Assembly: GCA_017419405.1 (NCBI GenBank)
Contig: JAFOLH010000015.1
Location: 186,001-250,000 of the forward strand
DNA length: 64,000 nucleotides
Direction: 5' to 3'
Source of the DNA: Renibacterium sp.
Lineage (GTDB): Bacteria > Actinomycetota > Actinomycetes > Actinomycetales > Micrococcaceae
Made by a program: the position numbers and the translations under genes. Shown piece by piece: positions 1 through 64,000 of the stretch. Numbering within the stretch: position 1 is the stretch's first letter; the number at the start of each line of letters is the position of its first letter. Under the pieces are notes generated by a model. It did no database searches and was not told the DNA's origin. It saw nothing but the letters and a program-made list of their open reading frames with translations.

Positions 1-2944
1 CCGCCGTGGGCTTGTGCTTCCCGGTCTTGAGGTCGACCACCAGCAAACGGTTCTGCGCATCGACTTCGAGCCGGTCCACAATGCCTTTCAGCGCGGCGAT
101 CCGATCGCCGCGCACTTCGACGCCGAAGCCCTGTTCCACGCCGATCAGCCGGCGGCCCTCCGCGGACATCAGCCGCAGGTAGCCGGCGAGTTTGAGCAGC
201 ATCCGTTCCGCCCGCCGCCGCTGCGCATCGCTGTGCCAATTCTCCGGCAACCCCAAAGCCGGCCAACGGTCGTCCAAAGCAGCCAATAGATCCTCGGCCT
301 TGCCGTCCGGCAAATCCTGCGCAATGCCATGGATCAAGGTGCCCAGGCTCCGGGCCAGGTCCTGTTGGGCTTCCCCGCCGGCCGCTTGCAGGAACCAGGA
401 CAACGGGGAGTCGTGGACTGCTTCGATCCGGGAGGGCGAAACCGGGACCACAGCCTCGGGCGGCAGCACCGGGTCGGTGGAACTCAACGCGGCCAGCCCC
501 CACCAGCTCTCCGGATCGGCACCGGGAACCCGGTGCCGGGACAGCTCGGCCAAAACCGTAGCGGCTTCGTCGGGCGTTGCGCTGCCGGGTATGCCCATCG
601 GCCGGGCTTCATTGGTCTGCCGCAATTCCGCGACCAGGGACCGCAAGTTCTTGGGCCGACGGACTTCGGTCAACGGCCGAACTGCGCCTTCGGCTTCCGG
701 CGGCAAGGGATCGACCAGATCGAGGAAACCGGAAGGCTGTTCGTCTTCGGAGGATACGCCGACGCAGATCAGCCGCTCGCTGGCCCGGGAAATCGCGGTG
801 CTGAAGCTTCGCAGTTCGTCGTATCTGATGTCCCGCATCCGTTGCGCGGCGGTCAGCCGCTGGGCGGCCGCGGAGCCCAGCTCCAGAACCTCGACCAGGT
901 ATTGGCTGCCCAGGAGTTCGCCGCGCAGCCGGTTGTTGGGCCAGACGCCTTCCTGCAGGCCGGCCACGATGACCACCGGCCATTGCCGGCCGGCCGCACT
1001 GGCCGGCGTCATCACTTCGACCGCTTCCGCATTCCCGGCCCGGGCGGCGAGCGTGTCCATCGGCAATTCCTGGTCCAGCAGATAGTCCAAGAATGCCTCC
1101 GGGCTCGCAGCCGGAGACTGTTCGACATAACGTTCCGCAGCTTGGAACAGCGCCATCATGGCATCCAGATCGCGATCGGCCCGCGAGCCGGTGCTGCCTT
1201 CCCGCACCGCCGCAGCGGCCCATTCCGCGCTGAGCCCGGTGGCTTCCCAGAGCGCCCAGAGTACGGTCTGCGGATCCGCCCCGGGCTCGGCGAGCGCGCG
1301 GACGCCCGCCTGTAGCACGCTGCTGACCCGGGCCGCGGCGCGCCCGTCCACGCCCAAAGCGGCCAATTGCGCAGGGCGTTGGAAGGCTTCGACCAGCAGC
1401 TCGTCGCTGCTGCGTCCGCCGCCCGCCGAGAGCTCTTCGGCGCGCAACAGCTTGCGGATCCGCCGCAGCTGCACCGAGCTGAGCCCACCGATCCGGGAGC
1501 TCAGCAGCTCGACTGCCGCATCGGCGTCGAGCAGCTCCGGGCGCAGGGCCAGCCGGAACGCCAGCAGCAGCGGCCGGACCGCGGGTTCATCGCGCACCGG
1601 CGTTTCCGCGGCCGGGATCCGCACCGGGATGCCGTGCGATGCCAAGTAACGGCCTACTGCGGCAAGCTGGCTGCCGGTGCGCACGATCACCGCGATCTGG
1701 CTCAATGGCCGCTGCCGGTCGATCTGGAAGTGCATGATCCGCTCGGCGATGAAGCGCCTTTGTTGCACGTCGGAGCCCACGACGATTGAGCTGACCGCCG
1801 GTTCCGCAGCCGCCGGTTCCGCCGCTCCGGCTAGCTCAGCCGCTCCGGCCGGGAACACCAGGCCCCGGGCCTTGTGGCCGCCCCGGCTCTGCGCGATCCG
1901 ATCGGCCACCCGGCGCCACGCCTGGGCCAGCGGCGGGCTGAGCCGGTGCGACCGGTCCAGCACGGCTTCGGCCGCGGCGAGTTCGTCCCGGAGCGCACCG
2001 ACCAGGTCCGGACGGGCGCCGCGGAAGCCCTGGACCACCACGTCGGGGCAGGCCGTCATGAGCAGATCCCGGCCAGCCCCGATCCGGCGCAGCACCCCGT
2101 GTGCGGCACGACCGGTTTCCTGCAGGTCATCGACCAGGATCAGCCGGTGCCGGTCCCGCTCTTGCTGCAGCCACTCCGGATGCGCATCGAACACATCGCT
2201 CACCGCGCGCAGGATGCCGGCCGGGTCGTAACAACCGGGATTCTTCAATTCGATCAGGTCGCGGTACTCGGCGAAGAGCCGTGCCGCGGCTTGCCACTCG
2301 GGCCGCTGGTTCTGCACTGCCAACCGTTCCAGGTCTGCCGGCAGAAGCCCGTTGTCCACCATCCGGTCGAAGAGCAATCGGACTTCCTGCCGGAACCCCC
2401 TGGTACCGAGCGCCTCCTGCATTTCGAGGGGCCACTGCGGACCGGCGGAGAAGCCCAAGGCATGGCCTTCCAAGAGTTCCCGGATGAACAAATCCTGTTC
2501 CGGACCACTGATCAGCTTCGGTCCACGACCGGTTTTGGGCAGCACCCCTTCGGCCTGTGCCCGGCGCAGGACGTCGAAGGCGTAGGAGGCCCAGCTGCGG
2601 GCCGGCGAAGTGCTCACGGTGCGGTTCAACCGCGCGCTGAGCGCGTCCCGCAGCCGCGCTGCGGAGATCCGGCTCGGCGTCAGCAACAACACCTGGGCCG
2701 GATCGACGCCGTCCTGCTCGATCCGGCGGACCGCTGCTTCCACCAGCACGCTGGACTTCCCCACCCCTGGAGCACCCCAGATGAGCAGCGGTCCGGTGCC
2801 CTGGCGCAGGCCGACGACGGCGGCCTGGTCCGGACTCAATTCAAGGGCGGCCGAATTGCCGCCCGCCGGTGGCACGAGACGCAGCGCCGGGCCGGCGGCG
2901 GTCGCCGCGATGGGCTGCTGCTTGGCGCCGGGATGCGAGTTCAA
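1..2944 (-). CDS. adnA: AdnA-like UvrD-family helicase with PD-(D/E)XK nuclease domain (partial, C-terminus outside window)
   Basis: This is a superfamily I DNA helicase fused to a RecB-type nuclease, the AdnAB-type double-strand break resection subunit of actinobacteria. The frame is open from a TTG start at 2944 to the left edge, giving 981 visible residues. Walker A (GAPGVGKS) lies at residues 57-64 and a divergent Walker B/helicase motif II (VDDLQE) at about 271-276. The nuclease motif GIVDRLEVD, followed by VVDLKTGK, is at residues 954-976; D957, D971 and K973 are the expected metal-binding and catalytic residues. The start overlaps the stop of the alkyltransferase-like gene (TTGA), so the two are translationally coupled. 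In mycobacteria AdnA neighbours AdnB, which would then lie just left of this window. The PD-(D/E)XK identity is seen directly; the AdnA assignment rests on domain order and neighbours. Confidence 0.88.
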   Translation of the reverse strand, partial: MNSHPGAKQQPIAATAAGPALRLVPPAGGNSAALELSPDQAAVVGLRQGTGPLLIWGAPGVGKSSVLVEAAVRRIEQDGVDPAQVLLLTPSRISAARLRDALSARLNRTVSTSPARSWASYAFDVLRRAQAEGVLPKTGRGPKLISGPEQDLFIRELLEGHALGFSAGPQWPLEMQEALGTRGFRQEVRLLFDRMVDNGLLPADLERLAVQNQRPEWQAAARLFAEYRDLIELKNPGCYDPAGILRAVSDVFDAHPEWLQQERDRHRLILVDDLQETGRAAHGVLRRIGAGRDLLMTACPDVVVQGFRGARPDLVGALRDELAAAEAVLDRSHRLSPPLAQAWRRVADRIAQSRGGHKARGLVFPAGAAELAGAAEPAAAEPAVSSIVVGSDVQQRRFIAERIMHFQIDRQRPLSQIAVIVRTGSQLAAVGRYLASHGIPVRIPAAETPVRDEPAVRPLLLAFRLALRPELLDADAAVELLSSRIGGLSSVQLRRIRKLLRAEELSAGGGRSSDELLVEAFQRPAQLAALGVDGRAAARVSSVLQAGVRALAEPGADPQTVLWALWEATGLSAEWAAAAVREGSTGSRADRDLDAMMALFQAAERYVEQSPAASPEAFLDYLLDQELPMDTLAARAGNAEAVEVMTPASAAGRQWPVVIVAGLQEGVWPNNRLRGELLGSQYLVEVLELGSAAAQRLTAAQRMRDIRYDELRSFSTAISRASERLICVGVSSEDEQPSGFLDLVDPLPPEAEGAVRPLTEVRRPKNLRSLVAELRQTNEARPMGIPGSATPDEAATVLAELSRHRVPGADPESWWGLAALSSTDPVLPPEAVVPVSPSRIEAVHDSPLSWFLQAAGGEAQQDLARSLGTLIHGIAQDLPDGKAEDLLAALDDRWPALGLPENWHSDAQRRRAERMLLKLAGYLRLMSAEGRRLIGVEQGFGVEVRGDRIAALKGIVDRLEVDAQNRLLVVDLKTGKHKPTA

Positions 2945-3345
2945 GACTCCATCAGATCATCCGGTTCGGACATTTTCTGCTCCCGCGGCGCCAAACTGTC
3001 CGCGATCCGGTCGATCTCCTGCCAACCCTGCTCGTCCGGCTGCCAGCGCGCGCGCTGGATGTCGACCCGCCAGGAGGCATCCTCCCCGGTGGTTTTCCCG
3101 CGCAACGGAGTCGCTTCGGCGCGGTAATGGGCCAAGGCCCGTTCGCCGTGCCCCTCGGCGGGGTGTCCGCTGGCCCGGAGCACCCGCCACCACGGGACCT
3201 GGTCGCCGTAGTGGGACATCACACTGCCTACTTGGCGCGGACCGCCGTCGTTGATCATTTCGGCCACATCGCCGTAGGCCAGCACCCTTCCCGGCGGGAT
3301 CAGCCCGGTGAGTTGCAGCACCGCGTCGATGTAGTCCTTGCGCAT
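2941..3345 (-). CDS. Alkyltransferase-like protein (ATL, MGMT family without the acceptor cysteine)
   Basis: A 134-residue DNA-binding protein of the O6-alkylguanine alkyltransferase fold. The helix-turn-helix region PPGRVLAYGDVAEMI (residues 17-31) is intact, but the position of the active-site PCHRV motif reads PWWRV (residues 51-55). The alkyl-accepting Cys is therefore replaced by Trp, as in ATL proteins, which bind alkylated guanine and hand the lesion to nucleotide excision repair instead of repairing it. The ATG at 3345 is chosen because upstream in-frame sequence does not resemble the family and would run into the divergent exonuclease gene. It overlaps the start of the AdnA-like gene by 4 bp (TTGA). 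The protein probably acts in the cytoplasm with the adjacent repair enzymes. Confidence 0.9.
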   Translation of the reverse strand: MRKDYIDAVLQLTGLIPPGRVLAYGDVAEMINDGGPRQVGSVMSHYGDQVPWWRVLRASGHPAEGHGERALAHYRAEATPLRGKTTGEDASWRVDIQRARWQPDEQGWQEIDRIADSLAPREQKMSEPDDLMES

Positions 3346-3449
3346 GCCACTCAGCTTAACGAATCGGAAGCCGCCGGCCGGCACCGGCACGCCTGCACCC
3401 GGTTCCGGACCGGTGCGGAACTGTCGGTGCGGCGGGATAGCGTAGGAGC

Positions 3450-4169
3450 ATGACCTCATCGTTGGATGTTCCTCCCGGGCCGGACGCAGTTTCATGGTTG
3501 GCCGGCCCACGCGCCGCCTTCGATGTGGAAACCACCGGACGGGATCCGCTGCAGGCCCGGCTGGTCAGTGCCTCGGTGGTTCTGGTCGATGCCGGCGGCG
3601 GCACGCTTGCCGAGCACGAGTGGTTGGCCGATCCCGGAATCGAAATCCCGGACGCCGCCGCCCAAATCCACGGCATCAGCACGGAACGGGCCCGCGCGGA
3701 AGGCGCCCCGGCGGAACAGGTGGTGCGGCAGCTGGTCGGAATCCTGTCCGGGTACTTCGAACAGGGCATTCCGGTGCTCGCCTTCAACGCCCCCTATGAT
3801 TTCACCGTGCTCGCTGCGGAATCCGCCCGCCACGGCATCAGCGCGCCGGAGCCGAGGCCGGTGCTCGATCCGTTCGTGCTGGACAAGCAGATGGACCGTT
3901 TCCGCCGCGGCAAACGCACCCTGGTCGCCACCTGCGAACACTACGGGGTGCCTTTGCTGGCTGCGCACACCTCGGCTGCCGATGCACTCGCCACGATCCG
4001 GCTCGCCGAAGCCCTGGCCGGAAAGTTTTCCGAGCTCCGGATCCCGGCCCGGACGCTGCACGGATTGCAGGTGCGTTGGGCAGCGGAACAAGCCGCGAGC
4101 TTCCAGGAATACCTGCGCCGGAGCAATCCCGATGCCGTGGTCGACGGGCGCTGGCCAGTCGGCCGGTGA
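3450..4169 (+). CDS. DnaQ-like DEDDh 3'-5' exonuclease
   Basis: A 239-residue stand-alone exonuclease of the DnaQ/RNase T superfamily. ExoI motif DVETTG places D25 and E27, ExoII FNAPYDF places D117, and ExoIII HTSAADA gives H173 and D178, so the four acidic ligands and the general-base His are all present. HGIS at residues 74-77 matches the family pattern. It is transcribed divergently from the ATL/AdnA pair and starts with ATG 104 bp from the ATL start. Without a polymerase or other domain its role could be DNA proofreading or repair, or RNA trimming; the sequence does not decide between them. Confidence 0.88.
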   Translation: MTSSLDVPPGPDAVSWLAGPRAAFDVETTGRDPLQARLVSASVVLVDAGGGTLAEHEWLADPGIEIPDAAAQIHGISTERARAEGAPAEQVVRQLVGILSGYFEQGIPVLAFNAPYDFTVLAAESARHGISAPEPRPVLDPFVLDKQMDRFRRGKRTLVATCEHYGVPLLAAHTSAADALATIRLAEALAGKFSELRIPARTLHGLQVRWAAEQAASFQEYLRRSNPDAVVDGRWPVGR

Positions 4170-4183
4170 TTCGGACGCCCGCC

Positions 4184-4229
4184 GATCCAGCCGGTCGGTG
4201 ATCCAGCCCGTCGGTGATCCAGCCGTCGG
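4184..4229 (+). repeat. Three tandem copies of a ~16-bp unit
   Basis: Two 16-bp copies with one mismatch (gatccagccggtcggt at 4184-4199 and its near copy at 4200-4215) are followed by a 14-bp third copy ending at 4229. The array lies just after the exonuclease gene and outside any recognised gene. No function is visible. Confidence 0.7.
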
Positions 4230-4546
4230 CAGTCCGGACGGCTTGGACCCGAGCCTCCGGGGTTGCCCGGACGTTGCGCATCGGATGCCGGCATAGGGGC
4301 AAACTCACACGGCAGGAACGCGGAGGAATTCCACAAGCCGGCTTGCGATTATTTCCGTGCTGTCCGGAATCGCCAGCTGTGAATCAGCTATGAAGCATGG
4401 AATCGGAATATCATTCGACAATTTCCAAAATGTGACGCAATAAGTTCGATGAACATGTGATGCATTCCGTCATGGAATACTTAAGTTCGCCTACCCGCAG
4501 AGCGCTGCCGCGCTGCCCGGGCGGTCCAGCCAACACTTGAGGTTTC
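4230..4546. other. Intergenic region upstream of metNIQ
   Basis: About 317 bp without a convincing gene. The half nearest metN is clearly richer in A and T than its surroundings and presumably holds the metN promoter. A short inverted repeat, ATTCC-gtcat-GGAAT, lies near 4465-4481. I looked for a SAM riboswitch, since methionine uptake genes often carry one, and could not find the expected conserved core. Confidence 0.5.
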
Positions 4547-5551
4547 ATGATCACCATTTCCGAACTGCGCAAGGTCTACCGGCAGGGCAAACGAGAAATC
4601 GTCGCCCTGGACGGGGTTTCGCTGTCCGTGCCCAAAGGCGCAGTGCACGGCATCATCGGGCACTCCGGAGCCGGGAAGTCGACGCTGGTCCGCTGCCTGA
4701 CCCTGCTCGACCGGCCGACCTCCGGCAGCGTCGAGATCAACGGCGTCGAACTCAGTTCAGTGGGCAACAAAGAAATCCGGCAGGCCCGGCGAAAAGTGGG
4801 CATGGTCTTCCAACACGCGAATCTGCTCGATTCGCGGACCGCGGGCGGAAACGTCGCCCATCCGCTCGAACTGGTCGGAACCCCGAAAGCGCAGATCGAC
4901 GAGTCGGTCGGCCGGCTCTTGGGCCTGGTCGGGTTGGCCGGATTCGAAAACGCTTATCCGGCCCAGCTTTCCGGTGGGCAACGGCAACGCGTCGGCATCG
5001 CCCGCGCGCTCGCCGCCGATCCCGATGTGCTGCTCTGCGACGAGCCCACCTCGGCGTTGGACCCAGGCACCACGGATGAAATCCTCGATCTGATCAAGGA
5101 ACTCACCGTCCGGTTGCAGTTGACCGTGCTGATCATCACCCACGAAATGAACGTCGTGAAGCGGGTCTGCGACTCGGTGTCGCTGCTCGAAGCCGGCAGG
5201 ATCGCCGAACACGGTTCCCTGAAAGAGATCTCCGAGCACGCCGAAAGCCGGCTGGCCCAAGCGCTGCTGCCGCTGCCCGCCGTGGCCGAGGCCCCAGGGC
5301 AGACCGTGCTGGACATCATGTTCAGCACGGAAACCGTGCACACTCCGGTGCTCTCCAGCCTGGCCCGGCACTTCGACATCGATGTCAACGTGCTTTCCGG
5401 CAGCATCGAGCCGATCGGCGGCCAGCAGTTCGGCCGGCTCCGGATCGGCCTGGCCGAAGGCACTGACGTGGCCGCGGTAGTGCAGTATCTGGAGGAGGCG
5501 GGCGCTTCGGTCGCCCGGCCCGGCAGCGATACCGGGGAGGTCTTCGAATGA
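4547..5551 (+). CDS. metN: Methionine ABC transporter ATP-binding protein MetN
   Basis: A 334-residue ATPase that powers D/L-methionine import at the inner face of the membrane. Walker A GHSGAGKST is at residues 38-46, the ABC signature LSGGQRQR at about 142, and Walker [12 protein letters not shown] follows. The C-terminal ~75 residues match the NIL (ACT-like) regulatory domain, which binds methionine and inhibits transport in the E. coli MetN family. The ATG is preceded by GAGG. Its last codons overlap metI (ATGA), and metI and metQ complete the operon. The NIL domain distinguishes it from generic amino-acid ABC ATPases. Confidence 0.95.
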   Translation: MITISELRKVYRQGKREIVALDGVSLSVPKGAVHGIIGHSGAGKSTLVRCLTLLDRPTSGSVEINGVELSSVGNKEIRQARRKVGMVFQHANLLDSRTAGGNVAHPLELVGTPKAQIDESVGRLLGLVGLAGFENAYPAQLSGGQRQRVGIARALAADPDVLLCDEPTSALDPGTTDEILDLIKELTVRLQLTVLIITHEMNVVKRVCDSVSLLEAGRIAEHGSLKEISEHAESRLAQALLPLPAVAEAPGQTVLDIMFSTETVHTPVLSSLARHFDIDVNVLSGSIEPIGGQQFGRLRIGLAEGTDVAAVVQYLEEAGASVARPGSDTGEVFE

Positions 5552-6231
5552 GCGACTTCTTCGCCGACCTGTTCAACGACCCGGTGATCCAGAAGGCCCT
5601 GCCGGAGGCCACCGTGGAAACCCTGACCATGGTCGGGATCTCCGCGGTGGTGACCGTCGTCGTCGGGCTGCTGCTCGGCGTGGTGCTGCACGTCAGTGCC
5701 CCGGGCGGGCTGCGGCCACTGCCGATTTTCCACCGGATCCTCTCCGATGTGATCGTCAACATCACCCGCTCGATCCCGTTCGCGATCCTGATGGTTTCGC
5801 TCATCCCCTTGGCCCGGTTCCTCACCGGCACTTCGCTCGGGCCGGTGGCCGCCTCGGTTTCGCTCTCCATCGGCACCATCCCGTTCTTCGCCCGTCTGGT
5901 CGAAACCGCGCTCCGCGATGTGTCGCACGGCAAGATCGATGCCGCCCTGGTGATGGGCTCGACGAACTTCCAAGTGGTGTCCAAAGTGCTGTTGCGCGAG
6001 GCGCTGCCCGGAATCGTGGCTGCGATCACCACCACCACGGTGACGCTCGTGGGCTACTCCGCGATGGCGGGCCTGGTCGGCGGCGGAGGCTTGGGCAAAT
6101 TGGCCTACAACTTCGGCTTCCAGCGCTTCATGCCCAACGTGATGCTCGTGGTCCTGGTGCTGATCGTGGTCCTGGTGATCCTGATCCAAGTGATCGGCGA
6201 CTTCATCGCCCGCCGGGTAGACCACCGTTAG
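5548..6231 (+). CDS. metI: Methionine ABC transporter permease MetI
   Basis: A 227-residue integral membrane protein with about five hydrophobic segments, forming the homodimeric channel partner of MetN. The EAA-type loop around residues 130-160 (DAALVMGSTNFQVVSKVLL) is the expected contact with the ATPase. The GGGGLGKLAYNFGFQRF stretch at about residue 176 is typical of the MetI family. It starts inside the metN stop (ATGA), and metQ follows after about 40 bp. Confidence 0.95.
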   Translation: MSDFFADLFNDPVIQKALPEATVETLTMVGISAVVTVVVGLLLGVVLHVSAPGGLRPLPIFHRILSDVIVNITRSIPFAILMVSLIPLARFLTGTSLGPVAASVSLSIGTIPFFARLVETALRDVSHGKIDAALVMGSTNFQVVSKVLLREALPGIVAAITTTTVTLVGYSAMAGLVGGGGLGKLAYNFGFQRFMPNVMLVVLVLIVVLVILIQVIGDFIARRVDHR

Positions 6232-6273
6232 ATTTCCCTTGGCCGAAACAGAAAAATGAAAAGGAAGCATCAC

Positions 6274-7119
6274 ATGCGCAAGAAACTCGCACTTGCAGTA
6301 ACCGGGATTGTGGCCGCGATCGCCTTGACCGCGTGCGGTGGCGGATCCGCCACTCCGGCGGCAAGCACTGCGGCGCTCGATCCCAATAATCCGGTGACCT
6401 TGAAAGTCGGCGCAAGCCCCACCCCGCACGCCAAGATCCTGGAATTCGTCAACCAGAACCTGGCGCCAGCCGCGGGCCTGAAGCTGGAGATCAAAGAGAT
6501 CGAGGACTACCAGACGCCCAATACCGCGCTGAGCGATGGTTCCCTGGACGCGAATTTCTACCAGCACCTGCCCTGGTTCAACGACCAGGTGCAGACCAAA
6601 GGCTACAAATTCGAGCACGGCGCCGGCGTGCACATCGAGCCTTACGCCGCGTTCTCGCAGAAGCACAAGGCGATCTCGGATATCCCGGACGGCGGCAAGA
6701 TCGCCATCACCTCGGATCCGTCCAACCAGGTGCGCGCGCTGAAAGTACTCCAGGTTGCCGGGCTGCTCAAGGACATCGATGACAAGTCGACGTCGTTGAC
6801 GCTCACCGATGCGCAGAACCCCAAGAAGCTGGTGTTCTCGGAAAACCAGCCGGAACTCCTGGTCAACGACCTCAAGGACCCTTCGGTCGATTTGGCCCTG
6901 ATCAACGGCAACTTCATCCTCGCCGCCGGTTTGTCCACCAAGAACGCGCTTGCCGTGGAATCGGTCCAGGACAATCCGTACGCGAACTTCCTCGCTTGGC
7001 GCACCGACTCCAAGGGCGACGTCCGGATCGCCAAGCTCGAAGAGCTGCTGCACTCCCCCGAGGTCAAGAAATACATCGAAGACACCTGGCCCAACGGCGA
7101 TGTGACTCCGGCGTTCTAA
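6274..7119 (+). CDS. metQ: Methionine-binding lipoprotein MetQ
   Basis: The 281-residue extracellular substrate-binding lipoprotein of the MetNIQ importer. A lipoprotein signal peptide with a basic start (MRKK), a hydrophobic core and lipobox LTAC ends about 20 residues in, followed by a Gly/Ser linker. The mature part has the NLPA/MetQ pattern, including the QTPNTALSDGSLDANFYQH region. The ATG at 6274 is chosen because AAGGAAG lies 7-13 bp upstream; an in-frame ATG at 6256 would place that ribosome-binding site inside the gene. Last gene of the operon, followed by a very long hairpin. Confidence 0.95.
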   Translation: MRKKLALAVTGIVAAIALTACGGGSATPAASTAALDPNNPVTLKVGASPTPHAKILEFVNQNLAPAAGLKLEIKEIEDYQTPNTALSDGSLDANFYQHLPWFNDQVQTKGYKFEHGAGVHIEPYAAFSQKHKAISDIPDGGKIAITSDPSNQVRALKVLQVAGLLKDIDDKSTSLTLTDAQNPKKLVFSENQPELLVNDLKDPSVDLALINGNFILAAGLSTKNALAVESVQDNPYANFLAWRTDSKGDVRIAKLEELLHSPEVKKYIEDTWPNGDVTPAF

Positions 7120-7145
7120 ACCCGGCAACAACGCGAACCAGTTCG

Positions 7146-7212
7146 CGCACCGAGGGGCCACGTCTGCAGGTTATGACGGACTTTTAACCTGCAGACGTGG
7201 CCCCTCGGTGCG
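7146..7212. terminator. 28-bp perfect inverted repeat between metQ and hemL
   Basis: Arms 7146-7173 and 7185-7212 are exact reverse complements over 28 bp, separated by an 11-nt loop that ends in TTT. The element lies between convergent genes and reaches to within 1 bp of the hemL stop codon. It probably terminates transcription from both sides. The stem is far longer than an ordinary intrinsic terminator and lacks a clean U tract. Confidence 0.8.
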
Positions 7213-7213
7213 T

Positions 7214-8521
7214 TTACGCCGTGGCGGTGGCTGCAGCCGCAGCTTTCGACGCGGCCGGCAAGGCTTCGAAGATCCGGTTCATTGCGGCATCGTCATGGGC
7301 GGCGGACAGGAACCAGGCTTCGAAGACCGACGGCGGCAGGTACACGCCGGAGTCGAGCATCGAGTGGAAGAACGGCGCATAGCGGAAAACGTCCTGGGCT
7401 TGCGCATCGGCGTAGTTCTGCACTTCGGAGACCCCGAACGCCACGGAGAACAGGTTTCCGGCCCGTTGGATCGAATGCTGCACCCCTTCGGCGTCCAGCG
7501 CCCGGGAGAGCGCGGCCGAAAGCTCCAGCGACCGCGCATCGACGTGCGCGTACACCTCGGCGGTCGCCGCGTTCAGGGTGGCGACTCCGGCCGCCATTGC
7601 CACCGGATTCCCGCTCAGGGTGCCGGCTTGGTAAACCGGCCCCAACGGCGCCAAGTACTCCATCACCTCGGCCCGGCCGCCGAGGGCCGCAGTCGGCAGC
7701 CCGCCGCCGATCACTTTGCCGAAAGTCAGCAGATCCGGCGTCCAGCCTTCGCTTGCCCCGGTCAAGCCCCAGTAACCGCCCGGGCCGACCCGGAAACCGG
7801 TCAGCACTTCGTCCAGGATCAGCAAGGCCCCGTGCTCCCGGGTGATTTGCGCCAGCCCGGCGTTGAATCCCGGCAGCGGTTGCACCACGCCCATGTTCGC
7901 CGGCGCGGCTTCGGTGATCACCGCGGCGATCCGGCTGCCGTGCACCTCGAATGCCTCACGTACCGCGGCGAGGTCGTTGTACGGCAAAACCAGCGTCTCG
8001 GCGGCCGTGGCCCCGGTAACCCCGGCCGAACCGGGCATCGCGAGCGTCGCCAGGCCGGAGCCGGCCGCGGCCAGCAGGCTGTCCACATGGCCGTGGTAGC
8101 AGCCGGCGAATTTCACGATCAGCTCGCGGCCGGTGAAGCCCCGGGCCAAACGCACCGCGGTCATCGTCGCCTCGGTGCCGGTGGAAACCATCCGCAACCG
8201 CTCGACGGCGGCCACCCGGCCCAGCACCAATTCTGCCAACTCGGCCTCGGCCGGAGTCGATGCGCCGAACGACAGCCCTCGGTCCACCGCGGCATGCACC
8301 GCGGACAAAACCCCGGGATGGGCGTGGCCGAGCAACGCCGGCCCCCAAGAACACACCAGGTCCACGTACTCGCGGCCGTCGGCATCGTGCAGATAGGCGC
8401 CCTGCGCCGAGGTGATGAAGCGCGGAGTGCCGCCGACCGAGCCGAAGGCGCGCACCGGGGAGTTCACTCCGCCGGGCATCAGTCCGCGGGCATGGTCGAA
8501 AAGTTCCTGCGATGAAGTCAT
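7214..8521 (-). CDS. hemL: Glutamate-1-semialdehyde 2,1-aminomutase
   Basis: A 435-residue PLP enzyme of the class III aminotransferase fold that converts glutamate-1-semialdehyde to 5-aminolevulinate, the last step of the C5 pathway begun by HemA. The PLP lysine lies in [13 protein letters not shown], and the motifs [13 protein letters not shown] and [14 protein letters not shown] are typical. The length is usual for the family. It is the last gene of a minus-strand heme run, 25 bp behind the LLM oxidoreductase, and ends at the long hairpin shared with metQ. Confidence 0.96.
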
Positions 8522-8546
8522 GGTTTTCTCCTGGGTTCGGGGCGGC

Positions 8547-9611
8547 TCAGCCGGCGAGCAATTCGGCGACCCGTGGTTTGACCGCGCTGCCGAAGAGCTC
8601 GATGGACTGCATCATCGAGGCGTGCGGCAGGCTGCCATTGCTGTATTTCAGATCGAATCGGTCGACCCCGAGGTTCTTTTTCAGCAGCACGATTTTCTGC
8701 GCGACGGTTTCCGGGGAGCCCACGTACAAGGCGCCTTCCGGCCCGCACATCGCGTCGAAGTCCTCCCGGCTGCCCGGACCCCAACCACGCTCGGCGCCGA
8801 TTTTGTTCCGGCTGATGATCCAATGCGGGAAGAGTTCCTCACGGGCCTGCTCATCGGTCTCCGCCAGGTGCCCGGGCGAGTGCGTGGCGATCTGCCGCAT
8901 CGGGTGCTGGTACTTGGCCATTGCCTCGCGGTACAGCTCCACCAGGGGTGCGAAGGCACTCGGCCGACCGCCGATGATCGCGAAAATGATCGGGTAACCG
9001 TACTGCGCGCACCGCAGCACGGATTCCGGCGTGCCGCCGACTCCGATCCAGGCGGGAAGCAAATGGTGTTCCAACGGCGGATAGGCCCGCAACCCGCTGA
9101 TCCCGGGCCGGCTACGGCCTTCCCAATGCATCGGCTTCTGCGAACGCGCCAGGTCGAAGAGCTCGAGTTTTTCCTCGAAGAGCATCTCGTAATCGTCCAG
9201 GTCCAGGCCGAAGAGCGGGAAGGACTCGATGAAGGACCCCCGGCCCAACATCACTTCGGCACGTCCGTTGGACAAGGCGTCCACGGTCGAGAAGCGCTGG
9301 AAAACCCGGATCGGATCGTCTGAACTCAAAACCGTCACGGCGGAGCCCAGCCGGATCTGGCTGGTCCGGGCCGCTGCCGCGGCCAAGAACACTTCCGGGG
9401 CCGAGACCGCGAAATCCCGACGATGGTGTTCGCCGACGCCGAAGGCGTGCAAGCCGAGCGCGTCCGCCAGTTCCACCTGTTCGAGCATCTGCCGCAAGAC
9501 CTTGGCCGGCTCCACCGCACTGCCATCGGCCTCCAAGCCGATGTCGCCGAAGGTGTTCAAGCCCAGCAGGATCTGGTCCGCGGGTACCGGTGCGGTCGGG
9601 TCGGTCGTCAT
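8547..9611 (-). CDS. LLM class flavin-dependent oxidoreductase inside the heme operon
   Basis: A 354-residue luciferase-like monooxygenase (TIM-barrel, FMN/F420 class). Supporting features are the N-terminal LLGLNTFGD strand, [26 protein letters not shown] (quoted in part: GVGEHHRRD then [13 protein letters not shown]), and [16 protein letters not shown]. The ATG at 9611 overlaps the hemB stop (ATGA), so its translation is coupled to hemB; a longer upstream reading would sit wholly within hemB. No substrate can be inferred from sequence. Its coupling between hemB and hemL is the only hint of a job and may simply reflect operon packing. Confidence 0.88.
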
Positions 9612-10588
9612 CGCTGCTCCTGCCATTGCGCCAGTTCCATCGCCCAGTAGGTCAAAATCGAATCCGCTCCGGCACGCTTGATGCTCAGCACCGATTCTTC
9701 GATCGCGGCCCGGCGATCGATCCAACCGTTCGCTGCCGCCGCTTCGATCATCGCGTACTCGCCGGAAATCTGATAGGCCGCGACCGGCACCGGAGAGATC
9801 TCGGCGACGTCGGCCAGAATGTCCAAATAGCTCATCGCCGGCTTGACCATCACCATATCCGCACCTTCTTGGAGGTCGAGTTCCACCTCCAGCAAAGCCT
9901 CACGACGGTTGGCGCTGTCCATCTGATAGGTCCGGCGGTCGCCCTGCAACGCCGAATCGACGGCGTCGCGGAACGGCCCGTAGAACGCCGAAGCGTATTT
10001 CGCGGCATAGGCGAGCACCCCGGCATCCTGGAATCCGGCCTCGTCCAACGCCTGCCGGACCACCGCGACCTGGCCGTCCATCATCCCGGAAGGACCCAAC
10101 AGGTGTGCCCCCGCACCGGCCTGGGCGACCGCCATCTCGGCGTAGATCTCCAACGTGGCGTCATTGTCCACCCGGCCCTGCCCGTCCAGGACTCCGCAGT
10201 GCCCGTGGTCGGTGAATTCGTCCAGGCACAGATCGCTCATCACCACGAGTTCGTCGCCGACTTCGGCGCGGACCTCACGGATCGACCGGTTCAAAATGCC
10301 GTTTTCGTCGACTGAGCCGCTGCCGCGCGGATCCCTTCGGGCCGGGATGCCGAACAGCATCACGCCGCCGAGCCCGGCAGCCGCGGCATCCGCTGCCGCC
10401 CGGCGCAGCGAGTCCGAACTGTGCTGCACCACCCCGGGCATCGAAGCGATCGGCTGCGGTTCGTTGAGCACCTCTTTCACGAAGAGCGGCAGAATCAGAT
10501 CGGAGCGGTGCACCCGGTGCTCCGCGACGAGGCGGCGCATCGCCGGGGTGCTCCGCAGGCGGCGCGGCCGTTGCGCGGGAAAACTCAT
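9608..10588 (-). CDS. hemB: Porphobilinogen synthase (delta-aminolevulinate dehydratase)
   Basis: A 326-residue cytoplasmic enzyme that condenses two 5-aminolevulinate molecules to porphobilinogen. The catalytic-lysine strand [14 protein letters not shown] is present. The metal-binding loop reads [12 protein letters not shown]; compared with the three-cysteine zinc loop of E. coli-type enzymes the middle Cys is Asp, so metal use may differ. It overlaps hemD upstream (ATGA) and the LLM gene downstream (ATGA), showing a tightly coupled operon. Confidence 0.96.
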
Positions 10589-11403
10589 GATGTGGTCCTT
10601 CCGTGGGCACTGCTGTTTCCGCGGACATCGATCAATGCCCGCACGATTCCTTCCGGCGTGGGTTGCGCGGCCGTCGCCGCCACCACGATTCCATCCCGGG
10701 CGGCTTGTTCCGCGGTCGGCTCCCCGATCGCAATGAACTTCACCGCGCCCAAGGGTGCCAGGGCCGTTGCGATCCGGCTCGCGGCGCTGGGCGAAGCGGC
10801 CACGACGGCGTGCAGGCTCCCCTGTGCGATCCGCTCCCGGGCTTGGGCCAGGCTGAGCACCGGAGCCGCCGGCTCGGGCAGCCCGACGGCGAGTTCAGTG
10901 CTCAGCCGCCGGTCCGCCGGGTAGTCGACGGTGCGGTAGGCGGTGCATACCGTCACGGTTGCGCCCGCGGCGCGGAGCGCCTCGGCCAACGTCGGTGCCG
11001 CAATGTCCGATTGCGGCAGCCAGACCGCGGCGCCGCCGAACTGCGGCAGAATCTCGATCAGTCCGGCCGCCGATTGCCGGTCCTCCGGGGCCAGATCGAC
11101 CTGCAGGCCTTCGGCTTCCAGAACCTTTCGCGACGAGGGCCCGATCGTGGCCACTCTGGTCCGGTTGGGGACCAGTTCGGCCAGACTGGTTCCGCGTGCG
11201 GCAGCGGCCGCCTTCAACGCCCGCACCGTGGTGATCGACGAGACCACCAACCAGGCGTAGTCTCCCCGGGCCAAAGCTCCGACCTGGAAGTCCACCGCTT
11301 CGAAGTCGATCAGCGGCAACAGCAGGGCGTCCGCCCCGGCCTCCTCGAGTGCGCCGACCAGGGCTCCGGAACGGTCCGGACTCCGAGTCACCAGAACCGA
11401 CAT
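10585..11403 (-). CDS. hemD: Uroporphyrinogen-III synthase
   Basis: A 272-residue protein of the divergent HemD family, which cyclises hydroxymethylbilane with inversion of ring D. Supporting features are the N-terminal [21 protein letters not shown], the [11 protein letters not shown] motif and the C-terminal [16 protein letters not shown]. The ATG at 11403 is taken; about 32 bp separate it from the hemC stop. A TTG nine codons upstream is an alternative. It overlaps hemB by 4 bp. Confidence 0.92.
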
Positions 11404-11435
11404 GCCGCGCAGCTGCGTTCCACCGGGCAACGGGA

Positions 11436-12347
11436 TCAGATCAATTCTGCAGCGCCGTCGGCGAGCAGTTCCTCGGCCAACTCGATGCCCAGCAACGTCG
11501 CCGCCACCTCGGTGAACGCATCGGTGGCTTTGGCCCCGCGGATCACCCGGGTGCCGTCGGCCGAGGCTACGCAGGCCTCCAGCCGGAGCAGGCTGCCCCG
11601 GCGCTGCGCCAAGGCTCCCACCGGGGCGCTGCAACCGGCCTCAAGCCGCGCCAGGAGCGCCCGTTCCGCGGTGACCGCGAGCCGGCTGTCCGGGTCGTCG
11701 AGCGCCGCCAAGGCTGCCTTGAGCGGTTCCGGAGCGGTGGCCGCGATCTCCACCGCCAAGGCGCCCTGGCCTGGCGCCGGCAACATCACCGAATCCTCGA
11801 AAAGCTCCGAGACCGCGGACGAACGGCCGATTCTGGCCAGACCGGCCGCCGCGAGCACCACGGCATCCAGGTCGTTCTCCAACCGGGCCAACCGGGTGTC
11901 GACATTGCCCCGGATGTCCACGACCTCGAGGTCGGAGCGCGCAGCCCGCAGTTGGGCCGCCCGACGCGGCGAACCGGTGCCGATCTTGGCTCCGGGGGCC
12001 AGCTCGGCCAGGGTCCGATGCGAGCGGGCGCACAAGGCATCCCGGACTTCGGCACGCGCCGGGACCGCGGCCAGCAACAGTCCGGGAGCCGGCGCCGTCG
12101 GCAGATCCTTGAGCGAATGCACCGCGAAATCGATCTCGCCGCGCAGCAACGCCTCCCGCAGCGCGGTCACGAAGACCCCGGTGCCGCCCATCTGGGACAG
12201 CGGACCGGTCAGCACATCGCCGTCGGTCCGGATCTGCACCAACTCGACGTCGAAGCCGCCGATCGCGATCAATTGATCGGCCACCTGCTGGGACTGCGTC
12301 CGGGCCAGCGTCGATCCGCGGGTGCCCAACGTGAAGGTTTCAGGCAC
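11436..12347 (-). CDS. hemC: Hydroxymethylbilane synthase (porphobilinogen deaminase)
   Basis: About 303 residues. It polymerises four porphobilinogens into hydroxymethylbilane using a dipyrromethane cofactor. The N-terminal TFTLGTRGSTLARTQS is diagnostic, and the cofactor-bearing Cys lies in LEAGCSAPVGALA. A GTG at 12347 that overlaps the cpfC stop by 8 bp (GTGCCTGA) is preferred. A longer in-frame start at 12407 would lie deep inside cpfC. Confidence 0.93.
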   Translation of the reverse strand: MPETFTLGTRGSTLARTQSQQVADQLIAIGGFDVELVQIRTDGDVLTGPLSQMGGTGVFVTALREALLRGEIDFAVHSLKDLPTAPAPGLLLAAVPARAEVRDALCARSHRTLAELAPGAKIGTGSPRRAAQLRAARSDLEVVDIRGNVDTRLARLENDLDAVVLAAAGLARIGRSSAVSELFEDSVMLPAPGQGALAVEIAATAPEPLKAALAALDDPDSRLAVTAERALLARLEAGCSAPVGALAQRRGSLLRLEACVASADGTRVIRGAKATDAFTEVAATLLGIELAEELLADGAAELI

Positions 12348-13521
12348 TGGCCGCAGCCACCGATCCGACTCTGGTGTCCGCACCCGCGATGGTCGGTTTC
12401 TCACCACGGAAATTGGCGCAGCAGCCCGGGCGGCAGACGTCGTACCAAGGCCCCAGACCGGTCATCGCCGGCCGGTCCGCAATGTTGTTGGCCACCGTGC
12501 GTTCGCAGACCAGGTCAACCAGGCCGGCTACGAATTTCTGGTGTGTTCCGGGAGTCGGGACCCGGTCGAAGGCCAGCTCCAACCGTTCCGCGGTCTCTTT
12601 GGCTTCGGTGTCCAAATCCCAGACGACCTCCATATGGTCGCTGACGAAACCGAGCGGAACCACGACCACGCCACGCACGCCGTTTTCGGCCAGCTCTTCC
12701 ATCGCGTCGCTGATATCCGGCTCCAACCAGGGCACATGCGGGGCACCGGAGCGGGACTGGTACACCAAGGACCAGTCGGCCGCCGGATCGACCCGTTCGA
12801 CCACCGCCGCGGCGGCGGCGAGGTGCTGCGCCACGTAGGCGGAGCCCTCATCGAATTCGCGCGGCTCGTCGACGGAGGCGCCGGCGGCGTCGGCATCCCG
12901 GGTCGGAATCGAATGGGTGGCGAACAGGATGTGCACCTTGCCGGCCTCGCCGACCGCTGCTCGGACCTTCGCGAGTCCGGCCGCGGTGCCTTCGATGAAC
13001 GGCTCCACGAACCCCGGGTGGTCGAAGTACTGCCGGATTTTGTCCACCTCGAGCTTTCCGTCCAAACCGGATTCGACCAGGGCCATGCCCAGGTCTTCCC
13101 GGTACTGGCGGCAGGAGGAATAACAGGAGTAAGCGCTCGTGGTGACGGTCAGGATCCGGCGGTGGCCGGCGTCGTAAGCGTCCTGGAGCACCTGCGGGAT
13201 GTACGGATCCCAGTTGCGGTTCCCCCAGAGCACCGGCAACTCGATTCCCCGGGCGGCGAGCTCCGCTTCCAAAGCGGCCTTCAGCGCTCGGTTCTGTTCG
13301 TTGATCGGACTGATTCCGCCGAACGCACGGTAGTGGTGCGACACTTCTTCGAGCCGCTCGTCCGGGATGCCCCGGCCCCGGGTGACGTTGCGCAGGAACA
13401 GGATCACGTCGTCCTGCCCTTCCGGCCCGCCGAACGACGCCAGCAAAATCGCATCGTATTCTTTGGGCGCCATGCGCCCGCGCTCGGTGATCGGGTTCTG
13501 GGCGGTCAGGTTGCGGGTCAC
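12340..13521 (-). CDS. cpfC: Coproporphyrin III ferrochelatase
   Basis: A 393-residue HemH-family chelatase that inserts ferrous iron into coproporphyrin III in the pathway used by Actinobacteria and Firmicutes. ILLASFGGPEG opens the fold, and HILFATHSIPTRD carries the conserved catalytic His. The C-terminal stretch has Cys residues in DVCRPGCCANF that, with an upstream Cys, fit the [2Fe-2S] cluster described for actinobacterial ferrochelatases. The GTG start overlaps the chdC stop (GTGA). Its placement beside ChdC and CgoX supports the coproporphyrin over the protoporphyrin route. Confidence 0.94.
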   Translation of the reverse strand: MTRNLTAQNPITERGRMAPKEYDAILLASFGGPEGQDDVILFLRNVTRGRGIPDERLEEVSHHYRAFGGISPINEQNRALKAALEAELAARGIELPVLWGNRNWDPYIPQVLQDAYDAGHRRILTVTTSAYSCYSSCRQYREDLGMALVESGLDGKLEVDKIRQYFDHPGFVEPFIEGTAAGLAKVRAAVGEAGKVHILFATHSIPTRDADAAGASVDEPREFDEGSAYVAQHLAAAAAVVERVDPAADWSLVYQSRSGAPHVPWLEPDISDAMEELAENGVRGVVVVPLGFVSDHMEVVWDLDTEAKETAERLELAFDRVPTPGTHQKFVAGLVDLVCERTVANNIADRPAMTGLGPWYDVCRPGCCANFRGEKPTIAGADTRVGSVAAASA

Positions 13522-14228
13522 TGGAGCACCTCGGCGATCTCAGCGGCGTTGATCCGCCGCCCGGTGTAGAACGGCACTTCTTCGCGGACGTGCATCCGGG
13601 CGTCGGTGGCGCGCAGGTGACGCATCAGATCGACCAATTCCAGTACGTCGTCGGCTTCCAGGCCGAGCAGCCACTCCCAATCGCCCAGGGCGAACGAGGA
13701 CACCGTATTCGCCAGCACACCCGGGAATTCGCGCCCCATCATGCCGTGTTCGCGCAACATCCGCCCGCGCTCTTCGTCCGGCAGGATGTACCACTCGTAA
13801 GAACGCACGAACGGGTAGACGCAGACCCATTGCTTGGGCTCGATGCCGGCCCGCATGTAGGTGGGGATGTGGCTTTTCGCGAACTCCGCTTCCCGGTGCA
13901 CACCCATCGCGGACCAGGTGATCTCGGTATTCGCGAACAGCTCGGTGCGCCTGATGTCGCGGATTGCCTGCTGCAGGCCCTCCGCGCTCGGCCCGACCAA
14001 CCACAGCATCACATCGGCGTCGTTGCGCATCGCGGAAACGTCGTAGGCGCCGCGCAGGGTGATCCCGCGCTGGGCCAGCTGCCCGGTCAACTCGTCGAAC
14101 GCGCCGAGCTTGCCGTTGCCCACGGTGGCCTTCCCGATCCGCTTGACCACGGTCCACAGCGTGAACGGGGTCTGCGAAGGGTCCAGGCCTTCAGTTTTAC
14201 TGACAGATTCTGCCAAAGTGTCGCTCAT
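13518..14228 (-). CDS. chdC: Coproheme decarboxylase (HemQ/ChdC)
   Basis: A 236-residue chlorite-dismutase-like enzyme that decarboxylates coproheme to heme b, the final step of the coproporphyrin route. FTLWTVVKRIGKA, AMRNDADVMLWLVGP and REFPGVLANTVSSFALGDWEW are characteristic. The ATG at 14228 is chosen, with GAGGAG 13 nt upstream; an in-frame ATG at 14255 would add nine residues but lacks a ribosome-binding site. The 73 bp before it hold a palindrome and an 11-bp motif also found near hemE, so this gene may head its own transcript. Confidence 0.94.
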   Translation of the reverse strand: MSDTLAESVSKTEGLDPSQTPFTLWTVVKRIGKATVGNGKLGAFDELTGQLAQRGITLRGAYDVSAMRNDADVMLWLVGPSAEGLQQAIRDIRRTELFANTEITWSAMGVHREAEFAKSHIPTYMRAGIEPKQWVCVYPFVRSYEWYILPDEERGRMLREHGMMGREFPGVLANTVSSFALGDWEWLLGLEADDVLELVDLMRHLRATDARMHVREEVPFYTGRRINAAEIAEVLQ

Positions 14229-14272
14229 AGCTAACAGTCTGCTCCTCACCGGCATTAATGTCGAAATGAAAT

Positions 14273-14291
14273 TATTCTACAAGGCGTAGAA
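14273..14291. promoter_or_regulatory. Palindromic motif upstream of chdC
   Basis: TTCTAC (14275-14280), 5 nt, then GTAGAA (14286-14291) form a perfect 6-bp inverted repeat. The 11-mer TATTCTACAAG at 14273-14283 recurs exactly at 16922-16932 next to hemE. Read on the minus strand, both contain TAGAAT, a five-of-six match to a -10 box. They may therefore be promoters, an operator, or both. Confidence 0.45.
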
Positions 14292-14301
14292 GTTATGGAA
14301 T

Positions 14302-15726
14302 TCAAGCCAGACGCTGGGCTTGCGCCCGGGCGTCCGAGATCACCGAGACCAGGCCGTTGCCGGCCAGCCAGGCACCCACCACAGCAAGGCCGTCGATGCC
14401 CTGCACGGCGTCCCGGAAGGCTTCGATCCGGGCCTTCTGGCCGATTCCGGCGGCCGGAACCGAGGTGGTCCAGACCACCCGATCCCAATCCAGGACGTCC
14501 TCTTCCCGAACCTGTTGGCCCAGCAGTGCGCTGGCATCGGACAGGGCTTGCGGCAAATCCGCTTCGGTGCCCTCCCGGTAGGAGAGCCGCAGCACGTGCG
14601 TGCCCGGGCCCTCTTCATCCGCCAGCCAGGGCCATTTCACCGTGGCATGGGTCAGCGCTTTCGCCGCGACTTCTTTGACCTGCTCCGAGACCAGCACACC
14701 GGTGCCGCGCGGCGCGGCGTCCAGCTCCGGCAAATCCACCACGATGGTCAGCAGGGTCAAGGCCGTGCCGCGGAGCTTGTCCCCCAGCGCGGCCTCGAAC
14801 GACTCGGCCTCCGGAACGATCCCGCGCAGCAAATCGACCGCGCTCGCGGCTTCGGTGGCGACGACCACCCGGTCCACCTCCAGCTCCGCTCCGGGAATGC
14901 TCAGGTGCCAGGCAGTACCGGTACGCCGGATCGAACCCACCGGGCTCTCCCGCTTGATCTCGACCCCCAGTTCTTCGAGTTCGGTCCGCAGCGCTTGCGC
15001 GATCTGGAACATGCCACCGCGCAGTCCACCGACCGCCGAGCCGGCTTTGGCGCGCCCCGAGCTGCCCCGGATCGCTGCCACCGCGGCGGACAACGAACCG
15101 TGCTCGCGCATCGCGGCGAGCAAACCGGGGACCGCGGCCTCGGGATCGAGGTCCGCGGCGCTGGTCGAATACACCCCGCCGACCACCGGGCTGACCAAAC
15201 GGTCCAGCACGGTCTGACCCATTCTGGAGCGGACCAAATCAGCCAGACTCCGTGATTTGGCGCCGACGCCGCGGGGCAGGTTCCCGTCCAACTTCGCCCG
15301 GAGCAATCCGGTCCGGCCCAGGATTTCCCGCAGCTCGGGATCGTCCAGATCGCCGGGGATGCCCAGCACCCCGTGGCTGGGCAGCTGGGCGGCTTTCGCC
15401 TCGCCGCGGCCATCCGCGTATTCCAACCAGGCACCGACCGGATTCGGGTCCACCAGCTGCTCGGCAAGTCCCAATTGGGCCGCCAGATCTTCGAGCGCAT
15501 TGCTGCGCTTCGCATAGCTCTCCGCCCCGGCGTCGAGCACCAGGCCGCCGACTTCGTGGGCCGCCACCGGGCCGCCGATCTCCGCACTCGACTCCAGCAA
15601 GGTCACGCTGCAGCCGGCGTGCGCCAGCTCGCGTGCGGCCACCAGTCCTGCCATCCCGCCGCCCACGACGGCAGCCGCAGGGCGCGGCGCCGGACTGCTC
15701 TTCTCGGAACCGGATCCGTCTGTCAT
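14302..15726 (-). CDS. cgoX: Coproporphyrinogen III oxidase, HemY type (CgoX)
   Basis: A 474-residue FAD enzyme that oxidises coproporphyrinogen III to coproporphyrin III using oxygen. The dinucleotide-binding motif AVVGGGMAGLVAARELA is at about residues 19-35, and a C-terminal FAD contact region (AVVGAWLAGNGLVSVISDA) is present. The presence of ChdC and an actinobacterial-type ferrochelatase next door argues for the coproporphyrinogen substrate rather than protoporphyrinogen. It follows hemE by 35 bp and starts with ATG. Also named HemY or HemG in older annotation. Confidence 0.94.
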   Translation of the reverse strand: MTDGSGSEKSSPAPRPAAAVVGGGMAGLVAARELAHAGCSVTLLESSAEIGGPVAAHEVGGLVLDAGAESYAKRSNALEDLAAQLGLAEQLVDPNPVGAWLEYADGRGEAKAAQLPSHGVLGIPGDLDDPELREILGRTGLLRAKLDGNLPRGVGAKSRSLADLVRSRMGQTVLDRLVSPVVGGVYSTSAADLDPEAAVPGLLAAMREHGSLSAAVAAIRGSSGRAKAGSAVGGLRGGMFQIAQALRTELEELGVEIKRESPVGSIRRTGTAWHLSIPGAELEVDRVVVATEAASAVDLLRGIVPEAESFEAALGDKLRGTALTLLTIVVDLPELDAAPRGTGVLVSEQVKEVAAKALTHATVKWPWLADEEGPGTHVLRLSYREGTEADLPQALSDASALLGQQVREEDVLDWDRVVWTTSVPAAGIGQKARIEAFRDAVQGIDGLAVVGAWLAGNGLVSVISDARAQAQRLA

Positions 15727-15761
15727 GGCTTGGGCTCTTCTCTGTGCTGATACGTTCTGGT

Positions 15762-16847
15762 CTAGTCGTGCTGGCCGGCCGTGCGCACCGGCTCGACGGA
15801 ATGCACTAATTCCACGATACGGCTCAGCACCGACGGATCGGTCTCCGGCGGCACCCCGTGGCCCAGATTCACCACATGCGACGGTGCCGAGTCACCCCGC
15901 CGCAGCACCTCCCGGACGTGCGCTTCGAGCACCGGCCAGGGCGCGGGCAGCAGCGCCGGATCGATATTGCCCTGCAACGGGGTCGTGCCGCCGAGCCGGC
16001 GGTTGGCCTCGTCCAGCGGGAGCCGGTAGTCGACCCCCACCACGTCCACGCCGACTTCGCGCATCGCGACCAACAACTCCGAGGTGCCGGTGCCGAAGTG
16101 GATCAGCGGCGCGCCGAGGTCGCGGACCTTGTCCAGCGCGAGTCTGCTCGCCGGCGCCACATGCGCCTGGTAGTCGGCCAAACCCAGTGAGCCGGCCCAG
16201 GAGTCGAAGAGCTGCCCGGCGCTCGCTCCGGCCTCGAGCTGCGCCCGGAGGAACAGTCCGGAGGCTTCGGCAGCCCATTCCGCCAAGGCCCGCCAGGTTT
16301 CCGGCGCGGCGTGCATCATGGTCCGCGGGCCCAGGTGGTCCCGGGACGGCTTGCCTTCGACCATGTAGGCGGCCAACGTGAACGGCGCGCCGGCGAACCC
16401 GATCAACGGGGTACTGCCCAGTTGCTCCACGGTGAGTGCCACGGCGTCCCGGATCGGCTGCAGCGAAGCTTCGGTCAGCGTGGGCAGCGCACGCACGTCC
16501 TCGAGCGTGCGGATCGGCTGCTCCAGCACCGGTCCGACGCCGGGCACGATGTCGACGCCGACGCCGGCCAGCTTCAGCGGGATCACGATGTCGGAGAAGA
16601 AGATCGCGGCATCGACGTCATGGCGGCGCACCGGCTGAAGCGTGATCTCGCTGGCCAGTTCCGGCTGCAGGCAGGAATCGAGCATCGATATGCCTTCGCG
16701 GAGCTTGCGGTACTCCGGCAGCGAGCGGCCGGCCTGGCGCATGAACCAGACCGGGCGGCGGCTTGGCGTGCGGCCCCGGTAGGCGGCGATCAACGGCGCA
16801 TCGGCGGTGCGTCCGTCCTTGAGCGGGTGGCTGGAATTCAGCGTCAT
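15762..16847 (-). CDS. hemE: Uroporphyrinogen decarboxylase
   Basis: 361 residues. It removes four carboxyl groups from uroporphyrinogen III to give coproporphyrinogen III. RRPVWFMRQAGRSLPEYR is the diagnostic N-terminal motif, and GFAGAPFTLAAYMVEG also matches the family. The ATG at 16847 fits the family's usual N-terminus; a TTG at 16898 would add 17 unconserved residues. It is first in the minus-strand heme run and divergent from hemA, with a shared 112-bp control region. Confidence 0.95.
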   Translation of the reverse strand: MTLNSSHPLKDGRTADAPLIAAYRGRTPSRRPVWFMRQAGRSLPEYRKLREGISMLDSCLQPELASEITLQPVRRHDVDAAIFFSDIVIPLKLAGVGVDIVPGVGPVLEQPIRTLEDVRALPTLTEASLQPIRDAVALTVEQLGSTPLIGFAGAPFTLAAYMVEGKPSRDHLGPRTMMHAAPETWRALAEWAAEASGLFLRAQLEAGASAGQLFDSWAGSLGLADYQAHVAPASRLALDKVRDLGAPLIHFGTGTSELLVAMREVGVDVVGVDYRLPLDEANRRLGGTTPLQGNIDPALLPAPWPVLEAHVREVLRRGDSAPSHVVNLGHGVPPETDPSVLSRIVELVHSVEPVRTAGQHD

Positions 16848-16900
16848 ATCTTCGATTCTGCCTGTGGATTTACGGCCAGGATGACGACAACCTGTCAATT

Positions 16901-16950
16901 TTGTGGTGAGGCAAGCCTTCCTATTCTACAAGCGGCCGAAATCGTAGGAT
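16901..16950. promoter_or_regulatory. Divergent hemE/hemA control region with iron-box-like and TTCTAC motifs
   Basis: AGGCAAGCCT at 16909-16918 resembles the core of DtxR/IdeR iron boxes (consensus TTAGGTTAGGCTAACCTAA), though the flanks match poorly. Immediately downstream, TATTCTACAAG (16922-16932) repeats the motif found upstream of chdC. A partial partner GTAGGA lies at 16944-16949. The site is well placed to control hemE and hemA together. Confidence 0.4.
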
Positions 16951-16959
16951 GAGATCGCT

Positions 16960-18261
16960 GTGGTTCTCTTTTCTCTGGTCGCGACACACGCCGACATCGA
17001 TTTGGAAACCGTCGCCCGTCTGAGCGTCGGCTCTTCAGCCGTCTCCAATTCCGCAGTCGTTCTGGCCACCTGCAACCGCTTTGAAATCTACTCGGCGGCG
17101 GAAGACCCGCAGCTCGCCAAAGACCGGTTCGTCGCCGAACTGGCTACCGTTTCCGGTTTGCCCTCTCCCCTGGTCGATTCGGCTTTCAAGCTGCTCACCG
17201 GCTCCGCCGTGGCCGAACACTTGTTCTCCGTCGCCTCCGGCCTGGACTCCGCCGTCGTTGGCGAGCGGGAAATCGCCGGCCAAGTCCGCCGTGCGCTCAG
17301 CGATGCGCAAACCAATTTCGCGGTGCCCGGCCCGTTGGTCCGGTTGTTCCAGACTGCTTCCCGGGCCGCCAAGGACGTCGGTTCGCAAACCGCCTTGGGC
17401 AGCCAGGGACGGTCCATCGTCTCGGTAGCCCTTGATCTGGCCGCAGATTCGTCAGCCCTTGATTGGGCCGCCCGCAAAGCCGTGGTCTACGGCACCGGCG
17501 CGTACGCCGGAGTGACCGTGGCGCTGCTGCATGAGCGCGGCGTCACCGATGTCACCGTGTTCTCCGCCTCCGGCCGGGCCGCGGAATTCGCCGCAGCCCG
17601 CGGCGCGCACGCCGCGGAATCCCTGGCCGAGGCCCTCGGCGACGCCGATCTGGTGATCGGCTGCAGCGGCTCCGACCACCGGATCGCGGCCGCCGAATTG
17701 GGCACCATCCGGGATCGTTCCGGGGTCTCCGGCAGCCCGCTCTCCGTGATCGACCTGGCGCTGAGCCGGGATTTCGATCCGGCTGTCGCCGAACTTCCCG
17801 GGGTGGAGCTGCTCACCCTGGAAACCGTCCGGCTGGCCGCGCCGTCGGAACAGGAATCCGCTCTGCTGCAAGCCCAAGTGATCGTGTCCCAAGCCGCAGC
17901 CGACTTCGAGCTTTCAATCGCGGCACGCAGTGTGGACACGGCGATTGTTGCCTTGCGCAAACACACCATGGCGGTGCTCGACGCGGAAATGGAACGGGTC
18001 CGGGCACAGCACGGCTGCACCGCGGCCGCCGAAGAAGTGGAATTCGCTTTGCGGCGGATGGTCAAGCAGCTGTTGCACGGGCCCACGGTCCGCGCCAAAG
18101 AACTGGCCGCAGCAGGCCAGCAAGGCGAATACATCGCGGCGCTGCAGGCGCTGTACGGCATCGAGATCGAAGCCGTGGAACCGCAGATGCCGGCGGCGGT
18201 GGAATCCGCCGAGTCCGCTACCCAGCCGACCTGCCCGGTGGACCACGACCAGAGCGCCTAG
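16960..18261 (+). CDS. hemA: Glutamyl-tRNA reductase
   Basis: A 433-residue enzyme that reduces glutamyl-tRNA(Glu) with NADPH to glutamate-1-semialdehyde, the entry and usual control point of C5 heme synthesis. The catalytic Cys lies in [11 protein letters not shown] at about residues 34-44. The NADPH domain has [20 protein letters not shown] where other family members have GAGEMG. A C-terminal dimerisation helix region follows. GTG start. It is divergent from hemE, and HemL, which uses its product, is at the far end of the minus-strand run. Confidence 0.96.
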
Positions 18262-18382
18262 CCCGGGGTACCGGAGTGCCGGGCAGACCTGACGGACTCG
18301 ATAGGTTCGTCGGCGCCTCGGAGCATCTCATCGGTACCGAGTCCGCCACTTGTGCCCGCCACTGCCGGGACAACCGCCAGGA

Positions 18383-19474
18383 TCAGGGCTCCAATCCCCC
18401 GGCCACGCTGAACGCGCGATCGAAGCCGGCCGCCCGCAGGGCCAGAGCCGCGGCAGCGGAACGCAGCCCGGTCCGGCAGAACAAGACCAGGTCGGTCCCG
18501 GCCGGAAGCGCGCCGAAATTGCCGGCATCGAGCTCGGCTTTGGGCAGCAGGATCGCACCCGGCACCGTGCCCAACACGGTTTCCGACGGTGATCGGACAT
18601 CGATCAGCGCAAAGCTGCCGGCCGGCAAAGAAGCCAGTTCCACCGCCACCGGGGCCGGTGCGGCAACGCCGCAGAATTCCGCATAGTCGATCAATCCGGT
18701 GACCGGTTCGCGTTCCGGATCCGCTGCGACCGCAATGGTCCGCCACGAGCCGGCCAAGGCATCATGGATCTGCAGCCGGCCGAGCAGCGGTTTGCCGACT
18801 CCGGTGATCAGTTTGACCGCCTCGGCCGCCATCACCGAACCGATCACACCGCAGAGCATCCCGAAGACCCCGGCCTCGGAGCAAGCCGGCACAGTCTCCG
18901 CAGCGGGCGGTTCGGGGAAGATGTCCCGATAGGTCGGCCCATGCCCGGCCCAGAACACCGAAACCTGACCGTCGAACCGCAGGATCGATCCCCAGACCAG
19001 CGGTTTCGCCAGGATTTCGCAGGCGTCGGAGACCAGGTACCGGGTGGCGAAATTGTCCGAGCCGTCCAACACCAGATCGAACCGGCCAAACAGTTCCAGG
19101 GCGTTCGAAGCATCCAATCGCAGTTCCAGGGGCTCCACGTCGACCAGCGGATTCAATGCGGCCACCGCAGCGGCGGCAGAGGATACTTTCGGCGCGCCGA
19201 CCGACCCGGTACTGTGCAGCACCTGCCGTTGCAAGTTGGAGACGTCCACCGCGTCGTCGTCGACAATCGCGATCCGGCCCACGCCGGCCGCGGCCAAATA
19301 GGAAATCACCGGCGAGCCCAGACCACCCGCGCCGATCACCAGGACTTTGGCGTTCTTGAGCCGGCGCTGGCCCAGCACACCGACTTCGGTGAGCAGCAGA
19401 TGCCGGGAATACCGCTCCATTTCTTCGGCCGTGAGTTCCGGCGCAGGGCTTACCAATTCGGCTGCAGAAAACAT
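18383..19474 (-). CDS. moeZ: MoeZ/MoeB-like adenylyltransferase with C-terminal rhodanese domain
   Basis: A 363-residue E1-like enzyme that adenylates and sulfurates ubiquitin-like sulfur carriers (MoaD, ThiS, CysO type). YSRHLLLTEVG, the nucleotide-binding VLVIGAGGLGSPVISYLAAAG and VPACSEAGVFG match MoeB/ThiF. A rhodanese module (about residues 280-363) carries the persulfide Cys in LFCRTGLRS. The protein stops at VAGGLEP, roughly a dozen residues earlier than typical rhodanese ends. It could activate the ThiS encoded 2.4 kb away. It is divergent from the TetR gene and convergent with hemA. Confidence 0.9.
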   Translation of the reverse strand: MFSAAELVSPAPELTAEEMERYSRHLLLTEVGVLGQRRLKNAKVLVIGAGGLGSPVISYLAAAGVGRIAIVDDDAVDVSNLQRQVLHSTGSVGAPKVSSAAAAVAALNPLVDVEPLELRLDASNALELFGRFDLVLDGSDNFATRYLVSDACEILAKPLVWGSILRFDGQVSVFWAGHGPTYRDIFPEPPAAETVPACSEAGVFGMLCGVIGSVMAAEAVKLITGVGKPLLGRLQIHDALAGSWRTIAVAADPEREPVTGLIDYAEFCGVAAPAPVAVELASLPAGSFALIDVRSPSETVLGTVPGAILLPKAELDAGNFGALPAGTDLVLFCRTGLRSAAAALALRAAGFDRAFSVAGGLEP

Positions 19475-19499
19475 GTTCCAAATCTACGCTGCAGCCAAG

Positions 19500-19513
19500 T
19501 TACCCCCCAGTAA
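19500..19513. promoter_or_regulatory. Candidate TetR operator (TTAC-N6-GTAA)
   Basis: An inverted repeat TTAC, six bases, GTAA lies 29 bp before the TetR start codon, between the divergent moeZ and tetR genes. Position and symmetry fit an autoregulatory TetR-family site, but the half-sites are only four bases long. Confidence 0.3.
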
Positions 19514-19541
19514 GCTGTACCAAGCATGTTAAGGAGAAGCC

Positions 19542-20171
19542 ATGACTGAGGAAACCCGCACGCGGCCTGCCCGGCTGCCTCGGGACGAACGCCGCGCCCA
19601 ATTGCTTTCGGCTGCCCAGGAGGTTTTCGTCGCAAACGGATACCACGGGGCCGCCATGGATGAGATCGCGGAAACCGCGCAAGTGTCCAAGCCCGTGCTC
19701 TACCAGCACTTCCCGTCCAAGCGGGACCTCTACTTGGCCCTGCTGGATCAGCAGATCGCCGAACTGACTGCCCGCATGCTCGCTGCCCTGGCCTCGACCA
19801 ATGACAACAAGTACCGGGTGCAAGCCACGATCAAGGCCTACTTCGAGTTCATTTCCAAAGACGACCAGGCGCATCGGCTGATCTTCGAGAACGATTTGAT
19901 CAACGATCCGGAGGTCGCCGCGAAAATCGAGATTTTCAGTGCGACGTATGCGGATGCGATCGCCGGCATCATCACGCACGACACCTCGCTTCCCGCGCCG
20001 GAAGCCACCCTGCTGGGCCGCGCGCTGGCCGGCATGTCGCATGTCAGCGCCCGTTACTGGTTGGAAAACGACAGCGAAATCGAGCTGGAGGTCGCGGTCG
20101 AGCTGATTTATCGTTTAGCTTGGCGCGGAATCAGCCGATTCCCCAAGGAAACCAATCCAGAAGAGAACTAA
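19542..20171 (+). CDS. TetR/AcrR family transcriptional regulator
   Basis: A 209-residue repressor-type protein. The N-terminal helix-turn-helix runs from about residue 15 to 62 (QLLSAAQEVFVANGYHGAAM, then VSKPVLYQHFPSKRDLYLALL), and the rest is a ligand-binding helical domain. ATG with AAGGAG upstream. The neighbouring DUF3107 gene and the divergent moeZ match the mycobacterial Rv3206c-Rv3208A order, so it is probably the Rv3208-type regulator. The ligand is unknown. Confidence 0.92.
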   Translation: MTEETRTRPARLPRDERRAQLLSAAQEVFVANGYHGAAMDEIAETAQVSKPVLYQHFPSKRDLYLALLDQQIAELTARMLAALASTNDNKYRVQATIKAYFEFISKDDQAHRLIFENDLINDPEVAAKIEIFSATYADAIAGIITHDTSLPAPEATLLGRALAGMSHVSARYWLENDSEIELEVAVELIYRLAWRGISRFPKETNPEEN

Positions 20172-20228
20172 GCTGGGATCCGAGCAAGAATCCAAGCTGT
20201 AGCAACAACCCCAGAAGGAGCATCCGCG

Positions 20229-20453
20229 GTGGAAGTCAAGATCGGAATTCAGAATGTGGGCCGGGAAATCGTGCTCGAGTCCAACCAGGATGCTGACGCC
20301 GTTGCGGCGTTGGTCTCGGAGGCGATCAAGAACAGCACCGAGCTCCGCCTCGCGGACGACAAAGGGCGCACCGTGATTGTCCCCGGCGGCTCGATCGGCT
20401 ACGTGGAACTCGGCGCCGAAGAGTCCCGACGGGTCGGATTCGGGGCGCTCTAA
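20229..20453 (+). CDS. DUF3107 family protein
   Basis: A 74-residue protein conserved in actinobacteria (KIGIQNVGREIVLESNQDAD, ending GYVELGAEESRRVGFGAL). Function is unknown; the family includes the mycobacterial TB9.4 product. GTG start with AAGGAG upstream. The stop codon abuts the ATG of the next gene, so the two are co-transcribed. No signal peptide or membrane segment. Confidence 0.9.
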   Translation: MEVKIGIQNVGREIVLESNQDADAVAALVSEAIKNSTELRLADDKGRTVIVPGGSIGYVELGAEESRRVGFGAL

Positions 20454-20759
20454 ATGGTCGATTTGGTTGTCATCGCGCTGATCTCCACGGGTCTGGGCAT
20501 CATCGCCTGGGCAGTGGACCGGAACCACGACAAGTACGGCGCGATCCTGCCTCCGGCGGCCGCCGTCGTCGCTGCCATGCTGACCTGGATCATCACCATC
20601 TCGGCCACCTTGGGATATCTTCCGGGCTGGACCTGGGTGCCGTGGATCGCCTCGTTGCTGATCGGCGCGGCCGCGGCCGTTGCCGTCACCTGGTTGCTCG
20701 GCCGCAGCCGGAAGCACCAGGACACCGCTCAGCTCACCGCGATCCTCAAGCACGGCTGA
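20454..20759 (+). CDS. Small three-helix membrane protein
   Basis: A 101-residue hypothetical protein. Three hydrophobic segments are visible (about residues 2-20, 31-53 and 63-84), followed by a short charged tail (GRSRKHQDTAQL). It starts directly after the DUF3107 stop, and a strong hairpin follows 22 bp after its own stop. No family recognised. Confidence 0.8.
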   Translation: MVDLVVIALISTGLGIIAWAVDRNHDKYGAILPPAAAVVAAMLTWIITISATLGYLPGWTWVPWIASLLIGAAAAVAVTWLLGRSRKHQDTAQLTAILKHG

Positions 20760-20781
20760 ACCGGAGCCGACCGAAGCAGAA

Positions 20782-20820
20782 CCGGGCCGGGCCAGCTGGA
20801 ATCCAGCTGGCCCGGCCCGG
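20782..20820 (+). terminator. 18-bp perfect hairpin after the DUF3107 operon
   Basis: Arms 20782-20799 and 20803-20820 are exact reverse complements around a 3-nt loop (AAT), followed by TCATTT. GC-rich and well placed as a terminator for the plus-strand operon. Confidence 0.8.
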
Positions 20821-20840
20821 TCATTTGGCGGGCGAGCCCC

Positions 20841-20879
20841 AGTACGCCGTCTACCAGTACGCCGTCTACCAGTACGCCG
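20841..20879 (+). repeat. 15-bp tandem repeat after thiG
   Basis: Agtacgccgtctacc occurs twice in full, followed by nine bases of a third copy, and ends directly at the thiG stop codon (TAG on the minus strand at 20882-20880). Lengthening of thiG through loss of the stop would add a VLVDG repeat. Confidence 0.75.
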
Positions 20880-21653
<774 letters not shown>

Positions 21654-21890
21654 TCATCCTCCTTGTACTGCGGTGACGATTTCGACCTCGTCGCCGGGTT
21701 CCAACCCGGTGCCGCCCCATTGCGAGCGCGGCACCACTTCGGCATTGCGGACGACGGCGACACCCAGCCTTCCGCCGTCGGCCGGCTGGCCGCTGGGCAG
21801 CAATTCGCGTCCGGTCTGCGCAGCGACCAGGGCGGAAACCGTTTTCGCCGCATCGAGCGGGCACGGTTCGCCGTTGAGTGTGATGGTCAT
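21654..21890 (-). CDS. thiS: Sulfur carrier protein ThiS
   Basis: A 78-residue ubiquitin-like carrier. The C-terminal Gly-Gly (AVQGG) needed for adenylation and thiocarboxylate formation is present. ATG at 21890 with AGGAG 6 nt upstream; it overlaps the thiO stop (ATGA). Activated by a ThiF/MoeZ-type enzyme, for which the nearby moeZ is a candidate, and used by ThiG. Confidence 0.94.
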   Translation of the reverse strand: MTITLNGEPCPLDAAKTVSALVAAQTGRELLPSGQPADGGRLGVAVVRNAEVVPRSQWGGTGLEPGDEVEIVTAVQGG

Positions 21891-22996
21891 CGGATCTCCT
21901 GGGTTCGGTCTGATGGTGCCGCGGCAAATCTGCCCGGAGCGAACTGCGCCCACCGCGGATCGGCACGCCCAGCGAGCAATTCGCAGCAGATCTCGGCGGC
22001 GATCGGGGTCAGCAACACACCGTGCCGGTAAAACCCGGTGGCAATGATCAGCCCTTCGGCCACCCGGCCCAGCAACGGGGCATTGTCCGGGGTGCCGGGC
22101 CGGGCCCGGGCGGTGACCTCGGAAAGGGTAAGTTCGGCGACTGCGGGCAGCACCGTCTGGGCATCCCGCAACAGCTGGTAGACCCCGCCGGCGGAGGCAC
22201 CCGGGCGACCGTCTTCACGCTGCGTCGCCCCGATCACCACGCTGCCGTCGGGACGCGGGATGAGGTAGACCGGGTTGCCCCGGACCACGGCCCGCAGGGT
22301 ATGCCGCAGCAGGGGTTGCAGTTGCTCCGGGACCTCCAGCCGCAAGATGTCCCCGTACACCGCGCGCAACGGCAGATCGACGGGCACGCCGGGCAGGCTG
22401 CGGGCGGCCAGGCCGTTGGTCACGATCACCTCGGCGGCCCGGATCTGCCCGCCATCGTCGAGATCGACGATTCCCGGCCGGACCGCCGTTGCACCGACCC
22501 GGCGCACTTCCAAACCGGCCAGCAGGACCGCAGCCAAACGCCGGGGATCCACCTGGTGGTCGGCCTGCGCGAAGTACCCGGACACCCGCAATTGCGGACT
22601 GAGCATCGGCTCCAGTTCGCCGAGCGCGGTCGAATCCAAGCTCTGCACCGGGAGCCCGGCCAAGGATTGCGCGGCGACCAAATCCGCCAGAAGCGCCCGG
22701 TCAGCCGGATCCGCGCCCAGCAGGACGGTCCCGGAACGTCGGTAGCCGACGTCGCCTGGGAGCGAGCCGACGAATTCCGGCCATAACCGCCAGGCCGCCA
22801 GCATCAGCTCCTGCAAGGCTTGTTCCTGGTAGTGGAATTCGGTCACCGGGGCGAGCATGCCTGCTGCGGCATAGGTCGCTCCGCCCGCCGGTTCCGGATC
22901 GATCAACAGCACCTTCCGGCCGCTGCGTTGCACCTGCCAGGCAATGCCCAAACCCACGATGCCGCCGCCGATCACTGCGACGTCGTACTGCTGCAT
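21887..22996 (-). CDS. thiO: Glycine oxidase ThiO
   Basis: A 369-residue FAD-dependent amine oxidase that makes dehydroglycine for thiazole synthesis. The FAD motif DVAVIGGGIVGLGIAWQ is at residues 5-21, and the C-terminal LIIATGFYRHGVLLTPIAAE is typical of the DAO/ThiO family. First gene of the thiO-thiS-thiG operon and directly downstream of a TPP riboswitch, whose 3' end contains the likely ribosome-binding site. Confidence 0.94.
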   Translation of the reverse strand: MQQYDVAVIGGGIVGLGIAWQVQRSGRKVLLIDPEPAGGATYAAAGMLAPVTEFHYQEQALQELMLAAWRLWPEFVGSLPGDVGYRRSGTVLLGADPADRALLADLVAAQSLAGLPVQSLDSTALGELEPMLSPQLRVSGYFAQADHQVDPRRLAAVLLAGLEVRRVGATAVRPGIVDLDDGGQIRAAEVIVTNGLAARSLPGVPVDLPLRAVYGDILRLEVPEQLQPLLRHTLRAVVRGNPVYLIPRPDGSVVIGATQREDGRPGASAGGVYQLLRDAQTVLPAVAELTLSEVTARARPGTPDNAPLLGRVAEGLIIATGFYRHGVLLTPIAAEICCELLAGRADPRWAQFAPGRFAAAPSDRTQEIR

Positions 22997-23004
22997 GAAA
23001 ATCT

Positions 23005-23115
23005 TCCCTTCCCTACGCCGGCATGATCCGGTTCAGGTATCGTGACGGTCGGCATAGTGGTCAGCTACGCCCTCTCAGCCCGTTGCAGACGATGGGCTCC
23101 CGCGGTGGCTCCAGT
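23005..23115 (-). ncRNA. TPP riboswitch (THI element)
   Basis: On the minus strand the conserved GGGCTGAGAGGG lies at about 23067-23078, followed by ACCTGAACCGGATCATGCCG and then GCGTAGGGAA near 23008-23039; these are the two signature blocks of the thiamine pyrophosphate aptamer. It ends about 10 nt before the thiO start, and the GGGAAGGGAAG at its 3' end probably acts as the Shine-Dalgarno region. TPP binding should therefore lower translation of thiO-thiS-thiG. Confidence 0.95.
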
Positions 23116-23220
23116 CTAATCCTGATCGCTGACGCAACCGGTAACCCCGCCCCAGCCCGGCCAATCAGCAACCCGGGCAGAAACTGCGGAGCGTGGCTCG
23201 GCCAAGGATCTCTGAGTGGA

Positions 23221-23270
23221 CCTGGGAGGGCCTGGGAGGGCCTGGGAGGACCCGGGTGGGCCTGGGGAGT
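23221..23270 (+). repeat. Five 10-bp tandem repeats upstream of thiE
   Basis: Units cctgggaggg (twice), cctgggagga, cccgggtggg and cctggggagt follow in strict 10-bp phase. The array ends 12 bp before the thiE start and contains several purine-rich GGGAGG blocks resembling ribosome-binding sites. Confidence 0.75.
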
Positions 23271-23282
23271 AGGCTTAGCGCC

Positions 23283-23918
23283 GTGAAAAATTTGCAGACT
23301 GCCCAGTTGTACTTGTGCACCGATGCCCGGAAACGGCAAGGCGACTTCGGGCAGTTCCTCGATGCGGCGTTCCGCGGCGGCGTGGACATCATCCAGCTGC
23401 GGGACAAGGACCTCGAAGCCGCCGAAGAACTCGAGCTGCTCGAGACCCTGCGCTCGGTCGCCGAACGGCACGGGAAATCATGGGCGGTCAATGACCGGGC
23501 GGACATCGCGTTGCTGAGCCGGGCTCCGGTTTTCCATATCGGCCAGAAGGACCTTCCGGTCCCGGGCATGCGTTTGCTGCTGCCCGACGTTTCCGCGGGG
23601 CTGTCCAGCCATTCCCCGGAACAGGCAGCCGCCGCAGCGCTCGAGGCGGGCATCGACTATTTCTGCGTCGGGCCGGTTTGGGCGACGCCGACCAAACCCG
23701 GGCGCGCCGCCGTCGGACTGGACCTGGTCCGGTTCGCCGCCGGATTGGACACTCGGAAACCCTGGTTCGCGATCGGCGGCATCGGCCTGGACAACATCGG
23801 CGAGGTGGTGGCGGCCGGGGCTCGACGGGTGGTCGTGGTCCGGGCGATCACCGAAGCCGACGACCCGGAAGCGGCGGCACAACGGCTCAAAGCCGCGCTG
23901 CCATCGCTTGAGCCGTAA
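23283..23918 (+). CDS. thiE: Thiamine-phosphate synthase
   Basis: A 211-residue TIM-barrel enzyme that joins HMP pyrophosphate and thiazole phosphate to thiamine phosphate. [34 protein letters not shown] and [12 protein letters not shown] match the family. The GTG at 23283 is preferred; in-frame codons back to 23193 would translate the Gly-rich tandem repeat. It is divergent from the riboswitch-controlled thiO operon and has no visible riboswitch of its own. Confidence 0.94.
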
Positions 23919-23938
23919 CTCCCGTCGCCTGCCTGCGG

Positions 23939-24976
23939 TTACTGGAACGAGTAGAGCATCGCGGCCAGGATCATTGCCAAACCCAAAGCCAGCAACGACG
24001 CGTGCAGCCATTTGTACATCGCCAGCAGACCCGCGAATTCACGCAGGATCGCGCTCGGCAGGAAATAGCCGGCGGTGCCGGAACCGACCGCTTGGGTGTC
24101 CATGCCGATCCGACGCGCAAGCAGCGCGGCCCGGAAGACATGAAAGTTGTTCGTCACCACGATCGAGCTGCGCTCCGAAGCGGCCGGTGCCATGAGCCTC
24201 GCGGAAAATCGCAGATTTTCCTCGGTGTTGCGCGCCTGGTCCTCGATCAGCACTGCATCGGCCGGAACGCCGCCGTCGATCAGGTACTCGGCCATTGCGG
24301 AAGCCTCGGAGCGTGCCTCGTCGGCGCCTTGCCCACCGGTGACGATGATCCGGCAGGATACGCCCGCCGCCGTCGACTGGTCGTGGATTTCCCGGGCTTT
24401 GATCAGCCGGCTCGCCAACAACGGCGGAACCCGGGCACCGATCAGGCCCGAGCCGAGGACGATCACGTAATCCGGATCGCCGCGGTAGGGCAACTTCGAA
24501 TAAACCAGGGCGTAAATCAAAAAACTGCACAGGAGGTAGCCCAGGTAACCGGCGATCAGCACCACCGCGGTTCCGAAAGCGAACAAAGCATTCTGCGTCA
24601 CGGCGGATTCCGACTGCACTGAGACCATCAGGACAAGCACCATGCCGACGCCGAGGATCGCCAAGCCGGCGAACAGGGACAGCAGGTTGCCCGGGCTGCG
24701 GCCCTCCCGGCGCAGCATCACGACGCCATTGAGGATCAGGAACCCGCACAAGAACACCGCGGACAACGGAACCAGGACGAAAACCAAGCCCACGGTCAAC
24801 AGTTGCCGGACCCCGGCCGGCAGATCCGGCACGGCCACCACCGCGAGGTAGCTGAAGCCGAGCGCCGCAGAGAGGTAGATCCCGTTGCGCAAGCGGCGGG
24901 GCTCCCGCTTCAGACTGACCAGGAAAATGCCCCAGCACAGCAGCGCAATACCGGTCATGATCAAGAAAATCCCCAT
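23939..24976 (-). CDS. YdcF/DUF218 family integral membrane protein
   Basis: A 345-residue protein with about five membrane segments in the first ~160 residues and one near the C-terminus. Between them lies a DUF218 (YdcF/SanA-like) domain, seen as DYVIVLGSGL, IIVTGGQGADEARSEASAMA, DQARNTEENLRFS and VVTNNFHVFRAALLARRIG. Related proteins act in envelope biogenesis, but substrates are poorly known. It is convergent with thiE (20 bp between stops). Confidence 0.88.
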   Translation of the reverse strand: MGIFLIMTGIALLCWGIFLVSLKREPRRLRNGIYLSAALGFSYLAVVAVPDLPAGVRQLLTVGLVFVLVPLSAVFLCGFLILNGVVMLRREGRSPGNLLSLFAGLAILGVGMVLVLMVSVQSESAVTQNALFAFGTAVVLIAGYLGYLLCSFLIYALVYSKLPYRGDPDYVIVLGSGLIGARVPPLLASRLIKAREIHDQSTAAGVSCRIIVTGGQGADEARSEASAMAEYLIDGGVPADAVLIEDQARNTEENLRFSARLMAPAASERSSIVVTNNFHVFRAALLARRIGMDTQAVGSGTAGYFLPSAILREFAGLLAMYKWLHASLLALGLAMILAAMLYSFQ

Positions 24977-25045
24977 GCCAAAACCCTACCTGCCGGCAAC
25001 CTGGGTGCGGGCCGGCGGTGCGGACTGGCAGCCCGACCGGCAGGC

Positions 25046-25666
25046 TCAGGCGGTCAAACCCAGTTGGCTCATCCGCAGCGAGTGGTTCCGGGTCAGTGCG
25101 GCCATCAGCTCGGCTCGGAACGCATCGGCGCCCGGCAGCGCCGCACCCTCGATGCTGACCCGCTGCGCTTGGCTCAACGCCTCGCCGACCAAGCGGCGGC
25201 CCCAGAGCGCCAGACGCGAGGCCAGCCGCGGGTCGTCGTCGAGCATTTGCCGCAAGCGTTCCTGCAAACCGTCCGACGTCGGCGCGGAATCCTGGATCTG
25301 CTGGACCAATTGCGCTGTCGCCGGGTCCAGGAATTGACTGACTGAACGGTAGAAATCAGCCGAAATCGTATCGATCACATAGGCCTTCATGATCGATTCG
25401 TACCAATCCGCCGGTCTGGTCCGTTCGTGGAAAGCGTCGATGGAGGGTTGAAAGGGCAGCATCGCGGCTTCCACGTCCTGGCCCAGGCCGGACAACCGCT
25501 CGGCGACCAATTCGAAGTTCCCGAACTCGGTGACCGCCATCCGGCCCAGGACCGCGCGATCGCGCAGGCTCGGTGAAAACCTGGCGTCCGAGGACAGCCG
25601 TTCGAAGGCCGAGAGCTCGCCATAAGCCATCACGCCGAGCAGGTCCAGGACAAAGCGATCCGTCAT
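25046..25666 (-). CDS. Ferritin-like fold protein
   Basis: A 206-residue helical protein resembling the ferritin-like/MiaE-like family of actinobacteria (mycobacterial counterpart near Rv3210c, by memory). Glu/His residues that could bind a diiron centre occur in FERLSSDA, TEFGNFELV and ADWYESIMKAYV. ATG start, divergent from the RNB gene by 58 bp. Metal binding and reaction are not established by the sequence. Confidence 0.75.
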   Translation of the reverse strand: MTDRFVLDLLGVMAYGELSAFERLSSDARFSPSLRDRAVLGRMAVTEFGNFELVAERLSGLGQDVEAAMLPFQPSIDAFHERTRPADWYESIMKAYVIDTISADFYRSVSQFLDPATAQLVQQIQDSAPTSDGLQERLRQMLDDDPRLASRLALWGRRLVGEALSQAQRVSIEGAALPGADAFRAELMAALTRNHSLRMSQLGLTA

Positions 25667-25724
25667 GTCTGCAAGACTAGATCACCTCGGCCGGACTGTC
25701 CGACCAAGGCATTAGGCTGGGCTT

Positions 25725-27206
25725 GTGCCTCATTCGCAGATCGTCGTGCCCGACAATGACCGGCCCCTGCACGAAGCCCTGGCGGCTTTGCAGACCGAAT
25801 TCGAGCTGCCTGCCGGCTTCAGCCCGGAGGTGAGCGCGGAACTCGAACGATCGATCGCCGAGCACCGGCTTCCGGACTCGGATCTGACCGGGTTGCCGTT
25901 CATCACCATCGATCCGCCGGCTTCGATGGATCTGGATCAGGCGATGCATCTGGTCCGCGAAGGCCAGGGTTACCGGGTCTACTACGCGATCGCCGACGTG
26001 CCCGGGTTCGTGCCGCCCGGCGGCGCCCTGGACGCGGAGACCCGCAAGCGCGGCCAGACCATCTACGCCCCGGACCGGATCACCCCGCTGCATCCGAAGC
26101 AGCTCAGCGAGGATGCGGCGAGCCTGCTCGCCGGAAAAACCCGCAGCGCGTTCGTCTGGCAACTGGCGCTGGACTCGGCGGGCAGTACGGTCGGCGCCAC
26201 GGTGGCCAGAGCGCAGGTCGCCTCCGTGGCCAAGCTCGGTTACGCACAGGCCCAGGACGAACTCGACGCCGGCACCCAATCCGAATACCTGCCGACGCTG
26301 GAATTGCTCAAGGAAATCGGGCTGAAACGGATCGAGCTGGAACGCCGCCGCGGTGGCGCGAGCCTGAACTCCCCGCAACAGGAGGTCGTCCACGAAGCCG
26401 GCGTCTATCAGCTGGTCTTCCGGCCCAATCTGCCGATCGAGGATTGGAACGCGCAGATCTCGCTCGCCACCGGGATGGCTGCGGCGCAGATCATGCTGGA
26501 AGGGAAGATCGGCATCCTGCGGACCATGCCGGCCCCGGATCCGGCCGCGGTCGACCGCTTCCGCAGACAAGCCGCAGCGCTGGGCAAACCGTGGCCGCGC
26601 GATTTGGCCTATGGCGAATTCCTGCGTTCCTTGGACCCGGCCGAGCCCCGACAACTCGCGCTGCTGCACGCGGCCACTGCGCTGTTCCGCGGCGCCGGAT
26701 ACACCCCTTTCGACGGCGCGGTCCCGGAACAGACCAGCCAGGCCGCCGTGGCCGCGCCCTATGCGCACACCACCGCACCGCTGCGTCGCCTGGTGGACCG
26801 CTTCGTGTTGACCATCTGCGCCGCGCTCAGCAATGGCGCCGAGGTGCCTGATTGGGCCCGCGCGGCGCTGCCGGATCTGCCGAAACTCATGGCCGCCTCG
26901 GATCAGTTGGCCGGACGGGTGGACCGGGCGGCGCTGGACACGGTCGAAGCGGCAGTGCTGAGCAGCCGGATCGGCGAAGAATTCGACGCCGTGGTGCTGG
27001 CCGGTGCCCGCAAAACCGACAACAAAGCCGAACCAGGCAAAGGCGTACCGCGCCCCAGCACGCAATTTTCCACCGTGCAATTGGCCGAACCGGCGGTTTC
27101 GGCACCCTGCGAAGGCGATTTGGAGCCGGGAAGCACGCTCCGCGTCCGACTGCTCACTGCGGACATCGCCACCAGGACCGTCCGGTTTACCGTGGCGGCA
27201 GGCTAA
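25725..27206 (+). CDS. RNB-domain ribonuclease (RNase II/R family)
   Basis: A 493-residue 3'-5' exoribonuclease. The RNB active-site segment reads TIDPPASMDLDQAMHL (about residues 62-77): Asp residues equivalent to E. coli RNase II D201, D207 and D209 are present, but the fourth is Gln. APYAHTTAPLRRLVDRF at about residue 340 is the conserved C-terminal RNB motif. The protein is shorter than RNase R and lacks obvious cold-shock domains at the N-terminus. GTG start. Confidence 0.88.
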   Translation: MPHSQIVVPDNDRPLHEALAALQTEFELPAGFSPEVSAELERSIAEHRLPDSDLTGLPFITIDPPASMDLDQAMHLVREGQGYRVYYAIADVPGFVPPGGALDAETRKRGQTIYAPDRITPLHPKQLSEDAASLLAGKTRSAFVWQLALDSAGSTVGATVARAQVASVAKLGYAQAQDELDAGTQSEYLPTLELLKEIGLKRIELERRRGGASLNSPQQEVVHEAGVYQLVFRPNLPIEDWNAQISLATGMAAAQIMLEGKIGILRTMPAPDPAAVDRFRRQAAALGKPWPRDLAYGEFLRSLDPAEPRQLALLHAATALFRGAGYTPFDGAVPEQTSQAAVAAPYAHTTAPLRRLVDRFVLTICAALSNGAEVPDWARAALPDLPKLMAASDQLAGRVDRAALDTVEAAVLSSRIGEEFDAVVLAGARKTDNKAEPGKGVPRPSTQFSTVQLAEPAVSAPCEGDLEPGSTLRVRLLTADIATRTVRFTVAAG

Positions 27207-27234
27207 CCGACGGTCAGTCCGTCCGGTCGAATCG

Positions 27235-27277
27235 GCTTATATTTATATATTTGCATATTTTGATGTATACTTTTTCC
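27235..27277 (+). promoter_or_regulatory. AT-rich leaderless-type promoter
   Basis: A 43-bp stretch made mostly of A and T within a high-GC genome. TATACT at 27266-27271 is a good -10 box, and six bases later comes the ATG at 27278. Transcription would then begin at or next to the start codon, as in the leaderless mRNAs common in actinobacteria. No good -35 is evident at the usual distance. Confidence 0.6.
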
Positions 27278-27442
27278 ATGGACATTCAAGGGATCTTCAA
27301 CTGGTTCGGCTCCGTCTGGAGCTGGGTCTCGAGCACCGTTGATTCCGTGCTGAGCAGCATCAGCGCCATCGTCTCCACGGTGACCGGCTGGGCCAATACG
27401 GTTTCTTCCTGGTTCAGCGGATTCGGTGGAATCGGCGGCTGA
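27278..27442 (+). CDS. Small Trp/Ser-rich hydrophobic peptide, probably leaderless
   Basis: A 54-residue open frame starting ATG GAC, lying alone between the RNB and DEAD-box genes. It has five Trp residues, many Ser/Val/Ile/Thr, only two charged residues (both Asp) and a Gly-rich tail (SGFGGIGG). No cleavable signal peptide. The middle (VDSVLSSISAIVSTVTGWA) could form an amphipathic or membrane helix. No Shine-Dalgarno precedes it, but a -10 box ends 6 bp before the ATG. It resembles in style PorA/PorH-type channel peptides, leaderless bacteriocins or type I toxins, but no family can be named. Confidence 0.6.
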   Translation: MDIQGIFNWFGSVWSWVSSTVDSVLSSISAIVSTVTGWANTVSSWFSGFGGIGG

Positions 27443-27710
27443 CCGGCGTGGCCCGGGCCAAAAAGCTGGCTTTGGGCATCCATCGGATAGACTGGAGCGG
27501 TATAAAAGGATGCCCGGTCGTTCCTGCAATGACTTTTTCCGGCCGCCCCAGCAATCGTGGCGGCCAATCCTGTGGCACCGAATAGATCGGTACCGCGCGC
27601 GAATCTGCGATCGGCTTCCGCTGGCTGTGCCTCCCGCAACGGCTCCGTCCACCGCTTCCGAAGTGGCCGACGTCGAGCCTGGGCTGGCACCTTAAAGGAA
27701 GTTCTAGCTC
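27443..27710 (+). other. Leader region of the DEAD-box gene
   Basis: About 268 bp without a convincing gene. A short palindrome TGGCCCGGGCCA at 27449-27460 follows the small peptide gene. TATAAAAGG near 27501 is the most promoter-like sequence; used as a -10 it would give a ~200-nt leader. AAGGAAG precedes the TTG start of the helicase gene. Confidence 0.45.
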
Positions 27711-29390
27711 TTGACTATCGACAACCAACACCATTTGCATGCCGAAGGCTCCGACGACGAATTGACCGTCGAAGCTTCGTTGACCAGCACTGAAGAGCCG
27801 CACAAGGAGGTCACCGAGACCTTCGCCGACTTCAACGTCCGAGCGGATATCGTCGAGGCCTTGGCCGACGCCGGGATCGTCCATCCGTTCCCGATCCAGT
27901 CGATGACCCTGCCGGTGGCTTTGGGCGGCCATGACATCATCGGCCAGGCGAAGACCGGAACCGGCAAGACGCTCGGCTTCGGCGTACCGGTGCTGCAGCG
28001 CGTCGTCGCCCCGAAAGACGAAGGCTACGAAGCCTTGGCAGCGCCCGGTGCACCGCAGGCCCTGATCGTGGTGCCCACCCGGGAGCTCGCGGTCCAGGTG
28101 GCCAACGACCTGCAGACCGCGGCGCGCAAACGCGGCGCCCGAATCACCACGATCTACGGCGGCCGCGCCTTCGAGCCGCAGATCGAATCCCTGACCAAGG
28201 GCGTCGAAGTGGTCGTCGGCACTCCGGGCCGGTTGATCGACCTGTTCAAACAGCGGCACCTGAATTTAAAGAACGTACGCATGGTGGTGCTGGACGAGGC
28301 CGACGAAATGCTCGACCTGGGCTTCCTGCCCGACGTCGAGACTTTGATGGCAGCGACTCCCCCGGTACGCCAGACCATGCTGTTCTCCGCCACGATGCCC
28401 GGTCCGATCGTCGCCATGGCCCGGCGCTACATGACTCAGCCGACGCACATCCGGGCCGCCGATCCGGATGACGAAGGCCTGACCAAACGGGACATCCGGC
28501 AATTGGTCTACCGTGCGCACAGCATGGACAAGATCGAAGTGGTCGCCCGGATCCTGCAGGCCCGGGGCCGCGGCCGGACGATCATCTTCACCAAAACCAA
28601 ACGCACCGCCGCCAAGGTGGCCGAAGAATTGGTGGAGCGCGGATTCGCTGCCGCGGCGATCCACGGTGACCTGGGACAGGGTGCCCGGGAACAGGCCCTG
28701 CGCGCGTTCCGGAACAACAAAGTTGATGTGCTGGTGGCCACCGACGTCGCCGCCCGCGGTATCGACGTCGACGACGTCACCCACGTGATCAACTACCAGT
28801 GCGTGGAAGACGAAAAGATCTACCTGCACCGGGTGGGCCGGACCGGCCGCGCCGGGAACAAGGGCACCGCGGTGACGTTCGTCGATTGGGACGACATGCC
28901 GCGCTGGGGACTGATCAACAAGACCCTGGGTCTGCCCTTCCCGGAGCCGGTGGAAACCTATTCCTCCTCGCCGCACTTGTTCTCCGATCTGGACATTCCG
29001 GAAGGAACCAAAGGCCGGCTGCCCCGGAGCCAGCGCACGCACGCCGGTCTGGGCGCCGAAGAGATCGAAGATCTGGGTGAAACCGGCAAGCGCAACAGCG
29101 GAAGCAACGACCGCGGCGGCAGCCGCGGCGGCCGGGACTCCCGCAGCCGGGACGGCAGGTCCGGCGGCCGGGACGGCGACCGGCAGCGTTCGCGCACCCG
29201 TTCCGGTTCGGATTCCGGCCGCGCTGCACGCTCTGACGACGGAACGTCGGCCGGGCCTGCGGAGGCCGCCGAGTCGAAACCGGCCAGCCGGAACCGGCGC
29301 AGCCGGACCCGCCGCCGCAACGGCGAAGTCGTCGGCCGGGACGGACAGCAGGGCTCCGGTTCCGCCGAATCGCCGTCGTCAGCTTCCTGA
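27711..29390 (+). CDS. DEAD-box RNA helicase
   Basis: A 559-residue ATP-dependent RNA helicase of the RhlE/CsdA group. Q motif (PFPIQSMTLP), Walker A AKTGTGKT, PTRELAVQ, VGTPGRL, DEAD (VLDEADEMLD), SAT (FSATMP) and the C-terminal HRVGRTGRAG are all present. The last ~110 residues are Arg/Gly/Ser-rich (RGGSRGGRDSRSRDGRSGGR), as in RNA-binding tails. TTG start with AAGGAAG upstream. Likely in one transcript with the methyltransferase 8 bp downstream; the long leader suggests cold or post-transcriptional control (inference). Confidence 0.94.
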   Translation: MTIDNQHHLHAEGSDDELTVEASLTSTEEPHKEVTETFADFNVRADIVEALADAGIVHPFPIQSMTLPVALGGHDIIGQAKTGTGKTLGFGVPVLQRVVAPKDEGYEALAAPGAPQALIVVPTRELAVQVANDLQTAARKRGARITTIYGGRAFEPQIESLTKGVEVVVGTPGRLIDLFKQRHLNLKNVRMVVLDEADEMLDLGFLPDVETLMAATPPVRQTMLFSATMPGPIVAMARRYMTQPTHIRAADPDDEGLTKRDIRQLVYRAHSMDKIEVVARILQARGRGRTIIFTKTKRTAAKVAEELVERGFAAAAIHGDLGQGAREQALRAFRNNKVDVLVATDVAARGIDVDDVTHVINYQCVEDEKIYLHRVGRTGRAGNKGTAVTFVDWDDMPRWGLINKTLGLPFPEPVETYSSSPHLFSDLDIPEGTKGRLPRSQRTHAGLGAEEIEDLGETGKRNSGSNDRGGSRGGRDSRSRDGRSGGRDGDRQRSRTRSGSDSGRAARSDDGTSAGPAEAAESKPASRNRRSRTRRRNGEVVGRDGQQGSGSAESPSSAS

Positions 29391-29398
29391 AGGTCGCA

Positions 29399-30256
29399 AT
29401 GAGCGGTGATTCCTGGCAACACGACGGCCCGAACCTGGTCGTCGAAGCCGAGAATTCAGGCTACCTGGCAAGCTTGCCCGATGGTGCTTTTTCCCTCATT
29501 TACCTGGACCCGCCGTTCAACACCGGGCGGGCGCAAAGCCGCCAGTCCACCACCATGGTGCGCAGCGAAAGCGGGTCCAGGCTGGGTTTCGCCGGGCAGA
29601 GTTACGAGACGGTCAAAGGCGCGCTGCACAGCTACGACGATGCCTTCACCGACTATTGGGCGTTTCTGGAGCCGCGGCTCGTCGAGGCGTGGCGGCTGCT
29701 GGCCGAAGACGGCACCCTGTATCTGCACCTCGATTATCGCGAGGTGCATTACGCCAAGGTGATGCTGGATGCGATCTTCGGGCGGGAGAGCTTCCTGAAC
29801 GAGATCATCTGGGCGTACGATTTCGGTGCCCGGGCCCGTAAGCGCTGGCCGACCAAACACGACAACATTCTGGTCTACGTCAAGAATCCGGCCAAGTACC
29901 ATTTCGACAATGCCGCTGTGGACCGGGAACCCTATATGGCGCCGGGGTTGGTCACGGCGGAAAAGGTGGCGCTGGGCAAGTTGCCGACCGACGTCTGGTG
30001 GCACACGATCGTCTCGCCGACCGGCAAGGAAAAGACCGGCTACCCGACCCAAAAGCCGGCCGGACTCTTGCGGCGGGTAGTGGCTGCCTCGTCCCGTCCC
30101 GGCGACTGGGTACTCGATTTCTTCGCCGGGTCGGGCACTTTCGGCGCGGTGGCGGCCGCTTTGGACCGCAGGTTCGTCTGCGTGGACCAGAACCCGGCAG
30201 CGATCGAAATCATGGCCAAGCGACTCGGCGATGTGGCGGTAGTGCAGCGAACCTGA
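29399..30256 (+). CDS. Orphan site-specific DNA methyltransferase (beta-class, DPPF)
   Basis: A 285-residue amino-methyltransferase. The catalytic motif IV is LDPPFNTGR near residues 36-44, and the SAM-binding motif I FFAGSGTFG is near residue 240, the beta-class order used by CcrM/HinfI-type enzymes. YPTQKPAGLL matches motif X. The product would be N6-methyladenine or N4-methylcytosine. No restriction gene lies nearby, so it looks like an orphan housekeeping methylase. It starts 8 bp after the DEAD-box gene. Confidence 0.9.
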   Translation: MSGDSWQHDGPNLVVEAENSGYLASLPDGAFSLIYLDPPFNTGRAQSRQSTTMVRSESGSRLGFAGQSYETVKGALHSYDDAFTDYWAFLEPRLVEAWRLLAEDGTLYLHLDYREVHYAKVMLDAIFGRESFLNEIIWAYDFGARARKRWPTKHDNILVYVKNPAKYHFDNAAVDREPYMAPGLVTAEKVALGKLPTDVWWHTIVSPTGKEKTGYPTQKPAGLLRRVVAASSRPGDWVLDFFAGSGTFGAVAAALDRRFVCVDQNPAAIEIMAKRLGDVAVVQRT

Positions 30257-30356
30257 ACCCTTCGGCACAGTTAGTGTGACTGAAGTGTCCCGAGTTGCTG
30301 CTGAGGCCCAATTATTCGGGTCCGAGCAGGCTATCTGTGCAGATCGGTTCAAGCAG

Positions 30357-31202
30357 TTAGCGCACGACGGCGCTGCCGGTCGCCAAAGCTTCGATCCGGG
30401 CCAGGCTTTCCGGACTGGTCAGGTTCTCGCCCAACCGGTTCGGTTTGCCCGCGCCGTGGTAATCCGAGGAACCGGTCACGATCAAATCGTGTTTTTCAGC
30501 CAAGGAATACAGGAACGCTTTGCCCTCGGTCGGGTTGTCCCGGTGCTCGATCTCCAGCCCGGCGAGCCCGGCGTCGATCATCTCCCGGTACACCGATTCG
30601 GCGACCACCCGTCCGCGTTCCACCGCCACCGGGTGGGCGAACACTGGGACCCCGCCGGCTTCGCGGACCAGCGATACCGCGAGCACCGGGTCCGGCGCAT
30701 AATGTGAAACCCAGTACTTGCTCCGCGAGGTCAGAATCGAGGCGAATGCCTCGTTGCGGTCCGCGACCACGCCGGCGGCGACCAGGGCGTCGGCGATGTG
30801 CGGACGGCCCACGGTCGCTCCGGGGGCCACGTGCTGGCTGACGTCGTCCCAGTACAAGGGATAGTCCTCGGCGAGCCGGTCGACCATTTTCTCCGCCCGG
30901 GTCAGCCGGGCGTCCCGCGACTTGCCGATTTCCTCGAGCAGCCCGGGATGCTCCGGGTCGTGCAGGTAGCTCAGCAGGTGCACGGTGATGCCCTCGGCGG
31001 TCCGGCAGGAGACCTCCATGCCCGGCACCAGGGCAAGGCCGCTTTCCCGGGCGGCGGTGCCGGCTTGCGCCCAGCCGGCGGTGGAATCGTGATCGGTCAA
31101 CGCCACGACGTCCAAGCCGGCCCGCTTGGCGGAACGGATCACATCCGCCGGCAGTTCCGTGCCGTCCGAGACGTTCGAGTGGGTGTGCAAATCGATTCTC
31201 AC
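30357..31202 (-). CDS. PHP-domain phosphoesterase
   Basis: A 281-residue metal-dependent phosphoesterase. RIDLHTHSNVSDG, ALTDHDS, GMEVSC, FAHPVA and TGSSDYHG hold the PHP metal ligands in order. Such proteins (YciV/RNase AM type) remove 3'-phosphate from nucleoside 3',5'-bisphosphates or degrade short RNA. GTG start; convergent with the methyltransferase and divergent from the lipoprotein gene. Confidence 0.9.
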   Translation of the reverse strand: MRIDLHTHSNVSDGTELPADVIRSAKRAGLDVVALTDHDSTAGWAQAGTAARESGLALVPGMEVSCRTAEGITVHLLSYLHDPEHPGLLEEIGKSRDARLTRAEKMVDRLAEDYPLYWDDVSQHVAPGATVGRPHIADALVAAGVVADRNEAFASILTSRSKYWVSHYAPDPVLAVSLVREAGGVPVFAHPVAVERGRVVAESVYREMIDAGLAGLEIEHRDNPTEGKAFLYSLAEKHDLIVTGSSDYHGAGKPNRLGENLTSPESLARIEALATGSAVVR

Positions 31203-31316
31203 CGCCTAAGCCTATCCCTCAGGGTTCCCTGGCCGAGCTTGCGAGGTTAGGGCTGAGGGAAAGGCGCTATCCCCGGAGCCTCCCACCGGACTGCCTGGAC
31301 CCGGTAGGATTCCGGA

Positions 31317-31667
31317 ATGAAGCGCATCCGCCCGATCATGCTCATCCTGGCACTCGGCCTCGCGCTGACCGGGTGCGACGGCTCTGCTGGCTCGCCGCCC
31401 GCCACGAGCAGCCAGCAAAGCCCGGAAACCTTGGGCAACGCGGAGGTTTCCGGGACCTACACCTCCGGTGGCTGGGTGATCCGGCTGGCCCCTGACGGCA
31501 CCTGGGAAGAAGACCTCAACGGACAGGTCAACGCCTACGGCGGTGCATACACACTGGACGGGAACACCATCACCCTCAACGACCGCCGGGGATCGAGTGA
31601 AACCGCGACGATTTCCGGCAACGAACTCCGGCTGCCCTCGATCACCCTGCAGAAACAGGCGCCATAG
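31317..31667 (+). CDS. Small lipoprotein
   Basis: A 116-residue putative lipoprotein. Basic start (MKRIRP), hydrophobic core and lipobox LTGC at residues 18-21, then a Ser/Pro linker and a beta-rich domain (GTYTSGGWVIRLAPDGTW, NTITLNDRRGSSETATI) reminiscent of small META/lipocalin-like folds. It lies before the aminopeptidase gene with a 55-bp gap. No known family assigned. Confidence 0.8.
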   Translation: MKRIRPIMLILALGLALTGCDGSAGSPPATSSQQSPETLGNAEVSGTYTSGGWVIRLAPDGTWEEDLNGQVNAYGGAYTLDGNTITLNDRRGSSETATISGNELRLPSITLQKQAP

Positions 31668-31722
31668 CCGGTCCGGAACCGGCGACTGGCAACCCCTGGG
31701 CAGCAGTGGCAGGATTGGGCAC

Positions 31723-33294
31723 GTGACTGAGACCATCGAACCCCAAGAAAACCCCGAGAACCAGCCCATCGAGGAGCGGGTGAACAACCGCTCGCTGCGT
31801 CCGGACTCAGCTGCCTTCCGCAGCTTCATGAGCGCGAACTGGGCGCCTTCCGGCCAAGACCTGCCCAGTCAGGCAGCGGTGGCCGAGTTCGCCGCACAAC
31901 GGCGCAAGGCGCTCAGCGAGCAGTTCCCGGGTGAACGCCTGGTGCTGCCGGCCGGTCCGCACAAGGTGCGTTCCAACGACACCGACTACATTTTCCGCCC
32001 GCATTCGGCCTTCGCCCACCTGACCGGCCTCGGTGTGGACCACGAGCCCGATGCGGTGCTGATCCTGGAACCAGTCGAAGCCGGCTCCGGCGACGACGGC
32101 GGGAACCACCGGGCCACGTTGTACTTCCGCCCTCTGGCCGGTCGGGACACCAAAGAGTTCTATGCCGATGCCCGTTCCGGCGAATTCTGGATCGGGAAAC
32201 GGCCGACGCTCGCCGAACTCCAGGCCGAACTGGCCCTGGAAACCGCCGATCTCGCCGGACTCGAAGTCGCGCTCACCAAAAACATCGGCGAAGCCAGCGT
32301 CGGCGGCGTCCAAGTCCGATTGATCCGCGATGTCGACCAGAGCGTCGACGCGCTGATCGATACCGCGCGGATCAACACCGCAGCCAACCCGGAGCTGGTC
32401 GATCTGAGCCAGGCCGATGAGCAGGACGCCAAGCTCGCCGAAGCCGCTTCGGAATTGCGCTTGGTCAAAGACCCGTGGGAAATCGAGCAGATGAAGATCG
32501 CGGTCGCCGCGACCGTCGAGGGGTTCACCGAAGTGGTCAAAGCGCTGCCCCGCGCGATCAGCCACCGCCGCGGCGAACGGGTCGTGGAAGGCGCTTTCGC
32601 CGCCCGGGCCCGGGAAGAAGGCAACGGCTTGGGCTACGAGACCATCGCGGCTTCCGGCGACCACGCCACCACCTTGCACTGGATCAGCAACAACGGCACG
32701 GTCAATTCCGGCGAATTGCTGCTCCTGGATGCCGGCGTCGAAGCCGATTCGCTCTACACCGCCGATGTGACCCGCACGCTGCCGGTCAACGGAAGCTTCA
32801 GCGAAACCCAGCGCAAGGTGTACCAGGCGGTCCTGGACGCCGCGGATGCGGCCTTCGCGGTCGCCAAGCCCGGAACCAAGTTCCGGGACCTCCACGGCGC
32901 CGCCATGCAGGTGCTCGCCGATCGCCTGGTCGAATGGGGGCTGCTCCCGGTTTCCGCCGAGGCAGCGTTGGCCCCGGAAGGCCAGCAGCACCGGCGTTGG
33001 ATGCCGCACGGCACCAGCCACCATCTGGGCATGGACGTGCACGATTGCGCCCAGGCGCGGGCCGATTTGTACCTCGACGGGATCCTGGAGCCGGGCATGG
33101 TCTTCACCATTGAACCCGGCCTCTACTTCAAGGCCGATGACTTGGCCGTGCCGGAGGAGTACCGCGGAATCGGCGTCCGGATCGAAGACGACGTCCTGGT
33201 CACGGAAGACGGCAACGTGAATCTTTCCGCTGCACTCCCCCGCGAGGCCGCCGACGTCGAATCCTGGATGGCCGGCATCTACGAAGCCAACTGA
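31723..33294 (+). CDS. pepP: Xaa-Pro aminopeptidase (M24B)
   Basis: A 523-residue metalloprotease that removes N-terminal residues before proline. Metal ligands lie in LLLDAGVEADSLYTADVTRT (two Asp), GTSHHLGMDVHD (His), FTIEPGLYF (Glu) and GVRIEDDVLV (Glu), in the order of the pita-bread fold. The N-terminal third is the creatinase/AMP_N domain. The GTG at 31723 matches the family start; upstream in-frame sequence is the lipoprotein region in another frame. Followed by a long hairpin. Confidence 0.94.
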   Translation: MTETIEPQENPENQPIEERVNNRSLRPDSAAFRSFMSANWAPSGQDLPSQAAVAEFAAQRRKALSEQFPGERLVLPAGPHKVRSNDTDYIFRPHSAFAHLTGLGVDHEPDAVLILEPVEAGSGDDGGNHRATLYFRPLAGRDTKEFYADARSGEFWIGKRPTLAELQAELALETADLAGLEVALTKNIGEASVGGVQVRLIRDVDQSVDALIDTARINTAANPELVDLSQADEQDAKLAEAASELRLVKDPWEIEQMKIAVAATVEGFTEVVKALPRAISHRRGERVVEGAFAARAREEGNGLGYETIAASGDHATTLHWISNNGTVNSGELLLLDAGVEADSLYTADVTRTLPVNGSFSETQRKVYQAVLDAADAAFAVAKPGTKFRDLHGAAMQVLADRLVEWGLLPVSAEAALAPEGQQHRRWMPHGTSHHLGMDVHDCAQARADLYLDGILEPGMVFTIEPGLYFKADDLAVPEEYRGIGVRIEDDVLVTEDGNVNLSAALPREAADVESWMAGIYEAN

Positions 33295-33315
33295 TCCACG
33301 CTCCACCACACTCTG

Positions 33316-33382
33316 GATAGCGACATGTCTCCGGGTTAGCCGTTCGTTCAAGAAACGGCTAACCCGGAGACATTCGGCTATC
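33316..33382. terminator. Long hairpin between pepP and the stress-protein gene
   Basis: A perfect 20-bp stem (33325-33344 with 33354-33373, 9-nt loop) is extended by an outer GATAGC/GCTATC pair (33316-33321 with 33377-33382) across a 3-nt mismatch. It lies between convergent genes. Pieces of it (GCCGTTC, GGCTATCTGA) recur in the 55.6-kb hairpin. Confidence 0.8.
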
Positions 33383-33411
33383 TGAGGTTGGAAGTCGACC
33401 GGCCAGCGGAC

Positions 33412-34314
33412 CTACTGGGCCATGCCACCCGGAGCGTTTTTCGGTTCCGGGTTTTTCGGTTCCGCTGCTGCTTCGGCCTCGGCCGGATTCGGTTCCGGAT
33501 CGATCCGGACACCGTATTGCGGGCGGCCGTCCGGCAGGTCCGGGAACTTGCCCGGCGCGGTGCCGCCCTCAGCGCCTCGGACCACCGGAGCCGGTGCGGT
33601 TTCCGGCGTCGGCTGCGCTTGCTGGCCGGCCGACGGGGTTCCGGCGCCCTGGCCTCCGGAACCATAAGGATCGGTCCAGCCCTCCGGACGCTGCGGTGTA
33701 ACGCCGGACTGTCCGCCCTGGACCGGGCCGCCCTGGACCGGTCGGGAATCACGGTCCGTTCCGGGACGGTACTGAGGATTCGCCTGGTACGGCGGGGTCT
33801 GCGCCGGAACGCCGGCTTTCGCCATCGGCAGGTTCTGCAGGAGCCGCTGGGCTTCCATCGAGGCCTCCCGCGCCACGATCACGTCGTAGCTCGACGCGAG
33901 CACCTGGGAGGTCGAAGTGAAGTCGCGCTTGCCGCGCTGGGCGGCGTAGGTGACGATGCCGAACAGCATCCAAAAGGCCGCGCCGAGCAACATCGCGATC
34001 GGGATCGACAGCAAGGACCCGCCGCTCGTCGAGTTGAAGAAAGAGAGCAACACACCGACGAACAGACCGAACCAGAGACCGGTCAACGCACCGTTGAGCG
34101 CTACTTTGGGATAGCTCAACCGGCCGGTGACCCGCTCCACCATCTTCAGGTCATTGCCGACGATCGACACCTTCTGCACCGGGAACTGCTGGTCCGCCAA
34201 GTAGTCGACAGCCTTCTGCGCATCCAGATACGAGGTGTAGCTGCCTACCGTGTCCCCTTCCGGGACGCTGCGCGGATCGGCCAGTGCACGGGCGCTTCCA
34301 AAGAGGTTCGACAT
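33412..34314 (-). CDS. General stress protein-like membrane protein with Pro/Gln-rich tail
   Basis: 300 residues. An N-terminal soluble region (GDTVGSYTSYLDAQKAVDYLADQQF, quoted in part as SYLDAQKAVDYL) resembles general stress protein 17M-type domains. Two membrane segments follow at about residues 75-125 (GALTGLWFGLFVGVLLSFF; LLGAAFWMLFGIVTYA). A low-complexity C-terminus rich in Pro, Gln, Gly and Glu fills the last ~120 residues. The ATG at 34314 is chosen at the start of the conserved part. Divergent from the MgtE-N gene. Confidence 0.82.
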   Translation of the reverse strand: MSNLFGSARALADPRSVPEGDTVGSYTSYLDAQKAVDYLADQQFPVQKVSIVGNDLKMVERVTGRLSYPKVALNGALTGLWFGLFVGVLLSFFNSTSGGSLLSIPIAMLLGAAFWMLFGIVTYAAQRGKRDFTSTSQVLASSYDVIVAREASMEAQRLLQNLPMAKAGVPAQTPPYQANPQYRPGTDRDSRPVQGGPVQGGQSGVTPQRPEGWTDPYGSGGQGAGTPSAGQQAQPTPETAPAPVVRGAEGGTAPGKFPDLPDGRPQYGVRIDPEPNPAEAEAAAEPKNPEPKNAPGGMAQ

Positions 34315-34444
34315 GGTTCCATTCTCGCTCATCCGGACGCGCTGCGGACAGCGGTATCGCTGCGGGTGAACCCGTGCATCCGCTGTGATCGCCCCGGATT
34401 CCGGCAAATTCCCGCAAAGCTGTGGAAAACAGTAGCCTTGAGGG

Positions 34445-35731
34445 GTGAACACGAATGCGAACTCCACCCGGATCTTCGTTGCGCGGTTGATCGGCTTGGA
34501 CGTCTTCGACCCGCTCGGCGATCGCCTGGGCCGGCTGCGCGACGTCGTCGTGCACTCGCGCGGGCACCGGGCGCCGCACGCCGTCGGCATCGTGGTCGAG
34601 GTCACCGGAAAGCGCCGGGTTTTCGTGCCGATGACCCGGCTCACCTCCATGGACCAGACCCAGATCATCTCCACCGGCCTGGTGAACCTGCGCAGATTCG
34701 AACAACGCGGCGCCGAGCAGCTGGTGGTCGGCGAACTCTTCGACCGCAAACTCCAGCTCACCGACGGCTCCGGTCCCGCGATCGTCGAGGACATCGCCTT
34801 GGACCAGCAACGCAACGGCGATTGGCTGATCAGCAAACTCTTCGTCCGACGCGGCAACTCCACCTCCCGGCTGCGCCGGCTCAGCCGCGGCCACACCCTG
34901 CTCATCGACTGGGACGAAGCCGAGCACGAGGACGCCGGCGAACCGCAGGGCGCCAGCCAATTCGTGGCCAGCTACGAAGACCTCAAACCCGCCGATTTCG
35001 CGGATGCGCTGCAGGAGATGAGCGATAAGCGGCGGATGGAGGTGGCCAGCGAACTGCAGGATGAACGGCTCGCCGACGTGTTGCAGGAACTCCCCGAAGA
35101 AGACCAGGTGCAGCTGCTCTCCGCGCTGGACAACGAGCGCGCCGCCGATGTCCTGGAAGAGATGGACCCGGACGACGCCGCCGACCTGCTCGCCGACCTG
35201 CCCAGTGCCAAGGCCGAAGAGCTGCTCCTGCTGATGGAACCCGAAGAGGCCGACGATGTGCGCCGGCTGCTGCAATACCCCGAGGACACCGCCGGCGGCC
35301 TGATGACCCCGGTGCCGGTGATTCTGCCGCCGGAGGCGACCGTGGCCGAGGCCTTGGCGCACGTGCGCAGCGAAGAGCTCTCCCCGGCCCTGGCCTCGGC
35401 GATCTTCGTCTGCCGCCCGCCGTTGGAAACCCCGACCGGCCGGTTCCTCGGCGTGGTGCACGTGCAACAGCTGCTGCGCAGCGCACCGCCCGAACAACTC
35501 GGCAGCCTGGTGGACAAAAATCTGGAGCCGGTCTCGGACATGGCGGCGGTCGGCGAAGTCTCGCACGTGATGGCTTCGTACAACTTGGTTTCCCTGCCGG
35601 TGGTCAACGACGCCGGCCGCCTGGTCGGGGCGGTGACAGTCGACGACCTCCTGGACCATTTGCTGCCGGACGATTGGCGTGCCCACGAAGACGGGGAACC
35701 TTTGAAGAAACTAGGAGGCAGAGTTGGCTGA
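34445..35731 (+). CDS. MgtE N-terminal/CBS domain protein without membrane channel
   Basis: 428 residues. The first ~150 form a PRC-barrel-like region, followed by an MgtE intracellular N domain (MSDKRRMEVASELQDERLAD and repeated ADVLQELPEED-type helices, about residues 190-280). Two CBS motifs (about 285-410; MTPVPVILPPEATVAEAL, VASYNLVSLPVVN-like) follow. No transmembrane segment is visible, so it cannot be a Mg channel itself; it may sense Mg or adenosine nucleotides. GTG start. It overlaps the DUF1003 gene by 8 bp, as in the mycobacterial Rv1232c-Rv1231c pair. Confidence 0.88.
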   Translation: MNTNANSTRIFVARLIGLDVFDPLGDRLGRLRDVVVHSRGHRAPHAVGIVVEVTGKRRVFVPMTRLTSMDQTQIISTGLVNLRRFEQRGAEQLVVGELFDRKLQLTDGSGPAIVEDIALDQQRNGDWLISKLFVRRGNSTSRLRRLSRGHTLLIDWDEAEHEDAGEPQGASQFVASYEDLKPADFADALQEMSDKRRMEVASELQDERLADVLQELPEEDQVQLLSALDNERAADVLEEMDPDDAADLLADLPSAKAEELLLLMEPEEADDVRRLLQYPEDTAGGLMTPVPVILPPEATVAEALAHVRSEELSPALASAIFVCRPPLETPTGRFLGVVHVQQLLRSAPPEQLGSLVDKNLEPVSDMAAVGEVSHVMASYNLVSLPVVNDAGRLVGAVTVDDLLDHLLPDDWRAHEDGEPLKKLGGRVG

Positions 35732-36374
35732 GAAGTTCGCCGACAAACGGCAGAGCAACGGGCTGGACACGCCGCTCGAATTGCGTTCGAGGCTGTTTCC
35801 CCGGTTTTCCCCGGACCCGGATTCATTCGGGAAACTGACCGAAGGCTTTGCCCGGTTCATGGGAACTCCGCAGTTCCTGCTCTACATGACGCTGTTCTGC
35901 GCCACCTGGCTCGCCTGGAACACGCTGGCTCCGGAAGAGTGGCAATTCGATCCTCGGGCGCTCAACTTCACGCTGCTCACCCTGATCCTCTCGCTCCAGG
36001 CTTCCTATGCCGCCCCGCTGCTGCTGCTGGCCCAGAACCGGCAGGACGACCGGGACCGGGTCGCCATCGAACAGGACCGGCAAACCGCCGCGCGCAATCT
36101 GGCCGATACCGAGTTCCTCACCCGGGAGCTGGCGTCCTTGCGGATTGCGCTCCGTGAAGTGGCGACCCGCGACTTCGTCCGCTCCGAACTGAAGTCCCTG
36201 CTCGAAGACCTGATCGTGGCCAATGACGACGACGCCGAGGCGCCCCGCTCCCGGTCCCGGGATTCGAAGGGCTCGCCCAAAACCCAGGCGATTCCGAAAG
36301 TCAAAGCGCCGAAGCACAAACCACAACCGGTCGATCCGTCCGCCGAGGCACCTGTTCCGGGACCCGGTTCATGA
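35724..36374 (+). CDS. DUF1003 membrane protein
   Basis: A 216-residue protein with the DUF1003 pattern: FMGTPQFLLYMTLFCATWLA and FTLLTLILSLQASYAAPLLL give two membrane segments, followed by QNRQDDRDRVAIEQDRQ and a coiled-coil-like stretch, then a basic Pro/Lys tail. TTG start with GGAGG upstream. It overlaps mgtE-N before it and mrp after it (ATGA). Function unknown. Confidence 0.9.
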   Translation: MAEKFADKRQSNGLDTPLELRSRLFPRFSPDPDSFGKLTEGFARFMGTPQFLLYMTLFCATWLAWNTLAPEEWQFDPRALNFTLLTLILSLQASYAAPLLLLAQNRQDDRDRVAIEQDRQTAARNLADTEFLTRELASLRIALREVATRDFVRSELKSLLEDLIVANDDDAEAPRSRSRDSKGSPKTQAIPKVKAPKHKPQPVDPSAEAPVPGPGS

Positions 36375-37525
36375 CCACCGCGGACCCGGTGCCGAGCTCT
36401 GCGGAGTTGCGCCAGGCGCTCGCTACAGTGATCGACCCGGAGCTGCGCCGGCCGATCACCGAGCTGGGCATGCTCGAATCGGTGACCGCCGATCCCCAGG
36501 GCCGGGTCACGGTGCGGGTCCTCTTGACCATCGCCGGCTGCCCGCTGCGCGAAACCATCACTGCGGATGCCAGCAATGCCCTGCTGGGCCTGCCCGGCGT
36601 CACCGGAGTCCAGGTCGAACTCGGGGTGATGAGCGTGGCACAGCGCACTGCGTTGAAGGATCTGCTCCGCCCGGAACGGGACAAGAACAGCATCCCGTTC
36701 AACCGGCCCGATTCCTTGACCCGGATCTATGCCGTGGCGAGCGGCAAAGGCGGCGTCGGGAAGTCGAGTGTGACGGTCAATCTGGCCTGCGCCCTGGCCG
36801 CCCGAGGCCTCAAGGTCGGCATCATCGATGCCGATATCTACGGCTTCTCGATTCCGGGATTGATGGGGCTGGGCCGCGCTGGAACCGTGCAGCAACCCAC
36901 GCGCGTCGATGAAATGATCCTGCCGCCGGTCGCCCATGGCGTGAAGGTGATTTCGATCGGCATGTTCGTAGCGGGCAACCAGCCGGTGGCCTGGCGCGGA
37001 CCGATGCTGCACCGGGCTCTGGAACAGTTCCTCACCGATGTCTACTTCGGCGATCTGGATGCCTTGTTCCTGGACCTCCCGCCGGGCACCGGGGACATTG
37101 CGATCTCCGCGGCGCAGTTGCTGCCCGGTGCCGAGATCCTGGTGGTCACCACCCCGCAAGCCGCGGCCGCGGAAGTCGCGGAGCGGGCCGGCGCGATCGC
37201 GTTGCAGACCCAGCAGAAAGTGGTCGGAGTCGTGGAGAACATGTCCTGGCTGAGCCAACCGGATGGCAGCAAGCTGGAACTGTTCGGCTCGGGGGGCGGC
37301 GCCCGGCTGGCCGGGCGGCTGAGCCAGACTCTGGGCAGCGAAGTCCCTTTGCTGGGCCAAGTCCCACTCGACGTCGGACTCCGTGCGGGCGGCGATTCCG
37401 GCGAGCCGATCGTACTTGCCGACTCCGGAGCTCCGGCGGCGGCGGCCCTGCAGGAGATCGCTGCAGGATTGGCCAATCGGCCGCGCGGCCTGTCCGGGAT
37501 GAATCTGGGCATCTCGCCGCACTGA
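36371..37525 (+). CDS. mrp: Mrp/NBP35-family iron-sulfur carrier ATPase
   Basis: A 384-residue deviant-Walker P-loop ATPase for Fe-S cluster delivery. An N-terminal MIP18/DUF59 domain (about residues 5-85) precedes the P-loop VASGKGGVGKSSVTVNLA near residue 122. DLPPGTGDIAISAAQLLPGA is the Walker B/switch region. The CxxC motif that bridges a cluster in many Mrp proteins is replaced by a Cys-free stretch (MSWLSQPDGSKLELFG). Coupled to DUF1003; convergent with tatB. Confidence 0.93.
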   Translation: MTTADPVPSSAELRQALATVIDPELRRPITELGMLESVTADPQGRVTVRVLLTIAGCPLRETITADASNALLGLPGVTGVQVELGVMSVAQRTALKDLLRPERDKNSIPFNRPDSLTRIYAVASGKGGVGKSSVTVNLACALAARGLKVGIIDADIYGFSIPGLMGLGRAGTVQQPTRVDEMILPPVAHGVKVISIGMFVAGNQPVAWRGPMLHRALEQFLTDVYFGDLDALFLDLPPGTGDIAISAAQLLPGAEILVVTTPQAAAAEVAERAGAIALQTQQKVVGVVENMSWLSQPDGSKLELFGSGGGARLAGRLSQTLGSEVPLLGQVPLDVGLRAGGDSGEPIVLADSGAPAAAALQEIAAGLANRPRGLSGMNLGISPH

Positions 37526-37557
37526 CTGCGGCGCTCAGTCTGCGCGGCTCCGCGGGC

Positions 37558-37935
37558 TCAGGTGGCTTCGGCGTCCCAGGGCGCGCGTTGGCCGGCCGCC
37601 AGCCGTTCGATTTCCCGGGACGGGACGGGCGCCGGCGCCGCTTCGATCGCGGCCGGCGCCGCGGCGGAAACCGGTTTCACCTCATCGTCCAGCAGCGCTT
37701 CGCGGATGATCCGGCGCGGGTCGTACTGCCGGGGGTCCAGCTTCTGCCAGTCGATGCTGTCCAAGTCCACACCGGACTCTTCTTTGATCGTCTCGCGGGC
37801 TCCGCTGGCCATCCGACGGGCTTCCCGGACGAAGTTCCGGAACTTCTGCGTGTATTCGGGCAACCGTCTGGGCCCGATGACCAGCACCGCGATGATGCCG
37901 ATGATCAGGAACTCGAAGCCGTTGATGTTAAACAT
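37558..37935 (-). CDS. tatB: Twin-arginine translocase subunit TatB
   Basis: A 125-residue protein. A single N-terminal membrane helix (FEFLIIGIIAVLVIGPRRLPEY) with the GP hinge, then an amphipathic helix (FRNFVREARRMASGARETI) and a polar tail, as in TatB. The ATG at 37935 is fixed by the family's MF-start; upstream in-frame sequence is unrelated. It lies downstream of the anti-sigma gene, as in the mycobacterial sigE-rseA-tatB order. Confidence 0.94.
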   Translation of the reverse strand: MFNINGFEFLIIGIIAVLVIGPRRLPEYTQKFRNFVREARRMASGARETIKEESGVDLDSIDWQKLDPRQYDPRRIIREALLDDEVKPVSAAAPAAIEAAPAPVPSREIERLAAGQRAPWDAEAT

Positions 37936-38005
37936 GTCTGAGCAAACATTACCCGCTGAACGCGGGCCGGATGTGGTTGGGCACGGAACTATGAAACCCC
38001 ATCTG

Positions 38006-38860
38006 CTACTCCATGGCCAAAATGCGCGACAGTCCGCGCATGATTCTGGCCGGGACGTCGTCATGGCCTGACCCGCCGGCTGATTCCGAAGCGGCTTTGC
38101 CGGAAGCAGCGAGTGCCGCCGTCGTCGGTTTGAGCGCGCTGGGCGGCTGGTCGCTGACCACCAGGTAGTTCGCATCACCCGAGTTGAGCACCGCCTGCCA
38201 GGTCTCCCCCGGGTTCAGCCAGACCTTGCCATCGCCCAATGGCTGGAAACCGTCGTCTGCCGCCACGTTCCCGGTCAGCGGATTCACCGGCCCATCCGCC
38301 GAAGTCCCGCCGGGGTGGCGCTCGTAAACGAGGACGGTGCGGTCGCCGTCGTCGAGCGTGAGCTTCACGGTCGGCACCCCGTCCACCACGGTGCCCTGCG
38401 CTTGTGCGAGCCGGAAGCCCAAAGCGCCCAAATCGGGGCAGGACCAACCGGATTCACGCAGCTCGGCGAGTGCTTCGCCGTTCAACAGCAATGACGTGCC
38501 GTCCGCATCCGACGGTGCCGGAGCAGTTCCCACCGAAACACTCCGGGACTCTGCCATGGCCTTTCCCGGATTCGCCGCGACGCGGAAACTCGCCGCCGAC
38601 TCCGCTGGCCAGCCGGTGGTCAAACCGCCCCGGTCGTCCGGAGCGCCCACCAAGTAGACCGCGCCACCCAGCAGCCCGGTGATCGCCAAGGTGCAGACGC
38701 CGAGCAACGCCGGTTTCCGCCAGGAGCCGGGCCGATAAGGCAACCGCAATTCCTCGGCGCAGGAGGTATTGATCGCCTGGGTGCGCTGCAAGATTCTTGC
38801 AGTCAGGTCTTCGGCTCCCCCGGTTGCCGGACTCGATGGATGCGGTTGCCGCGCTGTCAT
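38006..38860 (-). CDS. Putative anti-sigma factor/membrane protein next to the ECF sigma gene
   Basis: 284 residues with one membrane segment (ALLGVCTLAITGLLGGAVYL, about residues 51-70) dividing a short cytoplasmic N-terminus from a large extracytoplasmic domain. Position 6 bp after the sigma gene and topology suggest an anti-sigma factor. The N-terminal region has a single Cys and no HxxxCxxC zinc motif of ZAS-type anti-sigmas. The outer domain (TLDDGDRTVLVYERHPGG and others) is not recognised. Confidence 0.7.
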   Translation of the reverse strand: MTARQPHPSSPATGGAEDLTARILQRTQAINTSCAEELRLPYRPGSWRKPALLGVCTLAITGLLGGAVYLVGAPDDRGGLTTGWPAESAASFRVAANPGKAMAESRSVSVGTAPAPSDADGTSLLLNGEALAELRESGWSCPDLGALGFRLAQAQGTVVDGVPTVKLTLDDGDRTVLVYERHPGGTSADGPVNPLTGNVAADDGFQPLGDGKVWLNPGETWQAVLNSGDANYLVVSDQPPSALKPTTAALAASGKAASESAGGSGHDDVPARIMRGLSRILAME

Positions 38861-38866
38861 ATCAAC

Positions 38867-39520
38867 TCAGTGCACGCCGGCGATGCGGGGCAACTTGAGT
38901 TTGGGCAGTTTCTTGGGCGCCGCAGCCTCCGGGACCGGCCGTGGTGCGCGGTGCGCCAACGAGGCCCGCAGCATCGTCCGGCCGCGGTGGATCCGGGACC
39001 GGACGGTACCGAGTTTCACGCCGAGCGCTGCGGCCACTTCGTCGTAGGAAAGCCCTTCGAGATCGCAGAGCACGACGGCGGCGCGGAAGTCCGGCGGCAG
39101 TGCGTCGAGCGCCTGCTGCACGTCAAGATCGAGATTGTTGAATTCGAAGCTGCGTTCCGGACCCGGGTCCCGGCCCGGCAACCGGGTTTCGGCATCCTCG
39201 GCGAGCGCGTCGAAACGGATCCGGGATTTGCGCCGGGCCTGGTCCAAGAACAGGTTCGTGGTGATTCGGTGTAGCCAACCGTCCAGCGTCCCGGGCGTGA
39301 AATTGGCCAAGGAACGGAAAACCCGGACGAAAACTTCTTGGGTGAGGTCCTCGGCATCGTGCTTGTTGCCGGTCAGCCGGTATGCCAACCGGAAAACCTT
39401 GGCCGAGTGGTTGCGCACCACTTCTTCCCAGCTGGGCGCAACCCATTGCTCAATCGCCGGATCCACTGCTGCGGACTCGGCTGCTGTCGATTGCGATGTG
39501 TCAACCGTGTTCAGTGCCAA
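38867..39520 (-). CDS. sigE: ECF RNA polymerase sigma factor (SigE-like)
   Basis: A 217-residue extracytoplasmic-function sigma factor. Region 2 ([37 protein letters not shown]) and region 4 ([39 protein letters not shown]) are clear. The TTG at 39520 is preferred because AGGGGG lies just upstream; an ATG at 39550 without a ribosome-binding site would add ten residues. The C-terminal basic tail is unusually Pro/Lys-rich. Divergent from the O-methyltransferase gene and followed by the putative anti-sigma gene. Confidence 0.93.
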
Positions 39521-39643
39521 AGGGCCCACCCCCTGAAAAATATGGAGCATTAAGCATGGCAGATCCGACTGGAAGTTTCCTGTGCCCGGCGCGTATTCCG
39601 CGCACAGCGGAAGCAGCCTCCGATTCGCAGTAGGCTTGGGGTC

Positions 39644-40276
39644 ATGAGCGCGGACAAATCCAACAGCTGGTCGTACACCGAAGGTCTCCCCGTCGAGGAT
39701 GAGACGCTGCTGCGCGCTCGGGAACGGTCGCACGAATTGGGCGCGCACGCGGTCACTCCGGCGACCGGTGCGCTGCTGAGCGTGCTGGCGGCGTCCTCCA
39801 AAGCCCAGACCGCGGTGGAAATCGGTGCTGGCGCCGGAATTTCCGGCGTGTATTTGCTGCGAGGGCTGCCCACGTCCGCGGTGCTGACCAGCATCGACGG
39901 GGATGTGGAACACCTCAAAGCAGCCCGGGAAGCATTCTCCGAAGCCGGCTTCCCGGCCAACCGCACACGCACGATCAGCGGGCGGGCCTCCGATGTGCTG
40001 CCGCGTTTGACTGATGCCGCATACGATCTGGTGCTGGTGAATGCGGACAAAGCCGGCTACCCCGGATACGTGGAACAGGCGATCCGGCTGCTCAAATCCG
40101 GCGGCCTGTTGATCGTGAACGACGCCCTGGACAAAGACCGGGTTGCCGAACCCGCAGTGCGGGAAGCCAGCACCGTGGTACTCCGGCAGGTCGGAAAGTC
40201 GATCCGGGAGGACGAACGCCTGGTTTCCACGATGCTGCCGACCGGAGACGGCGTGCTCCTGGCCGTCAAACGCTGA
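39644..40276 (+). CDS. SAM-dependent O-methyltransferase (COMT-like)
   Basis: A 210-residue class I methyltransferase. SAM motif I is [15 protein letters not shown], motif [13 protein letters not shown], and [20 protein letters not shown] matches catechol/caffeoyl-CoA-type O-methyltransferases. Its position divergent from sigE matches Rv1220c in mycobacteria. Substrate unknown. Followed by repeats and a long hairpin. Confidence 0.9.
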
Positions 40277-40307
40277 ACCCGGACCACGAAACCGGCACCC
40301 AGCCGCT

Positions 40308-40399
40308 AGGCCCGTAACTCCTTGGGCCCGTGACTCTTTAGGCCCGTACGCTGCGCGTCCAATTGGACAGTTCCCAATTGGACAAGTTCCCAATCGAAT
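40308..40399 (+). repeat. Two short tandem-repeat arrays
   Basis: AGGCCCGTAACTCCTT-like units occur three times at 40308-40350 (second copy GGGCCCGTGACTCTTT, third truncated). A second array at 40359-40399 repeats CCAATTGGACAGTTC, then CCAATTGGACAAGTTC, then a degenerate copy, each of the first two opening with the palindrome CCAATTGG. They lie between the O-methyltransferase gene and a large hairpin; no gene is apparent. Confidence 0.7.
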
Positions 40400-40439
40400 A
40401 GGTTTCAGTGGGCAGGGACGTCCCTGCGCACTGAAACCT
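40400..40439. terminator. 40-nt nearly perfect palindrome
   Basis: AGGTTTCAGTG (40400-40410) pairs with CACTGAAACCT (40429-40439), and the interior GCAGGGACGTCCCTGC is itself a perfect palindrome; only one G-G mismatch interrupts the whole. It lies between the convergent O-methyltransferase and DUF3117 genes and probably terminates both. Confidence 0.75.
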
Positions 40440-40537
40440 GTTATTGGACTGGAACCCGTGACGGGCAGGGTTCAACCGAGTCCGGGTTCGGTTGTGCGGA
40501 AAGTGCTGCGCGTGGGGGGAAAATCAGCCAGCGGCGG

Positions 40538-40705
40538 CTAGCCGGTGACGCCGACCAGGCATTCCTTGAGCCGGCCGGCCTCTTCCGCATTGAGTTCGAC
40601 AACCAGCCGTCCGCCGCCTTCGAGCGGAACCCGCATGATCAGGCTGCGCCCTTCCTTCGTGACCTCCATTGGACCGTCACCGGTTCTGGGCTTCATAGCC
40701 GCCAT
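40538..40705 (-). CDS. DUF3117 family protein
   Basis: A 55-residue protein, nearly all of which is the conserved DUF3117 sequence (MAAMKPRTGDGPMEVTKEGR at the start, LNAEEAGRLKECL near the end). Function unknown; widespread in actinobacteria. The ATG at 40705 is fixed by the family start. Its position before the mannosyltransferase and tag genes matches the mycobacterial Rv1211-Rv1210 region. Confidence 0.92.
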   Translation of the reverse strand: MAAMKPRTGDGPMEVTKEGRSLIMRVPLEGGGRLVVELNAEEAGRLKECLVGVTG

Positions 40706-40805
40706 CAGGTAAACCCCTTCACAGTTGCTCGAGCGAATGATCGCTCTGTCCATTATCTCGCAGATCACACTCGGGAGCCAATTGGTACTGGATCTTGACA
40801 AACTG

Positions 40806-42131
40806 TCACGGAGGGTAGTCGCCACCGCCGGGCAGCGGGGCCCAGGCCCAAAGCCATACCACCCAGACGATTTGCAGCAACAGGAAAAAGACCAGCACTG
40901 CACCTCGGAACGCCCGCGACCGGGAGATGAACGCCGCGGCGAGCGCCAACGGGAACAACGGCAACAGCAGCCGGAAGGTGCTGGTCTGCGGATGCAGCAC
41001 CGCGAGCAGGTACAAGAAATAGCAAAGGCACCACAGCCGCAGGTCCAGGCCGAGCTTCCGGACCGCCGTCGAATTGAAATACAGCAGCGCGGCGAGCACC
41101 AGGCCGAAGGGCGCGAGCAGCCCGAACACCGGCCCGAACAGCTGCACCGAAGTATCGAACCACGGCATGAACAGGATCAACGGTCCGCCGCGCCACACGG
41201 TTTCGGTCTCGGTATAGGCTTTCAGGTCCCCGGTGACCCACCAGGCGATCAGCGGCCAGGCGAAAGCCACCAGGGTGCTCACCAGGAGCAGGCAAGCCCC
41301 GCCCCAGCGTTGCGCAGACGGGATCTCCCGCCAGCGCCGGGGCAGCGAGCGCCGGCTCGTGCTGCGTCCGGCACCGGTCTCGCCCGCAGTCCGGCTGCCG
41401 GCCGGGTTCGGCCGTTCCAGCAGACGGAAGAGCAAATGCAGGAAAACGAATCCGGCGAACGCCACACCGATCGGGCGGGACAGCGCACTGAACGCGACGA
41501 GGGGCAACGCCAAGAAATACCGGTGTTTGATCACCGTGTACAAGGCCGCGGCGAGCAGGAAGAGGTTCAGGGATTCCGCGTACGGGACTTGCAGGATCGG
41601 CGAAACCGGGAAAACCAGGATGAAGGCGACCGCCCAGGTCGCGGTGACCGTGCTGGCGAACAAACGGAACAGCTTGTAGATCATCAGGCTCGCGGCCAGG
41701 CCGGCAACGGTCGCCACGATCGGCGCCAGAATCAGCCAGTCGAGTCCGGTGACCGACCAGATGCCGCGGACCAGCAATGGAAACAGCGGGTAGAACGCCC
41801 AGGCGTTCTCCTTCGCCACCCCATCGGCCCCGCGTGGGATTTCCTGCGGGTAGAGCCCTTGGAAGATCCTCTGGTACCACTCGCCGTCCCAGATCCCGAT
41901 GAAATGCCAGTAGTCCGGCTTGGGCGCGAACCAGGGATTCGGCCCCTGCTGCATCGCGGCGGCGGAAAAGACCGCAAAGCTGAACAGCCGGGTGACCAGG
42001 TAGAGCAGCGTGATCCGGATCCACCAGGGGCTGCGCACCACCGGGCGCAAGCCGCGGCGCAGTGCATCCCAGACCACACGGTTGGCACTTGGTGCTCCCC
42101 GGTCCGCGGGCGTAGCAAGCTCAGAGCTCAT
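40806..42131 (-). CDS. PIG-V-like membrane mannosyltransferase
   Basis: A 441-residue polytopic membrane protein with roughly ten hydrophobic segments. GIWDGEWYQRIFQGLYP and WAFYPLFPLLVRG match the lumenal loop motifs of the PIG-V/GPI mannosyltransferase-like family, where the Asp is catalytic. A charged loop of about 50 residues interrupts the middle. The ATG at 42131 overlaps the tag stop by 11 bp. Probably acts in cell-envelope glycan assembly using a lipid-linked mannose donor (inference). Confidence 0.85.
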   Translation of the reverse strand: MSSELATPADRGAPSANRVVWDALRRGLRPVVRSPWWIRITLLYLVTRLFSFAVFSAAAMQQGPNPWFAPKPDYWHFIGIWDGEWYQRIFQGLYPQEIPRGADGVAKENAWAFYPLFPLLVRGIWSVTGLDWLILAPIVATVAGLAASLMIYKLFRLFASTVTATWAVAFILVFPVSPILQVPYAESLNLFLLAAALYTVIKHRYFLALPLVAFSALSRPIGVAFAGFVFLHLLFRLLERPNPAGSRTAGETGAGRSTSRRSLPRRWREIPSAQRWGGACLLLVSTLVAFAWPLIAWWVTGDLKAYTETETVWRGGPLILFMPWFDTSVQLFGPVFGLLAPFGLVLAALLYFNSTAVRKLGLDLRLWCLCYFLYLLAVLHPQTSTFRLLLPLFPLALAAAFISRSRAFRGAVLVFFLLLQIVWVVWLWAWAPLPGGGDYPP

Positions 42132-42696
42132 CGGCCACCCAACAACCGGTTTGGTGGTCATTGGTCAGGCCCACGGCTTGCATCATCGCGTAGGCAGTCG
42201 TCGGGCCGACGAACCGGAACCCGAGTTTCTTCAGGGCTTTGGCCAGGGCGGTGGATTCCGCGGTGGCCGCCGGGACCGGCGCGCCGGGTGCGCGGGGCGC
42301 GGGGCGGTGCTGTTCCAACAGGGATTCCAAGCTGGTCCCCTGCGGCAACGCCAGGATCGCCTGCGCATTGTTGATCGTGGCCCTGATCTTCAAGGAGTTG
42401 CGCACGATCCCGGCGTCGGCCATCAGCCGGGCCACGTCCGCTTCGCCGTACTCGGCCACGACGGCCGGCTCGAATCCCGCGAATGCAGCGCGGAAAGCCT
42501 CGCGTTTGCGCAAGATGATCAACCAGCTCAGACCGGATTGGAAGGCTTCGAGGCTGAGCCGTTCGAACAGCTTCGCTTCGCCGTGGACCGGCCGGCCCCA
42601 TTCCTGGTCGTGGTACTGCAAATACAGCTCGTTGCCCACCATGCCCGGCCAGTTGCAGCGCGGCTTCCCATCCGGGCCGATCGCCAGATCACTCAT
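42121..42696 (-). CDS. tag: DNA-3-methyladenine glycosylase I
   Basis: A 191-residue base-excision enzyme that removes 3-methyladenine. RCNWPG, YHDQEWGRPVHGEAKLFE, QSGLSWLIILRKREAF and GTSLESLLEQHRP match the family. Zinc-binding residues are expected at the N-terminal Cys and the C-terminal NDHQTGCW region. It overlaps the DivIVA-like gene upstream (ATGA) and the mannosyltransferase gene downstream. Confidence 0.96.
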   Translation of the reverse strand: MSDLAIGPDGKPRCNWPGMVGNELYLQYHDQEWGRPVHGEAKLFERLSLEAFQSGLSWLIILRKREAFRAAFAGFEPAVVAEYGEADVARLMADAGIVRNSLKIRATINNAQAILALPQGTSLESLLEQHRPAPRAPGAPVPAATAESTALAKALKKLGFRFVGPTTAYAMMQAVGLTNDHQTGCWVADEL

Positions 42697-43100
42697 TGCT
42701 GCTCCTCTGCAGTTTCCGGGCCGCTCCGGTCTTCTTCGGTTTCCCCGGCCGGCTGATCAGACGCCGGATTCGCGAGTTGCGCCCGGAGCTCCTCGATCTG
42801 CGCGTCTTTGGCGGCCAATTCGGCCGCCAGCCGATCCAACACCTGGTCCACTTGGTCCATCCGGTACCCGCGCAGGCCGAGCGAAAACCGCACCCGGTCG
42901 ACGTCGTCGGTGCCGGGATGTTCCGGCAGCAGCACGGGCGGCAGATTCGGCACCGGCGCCGCCAGCCCATCGTCCAGCAGGTCTTGCACCGCTTCGGAAC
43001 GAATCGGTTTCCTGCCGAGCTCGCGCCGTCGGCTGCCGACCAGGAACAATGCCACCAGTGCCGCCACGACGACGGCGAGGAAAATCAGGAAATAGCTCAC
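42693..43100 (-). CDS. DivIVA-domain membrane protein
   Basis: A 135-residue protein with an N-terminal membrane helix (YFLIFLAVVVAALVALFLVG) and a short DivIVA-like domain (LRGYRMDQVDQVLDRLAAEL), followed by an acidic tail. Such proteins may interact with cell-pole or division scaffolds. The GTG start overlaps the LOG gene stop (GTGA), and its stop overlaps the tag start (ATGA). Confidence 0.86.
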   Translation of the reverse strand: MSYFLIFLAVVVAALVALFLVGSRRRELGRKPIRSEAVQDLLDDGLAAPVPNLPPVLLPEHPGTDDVDRVRFSLGLRGYRMDQVDQVLDRLAAELAAKDAQIEELRAQLANPASDQPAGETEEDRSGPETAEEQQ

Positions 43101-43900
43101 GGCGCGGTTGTCCCGGGCTCCGTCCCGGAGGAGTCCGTTCCCGGCTCGCCGGCCCGGATCGCGCCGACCACTTTGGAAACCGCTTCCTCCGCGGTGTCCA
43201 CCACGGAGATGATGTCCAGATCCTTGGGCGAGACCAGGCCGTCGGCCACCAAGGTGTCCTTGAGCCAGGCCACCAGCGGGCCCCAGAACGCGGTGCCGAT
43301 CAGCACGATCGGGAAGGAGGTGACCTTGTGCGTCTGCACCAGCACCATCGCCTCGAAGAGTTCGTCCAAGGTGCCGTAGCCGCCGGGCAGCACGATGAAG
43401 CCTTGGGCGTATTTGACGAACATGGTCTTCCGGGCGAAGAAGTAACGGAAATTGACGCCCAAATCCACCCATTGGTTCATGCCCTGCTCGAACGGCAGTT
43501 CGATGCCCAGCCCGATGGAAAGCCCTTTGCCCTCCACTGCGCCTTTGTTCGCGGCGTCCATCGAGCCGGGTCCGCCACCGGTGATCACCGCGAAGCCGGC
43601 CTCGGCCAGCAACCGGCCGACCTCGACTCCGGTCTCGTAGTAGGCGCTGCCGGGTTTGGTCCGGGCCGAGCCGAAGACGCTCACTGCCGGCCCGACGTCG
43701 GCCAGGGCGCCGAAGCCCTCGACGAACTCGGCTTGGATCCGGAGCACCCGCCACGGATCGGTACTGGTGAAATCCGCCGGCGAACGGGTGTCCAGCAGAT
43801 GCTGGTCCGCGGTCGTGCCTTCAGCGAGGCCACGGCGCAATTGCACCGGGCCGCGGTGCCTGGCGGGAACGTCGGTCTTCTTCTCGGTTGGCGAGCTCAT
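43097..43900 (-). CDS. LOG family protein (TIGR00730-type)
   Basis: A 267-residue Rossmann-fold protein of the lysine decarboxylase-like/LOG family. VITGGGPGSMDAANKGA and VLPGGYGTLDELFEAMVL are the diagnostic nucleotide and catalytic motifs; plant and bacterial members act as phosphoribohydrolases on cytokinin nucleotides. The ATG at 43900 is chosen at the conserved start. First gene of a tight LOG-DivIVA-tag-mannosyltransferase operon. Confidence 0.9.
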   Translation of the reverse strand: MSSPTEKKTDVPARHRGPVQLRRGLAEGTTADQHLLDTRSPADFTSTDPWRVLRIQAEFVEGFGALADVGPAVSVFGSARTKPGSAYYETGVEVGRLLAEAGFAVITGGGPGSMDAANKGAVEGKGLSIGLGIELPFEQGMNQWVDLGVNFRYFFARKTMFVKYAQGFIVLPGGYGTLDELFEAMVLVQTHKVTSFPIVLIGTAFWGPLVAWLKDTLVADGLVSPKDLDIISVVDTAEEAVSKVVGAIRAGEPGTDSSGTEPGTTAP

Positions 43901-44046
43901 ACAGTTCAGGCTATGCCATGGCCGCGGCAGAACCACGGCATCGTCCCGAACAGACACGCAAGTGACCGCAGTCACGCCTTGATCACGATCTCCACAATCT
44001 GCCGACACATGGTGAATAACAAGGGAACATTCGGTAGGTTCTAACC

Positions 44047-44799
44047 ATGAGTAGTCAAAATGCTGATTCGCTGGTTGAAGTCAAGGCGGTCAACAAGCAC
44101 TATGGGGCGCTTCATGTGCTCAAGGACATCGAGCTGAATGTCGCCAAAGGCGAGGTCGTCGTGGTCATCGGGCCTTCCGGTTCCGGGAAGTCCACATTGT
44201 GCCGGACGATCAACCGTTTGGAGACCATCGACGACGGCGAAATCCGCGTCGACGGCAAGGTATTGCCGCAGGAAGGCAAAGAACTGGCCCGGTTGCGCGC
44301 CGAAGTCGGCATGGTATTCCAGGCCTTCAACCTGTTCGCGCACAAGACGATCTTGGAAAACGTCACGCTGGGCCCGATCAAGGTCAAAGGGTTGAGCAAA
44401 TCCGAGGCCGAGCAAGAGGCCATGGCGTTGCTGGAACGGGTCGGCGTGGCGCAGCAAGCCGCGAAGCTGCCGGCCCAGCTCTCCGGCGGCCAGCAGCAAC
44501 GGGTCGCGATCGCCAGGGCGCTCGCGATGAAGCCGAAAGTGATGCTCTTCGACGAGCCCACTTCGGCGCTCGACCCGGAAATGATCAACGAAGTCCTCGA
44601 CGTGATGGTCGGTCTGGCCAAAGACGGCATGACCATGATCGTGGTGACCCACGAAATGGGCTTCGCCCGCAAAGCGGCGGACCGGGTGGTCTTCATGGCC
44701 GACGGCCAGATCATCGAAGACGCCACTCCGGAGGAGTTCTTCAACAATCCGAAGAGCACCCGGGCCAAGGATTTCCTGTCCAAGATCCTGACGCACTGA
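44047..44799 (+). CDS. gluA: Glutamate-type ABC transporter ATP-binding protein
   Basis: A 250-residue amino-acid ABC ATPase. Walker [11 protein letters not shown]-loop [12 protein letters not shown], signature [17 protein letters not shown] and Walker [16 protein letters not shown] are intact. With the following binding protein and two permeases it matches the C. glutamicum gluABCD layout. ATG start; divergent from the LOG operon with a 146-bp gap. Confidence 0.93.
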
Positions 44800-44873
44800 C
44801 CTCGGGACGCGCAACCAGCAGATCCAGCATCAGCAACTTCACGCAATCAACTCGCACCATCGAAAGGCAGAAC

Positions 44874-45764
44874 ATGCGATTCAGCAAAAAAGCCAGCATC
44901 TTCGGCGCCACCGTCGTCGCCGCTGCGCTGACCCTCAGCGCCTGCGGGGGCGGCGCTGCAGCACCGGGCGACGCAGCCTCGGACGCACCGTACAAAGTGG
45001 CCGAGAACGTTTCGGTTTCCGGCAGCCCGACCTTCGACAAGATCAAGTCGGCCGGCAAAATCACCATCGGCGTCAAGGAAGACCAGCCCGGATTGGGCTT
45101 CAAGGATCCGGCCACCGGCGAATACTCGGGCTTCGACATCGATATCGCCCGGTGGATGGCCGCTTCGCTCGGTTTGGGCACGGACAAGATCACCTTCCAG
45201 GCGGTCGCCTCCTCGAACCGCGAGCAAGCCCTGGCCAATGGCCAGGTGGACCTGTACGTGGGCACCTACTCGATCACCGACAAGCGCAAAGCCCTGGTCG
45301 ATTTCGCCGGGCCGTACTTCGTCACCGGCCAAGGCCTCCTGGTGAAGAAAGACAACACCTCGATCAATTCGGAGAAGGACCTGGCCAGCAAGACGGTGTG
45401 CTCCGCAACCGGCTCCACGCCGATCCAGAACATCAAGGCGAACTTCCCCGATACCAAGACCCAGGAATTCGACCTGTACTCCAAGTGCGTCGAGGCGTTG
45501 AAGACCGGCTCGGTTGACGCGGTGACCACCGACCAGGCGATCCTGCTCGGCTACGCGGCACAGGATCCGGACAACCTCAAGGTCGTCGGCCAGCCGTTCA
45601 CCACGGAAAAGTACGGCATCGGGATCAAGAAGGGCGATACCGCGCTGCGCACTTTCCTCAATGAGACGCTGACCAACGGCAAAGACGTCTGGACCAAAAT
45701 CTACGACGGCAGCTTGGGCAAATCTGGCACCAAGGTGGAGCAGCCCGCCGTCGAAAACTACTGA
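44874..45764 (+). CDS. gluB: Glutamate-binding lipoprotein
   Basis: A 296-residue extracellular binding protein (SBP_bac_3 family). Signal peptide with lipobox LSAC and Gly/Ala-rich linker, then ITIGVKEDQPGLGFKDPATG and FDIDIARWMA, typical of glutamate/glutamine binders. The ATG at 44874 has AAAGG upstream. Two Cys residues (VCSATG, SKCVEAL) could form a disulfide. A perfect 24-nt palindrome follows before the permease genes. Confidence 0.92.
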   Translation: MRFSKKASIFGATVVAAALTLSACGGGAAAPGDAASDAPYKVAENVSVSGSPTFDKIKSAGKITIGVKEDQPGLGFKDPATGEYSGFDIDIARWMAASLGLGTDKITFQAVASSNREQALANGQVDLYVGTYSITDKRKALVDFAGPYFVTGQGLLVKKDNTSINSEKDLASKTVCSATGSTPIQNIKANFPDTKTQEFDLYSKCVEALKTGSVDAVTTDQAILLGYAAQDPDNLKVVGQPFTTEKYGIGIKKGDTALRTFLNETLTNGKDVWTKIYDGSLGKSGTKVEQPAVENY

Positions 45765-45772
45765 GGCTCTTC

Positions 45773-45796
45773 GGTGGTGCCCCGCGGGGCACCACC
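45773..45796 (+). promoter_or_regulatory. 24-nt perfect palindrome between gluB and gluC
   Basis: GGTGGTGCCCCG followed by its exact complement forms a hairpin 9 bp after the gluB stop, within the operon. Such intercistronic hairpins commonly stabilise or partly terminate the upstream message, giving more binding protein than permease. No U tract is seen. Confidence 0.6.
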
Positions 45797-45837
45797 GTCG
45801 TCTCGACTGACTGTCTTGACCGAAAGCGAATCAATCA

Positions 45838-46482
45838 GTGAATACACTGACAGACAATCTTGACCTCTTCACCGAAGGTTTCAAGAACACCATCATCCTG
45901 TTCTTCTTCTCCGCGATCTTTTCGCTGGTCCTAGGCGTGATCGTCGGCGCGTTCCGGGTTTCTCCGGTCACCCCGATGCGGGCACTGGGCACCTTTTACG
46001 TGAACCTGATCCGGAACACCCCGTTGACCCTGGTGTTCTTGTTCTTCTTCTTCGGCTATCCGAAGCTGGGTTTCCCTAATCCGGGCTTCATTCCGTTGGC
46101 GATCATCGCCCTGTCCTTGTACACCGCGACTTACGTTTCCGAAGCGATTCGGTCCGGCATCAATACCGTCCCGGTCGGCCAGGCCGAAGCCGCCCGGGCG
46201 ATCGGCTTGCCGTTTGCCCAGACCATGTCGCTGGTGATCCTGCCGCAGGCCTTCCGGGCCGTGGTCCCGCCGATGATGAGCGTGTTCATCGCCTTGCTGA
46301 AGAACACCACGGTCGCGGCCGGGTTCTCGGTCATGGAGGCCGGCGCGATCCGCTCGAACCTGTCCGAACGCGGCTACCCGGCGATGCAGAGCCTGCTCTG
46401 GGTCGCCCTCGGCTTCATCATCCTGGTCGCCGTGCTGAGCCTGGTGCAACGCAAGCTCGAGAAGAAATGGAAGGTGGCCTGA
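45838..46482 (+). CDS. gluC: Glutamate-type ABC transporter permease
   Basis: A 214-residue membrane permease. The EAA-like loop AEAARAIGLPFAQTMSLVILPQAFR is characteristic (VGQAEAARAIGLPFAQT and ILPQAFRAVVPP). About five hydrophobic segments. GTG start. It overlaps gluD by one base (TGATG). Confidence 0.92.
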   Translation: MNTLTDNLDLFTEGFKNTIILFFFSAIFSLVLGVIVGAFRVSPVTPMRALGTFYVNLIRNTPLTLVFLFFFFGYPKLGFPNPGFIPLAIIALSLYTATYVSEAIRSGINTVPVGQAEAARAIGLPFAQTMSLVILPQAFRAVVPPMMSVFIALLKNTTVAAGFSVMEAGAIRSNLSERGYPAMQSLLWVALGFIILVAVLSLVQRKLEKKWKVA

Positions 46483-47372
46483 TGAGTTCGGTGCTTTTCG
46501 ACGCGCCCGGGGTCAAGGCCATCCGGCGCAACCGGATCATCGGTCTGCTGACCATCGTGCTGGTGCTCGGGCTTTTGGCGTTCGTGGTGTACAAGTTCGC
46601 CGAGACCGGTCAGTTCAGCGCCAAAAAATGGCAGCTTTTCAGCTTCCCGCTGGTCCAGCAAACCCTGCTCAAAGGCTTGGGCGCCACGCTGAGCGCCTTC
46701 GGCGTGGCCGCCGTCGGATCTCTTGTCCTGGGCATGGTGTTGGCCGTGGGACGGCTTTCCGACCGCAAATGGATCTCGACTCCGGTGGGCTGGTTCACCG
46801 AGCTGTTCCGCGCGGTGCCGTTGTTGATCCTGATGGCCCTGATGTTCTACGGTCTGCCGTCCATCGGCTTCCAGGGCATGACGCCGTTCATCGCGGTGGT
46901 GGTCGGCCTGATCCTGTACAACGGTTCGGTGCTCGCCGAGGTGATCCGGGCCGGTATCCTGGCCGTGCCCAAGGGGCAGAGCGAAGCGGCATACGCCCTG
47001 GGCCTGCGCAAAACCCGGGTGATGACCATGATCTTGCTGCCGCAAGCAGTTCGCACCATGCTCCCGGTGATCATCGCCCAGCTCGTAGTGGTGCTCAAAG
47101 ACACCGCGCTCGGCTTCATCATCACCTACCAGGAGCTGCTCTACCAGATCAACTTCTACGGCGGACAGACCGCCTATGACACGCCGTTCATTCCGGCGGC
47201 GATCATCGGCGGCACACTGTACGTCGGTTGTTGTTTGATTCTGGCCGGTCTGGCCAAGTTCGCGGAAAGCCGGCTGCGCCGCAGCCCCAAGGCCTCGAAC
47301 AAGAACACGCCGGCAGTACCGGGCGCCGGAAACCTCGACGCCAGCAGCGCCGGCGGCGGAAGCCGGATTTAG
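46482..47372 (+). CDS. gluD: Glutamate-type ABC transporter permease
   Basis: A 296-residue second permease of the transporter. It has an extra N-terminal hydrophobic segment (IIGLLTIVLVLGLLAFVVY), the EAA loop PKGQSEAAYALGLRKTRVM, and a Gly/Ser/Asn-rich C-terminal tail. The ATG at 46482 sits in TGATG with the gluC stop. The stop at 47372 overlaps the end of the convergent dapE gene by 4 bp. Confidence 0.92.
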   Translation: MSSVLFDAPGVKAIRRNRIIGLLTIVLVLGLLAFVVYKFAETGQFSAKKWQLFSFPLVQQTLLKGLGATLSAFGVAAVGSLVLGMVLAVGRLSDRKWISTPVGWFTELFRAVPLLILMALMFYGLPSIGFQGMTPFIAVVVGLILYNGSVLAEVIRAGILAVPKGQSEAAYALGLRKTRVMTMILLPQAVRTMLPVIIAQLVVVLKDTALGFIITYQELLYQINFYGGQTAYDTPFIPAAIIGGTLYVGCCLILAGLAKFAESRLRRSPKASNKNTPAVPGAGNLDASSAGGGSRI

Positions 47373-48442
47373 CTCAACCAGCGCGTCAACGCGGCCAGGC
47401 AGTCCCGGACTGCCTGGCCGCTGACGTGTTCGTCGTCGCTGTGCGCCAACAGCGGATCGCCCGGGCCGAAGTTCACTGCGGGGATGCCCAACTGGCCCAG
47501 CCGGGCCACGTCGGTCCAGCCGAACTTCGGCTTCGGCTCGCCGCCCACCGCGGCCACGAAGGCAGCGGCCGCCGGCTGGTCCAGCCCGGGCCGGGCACCG
47601 GGCGCGGCATCGGTGCGCACTACCTCGAAGCCGTCCAACAGCTCGAAGACCACAGCCTCGGCCTGCTCGATGGATTTGTCCGGCGCGAACCGGTAGTTGA
47701 TCTCCACGACAGCTTGGTCCGGGATCACATTCCCGGCGATGCCACCGCGGATCTTCACCGCGTTGAGGCTCTCCCGATAGTCCAGTCCCTCGACCGAGAC
47801 CGTTTGCGGCTGGTAAGCACTGAGCCGTTGCAGGATCGGGGCGAGGTCGTGGATCGCGTTGTGCCCCATCCAAGCCCGCGCAGAATGCGCCGCTTTCCCG
47901 CGGGTGCGCGCTTCGAAGCGCATGGTTCCATTGCATCCGCCTTCGACCACACCATCGGTGGGTTCCAACAGGATGCCGAAATCGGCGTCGAGCAGTTCCC
48001 GGTGCCGACGCGCCAACCGGCCCAAGCCACTCAGCTCGGCTTCCACTTCCTCATGGTCGTAGAACACGAAGGTCAGATCCCGGTTGGGCTCGGCCAGACC
48101 TGCTGCGAGCGCCAGCTGCACCGCGACGCCGCCCTTCATGTCGGTGGCCCCGCGTCCGTACAACACGTCTGCTTGCCAGCTGGCGGGCACGGTCCCCCGG
48201 GCGCCTTCCGTGGTCGGCAACGGGACGGTATCGAGGTGCCCGGCCAGGATCACCCGTTCGGCCCGGCCCAAGTCGGTGCGCGCGATGATCGAATCACCGT
48301 CCCGCCAGAGCGTCAGATGCGGCAGTGCGCCGAGCGCTTCCGCAACCAGATCGGCGATCCGGCCTTCGTTGCCGGAGACGCTTTCCACGTCCAATAAGGC
48401 GGCGGTCAATTCGGCGACATCGGCATGCAGGTCAAGTCCCAT
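47369..48442 (-). CDS. dapE: Succinyl-diaminopimelate desuccinylase
   Basis: A 357-residue M20 metallohydrolase that releases LL-diaminopimelate from its succinyl form in lysine and peptidoglycan synthesis. [29 protein letters not shown] and [14 protein letters not shown] hold the zinc ligands and catalytic Glu; [17 protein letters not shown] marks the dimerisation domain. Divergent from dapD, which acts two steps earlier. ATG at 48442 is chosen at the family start. Confidence 0.94.
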
Positions 48443-48536
48443 TTTTCCAACAATAGTGCTTGTGCCCCGATTCATCTGCCCGGTTTCCGGCGGTCGCTTT
48501 TTGGCAAGCCCGCCGGAACTGCGCGAAGATGGAGCT

Positions 48537-49556
48537 ATGAGCACTCCTGCAGCTACTCCGGCCCCCGACTCGACTCGCGACCTGTCTTCCGGACGCGCCG
48601 CCCACGGCTTCGGTCTGGCCACCGTGGCCGACGACGGCACCGTCTTGGACGTTTGGTACCCAGCTCCGGCTTTGGGCCTGGCTGCTGACACGCTGGGCGC
48701 AGCACCGGAGGCTGATGCCGAACTGAGCGCTTTGGCCGAGGCCGGAACGGATCCGGACCGCGCGGTGAGCCAGCAAGTGGTGTTCGCCCAAATCAACCTC
48801 GACGAAGCACCGGCGGACACCGCCGACGCCTACCTCCGGCTGCACCTGCTCTCGCACCGGTTGGTCGAGCCGAACAGCATCGCGTTGGACGGCATCTTCG
48901 CGGCACTGCCGAATGTGGTCTGGACCAATTTCGGGCCGTGTTCGCCCGTCGGCTTCGAAGTCACCCGGGCCAAGCTGCGCCGGCGCGGCAATGTCCAGGT
49001 CTTCGGCGTCGACAAGTTCCCCCGGATGGTGGATTACGTGCTGCCGGCCGGCGTGCGGATCGCCGATGCGAACCGGGTCCGGCTGGGCGCGCACCTGGCT
49101 GAAGGCACCACCGTGATGCATGAAGGCTTCGTGAATTTCAATGCCGGCACCTTGGGCAATTCCATGGTCGAGGGGCGGATTTCGGCCGGTGTGCTGGTCG
49201 GAGTGGGCTCCGACGTCGGCGGCGGCGCCTCGATCATGGGCACGCTCTCCGGCGGCGGCAAGGAACGCATCGTGATCGGCGAGCGGGTACTGCTCGGCGC
49301 GAACTCCGGCGTCGGCATTTCGGTGGGCGACGATTCCGTCGTCGAAGCCGGGCTGTACGTCACCGCGGGCACCCGGGTCCGGGTCCCGGGTCCGAAAAAC
49401 GCCGATGGCGAGGACACTGCCCGCATCGTCAAGGCCGCTGAGCTCTCCGGCCAGCCGAATTTGCTGTTCCGCCGCAATTCGACGACCGGCGAGGTCGAAG
49501 CCCTGCCGCGCAAAGGGCAAACGGTGGAACTCAATGCCGCCTTGCACAGCAATTAG
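48537..49556 (+). CDS. dapD: Tetrahydrodipicolinate N-succinyltransferase (actinobacterial type)
   Basis: A 339-residue left-handed beta-helix acyltransferase that succinylates tetrahydrodipicolinate. [20 protein letters not shown] and [12 protein letters not shown] are typical of the hexapeptide region; [12 protein letters not shown] belongs to the actinobacterial N-terminal domain. The ATG at 48537 is chosen at the family start. Divergent from dapE, 94 bp between starts. Confidence 0.94.
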
Positions 49557-49591
49557 CCGCATCGATCCCGGCGGCATCGGGCGGGGACCCC

Positions 49592-50470
49592 TTGAAGCGT
49601 AGATCGAGAATCCGCGCAGCACTGATTTGGCTGCTCGCCTTGGGATTCGCCGTGGTCCTGGTGGTGGCCGGTGGCCTGTGGGCGATTGATTTCTTCAAAC
49701 AGCCAGCGGCGAAATTGCTGCAGGGGTGCAGCGCCCAGGTGGCGGATCAGAAATACCAGCTGGCTCCCGATCAGGCCGAAAATGCCGCACTGATCTCGGC
49801 GATCGCGCTTCGCCGGGGATTGCCGCCGCGCGCCGCGACGATCGCGATCGCGGTGGCAATGCAGGAATCGAAGATCCGCAACATCAGTTACGGCGACCGG
49901 GATTCGGTGGGCATGTTCCAACAGCGCCCCTCGCAGGGCTGGGGAACGGTCGAACAGATCATGGACCCGGTGTACTCGATCAACGCCTTTTACGACGGCT
50001 TGGTGAAGATTCCCAACTACCAGAACCTCACCGTCACGGAGGCCGGCGACGCTGTGCAACGATCGGCCTACCCGTTGGCCTACGGCCAGCACGAACCGAT
50101 GGCCCGCGCTTTCGCTTCGGCGCTCACCGGTTACTCGACTGCGGCACTGAGTTGCACGCTCGACGTGCCGCCGGCCTCTGGGGTTCCGGACGATGTGATC
50201 GGCAAATTGCAAACCAGCTTCGGCAGCATCGGGGCCGCCTATGACGGAACCGCGATCCGGATCCAGGCCCAGGACAATGCGGCCTGGGCCTACGCGCAAT
50301 GGGCGGTTTCCAATGCGCAGAAGCTCGGTATCGTCCAAGTCAGTTTCGCCGGCGAGCGGTGGCAACGCGCCAACAACGACGGCGGCGCCAACCGAGGCTG
50401 GCAGCCCGCGGACGGCGCAAGCAGCCAAGAAGTGGTCATCGTGCTGCAGGCCACGCAAAGCACCGGCTGA
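49592..50470 (+). CDS. Membrane-anchored protein with lysozyme-like region
   Basis: A 292-residue protein. One N-terminal membrane anchor (IWLLALGFAVVLVVAGGLWA) precedes an extracytoplasmic domain. The stretch IAIAVAMQESKIRNISYGDR (catalytic-type Glu in QES), then SVGMFQQRPSQGWGT, looks like a lytic-transglycosylase/lysozyme fold. The remainder is unassigned. TTG start with GGCGGGG upstream. Possibly a cell-wall enzyme; not certain. Confidence 0.7.
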   Translation: MKRRSRIRAALIWLLALGFAVVLVVAGGLWAIDFFKQPAAKLLQGCSAQVADQKYQLAPDQAENAALISAIALRRGLPPRAATIAIAVAMQESKIRNISYGDRDSVGMFQQRPSQGWGTVEQIMDPVYSINAFYDGLVKIPNYQNLTVTEAGDAVQRSAYPLAYGQHEPMARAFASALTGYSTAALSCTLDVPPASGVPDDVIGKLQTSFGSIGAAYDGTAIRIQAQDNAAWAYAQWAVSNAQKLGIVQVSFAGERWQRANNDGGANRGWQPADGASSQEVVIVLQATQSTG

Positions 50471-50498
50471 GTTCCAGGAGGCCAGTCGGCCCGGCCGG

Positions 50499-51110
50499 TC
50501 AAGCCAGCATTTCGACCACGGGTTGCACGTAACTCGCGAAGGTCTCCGGGCTGCTGAGCAGGCTCTGGCTCATCACCATGCGATCCGGTTCCAAAAACCA
50601 GGCCCGGGGTTCGGCGAGCGGCAATTCCAGGATGCTCAGCGTGAAATCACGCGAATTCCGGCCCAGTTCGAGTTCCCGGTCCTGGACCAGCTGCGCCAGG
50701 ATCTTGGTTTCGCCCAGAGTCTCCCTCCGGGCGGCGAACAGCTCATAGTCGCTGATCCGTTCGCGGGCCCAGGTCAAAGCTGAGCCGAAGTGGGCCTGCA
50801 GCACCCGTTGCAGCGCCGGGTTCCCGTCGAACCCCGGGAAATCCGGCGGCGCCAACTCCGGCGGTTTGCCGGGAAAGGTCCCCAAGAGCTGGGACCACCA
50901 TTGCTCCCATTCGAACCTGAGCACGTCCGGGCCGCCGACCGCATGGGTCAGCTGACGGGGGTCGACCGCCTTGATCGCGGGTTCTGCGGCGGAAAGGGCC
51001 GGGGTCCCGGCTCCGGCCAAGCCGGAAGCATCGCGCAGGTAGAGCGCAATCAACAATGGTCCCGAGGTGTCCATGGTGATTCGCCATCCGGGGCCTCCGG
51101 TGTGGTGCAT
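50499..51110 (-). CDS. Conserved hypothetical protein
   Basis: A 203-residue soluble protein with no recognised domain. It contains FEWEQWWSQLLGTFPG and a C-terminal segment with AWFLEPDRMVMSQSLL. Coding character is good and the start is ATG at 51110 (an alternative in-frame ATG lies at 51074). It is convergent with the lysozyme-like gene and divergent from galE. Confidence 0.65.
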   Translation of the reverse strand: MHHTGGPGWRITMDTSGPLLIALYLRDASGLAGAGTPALSAAEPAIKAVDPRQLTHAVGGPDVLRFEWEQWWSQLLGTFPGKPPELAPPDFPGFDGNPALQRVLQAHFGSALTWARERISDYELFAARRETLGETKILAQLVQDRELELGRNSRDFTLSILELPLAEPRAWFLEPDRMVMSQSLLSSPETFASYVQPVVEMLA

Positions 51111-51194
51111 GGGTCAAGATTATCCCAAAATCCGCCTCCGGATCGGATTGGCTGCGCGCGGGTGCCGGCGCTCCGGCCCGGTAGGCTGAGAAGC

Positions 51195-52208
51195 ATGAAA
51201 GTCCTTGTCACAGGTGGAAGCGGCTACATCGGTTCCCATACGACCCTGACCCTGCTCGAAGCCGGCCATGACGTGCTGGTCTTGGACAACTTGGTGAATT
51301 CCTCGGAGGAGTCGCTCCGCCGGGTTGCCGAACTCACTGGGAAAACCGTGCAGTTCCGGCAGCTCGATCTGCTGGACGAAGCCGGCGTCGACGAATTGTT
51401 CCGCACCGAGCAGATCGACTCGGTGATTCACTTCGCCGGGTTGAAGGCCGTCGGCGAATCCGTGCAACAGCCGCTGCGCTACTACTACAACAATGTTTCC
51501 GGAACCATCAATCTGCTCCGCGCGATGGACGCGCACGGGGTGCGCAGCATCGTTTTCTCCTCATCGGCCACGGTATACGGCGGATTGAATCCATTCCCCT
51601 ACATCGAGAAGATGGACATCGGCTCGGACAACCCTTACGGCCGCACCAAGGAACAGATCGAGGACATCCTCTCCGACATCGGCGCCGCGGACGAGCGCTG
51701 GCAGATTGCCTTGCTGCGCTACTTCAATCCGGTCGGCGCGCACCCCTCGGGCCGGATCGGCGAAGACCCCTTGGGCATCCCGAACAACTTGGTGCCCTTC
51801 ATCGCCCAAGTCGCCGTGGGCCGCCGGGAGAAACTCATGGTTTTCGGCGGCGATTACGACACCCCGGACGGAACCGCGCAGCGCGACTACATCCACGTCA
51901 TGGATTTGGCCGACGGACACGTTGCCGCTTTGGACTACATCAGCCGGCACCCCGGCGTGTTCCGCTGGAACTTGGGATCCGGCGTCGGCAGCTCGGTGCT
52001 GGAAGTACTGCATTCCTTCGAAAAGGCGGTAGGGCATTCGCTGCCCTACGAAATCGCGCCACGCCGGGCCGGCGATCTGCCTGCGTTCTGGGCGGACCCG
52101 TCCGCAGCGCTGGCAGATCTCGGCTGGTCGACCACGAAGACCCTGGATGAGATGTGCCAGGACCATTGGCGCTGGCAGAAGAACAACCCGAACGGCTACG
52201 CCTCGTAG
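51195..52208 (+). CDS. galE: UDP-glucose 4-epimerase
   Basis: A 337-residue short-chain dehydrogenase-type epimerase interconverting UDP-glucose and UDP-galactose. KVLVTGGSGYIGSHT binds NAD, SSSATVYG holds the catalytic Ser/Thr, and NPYGRTK the Tyr and Lys. LRYFNPVGAHPSGRIGEDP is diagnostic. The ATG at 51195 is at the family start. Followed by two hairpins. Confidence 0.94.
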   Translation: MKVLVTGGSGYIGSHTTLTLLEAGHDVLVLDNLVNSSEESLRRVAELTGKTVQFRQLDLLDEAGVDELFRTEQIDSVIHFAGLKAVGESVQQPLRYYYNNVSGTINLLRAMDAHGVRSIVFSSSATVYGGLNPFPYIEKMDIGSDNPYGRTKEQIEDILSDIGAADERWQIALLRYFNPVGAHPSGRIGEDPLGIPNNLVPFIAQVAVGRREKLMVFGGDYDTPDGTAQRDYIHVMDLADGHVAALDYISRHPGVFRWNLGSGVGSSVLEVLHSFEKAVGHSLPYEIAPRRAGDLPAFWADPSAALADLGWSTTKTLDEMCQDHWRWQKNNPNGYAS

Positions 52209-52221
52209 CCCACTCCCCCGT

Positions 52222-52246
52222 TAGCCCAGCTAACCCAGCTAACCCA
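52222..52246 (+). repeat. 9-bp tandem repeat after galE
   Basis: TAGCCCAGC, TAACCCAGC, TAACCCA follow each other directly after the galE stop and before a large hairpin. No function is visible. Confidence 0.6.
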
Positions 52247-52256
52247 ACGCGCGAAA

Positions 52257-52303
52257 GCACAGTTGGTGCGGGTGTTTTCCGAAAACACCCGCACCAAGTG
52301 TGC
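52257..52303. terminator. Long hairpin between galE and gltA
   Basis: A 17-bp perfect stem (52263-52279 with 52281-52297) is extended by GCACA/TGTGC (52257-52261 with 52299-52303) across a G-G mismatch. The central GTGTTTTCCGAAAACAC leaves almost no loop. It lies between convergent galE and gltA. Confidence 0.75.
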
Positions 52304-52350
52304 GTTCGGCTAGGTCCCTACGTGGCGAACGGAGTTCGACACGAAAGGGC

Positions 52351-52372
52351 CGAACGCACACGTGTGCGTTCG
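52351..52372. terminator. 22-bp perfect palindrome before the gltA stop
   Basis: CGAACGCACACGTGTGCGTTCG reads the same on both strands. It lies 34 bp from the gltA stop. The GTGCGTTCG half also occurs at the end of the neighbouring hairpin (52301-52309), so the two elements share sequence. Confidence 0.6.
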
Positions 52373-52406
52373 CGCGGAAGGACGGTTCAGGGGGCAGCGC
52401 GAAGGG

Positions 52407-53690
52407 TCAGCGCGAAGGGTAGGCGCGCTCCGGCTCTCCGGTGTACAGCTGACGCGGACGGCCGATTTTGGTCACCGGATCCTTGATCATTTCGCGCCAT
52501 TGCGCGATCCAGCCGGGCAGCCGGCCCAGGGCGAACAGCACGGTGAACATCTTTTCCGGGAAGCCCATCGCCTTGTAGATCACGCCGGTGTAGAAATCGA
52601 CGTTCGGGTACAGACGGCGGTCGACGAAGTACTGGTCGGTCAGCGCCTTCTCCTCGAGCTTCATCGCGATGTCGAGCAGTTCGTCATTGCCGCCCAGCCG
52701 GGACAGCACGTCGTCCGCCACGGATTTGACGATCTTGGCGCGCGGATCGTAATTCTTGTAGACCCGGTGCCCGAAGCCCATGAGCTTGACGCCGTCTTCC
52801 TTGTTCTTGACCCGCTCGATGAACTTCTCCACCGGATCCCCCGAGGCCTGGATCTGCCGGAGCATGTTCAGCACCGCCTCATTCGCACCGCCGTGCAACG
52901 GACCGAAGAGTGCATTGATGCCGGCCGAAATCGAGGCGAACATGTTCGCATTCGAACTGCCCACCAAGCGGACGGTCGAGGTCGAACAGTTCTGTTCGTG
53001 GTCGGCGTGCAGGATCAGCAGCAGGTCAAGGGCCTTGGCCATCACCGGATCCATCTCGTACGGTTCAGCCGGCAAGCCGAAGGACATCCGGAGGAAGTTC
53101 TCCACCAAGTTCATCGAATTGTCCGGGTAGAGCATCGGCTGCCCGATCGACTTCTTGTGCGCGTAGGCGGCGATCACCGGGAGCTTGGCCATCAAGCGGA
53201 TCGTGGAGAGTTCGACCTGGTCGTCGTCGAACGGATCGAGCGAGTCCTGGTAGAACGTGGACAGCGCCGAGACCGCCGAAGAAAGCACCGGCATCGGGTG
53301 CGCATCGCGCGGGAATCCGCCGAAGAATCCCTTCAGGTCCTCGTGCAGCAAAGTGTGCCGGCGGATCTTCTCATCGAAGGCCGCCAATTCGGTGCCCGAC
53401 GGCAAGTTGCCGTAGATGAGCAGGTAGGAGACCTCGAGGAAGCTCGAGTGCTGGGCCAGTTCTTCGATCGGGTACCCGCGGTAGCGCAAGATGCCGGCAT
53501 CGCCGTCGATGTAGGTGATCGCCGAGGTGGTTGCCGCGGTGTTCATGAAGCCGGGGTCGTAGGTGACCGCACCGGTTTCCTTGAGTAGCTTGGATACGTC
53601 GTAGCCATCATTGCCTTCTGCGGCCTTGATCCGCGGCAGTTCAAGCTCGCCACCGGCGAAACGCAGCGAAGCGGCTGTGCTATCAGTCAT
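52407..53690 (-). CDS. gltA: Citrate synthase
   Basis: A 427-residue type II citrate synthase that condenses acetyl-CoA and oxaloacetate at TCA cycle entry. LHADHEQNCSTSTVRLVGSS, FGPLHGGANEAVL and MGFGHRVYKNYDPRA carry the catalytic His and substrate-binding residues, with Asp later in NVDFYTGVIYKAMG. Length and motifs are normal. ATG start. Its stop lies in a small direct repeat (cagcgcgaagggt twice). Confidence 0.96.
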   Translation of the reverse strand: MTDSTAASLRFAGGELELPRIKAAEGNDGYDVSKLLKETGAVTYDPGFMNTAATTSAITYIDGDAGILRYRGYPIEELAQHSSFLEVSYLLIYGNLPSGTELAAFDEKIRRHTLLHEDLKGFFGGFPRDAHPMPVLSSAVSALSTFYQDSLDPFDDDQVELSTIRLMAKLPVIAAYAHKKSIGQPMLYPDNSMNLVENFLRMSFGLPAEPYEMDPVMAKALDLLLILHADHEQNCSTSTVRLVGSSNANMFASISAGINALFGPLHGGANEAVLNMLRQIQASGDPVEKFIERVKNKEDGVKLMGFGHRVYKNYDPRAKIVKSVADDVLSRLGGNDELLDIAMKLEEKALTDQYFVDRRLYPNVDFYTGVIYKAMGFPEKMFTVLFALGRLPGWIAQWREMIKDPVTKIGRPRQLYTGEPERAYPSR

Positions 53691-53794
53691 GGGGTCCCCT
53701 TCGATTTTCGCGGCTAATGGGATGTGTCCGCAGTTAAGAAACTACCGCCCAGCAGGGCATCTGCCCTAATTCTGCCGGTTACCCTTCAGGGCAA

Positions 53795-54928
53795 TCAAAC
53801 CTGCAGGCGCTCGACGGCAGCATCGATTCGTTCATCGGTGCCGGTCAGGGCGATCCGGACGAAGCCGTTCCCGGCTTCGCCGTAGAAGACCCCCGGGCCC
53901 ACCAGGATCCCCCGGTCGGCGAATCGGGCCATCGTGGTCCAGGAATCGTCGGCGGCAAAGTCCCCGGCAGGCTTGGCCCAGAAATACAACCCCGCCTCGG
54001 AGCCTTCGATCTGCAGGCCGAATGCCTGCAACGCGGGCCGGAGCAACTCACGGCGCTTCCGGTAGCGGTCTTTTTGCCGCTGCACATGCGCGTCGTCGCC
54101 CAGCGCCACGCGCATCGCTTCCTGCACCGGCCAGGGCACCATCATGCCGGCGTGCTTGCGGCTGTTGAGCAGATTCGCCACCAACGATCCGTCGCCGGCC
54201 AGGAACGCCGCCCGGTACCCGGCGAGGTTGGACTGCTTGGACAACGAATAGACCGCGAGCAGATTCTCGAACGAGCCCCCGGAAACCTCCGGTGACAGCA
54301 CACAGGGCACGCCGTCCTCCCATTCGCCCCAACCGAGTTCGGCATAGCATTCGTCCGATGCGACCACCGCGCCGAGTTCCCGGGCGCGGGCCACGGTCTG
54401 CGCCATGGCCGCTGCGCTGAGCACCTCCCCCGTGGGGTTGCCCGGCGAATTCAACCAGACCAACCTGACCCGGTCCCGGGTTTCCGCGTCGAGTTCATCG
54501 AGCGAATCCGCGGCCACCGGGGTGGCCCCGGCGAAAATCGCACCCATATCGTAGGTCGGGTAGGCGACTTTGGGCCGGACCACCACATCACCGTGCCCCA
54601 AGCCCAACAGCAAGGGCAGCCAGGCGACGAGTTCCTTCGACCCGATCGTAGGCAATACCTCGTTCACGGACAGGCCGGGAACGCCGCGGCGCCGGGCGAA
54701 CCAATCCACGATGGCCTGGCGGAGCGCCGCTGGCCCCTGGGTGGTCGGGTAACCGTGCGCGTCGGTTGCTGCCCGGAGCGCGTCCTGGATCAGTTGCGGA
54801 GTCGGATCCACCGGGGTGCCGACGGAAAGGTCGACGATGCCGCCAGGATGCTGCCCGGCCCGCTCGGCATACGGGGCCACGGCTTCCCAGGGGTACGCGG
54901 GGAGTTCCAGTCCGAAACCGCCGGCCAT
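53795..54928 (-). CDS. dapC: Succinyldiaminopimelate aminotransferase
   Basis: A 377-residue class I/II aminotransferase. The PLP region SLSKQSNLAGYRAAFLAGD (Lys) and WLNSPGNPTGEVL are conserved; YAELGW and the FVRIALTGT end fit the actinobacterial DapC family. It would provide the step between dapD and dapE, both in this window. ATG 5 bp after the ferredoxin stop; the fdx-dapC pairing matches mycobacteria. Confidence 0.92.
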   Translation of the reverse strand: MAGGFGLELPAYPWEAVAPYAERAGQHPGGIVDLSVGTPVDPTPQLIQDALRAATDAHGYPTTQGPAALRQAIVDWFARRRGVPGLSVNEVLPTIGSKELVAWLPLLLGLGHGDVVVRPKVAYPTYDMGAIFAGATPVAADSLDELDAETRDRVRLVWLNSPGNPTGEVLSAAAMAQTVARARELGAVVASDECYAELGWGEWEDGVPCVLSPEVSGGSFENLLAVYSLSKQSNLAGYRAAFLAGDGSLVANLLNSRKHAGMMVPWPVQEAMRVALGDDAHVQRQKDRYRKRRELLRPALQAFGLQIEGSEAGLYFWAKPAGDFAADDSWTTMARFADRGILVGPGVFYGEAGNGFVRIALTGTDERIDAAVERLQV

Positions 54929-54933
54929 TGCGG

Positions 54934-55257
54934 TCAGCCTTGGTTCTGCGGCGGAAGCGCGGCGATGAAGGGGTGGTCGGTTCCGGTGTTGCCGACCTTC
55001 GCAGCGCCCCCCGGGGAACCCAACTCGTTGAAGAACTCGACGTTGGCTTTGTAGTAGTCGGCCCACTCGTCCGGAACATCGTCTTCGTAGTAGATCGCCT
55101 CGACCGGGCAGACCGGTTCGCAGGCCCCACAATCCACGCATTCGTCCGGGTGGATGTAGAGCGATCGTTCACCTTCGTAGATGCAGTCCACGGGGCATTC
55201 TTCAATGCACGCCTTGTCCTTCAGATCCACGCACGGCTGCGCGATTACATACGTCAC
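54934..55257 (-). CDS. fdxA: 7Fe ferredoxin
   Basis: A 107-residue ferredoxin with one [3Fe-4S] and one [4Fe-4S] cluster. Cys spacing [17 protein letters not shown], then [16 protein letters not shown], fits the 7Fe type in which one Cys of the first cluster is absent. An acidic C-terminal extension follows. The GTG at 55257 is chosen at the conserved VTYVIAQ start. Likely cytoplasmic electron carrier. Confidence 0.93.
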
Positions 55258-55373
55258 GTCCCGACCTTTCCTACTTGCGAACAAGCAAATTCACTCGGCC
55301 CACTCCGAGCAAGCCCTATCCATTATCCCCCACATGAACGACCATGACGCGCCATCAAGTCTTACTATGAACT

Positions 55374-55631
55374 GTGATTGATCACATGGCCGGACTGCGG
55401 CCTGGAATGCGGGTGGTGCTGCGGTACCGGATTGCCGGCCCGTTGCCGCTGACCGATGCGCTCGGCGAACTCCTGGCCAGACAAGACGGCGAGGCCACGG
55501 TATTGACCAAACGCGGCGCCGTCGTCGTCCGCGAATCCGACATCGTCGCGGCGAAGGAAGTGCCACCGGCACCGCCAGCGCGGGCACCTCGACGCCCGCC
55601 CGTTTCAGATAGTCCTCCGCACGAAAGATAG
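55374..55631 (+). pseudogene. SH3-like fragment of a GNAT acetyltransferase (catalytic domain missing)
   Basis: The 85-residue frame begins with a domain (MRVVLRYRIAGPLPLTDALG, then GEATVLTKRGAVVVRESDIV) resembling the SH3-like N-terminus of Rv0428c-type GNAT acetyltransferases. After AAKEVPPAPPARAPRRPP it ends in SDSPPHER and a stop, where those proteins continue into a ~250-residue acetyltransferase. The last 30 nt already lie in a hairpin element. It may be a remnant, or a stand-alone small protein. Confidence 0.6.
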
Positions 55632-55680
55632 CCATCTGCCGTTCAACCGGCTATCGAAGAAGCAAAGGGCTATCTGAAAC
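55602..55680. repeat. Nested inverted-repeat element
   Basis: Outer arms GTTTCAGATAG (55602-55612) and CTATCTGAAAC (55670-55680) are perfect complements. Inside lies GATAGCC/GGCTATC (55627-55633 with 55649-55655). The element overlaps the end of the SH3 fragment and ends 16 bp before the kinase gene. GCCGTTCAA and GGCTATCTGA are shared with the 33.3-kb hairpin. Confidence 0.7.
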
Positions 55681-55695
55681 CGTAGGATTATTCCT

Positions 55696-56517
55696 ATGAC
55701 TTCCACGCAGCACAATCCCGCCATCGCGTTGACCATCGCCGGTTCCGAAGCGACCGGCGGAGCAGGCGCCCAGGCCGATCTGAAGACCTTCCAAGCGCTG
55801 GGCGTCTTCGGCATCGCGGCCTTGACCTGCATCGTCTCTTTCGATCCGAAACAGAGTTGGAACCACCGCTTCGTCCCGGTGGACGCCCAGGTCATCGCAG
55901 ACCAGCTCGAGGCGATCACCACGGCCTACCAGCCGGAACAACTGGACACGGTCAAAATCGGCATGCTCGGCACGCCCGCGACCATCGACACCGTGGCCGC
56001 ATCGCTGGCCGGGCATGACTGGCAGCACATCGTGCTGGATCCGGTGCTGATCTGCAAAGGCCAGGAGCCGGGTGCCGCCCTGGACACCGACCAGGCCCTG
56101 AAACGCGAGATCCTGCCCAAGGCCAGCTTTGTGACACCGAATCATTTCGAATCGCTTTCGCTCTCCGGAATGAGCGAAATCGACGACGTCGAGGACCTCA
56201 AAGAAGCCGCCCGGCGGATCTTCGACTCGGCCGGCGCCACGGTGCTCGCCAAGGGCGGAGTACGCCTGGCCGGGGCCGAAGCGGTCGATGTGTTCTACGA
56301 CGGATCCACGCTCGAAGTGCTCAGTGCGCCGAAAGTCGGCGAGGTCGCGGTCTCCGGAGCCGGCTGCTCCCTGGCTGCCGCGATCGCCGCGGAACTCGCC
56401 AAAGGCGCGGCTCCGCTCACCGCTGCGTACACCGCAAAGGCTTTTGTCACCGCGGCCATCGAAGCGCGGGTCAGTTCCCGGGCCCCGTTCGACGCCGTTT
56501 GGCAGGGCGCGAGGTAA
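55696..56517 (+). CDS. ThiD/PdxK-family kinase
   Basis: A 273-residue ribokinase-fold kinase of the hydroxymethylpyrimidine/pyridoxal kinase group. [20 protein letters not shown] is the substrate-binding start, KIGMLGTP and VLDPVLICK follow, and [16 protein letters not shown] is the anion-hole/catalytic-base region, with Cys as in ThiD-like PdxK proteins. Substrate could be HMP-P (thiamine) or pyridoxal. ATG start; convergent with the MshB fusion gene. Confidence 0.88.
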
Positions 56518-56631
56518 TCGGCCGGACGCCGAAAATCACGAACCGGATCGAGGCGTTCATTCAGCCCAGCAGCAGCGGGCAAATCCGCTGCCGAACGCTG
56601 ACTTCCGGCACCTTGCAGCCAAGGACTGCGC

Positions 56632-57948
56632 TCAGGTTCGTGCACCACGTCGTCCGGAGTTCCGGCGCTCCCGGGCAGCCCTTGAGCGCGTTGCCAGAAC
56701 CGCCGAGCTGAGCATGTAGAGCACAGTGACGCCGGCCACGCCGTAGAGCCAGAGATTCCCGGCCAGGTTCGAAATGATCAACCCGACTTGGCCATGCGGA
56801 ATCGAAAATATAACGCACATGGCATATGCCGCGGCGCCGGTCACCATGCCGAGCAGCGGAGCACGGGACCAAGCCCCGATCAGGACCACGGTCGCCGCCA
56901 CCAGGATCAGGGCCAGAGCTGCCCCCCAAGGAACCTGGGCTGCACCGAGCATCGAGCTGCGGCCGTGCAACATGGTGCCGAAGACCGCAGCCAGAACGCC
57001 CGCGAAAATCGAAGCCAAGGCATAGCCGAGCCAATCGGAGCGGGTTCGCCGAACCGGGCGCCGCGCCGCTTCCGAGGCTCCGGAGCCGGTGTGCAGCAGC
57101 TGGAAACCTTCCTTGGCGGAAAGCGGCCGGAAGCGCAAATCGCTCAATGCGAATTCGTCGTCCCGGACCGAAACCTGAGTGCGGTGCGCCTGCAAGGCCG
57201 CCCGCTTGGCCGTCAGGTCGCCATCGATCCAGAACACCGGGGCTTCCGGGTCCTGGCCGTCCGCGGGCCGATCGGACAGGATCGCATAACCGGCGGGAAC
57301 ATCCCACGCCGGATTCGCTTGGTCTGCCGTCTGCCCGGCAAGTTCGACGGCCCGGACCGTCATCTGATGGCTGCGCACGTGGTCTGGATGCCCGTAGCCG
57401 CCGTCGGCCGCATAACTGACCACCACGTCGGGCCGCAATGCCCTGATCAAGGCGGCGGCATGACCGGCGACCTCATCCAAAGGGGCCGCCGAAAACGCTG
57501 CCGGATCGACCGGTTCAGCAGCTTGCGCCCGGCGCACGCCGTCGGGGCCGGCCGGTCCCCAGGACATTCCGGAGTCCCGATAGGCAGTCGGAGCCGCTCC
57601 CGGGGCCAAAGCCGGCCATTCACCGAGGAACATCCGCTGCCGGACACCGAGCTCGGCGGCGGCCTGGTTCAATTCCGCGGTCCGGACCAGAGCCAGTCCG
57701 GCGCCGCCGTCGGGCACAGATTGCCCGGGGCGGCCCGGTTTCGGCAGCCCTTGCTCCAAATAGCGCAATTCCTCCGGAATGACCTCGCCGAGCTCGCCCC
57801 GGGTGGCGGTCAGCAAGCTGACCTGCGCACCGGAGCGGGCAAAGGCCGCCATCGTGCCACCCGTGGTGATCGACTCGTCGTCCGGGTGGGCATGGATGAA
57901 CAGCAGGCGGAGGATTCCGTCGGCGGCTGCGGGCTTTTCGGGCAGCAA
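56632..57948 (-). CDS. mshB: MshB-like deacetylase fused to a membrane domain
   Basis: A 438-residue protein. The first ~300 residues are a PIG-L/LmbE zinc deacetylase: LLFIHAHPDDESITTGGTMA and YGHPDHVRSHQM hold the zinc ligands, as in MshB, which deacetylates GlcNAc-inositol in mycothiol synthesis. The last ~140 residues contain four hydrophobic segments (for example LGYALASIFAGVLAAVFG and LLGMVTGAAAYAMCVIFSI). In mycobacteria MshB is followed by a separate small membrane protein, which suggests a fusion. TTG at 57948 is the first in-frame start after the typA stop. Confidence 0.85.
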   Translation of the reverse strand: MLPEKPAAADGILRLLFIHAHPDDESITTGGTMAAFARSGAQVSLLTATRGELGEVIPEELRYLEQGLPKPGRPGQSVPDGGAGLALVRTAELNQAAAELGVRQRMFLGEWPALAPGAAPTAYRDSGMSWGPAGPDGVRRAQAAEPVDPAAFSAAPLDEVAGHAAALIRALRPDVVVSYAADGGYGHPDHVRSHQMTVRAVELAGQTADQANPAWDVPAGYAILSDRPADGQDPEAPVFWIDGDLTAKRAALQAHRTQVSVRDDEFALSDLRFRPLSAKEGFQLLHTGSGASEAARRPVRRTRSDWLGYALASIFAGVLAAVFGTMLHGRSSMLGAAQVPWGAALALILVAATVVLIGAWSRAPLLGMVTGAAAYAMCVIFSIPHGQVGLIISNLAGNLWLYGVAGVTVLYMLSSAVLATRSRAARERRNSGRRGART

Positions 57949-57962
57949 GCTGATGGCGGTGC

Positions 57963-59885
57963 TTAGTTGTGCGAGCGGGCCCGGGCCGCCTTGGCGCGCT
58001 CGGAAATGTTCAGGATCAGTTTCCGGATCCGGATCGCTTCCGGGGTGACCTCGACGCACTCGTCTTCGCGGGCGAACTCCAGCGATTCTTCCAAGGTCAA
58101 ATCGCGCGGCGGAGTCAGGTTCTCGAAGGTGTCCGAGGAAGCGGCACGCATATTGGTGAGCTTCTTCTCCTTGGTGATGTTCACGTCCATATCGTCGGCG
58201 CGCGAATTCTCGCCGACGATCATGCCCTCGTAGACCTCGGAGGTGGGCTGGACGAAGAACGAACCGCGCTCCTGCAGGTTGATCATCGCGAACGGGGTGA
58301 CCACACCGGCACGGTCTGCGATCATCGACCCGTTGGTGCGGTATTCGATCGGCCCGGCCCAGGGCTCGTAGCCTTCGGCGATCGAGGATGCGATGCCGGC
58401 GCCGCGGGTATCGGTGAGGAACTTGGTGCGGAAACCGATCAGGCCACGGGCCGGAACGATGAACTCCATCCGGCACCAACCGGTGCCGTGGTTGGCCATG
58501 TTGGTCATCCGGCCCTTGCGCGCAGCCATCAACTGGGTGACTGCACCGAGGTATTCTTCCGGCACGTCGATGGTCATGTGCTCCATCGGCTCGTTGACCT
58601 TGCCGTCGATGACCCGGGTGACCACCTGCGGCTTGCCGACGGTCAGCTCGAAGCCTTCGCGGCGCATCTGCTCCACCAAGATGGCCAGCGCGAGCTCACC
58701 ACGTCCCTGGACTTCCCAAGCATCGGGACGCTCGGTGGGCAGCACGCGCAACGAAACGTTGCCGACGAGCTCCTTGTCCAAGCGGTCCTTGACCTGGCGC
58801 GCGGTGACCTTGGCGCCCTTGACCTTGCCGGCCAGCGGCGAAGTGTTGATGCCGATCGTCATCGAGATCGCAGGATCGTCGACCGTGATCAGCGGCAACG
58901 GCTGCGGGTTGTCCGGATCCGTCAGGGTCTCGCCGATGGTGATGTCCTCGATGCCGGCGACGGCGACGATCTCGCCCGGCCCGGCGGATTCGGCCGGGAC
59001 CCGTTCCAACGCCTTGGTGGCGAGCAGTTCAGTGATCTTGACGTTCTTCATGGTGCCGTCGTGGCGTGCCCAGGCAACGGTCTGGCCCTTGCGCAAGGTG
59101 CCGTTGAAGATGCGCAGCAGTGCCAGGCGGCCCAGGAACGGCGAAGCGTCCAAGTTGGTCACATGTGCCTGCAGCACGCCGTCCGGATTGTAGGTGGGCG
59201 CCGGGATGTGCTCCAAGATGGTCTTGAACAACGGCTCGAGGTCCGGGTTCGAGGGTGCCGAGCCGTTCTCCGGCTGCTCCAACGACGCCGCACCGACCTT
59301 CGCCGCCGCGTAAACCACAGGGACGTTCAGGATCGCATCCAGATCGAGGTCCGGCACTTCATCGGCCATATCGCTGGCCAGGCCGAGCAACAGGTCCATC
59401 GACTCGTGCACGACTTCGTCGATCCGCGCGTCGGGACGGTCGGTCTTGTTGACCAGCAGGATCACCGGCAGCTTAGCGGCGAGAGCCTTACGCAGCACAA
59501 AACGGGTCTGCGGCAGCGGGCCTTCAGAGGCATCCACGAGCAGGACGACGCCGTCCACCATGGACAAACCGCGTTCCACTTCGCCGCCGAAGTCGGCGTG
59601 GCCCGGGGTGTCGATCACGTTGATGGTGACGGTTTCGCCGTTGGAGGACGGCCCGTTGTAGGCGACCGTGGTGTTCTTGGCCAGAATCGTGATGCCTTTT
59701 TCACGTTCCAGATCGCCGGAATCCATGACCCGGTCGGCGACTTCGCCATGTGCGGCGAAGGAGTGAGTCTGCTTCAACATGGCATCCACCAAGGTGGTCT
59801 TGCCGTGGTCGACGTGCGCCACAATGGCCACATTGCGAAGATCGCTCCGCGATGCGGTAGCCGAGGAGGAGGTGATATCGGACAT
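57963..59885 (-). CDS. typA: Translational GTPase TypA/BipA
   Basis: A 640-residue ribosome-associated GTPase. G1 AHVDHGKTTLVDAM, G2 ITILAKNT region, G3 DTPGHADF and G4 VNKTDR are present; domains II, III and the C-terminal TypA-specific region follow (MEHMTIDVPEEYLGAVTQ, ARGLIGFRTKFLTDTRG). ATG start. The MshB fusion starts 14 bp downstream, so co-transcription is likely. Confidence 0.96.
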   Translation of the reverse strand: MSDITSSSATASRSDLRNVAIVAHVDHGKTTLVDAMLKQTHSFAAHGEVADRVMDSGDLEREKGITILAKNTTVAYNGPSSNGETVTINVIDTPGHADFGGEVERGLSMVDGVVLLVDASEGPLPQTRFVLRKALAAKLPVILLVNKTDRPDARIDEVVHESMDLLLGLASDMADEVPDLDLDAILNVPVVYAAAKVGAASLEQPENGSAPSNPDLEPLFKTILEHIPAPTYNPDGVLQAHVTNLDASPFLGRLALLRIFNGTLRKGQTVAWARHDGTMKNVKITELLATKALERVPAESAGPGEIVAVAGIEDITIGETLTDPDNPQPLPLITVDDPAISMTIGINTSPLAGKVKGAKVTARQVKDRLDKELVGNVSLRVLPTERPDAWEVQGRGELALAILVEQMRREGFELTVGKPQVVTRVIDGKVNEPMEHMTIDVPEEYLGAVTQLMAARKGRMTNMANHGTGWCRMEFIVPARGLIGFRTKFLTDTRGAGIASSIAEGYEPWAGPIEYRTNGSMIADRAGVVTPFAMINLQERGSFFVQPTSEVYEGMIVGENSRADDMDVNITKEKKLTNMRAASSDTFENLTPPRDLTLEESLEFAREDECVEVTPEAIRIRKLILNISERAKAARARSHN

Positions 59886-60132
59886 GCGTGAAGACTCGTT
59901 TCAATGTTTTCGGCGGGTGCGCTCCGCTATCCCGGTGTCCCTTTGGGAGGAGCGATGGGTGCTTTCCCTGGTCTCGACGCAGCTGCGCGCCGACATAGCA
60001 CAGCTATATTCTAGTCGCTGAGTCTTCCGCAGCCTAAATGCCCGGCAAAATCATACCCAGGGTGGTCGAATTCACCGCGGGCAAGGCCCCAAGATGGATA
60101 GCAGTACCGGAACCAAGTTAAGGAATCAATGA
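59886..60132. other. Divergent control region of typA and the SGNH hydrolase gene
   Basis: About 247 bp without a convincing gene. On the minus strand ACTAGAATATAG near 60004-60015 offers a TAGAAT -10 box for typA, giving a leader of roughly 110 nt. On the plus strand AAGGA sits 8-12 bp before the hydrolase ATG. Confidence 0.4.
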
Positions 60133-60939
60133 ATGGGCAGGAGTCACCAGGGGCAGGCCCCTGGCGCACGGAGGCAGCGCTCGCCGAAGCCTCGAAGCCG
60201 ATCGTCTTTCGGCGCAATCGTCTTGACCGGGCTGCTGTGTTTGGGATTCCTCGTACCGCTCAACGCCAGCGCCCCGACCCCGGAGCCGCTGACCCGGTCC
60301 GCGGGTGAAATCAACCCTGCCTACGCCAGTCTGCGGAGCACCGCAGTAATCATCGGCGATTCGCAGACGCAAGGCGCCGGCGGAGTCCCCGGGCCGCAGA
60401 CTTGGGTCCAAAAAGCCTTCTCCGTGCTCGGCTATCGATTGGTGGTCAACGCGCGCGGCGGAACCGGCTATGTGGCCGCGACGCCGCAGGCCAAAAACTA
60501 TCCGGACGCCCTCGAGAGCGGAGCTTGGACTCTGCCCAAGCCCAGCCTGCCTTGGTCCGGGTCTCCGCTCGTGGTGGTTCAAGGCGGCGGCAATGATGCA
60601 CGGATCGGCAGCAGCAACAGTGCGATCTTGAGCAACGCGGCCCGGTTGCTCGATGGATTGAAAAAGCGCTATCCGGAATCCAAGATCGTCATGATCGGCA
60701 CGCTGGGCAAAGGTTCAGCGAAAGGCGGCCGGCGGGCCCAGGTCGACGCTTTGCTCGGCACTTTCGCCAGTTCCCGCGGGCTGCCATTCATCAGTGCTGG
60801 AGATTGGCTGGCCAAATTCAACCTGGAAAAAGACCTGATCGATGGCACCCACCTGGATGCCGACGGGCATCAGATCCTCAGCGAAGCCCTGCGCGCAAAA
60901 CTCAAATCGTTGGACATCACGGGCCCGACGGCATATTGA
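60133..60939 (+). CDS. Secreted SGNH/GDSL-type hydrolase
   Basis: A 268-residue esterase-like protein. An N-terminal basic stretch and hydrophobic helix (FGAIVLTGLLCLGFLVPLNA, about residues 26-45) serve as anchor or signal. Block I IIGDSQTQGAGG (catalytic Ser), block III GGGNDAR and block V DGTHLDADGH (Asp/His) define the SGNH fold. Substrate could be a cell-wall or lipid ester. ATG at 60133 with AAGGA upstream. Confidence 0.87.
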   Translation: MGRSHQGQAPGARRQRSPKPRSRSSFGAIVLTGLLCLGFLVPLNASAPTPEPLTRSAGEINPAYASLRSTAVIIGDSQTQGAGGVPGPQTWVQKAFSVLGYRLVVNARGGTGYVAATPQAKNYPDALESGAWTLPKPSLPWSGSPLVVVQGGGNDARIGSSNSAILSNAARLLDGLKKRYPESKIVMIGTLGKGSAKGGRRAQVDALLGTFASSRGLPFISAGDWLAKFNLEKDLIDGTHLDADGHQILSEALRAKLKSLDITGPTAY

Positions 60940-60946
60940 CCATGTG

Positions 60947-60977
60947 CCGTCGGAGCCGGAGTCCTCGGCTCCGACGG
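60947..60977. terminator. 12-bp hairpin between the SGNH hydrolase and dppDF genes
   Basis: CCGTCGGAGCCG (60947-60958) pairs perfectly with CGGCTCCGACGG (60966-60977) around a 7-nt loop, between convergent genes. A T-rich stretch lies about 8 nt further on the plus strand. Confidence 0.75.
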
Positions 60978-60993
60978 GCCCCGGGTTTGTTGT

Positions 60994-62886
60994 CTATTCC
61001 GTACCGGCAGCCAGCAGCTGTTCGCGCAGCTCCCGGCGTTCCCGCTGCTTCTGCGGATCCGGCAACGGAACCGCGGCCAGCAACCGCTGGGTATAGGCCT
61101 CTTGCGGATTGCGCAGGATCTCGTCCCGGGTGCCTTGCTCCACGATCTTGCCGCGCTGCATCACCACGATGCGATCGGCGAGATAGTCGACCACAGCCAG
61201 GTCGTGCGTGACGAAGAGACAAGCGAAGCCCATCTCCTTCTGCAAGTTTTGCAGCAGGTCCAAGACTCTGGCCTGAACCGAGACATCCAGTGCGGAGGTC
61301 GGCTCGTCGGCGACCATCAACTTCGGCTTCAGCGCAAGTGCCCGGGCGATGCCCACCCGCTGTTTCTGCCCGCCGGAAAGCTCGTGCGGGTAACGGTTCC
61401 GGTAGCTCCGCGGCAATTCGACCTGATCCAACAAGTCCTCGATGCGCTTCTGCAGTTGTGCGCCTTTGGCCTCCTTGGCCAAGAACATCGGCTCGCCGAT
61501 GCTCTCGCCGATCGGCAATCGCGGGTTCAGCGAGGATGACGGGTCCTGGAACACCATGCCGATGTTGCGGCGCACCTCGTGGAGCTGACGGCCGTTCTTC
61601 TTCGCCGTGGTGATGTCCTGCCCGACGACGTGCAGTGTGCCGGAGGCAACCGGGAGCAATCCCACCGCGGCCCGTCCGATGGTGGTCTTGCCGGAGCCGG
61701 ACTCCCCCACCAAGCCGACTACCTGGCCCGGGAAGATCTCCAGGTTCGCACCTTCGACCGCGCGGAAGGCGGGTACCCGCCCCTGTTTCGGATACTCGAT
61801 GGCGACGTCGCGCAATTCGAGCACCGGCTCGGCCGGGCCGGTATTTCCGGCCTGCTCGGCCGCCGCTTTGGCCGCGACCAGAGCAGCTTTGTTCGCCGCT
61901 TCGCGGCGCAGCAACTCGGCCTGGTCGATGTCGGCGAGCTCGGCGTGGGTGGCCTCGGCCAAAACCGCGGTGACATCCACCTCCTCGGCTTGGGCTCCGC
62001 CCTGGCCGAGGTGCGGCACCGCAGCCAGCAAGGCCTGTGTGTATTCGTGCTGCGGATGGTAGAAGATGTCTTCCGCGCTGCCGGTCTCCACGATCACGCC
62101 CTTGCGCATCACCGCGATCCGGTCGGAGAGATCCGCGACCACGCCCATATCGTGGGTGATCAGCACGATCGCCGAGTCCAGCTTGTTGCGCAGATTGCGC
62201 ATCAGATCGAGGATTTCCGCCTGAACCGTGACGTCCAGAGCGGTGGTCGGTTCGTCGGCGATCAGCAGCTTCGGATCGCAGGAGAGCGATTGGGCGATCA
62301 TCGCGCGTTGGCGCTGCCCGCCGGAAAGCTGGTGCGGGTACGATTTGAAAGCTTTTTCCGGATCCGGCAGTTCGACCAGTTCCAGCATCCGGATCGCCCG
62401 GACCCGGGCTTCGTCCGGAGAAATCTCATTGTGCAGCCGGAGCGTCTCCACGATCTGGAATCCGATCGTGTACACCGGGTTGAGCGCCGTCATCGGCTCC
62501 TGGAAGATCACCGCGACGTCGCTGCCGCGGATCTTGCGCAACTTCGACGGGGAGGCGTTCAGGATCTCTTCGCCATTGAGCTTGACCGAGCCGGTGACCC
62601 GGCTGTTGTCCGGCAGCAGCCCCAGGATCGCCATCGAGCTGGCGCTCTTGCCGGAACCCGATTCACCCACGATCGCCAGGACTTCGCCGGCCTTGACCTC
62701 GTAGTCGAGCCCGATCGCGGCCGGCACCCATTTCTTGTCCACGCCGAAGTCGACCGAGAGGCCGGACACTTGGAGTACCACGTCTCCGGCGCTGCGCCGT
62801 CCGGTGGACCGGTTCGTCGGCACCTCGACCGGATCGATGTTGTCGACCTCGGCGGGCTCCTGAGGAGTGATGTTTTCTTCACTCAT
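60994..62886 (-). CDS. Fused dipeptide/oligopeptide ABC transporter ATPases (DppD-DppF)
   Basis: A 630-residue protein with two complete ABC modules. Module 1 (about residues 37-300) has GESGSGKSASSM, LSGGQRQRAMIAQSL and LLIADEPTTALD. Module 2 (about 355-610) has GESGSGKTTIGRA, LSGGQKQRVGIARAL and [13 protein letters not shown] ~50-residue Ala/Glu-rich linker joins them. Both belong to the peptide/nickel family. A DppC-type permease gene lies at the right edge, separated by an opposite-strand PH-domain gene, so this gene probably needs its own promoter. Confidence 0.93.
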   Translation of the reverse strand: MSEENITPQEPAEVDNIDPVEVPTNRSTGRRSAGDVVLQVSGLSVDFGVDKKWVPAAIGLDYEVKAGEVLAIVGESGSGKSASSMAILGLLPDNSRVTGSVKLNGEEILNASPSKLRKIRGSDVAVIFQEPMTALNPVYTIGFQIVETLRLHNEISPDEARVRAIRMLELVELPDPEKAFKSYPHQLSGGQRQRAMIAQSLSCDPKLLIADEPTTALDVTVQAEILDLMRNLRNKLDSAIVLITHDMGVVADLSDRIAVMRKGVIVETGSAEDIFYHPQHEYTQALLAAVPHLGQGGAQAEEVDVTAVLAEATHAELADIDQAELLRREAANKAALVAAKAAAEQAGNTGPAEPVLELRDVAIEYPKQGRVPAFRAVEGANLEIFPGQVVGLVGESGSGKTTIGRAAVGLLPVASGTLHVVGQDITTAKKNGRQLHEVRRNIGMVFQDPSSSLNPRLPIGESIGEPMFLAKEAKGAQLQKRIEDLLDQVELPRSYRNRYPHELSGGQKQRVGIARALALKPKLMVADEPTSALDVSVQARVLDLLQNLQKEMGFACLFVTHDLAVVDYLADRIVVMQRGKIVEQGTRDEILRNPQEAYTQRLLAAVPLPDPQKQRERRELREQLLAAGTE

Positions 62887-62978
62887 GCTGTGTGTTTCCT
62901 TCCGCTCAGGAGCGCCGGTCGGGCGATCCCGGATCTGCGAATTAGTCGGCTGCTCTGCTCTGCTGTCACGATAGGGGC

Positions 62979-63596
62979 ATGACTTCTGAGCGTTTCCGCC
63001 CGCGCACCGGCACGGTTTTGGCCATCGTCCTCTACGTCTTGGCCGGGGCCGGGCTGCTCGTCGTGCTGTTCAGCGGACTCCGCCTGCAGGACATCCTGTT
63101 GACCCTGCCCTTGCTGGCTTTCGTCGGCTACTGCGGTTACTGGCTGTTCGGCTTCCCCGAAGTGATCGTGGACGAGGACGGCGTCACTTTGGTCAACCCC
63201 ACGGTGACCGTCCGGGTGCCTTGGGTCGCGTTGATCGCCGTCGACACGAAATTCGCCTTGACGCTGATTACCGTGAAGCGCAAGTACACCGCTTGGGCGG
63301 CTCCGGCGCCCGGGGTGATTTCGGCCAACCGGGGCAAACGCGAGGACACCATGGGTCTGCCGGCCAGCAGCTATGGCGCGTTCGGTTCCTTGCGTCCCGG
63401 AGACCTGAAACGCAGCGATTCCGGCGCCGCCGCTTTCATGGTGCGCACCCGCTGGGCGAAGCTGGTCGACGCCGGCAAAATCGACGTCGAGCAGACCGCG
63501 CATTCCCGGGCCAGCGTGCGCGTCAACTGGCTGCAGCTGGGCATCGCCCTGGTGCTGATTGCCGCCGTCGTCGCGCTGATCGCCGGCGCGCTCTGA
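62979..63596 (+). CDS. PH-domain membrane protein
   Basis: A 205-residue protein. Two membrane helices near the N-terminus (VLAIVLYVLAGAGLLVVLFSG and ILLTLPLLAFVGYCGYWLFG), a bacterial PH-like domain (VIVDEDGVTLVNPTVTVRVP, then VALIAVDTKFALTLITVKRK), and a C-terminal hydrophobic segment (LGIALVLIAAVVALIAGAL). It lies on the opposite strand to the surrounding dpp genes, 13 bp from the dppC stop. Function unknown. Confidence 0.86.
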   Translation: MTSERFRPRTGTVLAIVLYVLAGAGLLVVLFSGLRLQDILLTLPLLAFVGYCGYWLFGFPEVIVDEDGVTLVNPTVTVRVPWVALIAVDTKFALTLITVKRKYTAWAAPAPGVISANRGKREDTMGLPASSYGAFGSLRPGDLKRSDSGAAAFMVRTRWAKLVDAGKIDVEQTAHSRASVRVNWLQLGIALVLIAAVVALIAGAL

Positions 63597-63609
63597 TCCG
63601 GTCGCCATC

Positions 63610-64000
63610 TCAGGCCTTTTCGGCATTGGCTGAGCTGGCCTTTTTCGCGTTGAACTTCTTCTGCCGCGGATCGAAGGCATCCCGCAATCCGTCGCCGATG
63701 AAGTTGATGCACAGGCAGATCACGATGATGAACAGGCCCGGGAACCAGAACAGCCAGGGCCGGGTGGAGAACGCTTCCTGGTTTTCCACCACGAGCGAGC
63801 CCAGCGAGATGTCCGGCTTGGTGACGCCCAATCCGATGTAGCTCAGGCCGGCTTCCAGCAGGATCGCAGAGGACATCAGCAGCGTGGTGTTCACGATGAT
63901 CACGCCCACCGCGTTCGGCAGGATGTGCTTGAACACGATCCGGGTGTTGGAGGCGCCGGCAATCCTGGCCGCATCGACGAATTCGCGTTCCCGCAAGGTC
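63610..64000 (-). CDS. Dipeptide ABC transporter permease DppC (partial, N-terminus outside window)
   Basis: The C-terminal ~130 residues of a BPD_transp_1 permease. The EAA loop REREFVDAARIAGASNTRIV followed by FKHILPNAV is diagnostic of the DppC/OppC family. Two further membrane segments are visible, then a basic tail (DPRQKKFNAKKASSANAEKA). The frame is open to the right edge. It should partner the DppD-DppF fusion at 60994-62886. Confidence 0.9.
   Translation of the reverse strand, partial: TLREREFVDAARIAGASNTRIVFKHILPNAVGVIIVNTTLLMSSAILLEAGLSYIGLGVTKPDISLGSLVVENQEAFSTRPWLFWFPGLFIIVICLCINFIGDGLRDAFDPRQKKFNAKKASSANAEKA

Follow-up and report, generated by a model that had tools for sequence, protein, structure and literature searches.

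Positions 27278..27442 (forward strand) of the window, as the whole stretch of 64,000 nucleotides analysed is called here, hold a 54-codon frame that is, on comparison with related genomes, a gene conserved in a few related bacteria. The explanation favoured, with a probability of about 0.6, is that its product is a small protein which would be made from a leaderless mRNA, transcribed from an AT-rich promoter of its own, and would lie as an amphipathic helix on the surface of the cytoplasmic membrane. The family so defined is new, lineage-specific and narrow in distribution, and of a known kind, the leaderless small proteins of actinobacteria. No description of the peptide was found in the literature under open licence.

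The frame runs from an ATG at 27278 to a TGA at 27442 and specifies a Trp-, Ser- and Gly-rich peptide, predicted to form an amphipathic helix, with five Trp, two Asp, no Lys, Arg or Glu, and a Gly-rich tail. A second in-frame ATG is present at 27263; since its counterpart in a relative (G002), read by eye, is out of frame, 27278 is the conserved start. Upstream is the gene for an RNB-domain exoribonuclease (25725..27206, forward strand; Pfam PF00773, E 7e-44, and PF18614, E 1.1e-17), and downstream that for a DEAD-box RNA helicase (27711..29390, forward strand), assigned from family matches and from gene order in seven genomes of the genus. The original prediction had placed an isolated gene of this composition between two RNA-related genes, and in these respects it stands, the reality of the gene being borne out by intact orthologs (in G059, G002 and G003), occupancy of the same slot and selection at the protein level.

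Orthologs, genomic slot and selection

Intact orthologs lie directly upstream of the same helicase gene in four of the seven genus genomes examined (the window's own, G059, G002 and G003). G059 is of the same species as the window genome and its peptide DNA is identical; at the peptide level, identity to the window copy is 59% for G002, whose frame is intact at 51 codons, and 38% for G003, ortholog lengths being 51-54 residues. When 59 related genomes were searched in all six frames, the peptide turned up in G002 (E 2e-15) and G003 (E 7e-7). The next-best matches, L008 and L031 (E 5e-4 and 8e-3), proved to be other genes when read, and those remaining were at E 5e-4 or weaker. A separate search of genome contigs yielded one relative from 88 candidate stretches, in Acaricomes phytoseiuli, which is the same gene as that of G003; G002 was not among its results. 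At the slot upstream of the helicase the peptide is missing from the other three of the seven (G001, G004 and G005), and the gene is therefore dispensable. Searched singly at E up to 10, these three gave only one match at 0.25 (G005) and one at 0.42 (G004), neither at the slot, with none in G001.

Wherever it is present, the peptide gene is the immediate upstream gene of the helicase and its promoter region, and what lies on the other side of it varies. Nothing intervenes between the RNase gene and the slot in the window genome, G059 and G003, and a different gene does so in G001. In G002, G004 and G005 (L091, L093 and L094) the intervening gene encodes an ATPase that we take, from its KGGIGKT motif, to be ParA/MinD-like. 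Helicase identity to the window copy, usable as a rough clock, is 95% for G002, 93% for G004, 92% for G005, 84% for G001 and 81% for G003. With that clock standing in for a tree, the distribution is most simply explained by an ancestral gene and two or more losses, with transfer as the alternative.

Conservation of the coding sequence is evident at the level of the protein. Ratios of dN/dS are 0.16 (window copy and G002), 0.39 (window copy and G003) and 0.42 (G002 and G003), rough values given that dS is high and near saturation, and for the same three pairs 0, 7 and 1 of 2000 neutral simulations had equally few amino acid changes. Third codon positions dominate the differences, which number 14, 9 and 25 by codon position between the window copy and G002, and 21, 20 and 30 between it and G003. 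An invariant core, W..TVSSWF, lies close to the C end. The base of the family is thin, at three distinct ortholog sequences.

Leaderless geometry and the AT-rich promoter

The signal ahead of the frame is a box resembling a -10 element, TATACT (27266..27271, forward strand; TATAAT in G059), and its distance from the ATG is exactly 6 bp, as had been claimed. Also as claimed, a ribosome-binding site is missing, there being no purine-rich site within 21 bp upstream of the ATG. From this spacing, transcription would be expected to start on the A of the ATG, and we infer both a leaderless start and translation of the frame. A promoter scan of 2 kb returned a single site, the TATACT site, with 9 of 12 matches and a weak -35 element, where shuffles lead one to expect 0.3. 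TA-like signals some 10-12 bp upstream are reported to mark leaderless genes, a class that accounts for over 20% of the genes of Actinobacteria (PMC3160421). In the window genome and in G059 the box begins 12 bp upstream, within the range for a TANNNT whose first T lies about 10-12 bp from the start codon, with no Shine-Dalgarno sequence. The frame shares with leaderless actinobacterial small-protein genes, as the sources describe them, the 6 bp between box and ATG, the lack of a ribosome-binding site and a length under 60 codons (PMC4633059, PMC3160421).

The box lies in an island of low GC content. In a scan of the 64-kb window by 43-bp segments the minimum is at 27237..27279 (no strand assigned), with 7 G/C, the next place having 12; the 43 bp singled out originally as strikingly AT-rich (27235-27277) have 9 G/C and overlap this lowest 43-mer, in keeping with that description. 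An Lsr2 gene is carried by the same genome; silencing of the AT-rich DNA by Lsr2, raised originally as a possibility, would have no such island to act on in G003. Within the island, a block at 27244..27271 (forward strand) is conserved in G002. Of its 28 bp, 24 are identical, whereas the figure for silent sites is about one third, and 0 of 5000 mononucleotide shuffles reach this level. A 24-letter degenerate pattern built from the two sequences, searched with up to three mismatches, occurs only at the peptide locus, once each in G000 (the window's own genome), G059 and G002, with no match in G003, G004 or G005. Since it is confined to this locus it resembles a private promoter or operator, not the site of a regulon.

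Not all of this geometry is kept in each ortholog. The -10 box stands 6 bp from the ATG in the window genome, G059 and G003, and 7 bp in G002, where it reads TGTACT, a weaker form that departs from TANNNT. G003 is without the AT-rich block, from which it follows that the island is dispensable for the gene as a family; there TAAGAT lies 6 bp before the ATG and AGGA lies 12 nt upstream of it. The claim of leaderless geometry thus holds for the species of the window and for G003 and is weaker in G002 (TGTACT, 7 bp), and leaderless initiation itself is less certain both in G002, because its box is weak, and in G003, because of the AGGA. Counts over whole genomes of the arrangement TATAMT-N5-7-ATG, set against a reversed-pattern control, are 12 against 6 in the window genome, and fall below the control in G002 (10 against 21), G003 (4 against 7), G004 (1 against 13) and G005 (8 against 22). 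With no genus-wide excess, the geometry is rare and no proof by itself.

Other starts of leaderless appearance are present in the window, one for a frame at 31305-31667 that looks lipoprotein-like, with TAGGAT 6 bp before its ATG, and one at 55683-56517 for a frame like a thiamine-pathway kinase, with TAGGAT 7 bp before (both named by eye). Elsewhere in the same genome the 15-mer TATACTTTGATCATG occurs twice on opposite strands (G000:C5:46208-46222, reverse, and 46249-46263, forward), the starts being 41 bp apart, the pair forming a short inverted repeat that carries two units resembling a -10 box with an ATG.

The predicted helix and its counterparts

Amphipathicity is plain in the sequences. 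Over 44 residues the helical hydrophobic moment at 100 degrees is 0.50, 0.51 and 0.50 for the three orthologs, which none of 2000 shuffles of each attained, and the maximum is at 102 degrees. Hydrophobic residues recur at spacings of 3-4, a heptad pattern, from residue 3 to residue 46. Trp residues (five in the window copy and in G002, three in G003) are close to both ends. Ser, Thr, Gly and Asn make up most of the polar face, heptad positions c, d and f being mostly of these four residues in the window copy and G002, and G003 is richer in Asp and Glu; net side-chain charges are -2, -1 and -3. The original suggestion of a membrane-active peptide fits this, the sequence predicting a membrane-active amphipathic helix with a moment of 0.50; of the kinds then named, a porin-like peptide would agree with the shape. 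As to how such a helix would sit, the usual hydropathy threshold for a transmembrane span is 1.6, and the maxima over 19 residues are 1.32, 1.41 and 1.22, so that a surface helix is favoured over a transmembrane span. The window peptide has no positively charged N-region, and a signal peptide was judged absent by eye.

Putting these features in order, the AT-rich dedicated promoter would give a leaderless mRNA whose 5′ end coincides with the ATG or adjoins it, and from which a peptide of 51-54 residues with no recognisable signal sequence would be made. On contact with a membrane it would fold into a single long amphipathic helix with Val, Ile, Phe and Trp on one face and mostly Ser, Thr and Gly, with few charges, on the other. 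Most likely the helix would lie flat on the cytoplasmic membrane, within the plane of its surface, and recognise packing defects there. That the peptide associates with itself is a guess, as is any physiological role, for instance that it acts from the membrane surface to adjust or disturb either the membrane itself or a partner bound to it.

Polar faces of Ser, Thr and Gly with an absence of charges characterise the ALPS (amphipathic lipid packing sensor) helices (PMC6164224), and a long predicted amphipathic helix with few charges and a polar face mostly of these residues is what the window peptide shares with them (moment 0.50 in all three orthologs, with more Asp and Glu in G003). A difference is that the ALPS examples given in that part of the source are segments of larger proteins, whereas the window peptide is a free-standing bacterial one (PMC6164224). 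The ALPS of GMAP-210, in the excerpt describing it, has one hydrophobic residue per turn, whereas the window peptide is denser (by eye) and has several Trp. A second likeness is to the corynebacterial PorA and PorH peptides, which are described as short (PorACj has 40 amino acids), without Sec or Tat signals and forming a heptad amphipathic helix (PMC3792995, PMC5944148). The resemblance is one of shape, with the helix computed and the signal peptide judged by eye, and is physical, not drawn from sequence comparison. The known members of PorA/PorH sit in the mycolate cell wall of Corynebacteriales, whereas the lineage of the window host is not known to bear mycolates.

Profile searches assign the peptide to no known family. 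The window member has no match in Pfam up to E 10 and none in NCBIfam, and the other two orthologs match only unrelated models, for one member each (Baculo_PEP_C, E 0.21; NCBIfam RiPP_TigB, E 0.012; a pyruvate dehydrogenase model, E 0.14). Among these two libraries, in which models for phenol-soluble modulin beta and leaderless class II bacteriocins are presumably present, none of either group was matched. PADLOC returned no family of anti-phage defence for any of the three members. All three have weak matches to PHROG 305 and 1535, repeats of phage tape-measure proteins, the best at E 0.013 and not significant, and a shared Trp/Ser composition of amphipathic helices is the likely cause.

Distant relatives and origin

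No relative was found outside the genus in samples of 395 genomes from the family, 396 from the order and 396 from the phylum. Profile matches at E up to 0.01 came from 21 of the 395 family genomes; four are the orthologs and 17 were dropped (15 from genus g32, one each from g6 and g31). The dropped matches cover only positions 7-41 and lie inside frames of 81-274 codons elsewhere; in seven of the 17 the part that matches is interrupted by stops, and none of the eight that were read is a small gene. Together they look like one conserved gene matched in the wrong frame. The order sample gave four matches among its 396 genomes, namely the window genome's own, two of the g32 type and one (L063) inside a long frame resembling an ABC-transporter permease (named by eye), and the single match at E up to 0.001 among the 396 phylum genomes is again the window genome's own.

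The idea that the gene might have been acquired is not borne out as far as recent acquisition goes, since its GC3 is host-like (0.80, against 0.81 and 0.83 for the neighbours), the slot is occupied in three lineages, and no match to the peptide was found in 50,697 phage and 72,556 plasmid records or, as a relative, among 147 candidate stretches of viral contigs. The window genome has no paralog, the next-best match there being at E 0.25, and no solved structure matches up to E 10. A scan of the window for tRNA and tmRNA genes found none.

A probable leader RNA of the neighbouring helicase

Some 60 bp past the peptide stop, as placed by its TAGACT site, begins what is probably a structured leader RNA of the helicase (region 27488-27710). 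Its two blocks, GGATGCCCGGTCG (27508-27520) and CGATCGGCTTCC (27608-27619), can pair across a variable loop, and the order is TAGACT, then GGAUGCCCGGUCG, then CGAUCGGC(U)UCC, with the blocks 56-227 nt apart. All 30 loci compared have both blocks ahead of the helicase gene, with pairing scores of 10.5-12, by a pattern that was widened after variants had been seen (with the narrower pattern used at first, the 5′ block was recognised in 25 of the 30). These loci were drawn from 54 genomes with a helicase match, 28 being from the family of the window and two from other families of the order. In 22 of the 30 there is an 11-pair helix in which 96.3% of cells pair and two pairs are changed on both sides, and an RNAalifold consensus independently gives nearly the same helix. 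Helices slid along the alignment have no more than 53.7% of cells paired, although covariation scores among them go up to 0.057, the observed score being 0.050. Because the blocks hardly vary, additional types of pair are not in excess of those in shuffles (477 of 500).

Of 20 further loci, ten fit a crude form of the pattern, some perhaps by chance, and two have the blocks closer together. With strict filters, a covariance model of the leader finds two of 296 phylum genomes, both of the family of the window. Rfam has nothing in the window at gathering scores, and around the locus only a chance match to a snoRNA model (E 4.9); the literature under open licence yielded no description of the leader. 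On these comparisons it is probably a new, family-wide structured RNA, and it is present also in genomes that do not have the peptide. At seven of the 30 loci (L067, L068, L069, L070, L071, L073 and L074) the 5′ block can be read as a mini-frame of four codons, MPGR-stop, and at others the same ATG opens a longer frame; the mini-frame may be a mini-uORF, or it may arise by chance from the conserved RNA block.

Alternative explanations

Proximity to the helicase raises the question of whether the peptide is incidental, with the AT-rich promoter serving the helicase operon as a second promoter under certain conditions and the frame being a leader ORF on a longer transcript. In keeping with this, the slot immediately precedes the helicase even in genomes with a different gene on its other side, and the interval from the peptide stop to the helicase yielded no terminator-like site. 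However, a TAGACT site of the helicase itself lies about 220 bp upstream of it and is conserved in most of the loci that were read, though the promoter scan did not list it, and selection at the protein level together with the conserved amphipathic pattern indicates that the product matters, which leaves an incidental peptide quite improbable. A hydrophobic small peptide adjoining genes of RNA degradation also brings to mind a toxin like those of type I systems, silenced by an antisense RNA or checked by the RNase and helicase neighbours. Genomes without the peptide nevertheless retain RNase and helicase, and the conserved leader further downstream likewise occurs without it; no conserved element linked to the peptide was seen downstream, the stretch from its stop to the helicase promoter aligning poorly (by eye), and no antisense promoter-like site appeared in the 2-kb scan, the same scan that missed the TAGACT site of the helicase. 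We regard such a toxin as very improbable.

Closer to the chemistry of the peptide is the proposal that it forms channels though it has no export signal, its helices assembling into a pore as proposed for PorA/PorH, or else damages membranes as a toxin or anti-competitor peptide. Its shortness (51-54 amino acids), lack of a recognisable export signal and heptad amphipathic helix accord with either version; physical features described for PorACj in the available part of one report match (PMC3792995), and an amphipathic helix is ascribed to PorACur in the excerpt of another (PMC5944148). Against both, there is no significant match in Pfam or NCBIfam and none in PADLOC, and none of the four neighbours scanned in the window genome is a transporter or immunity gene. 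To our knowledge a mycolate outer membrane is not expected in the family of the host, and leaderless bacteriocins are cationic, whereas the peptide is anionic. Channel or toxin, this is unlikely. A broader version is rather more doubtful, namely that the orthologs stand for a new family, in non-mycolate actinobacteria, of channel-forming or curvature-sensing peptides with no export signal, made from leaderless mRNA under a conserved AT-rich promoter of their own, as a bacterial, free-standing counterpart of ALPS or PorA. The leaderless small protein on the cytoplasmic membrane surface is the reading retained, its membrane binding being inferred.

Implications

The peptide adds a conserved small-protein family that has no significant match in the curated models searched, and it comes with testable predictions, that the transcript starts at the ATG and that a nearly uncharged amphipathic helix of 44 residues binds membranes. 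Were it to form channels, PorA-like chemistry would reach beyond mycolate envelopes. Of the two features that lie side by side here, the more general discovery may prove to be the leader RNA of the helicase rather than the peptide gene.
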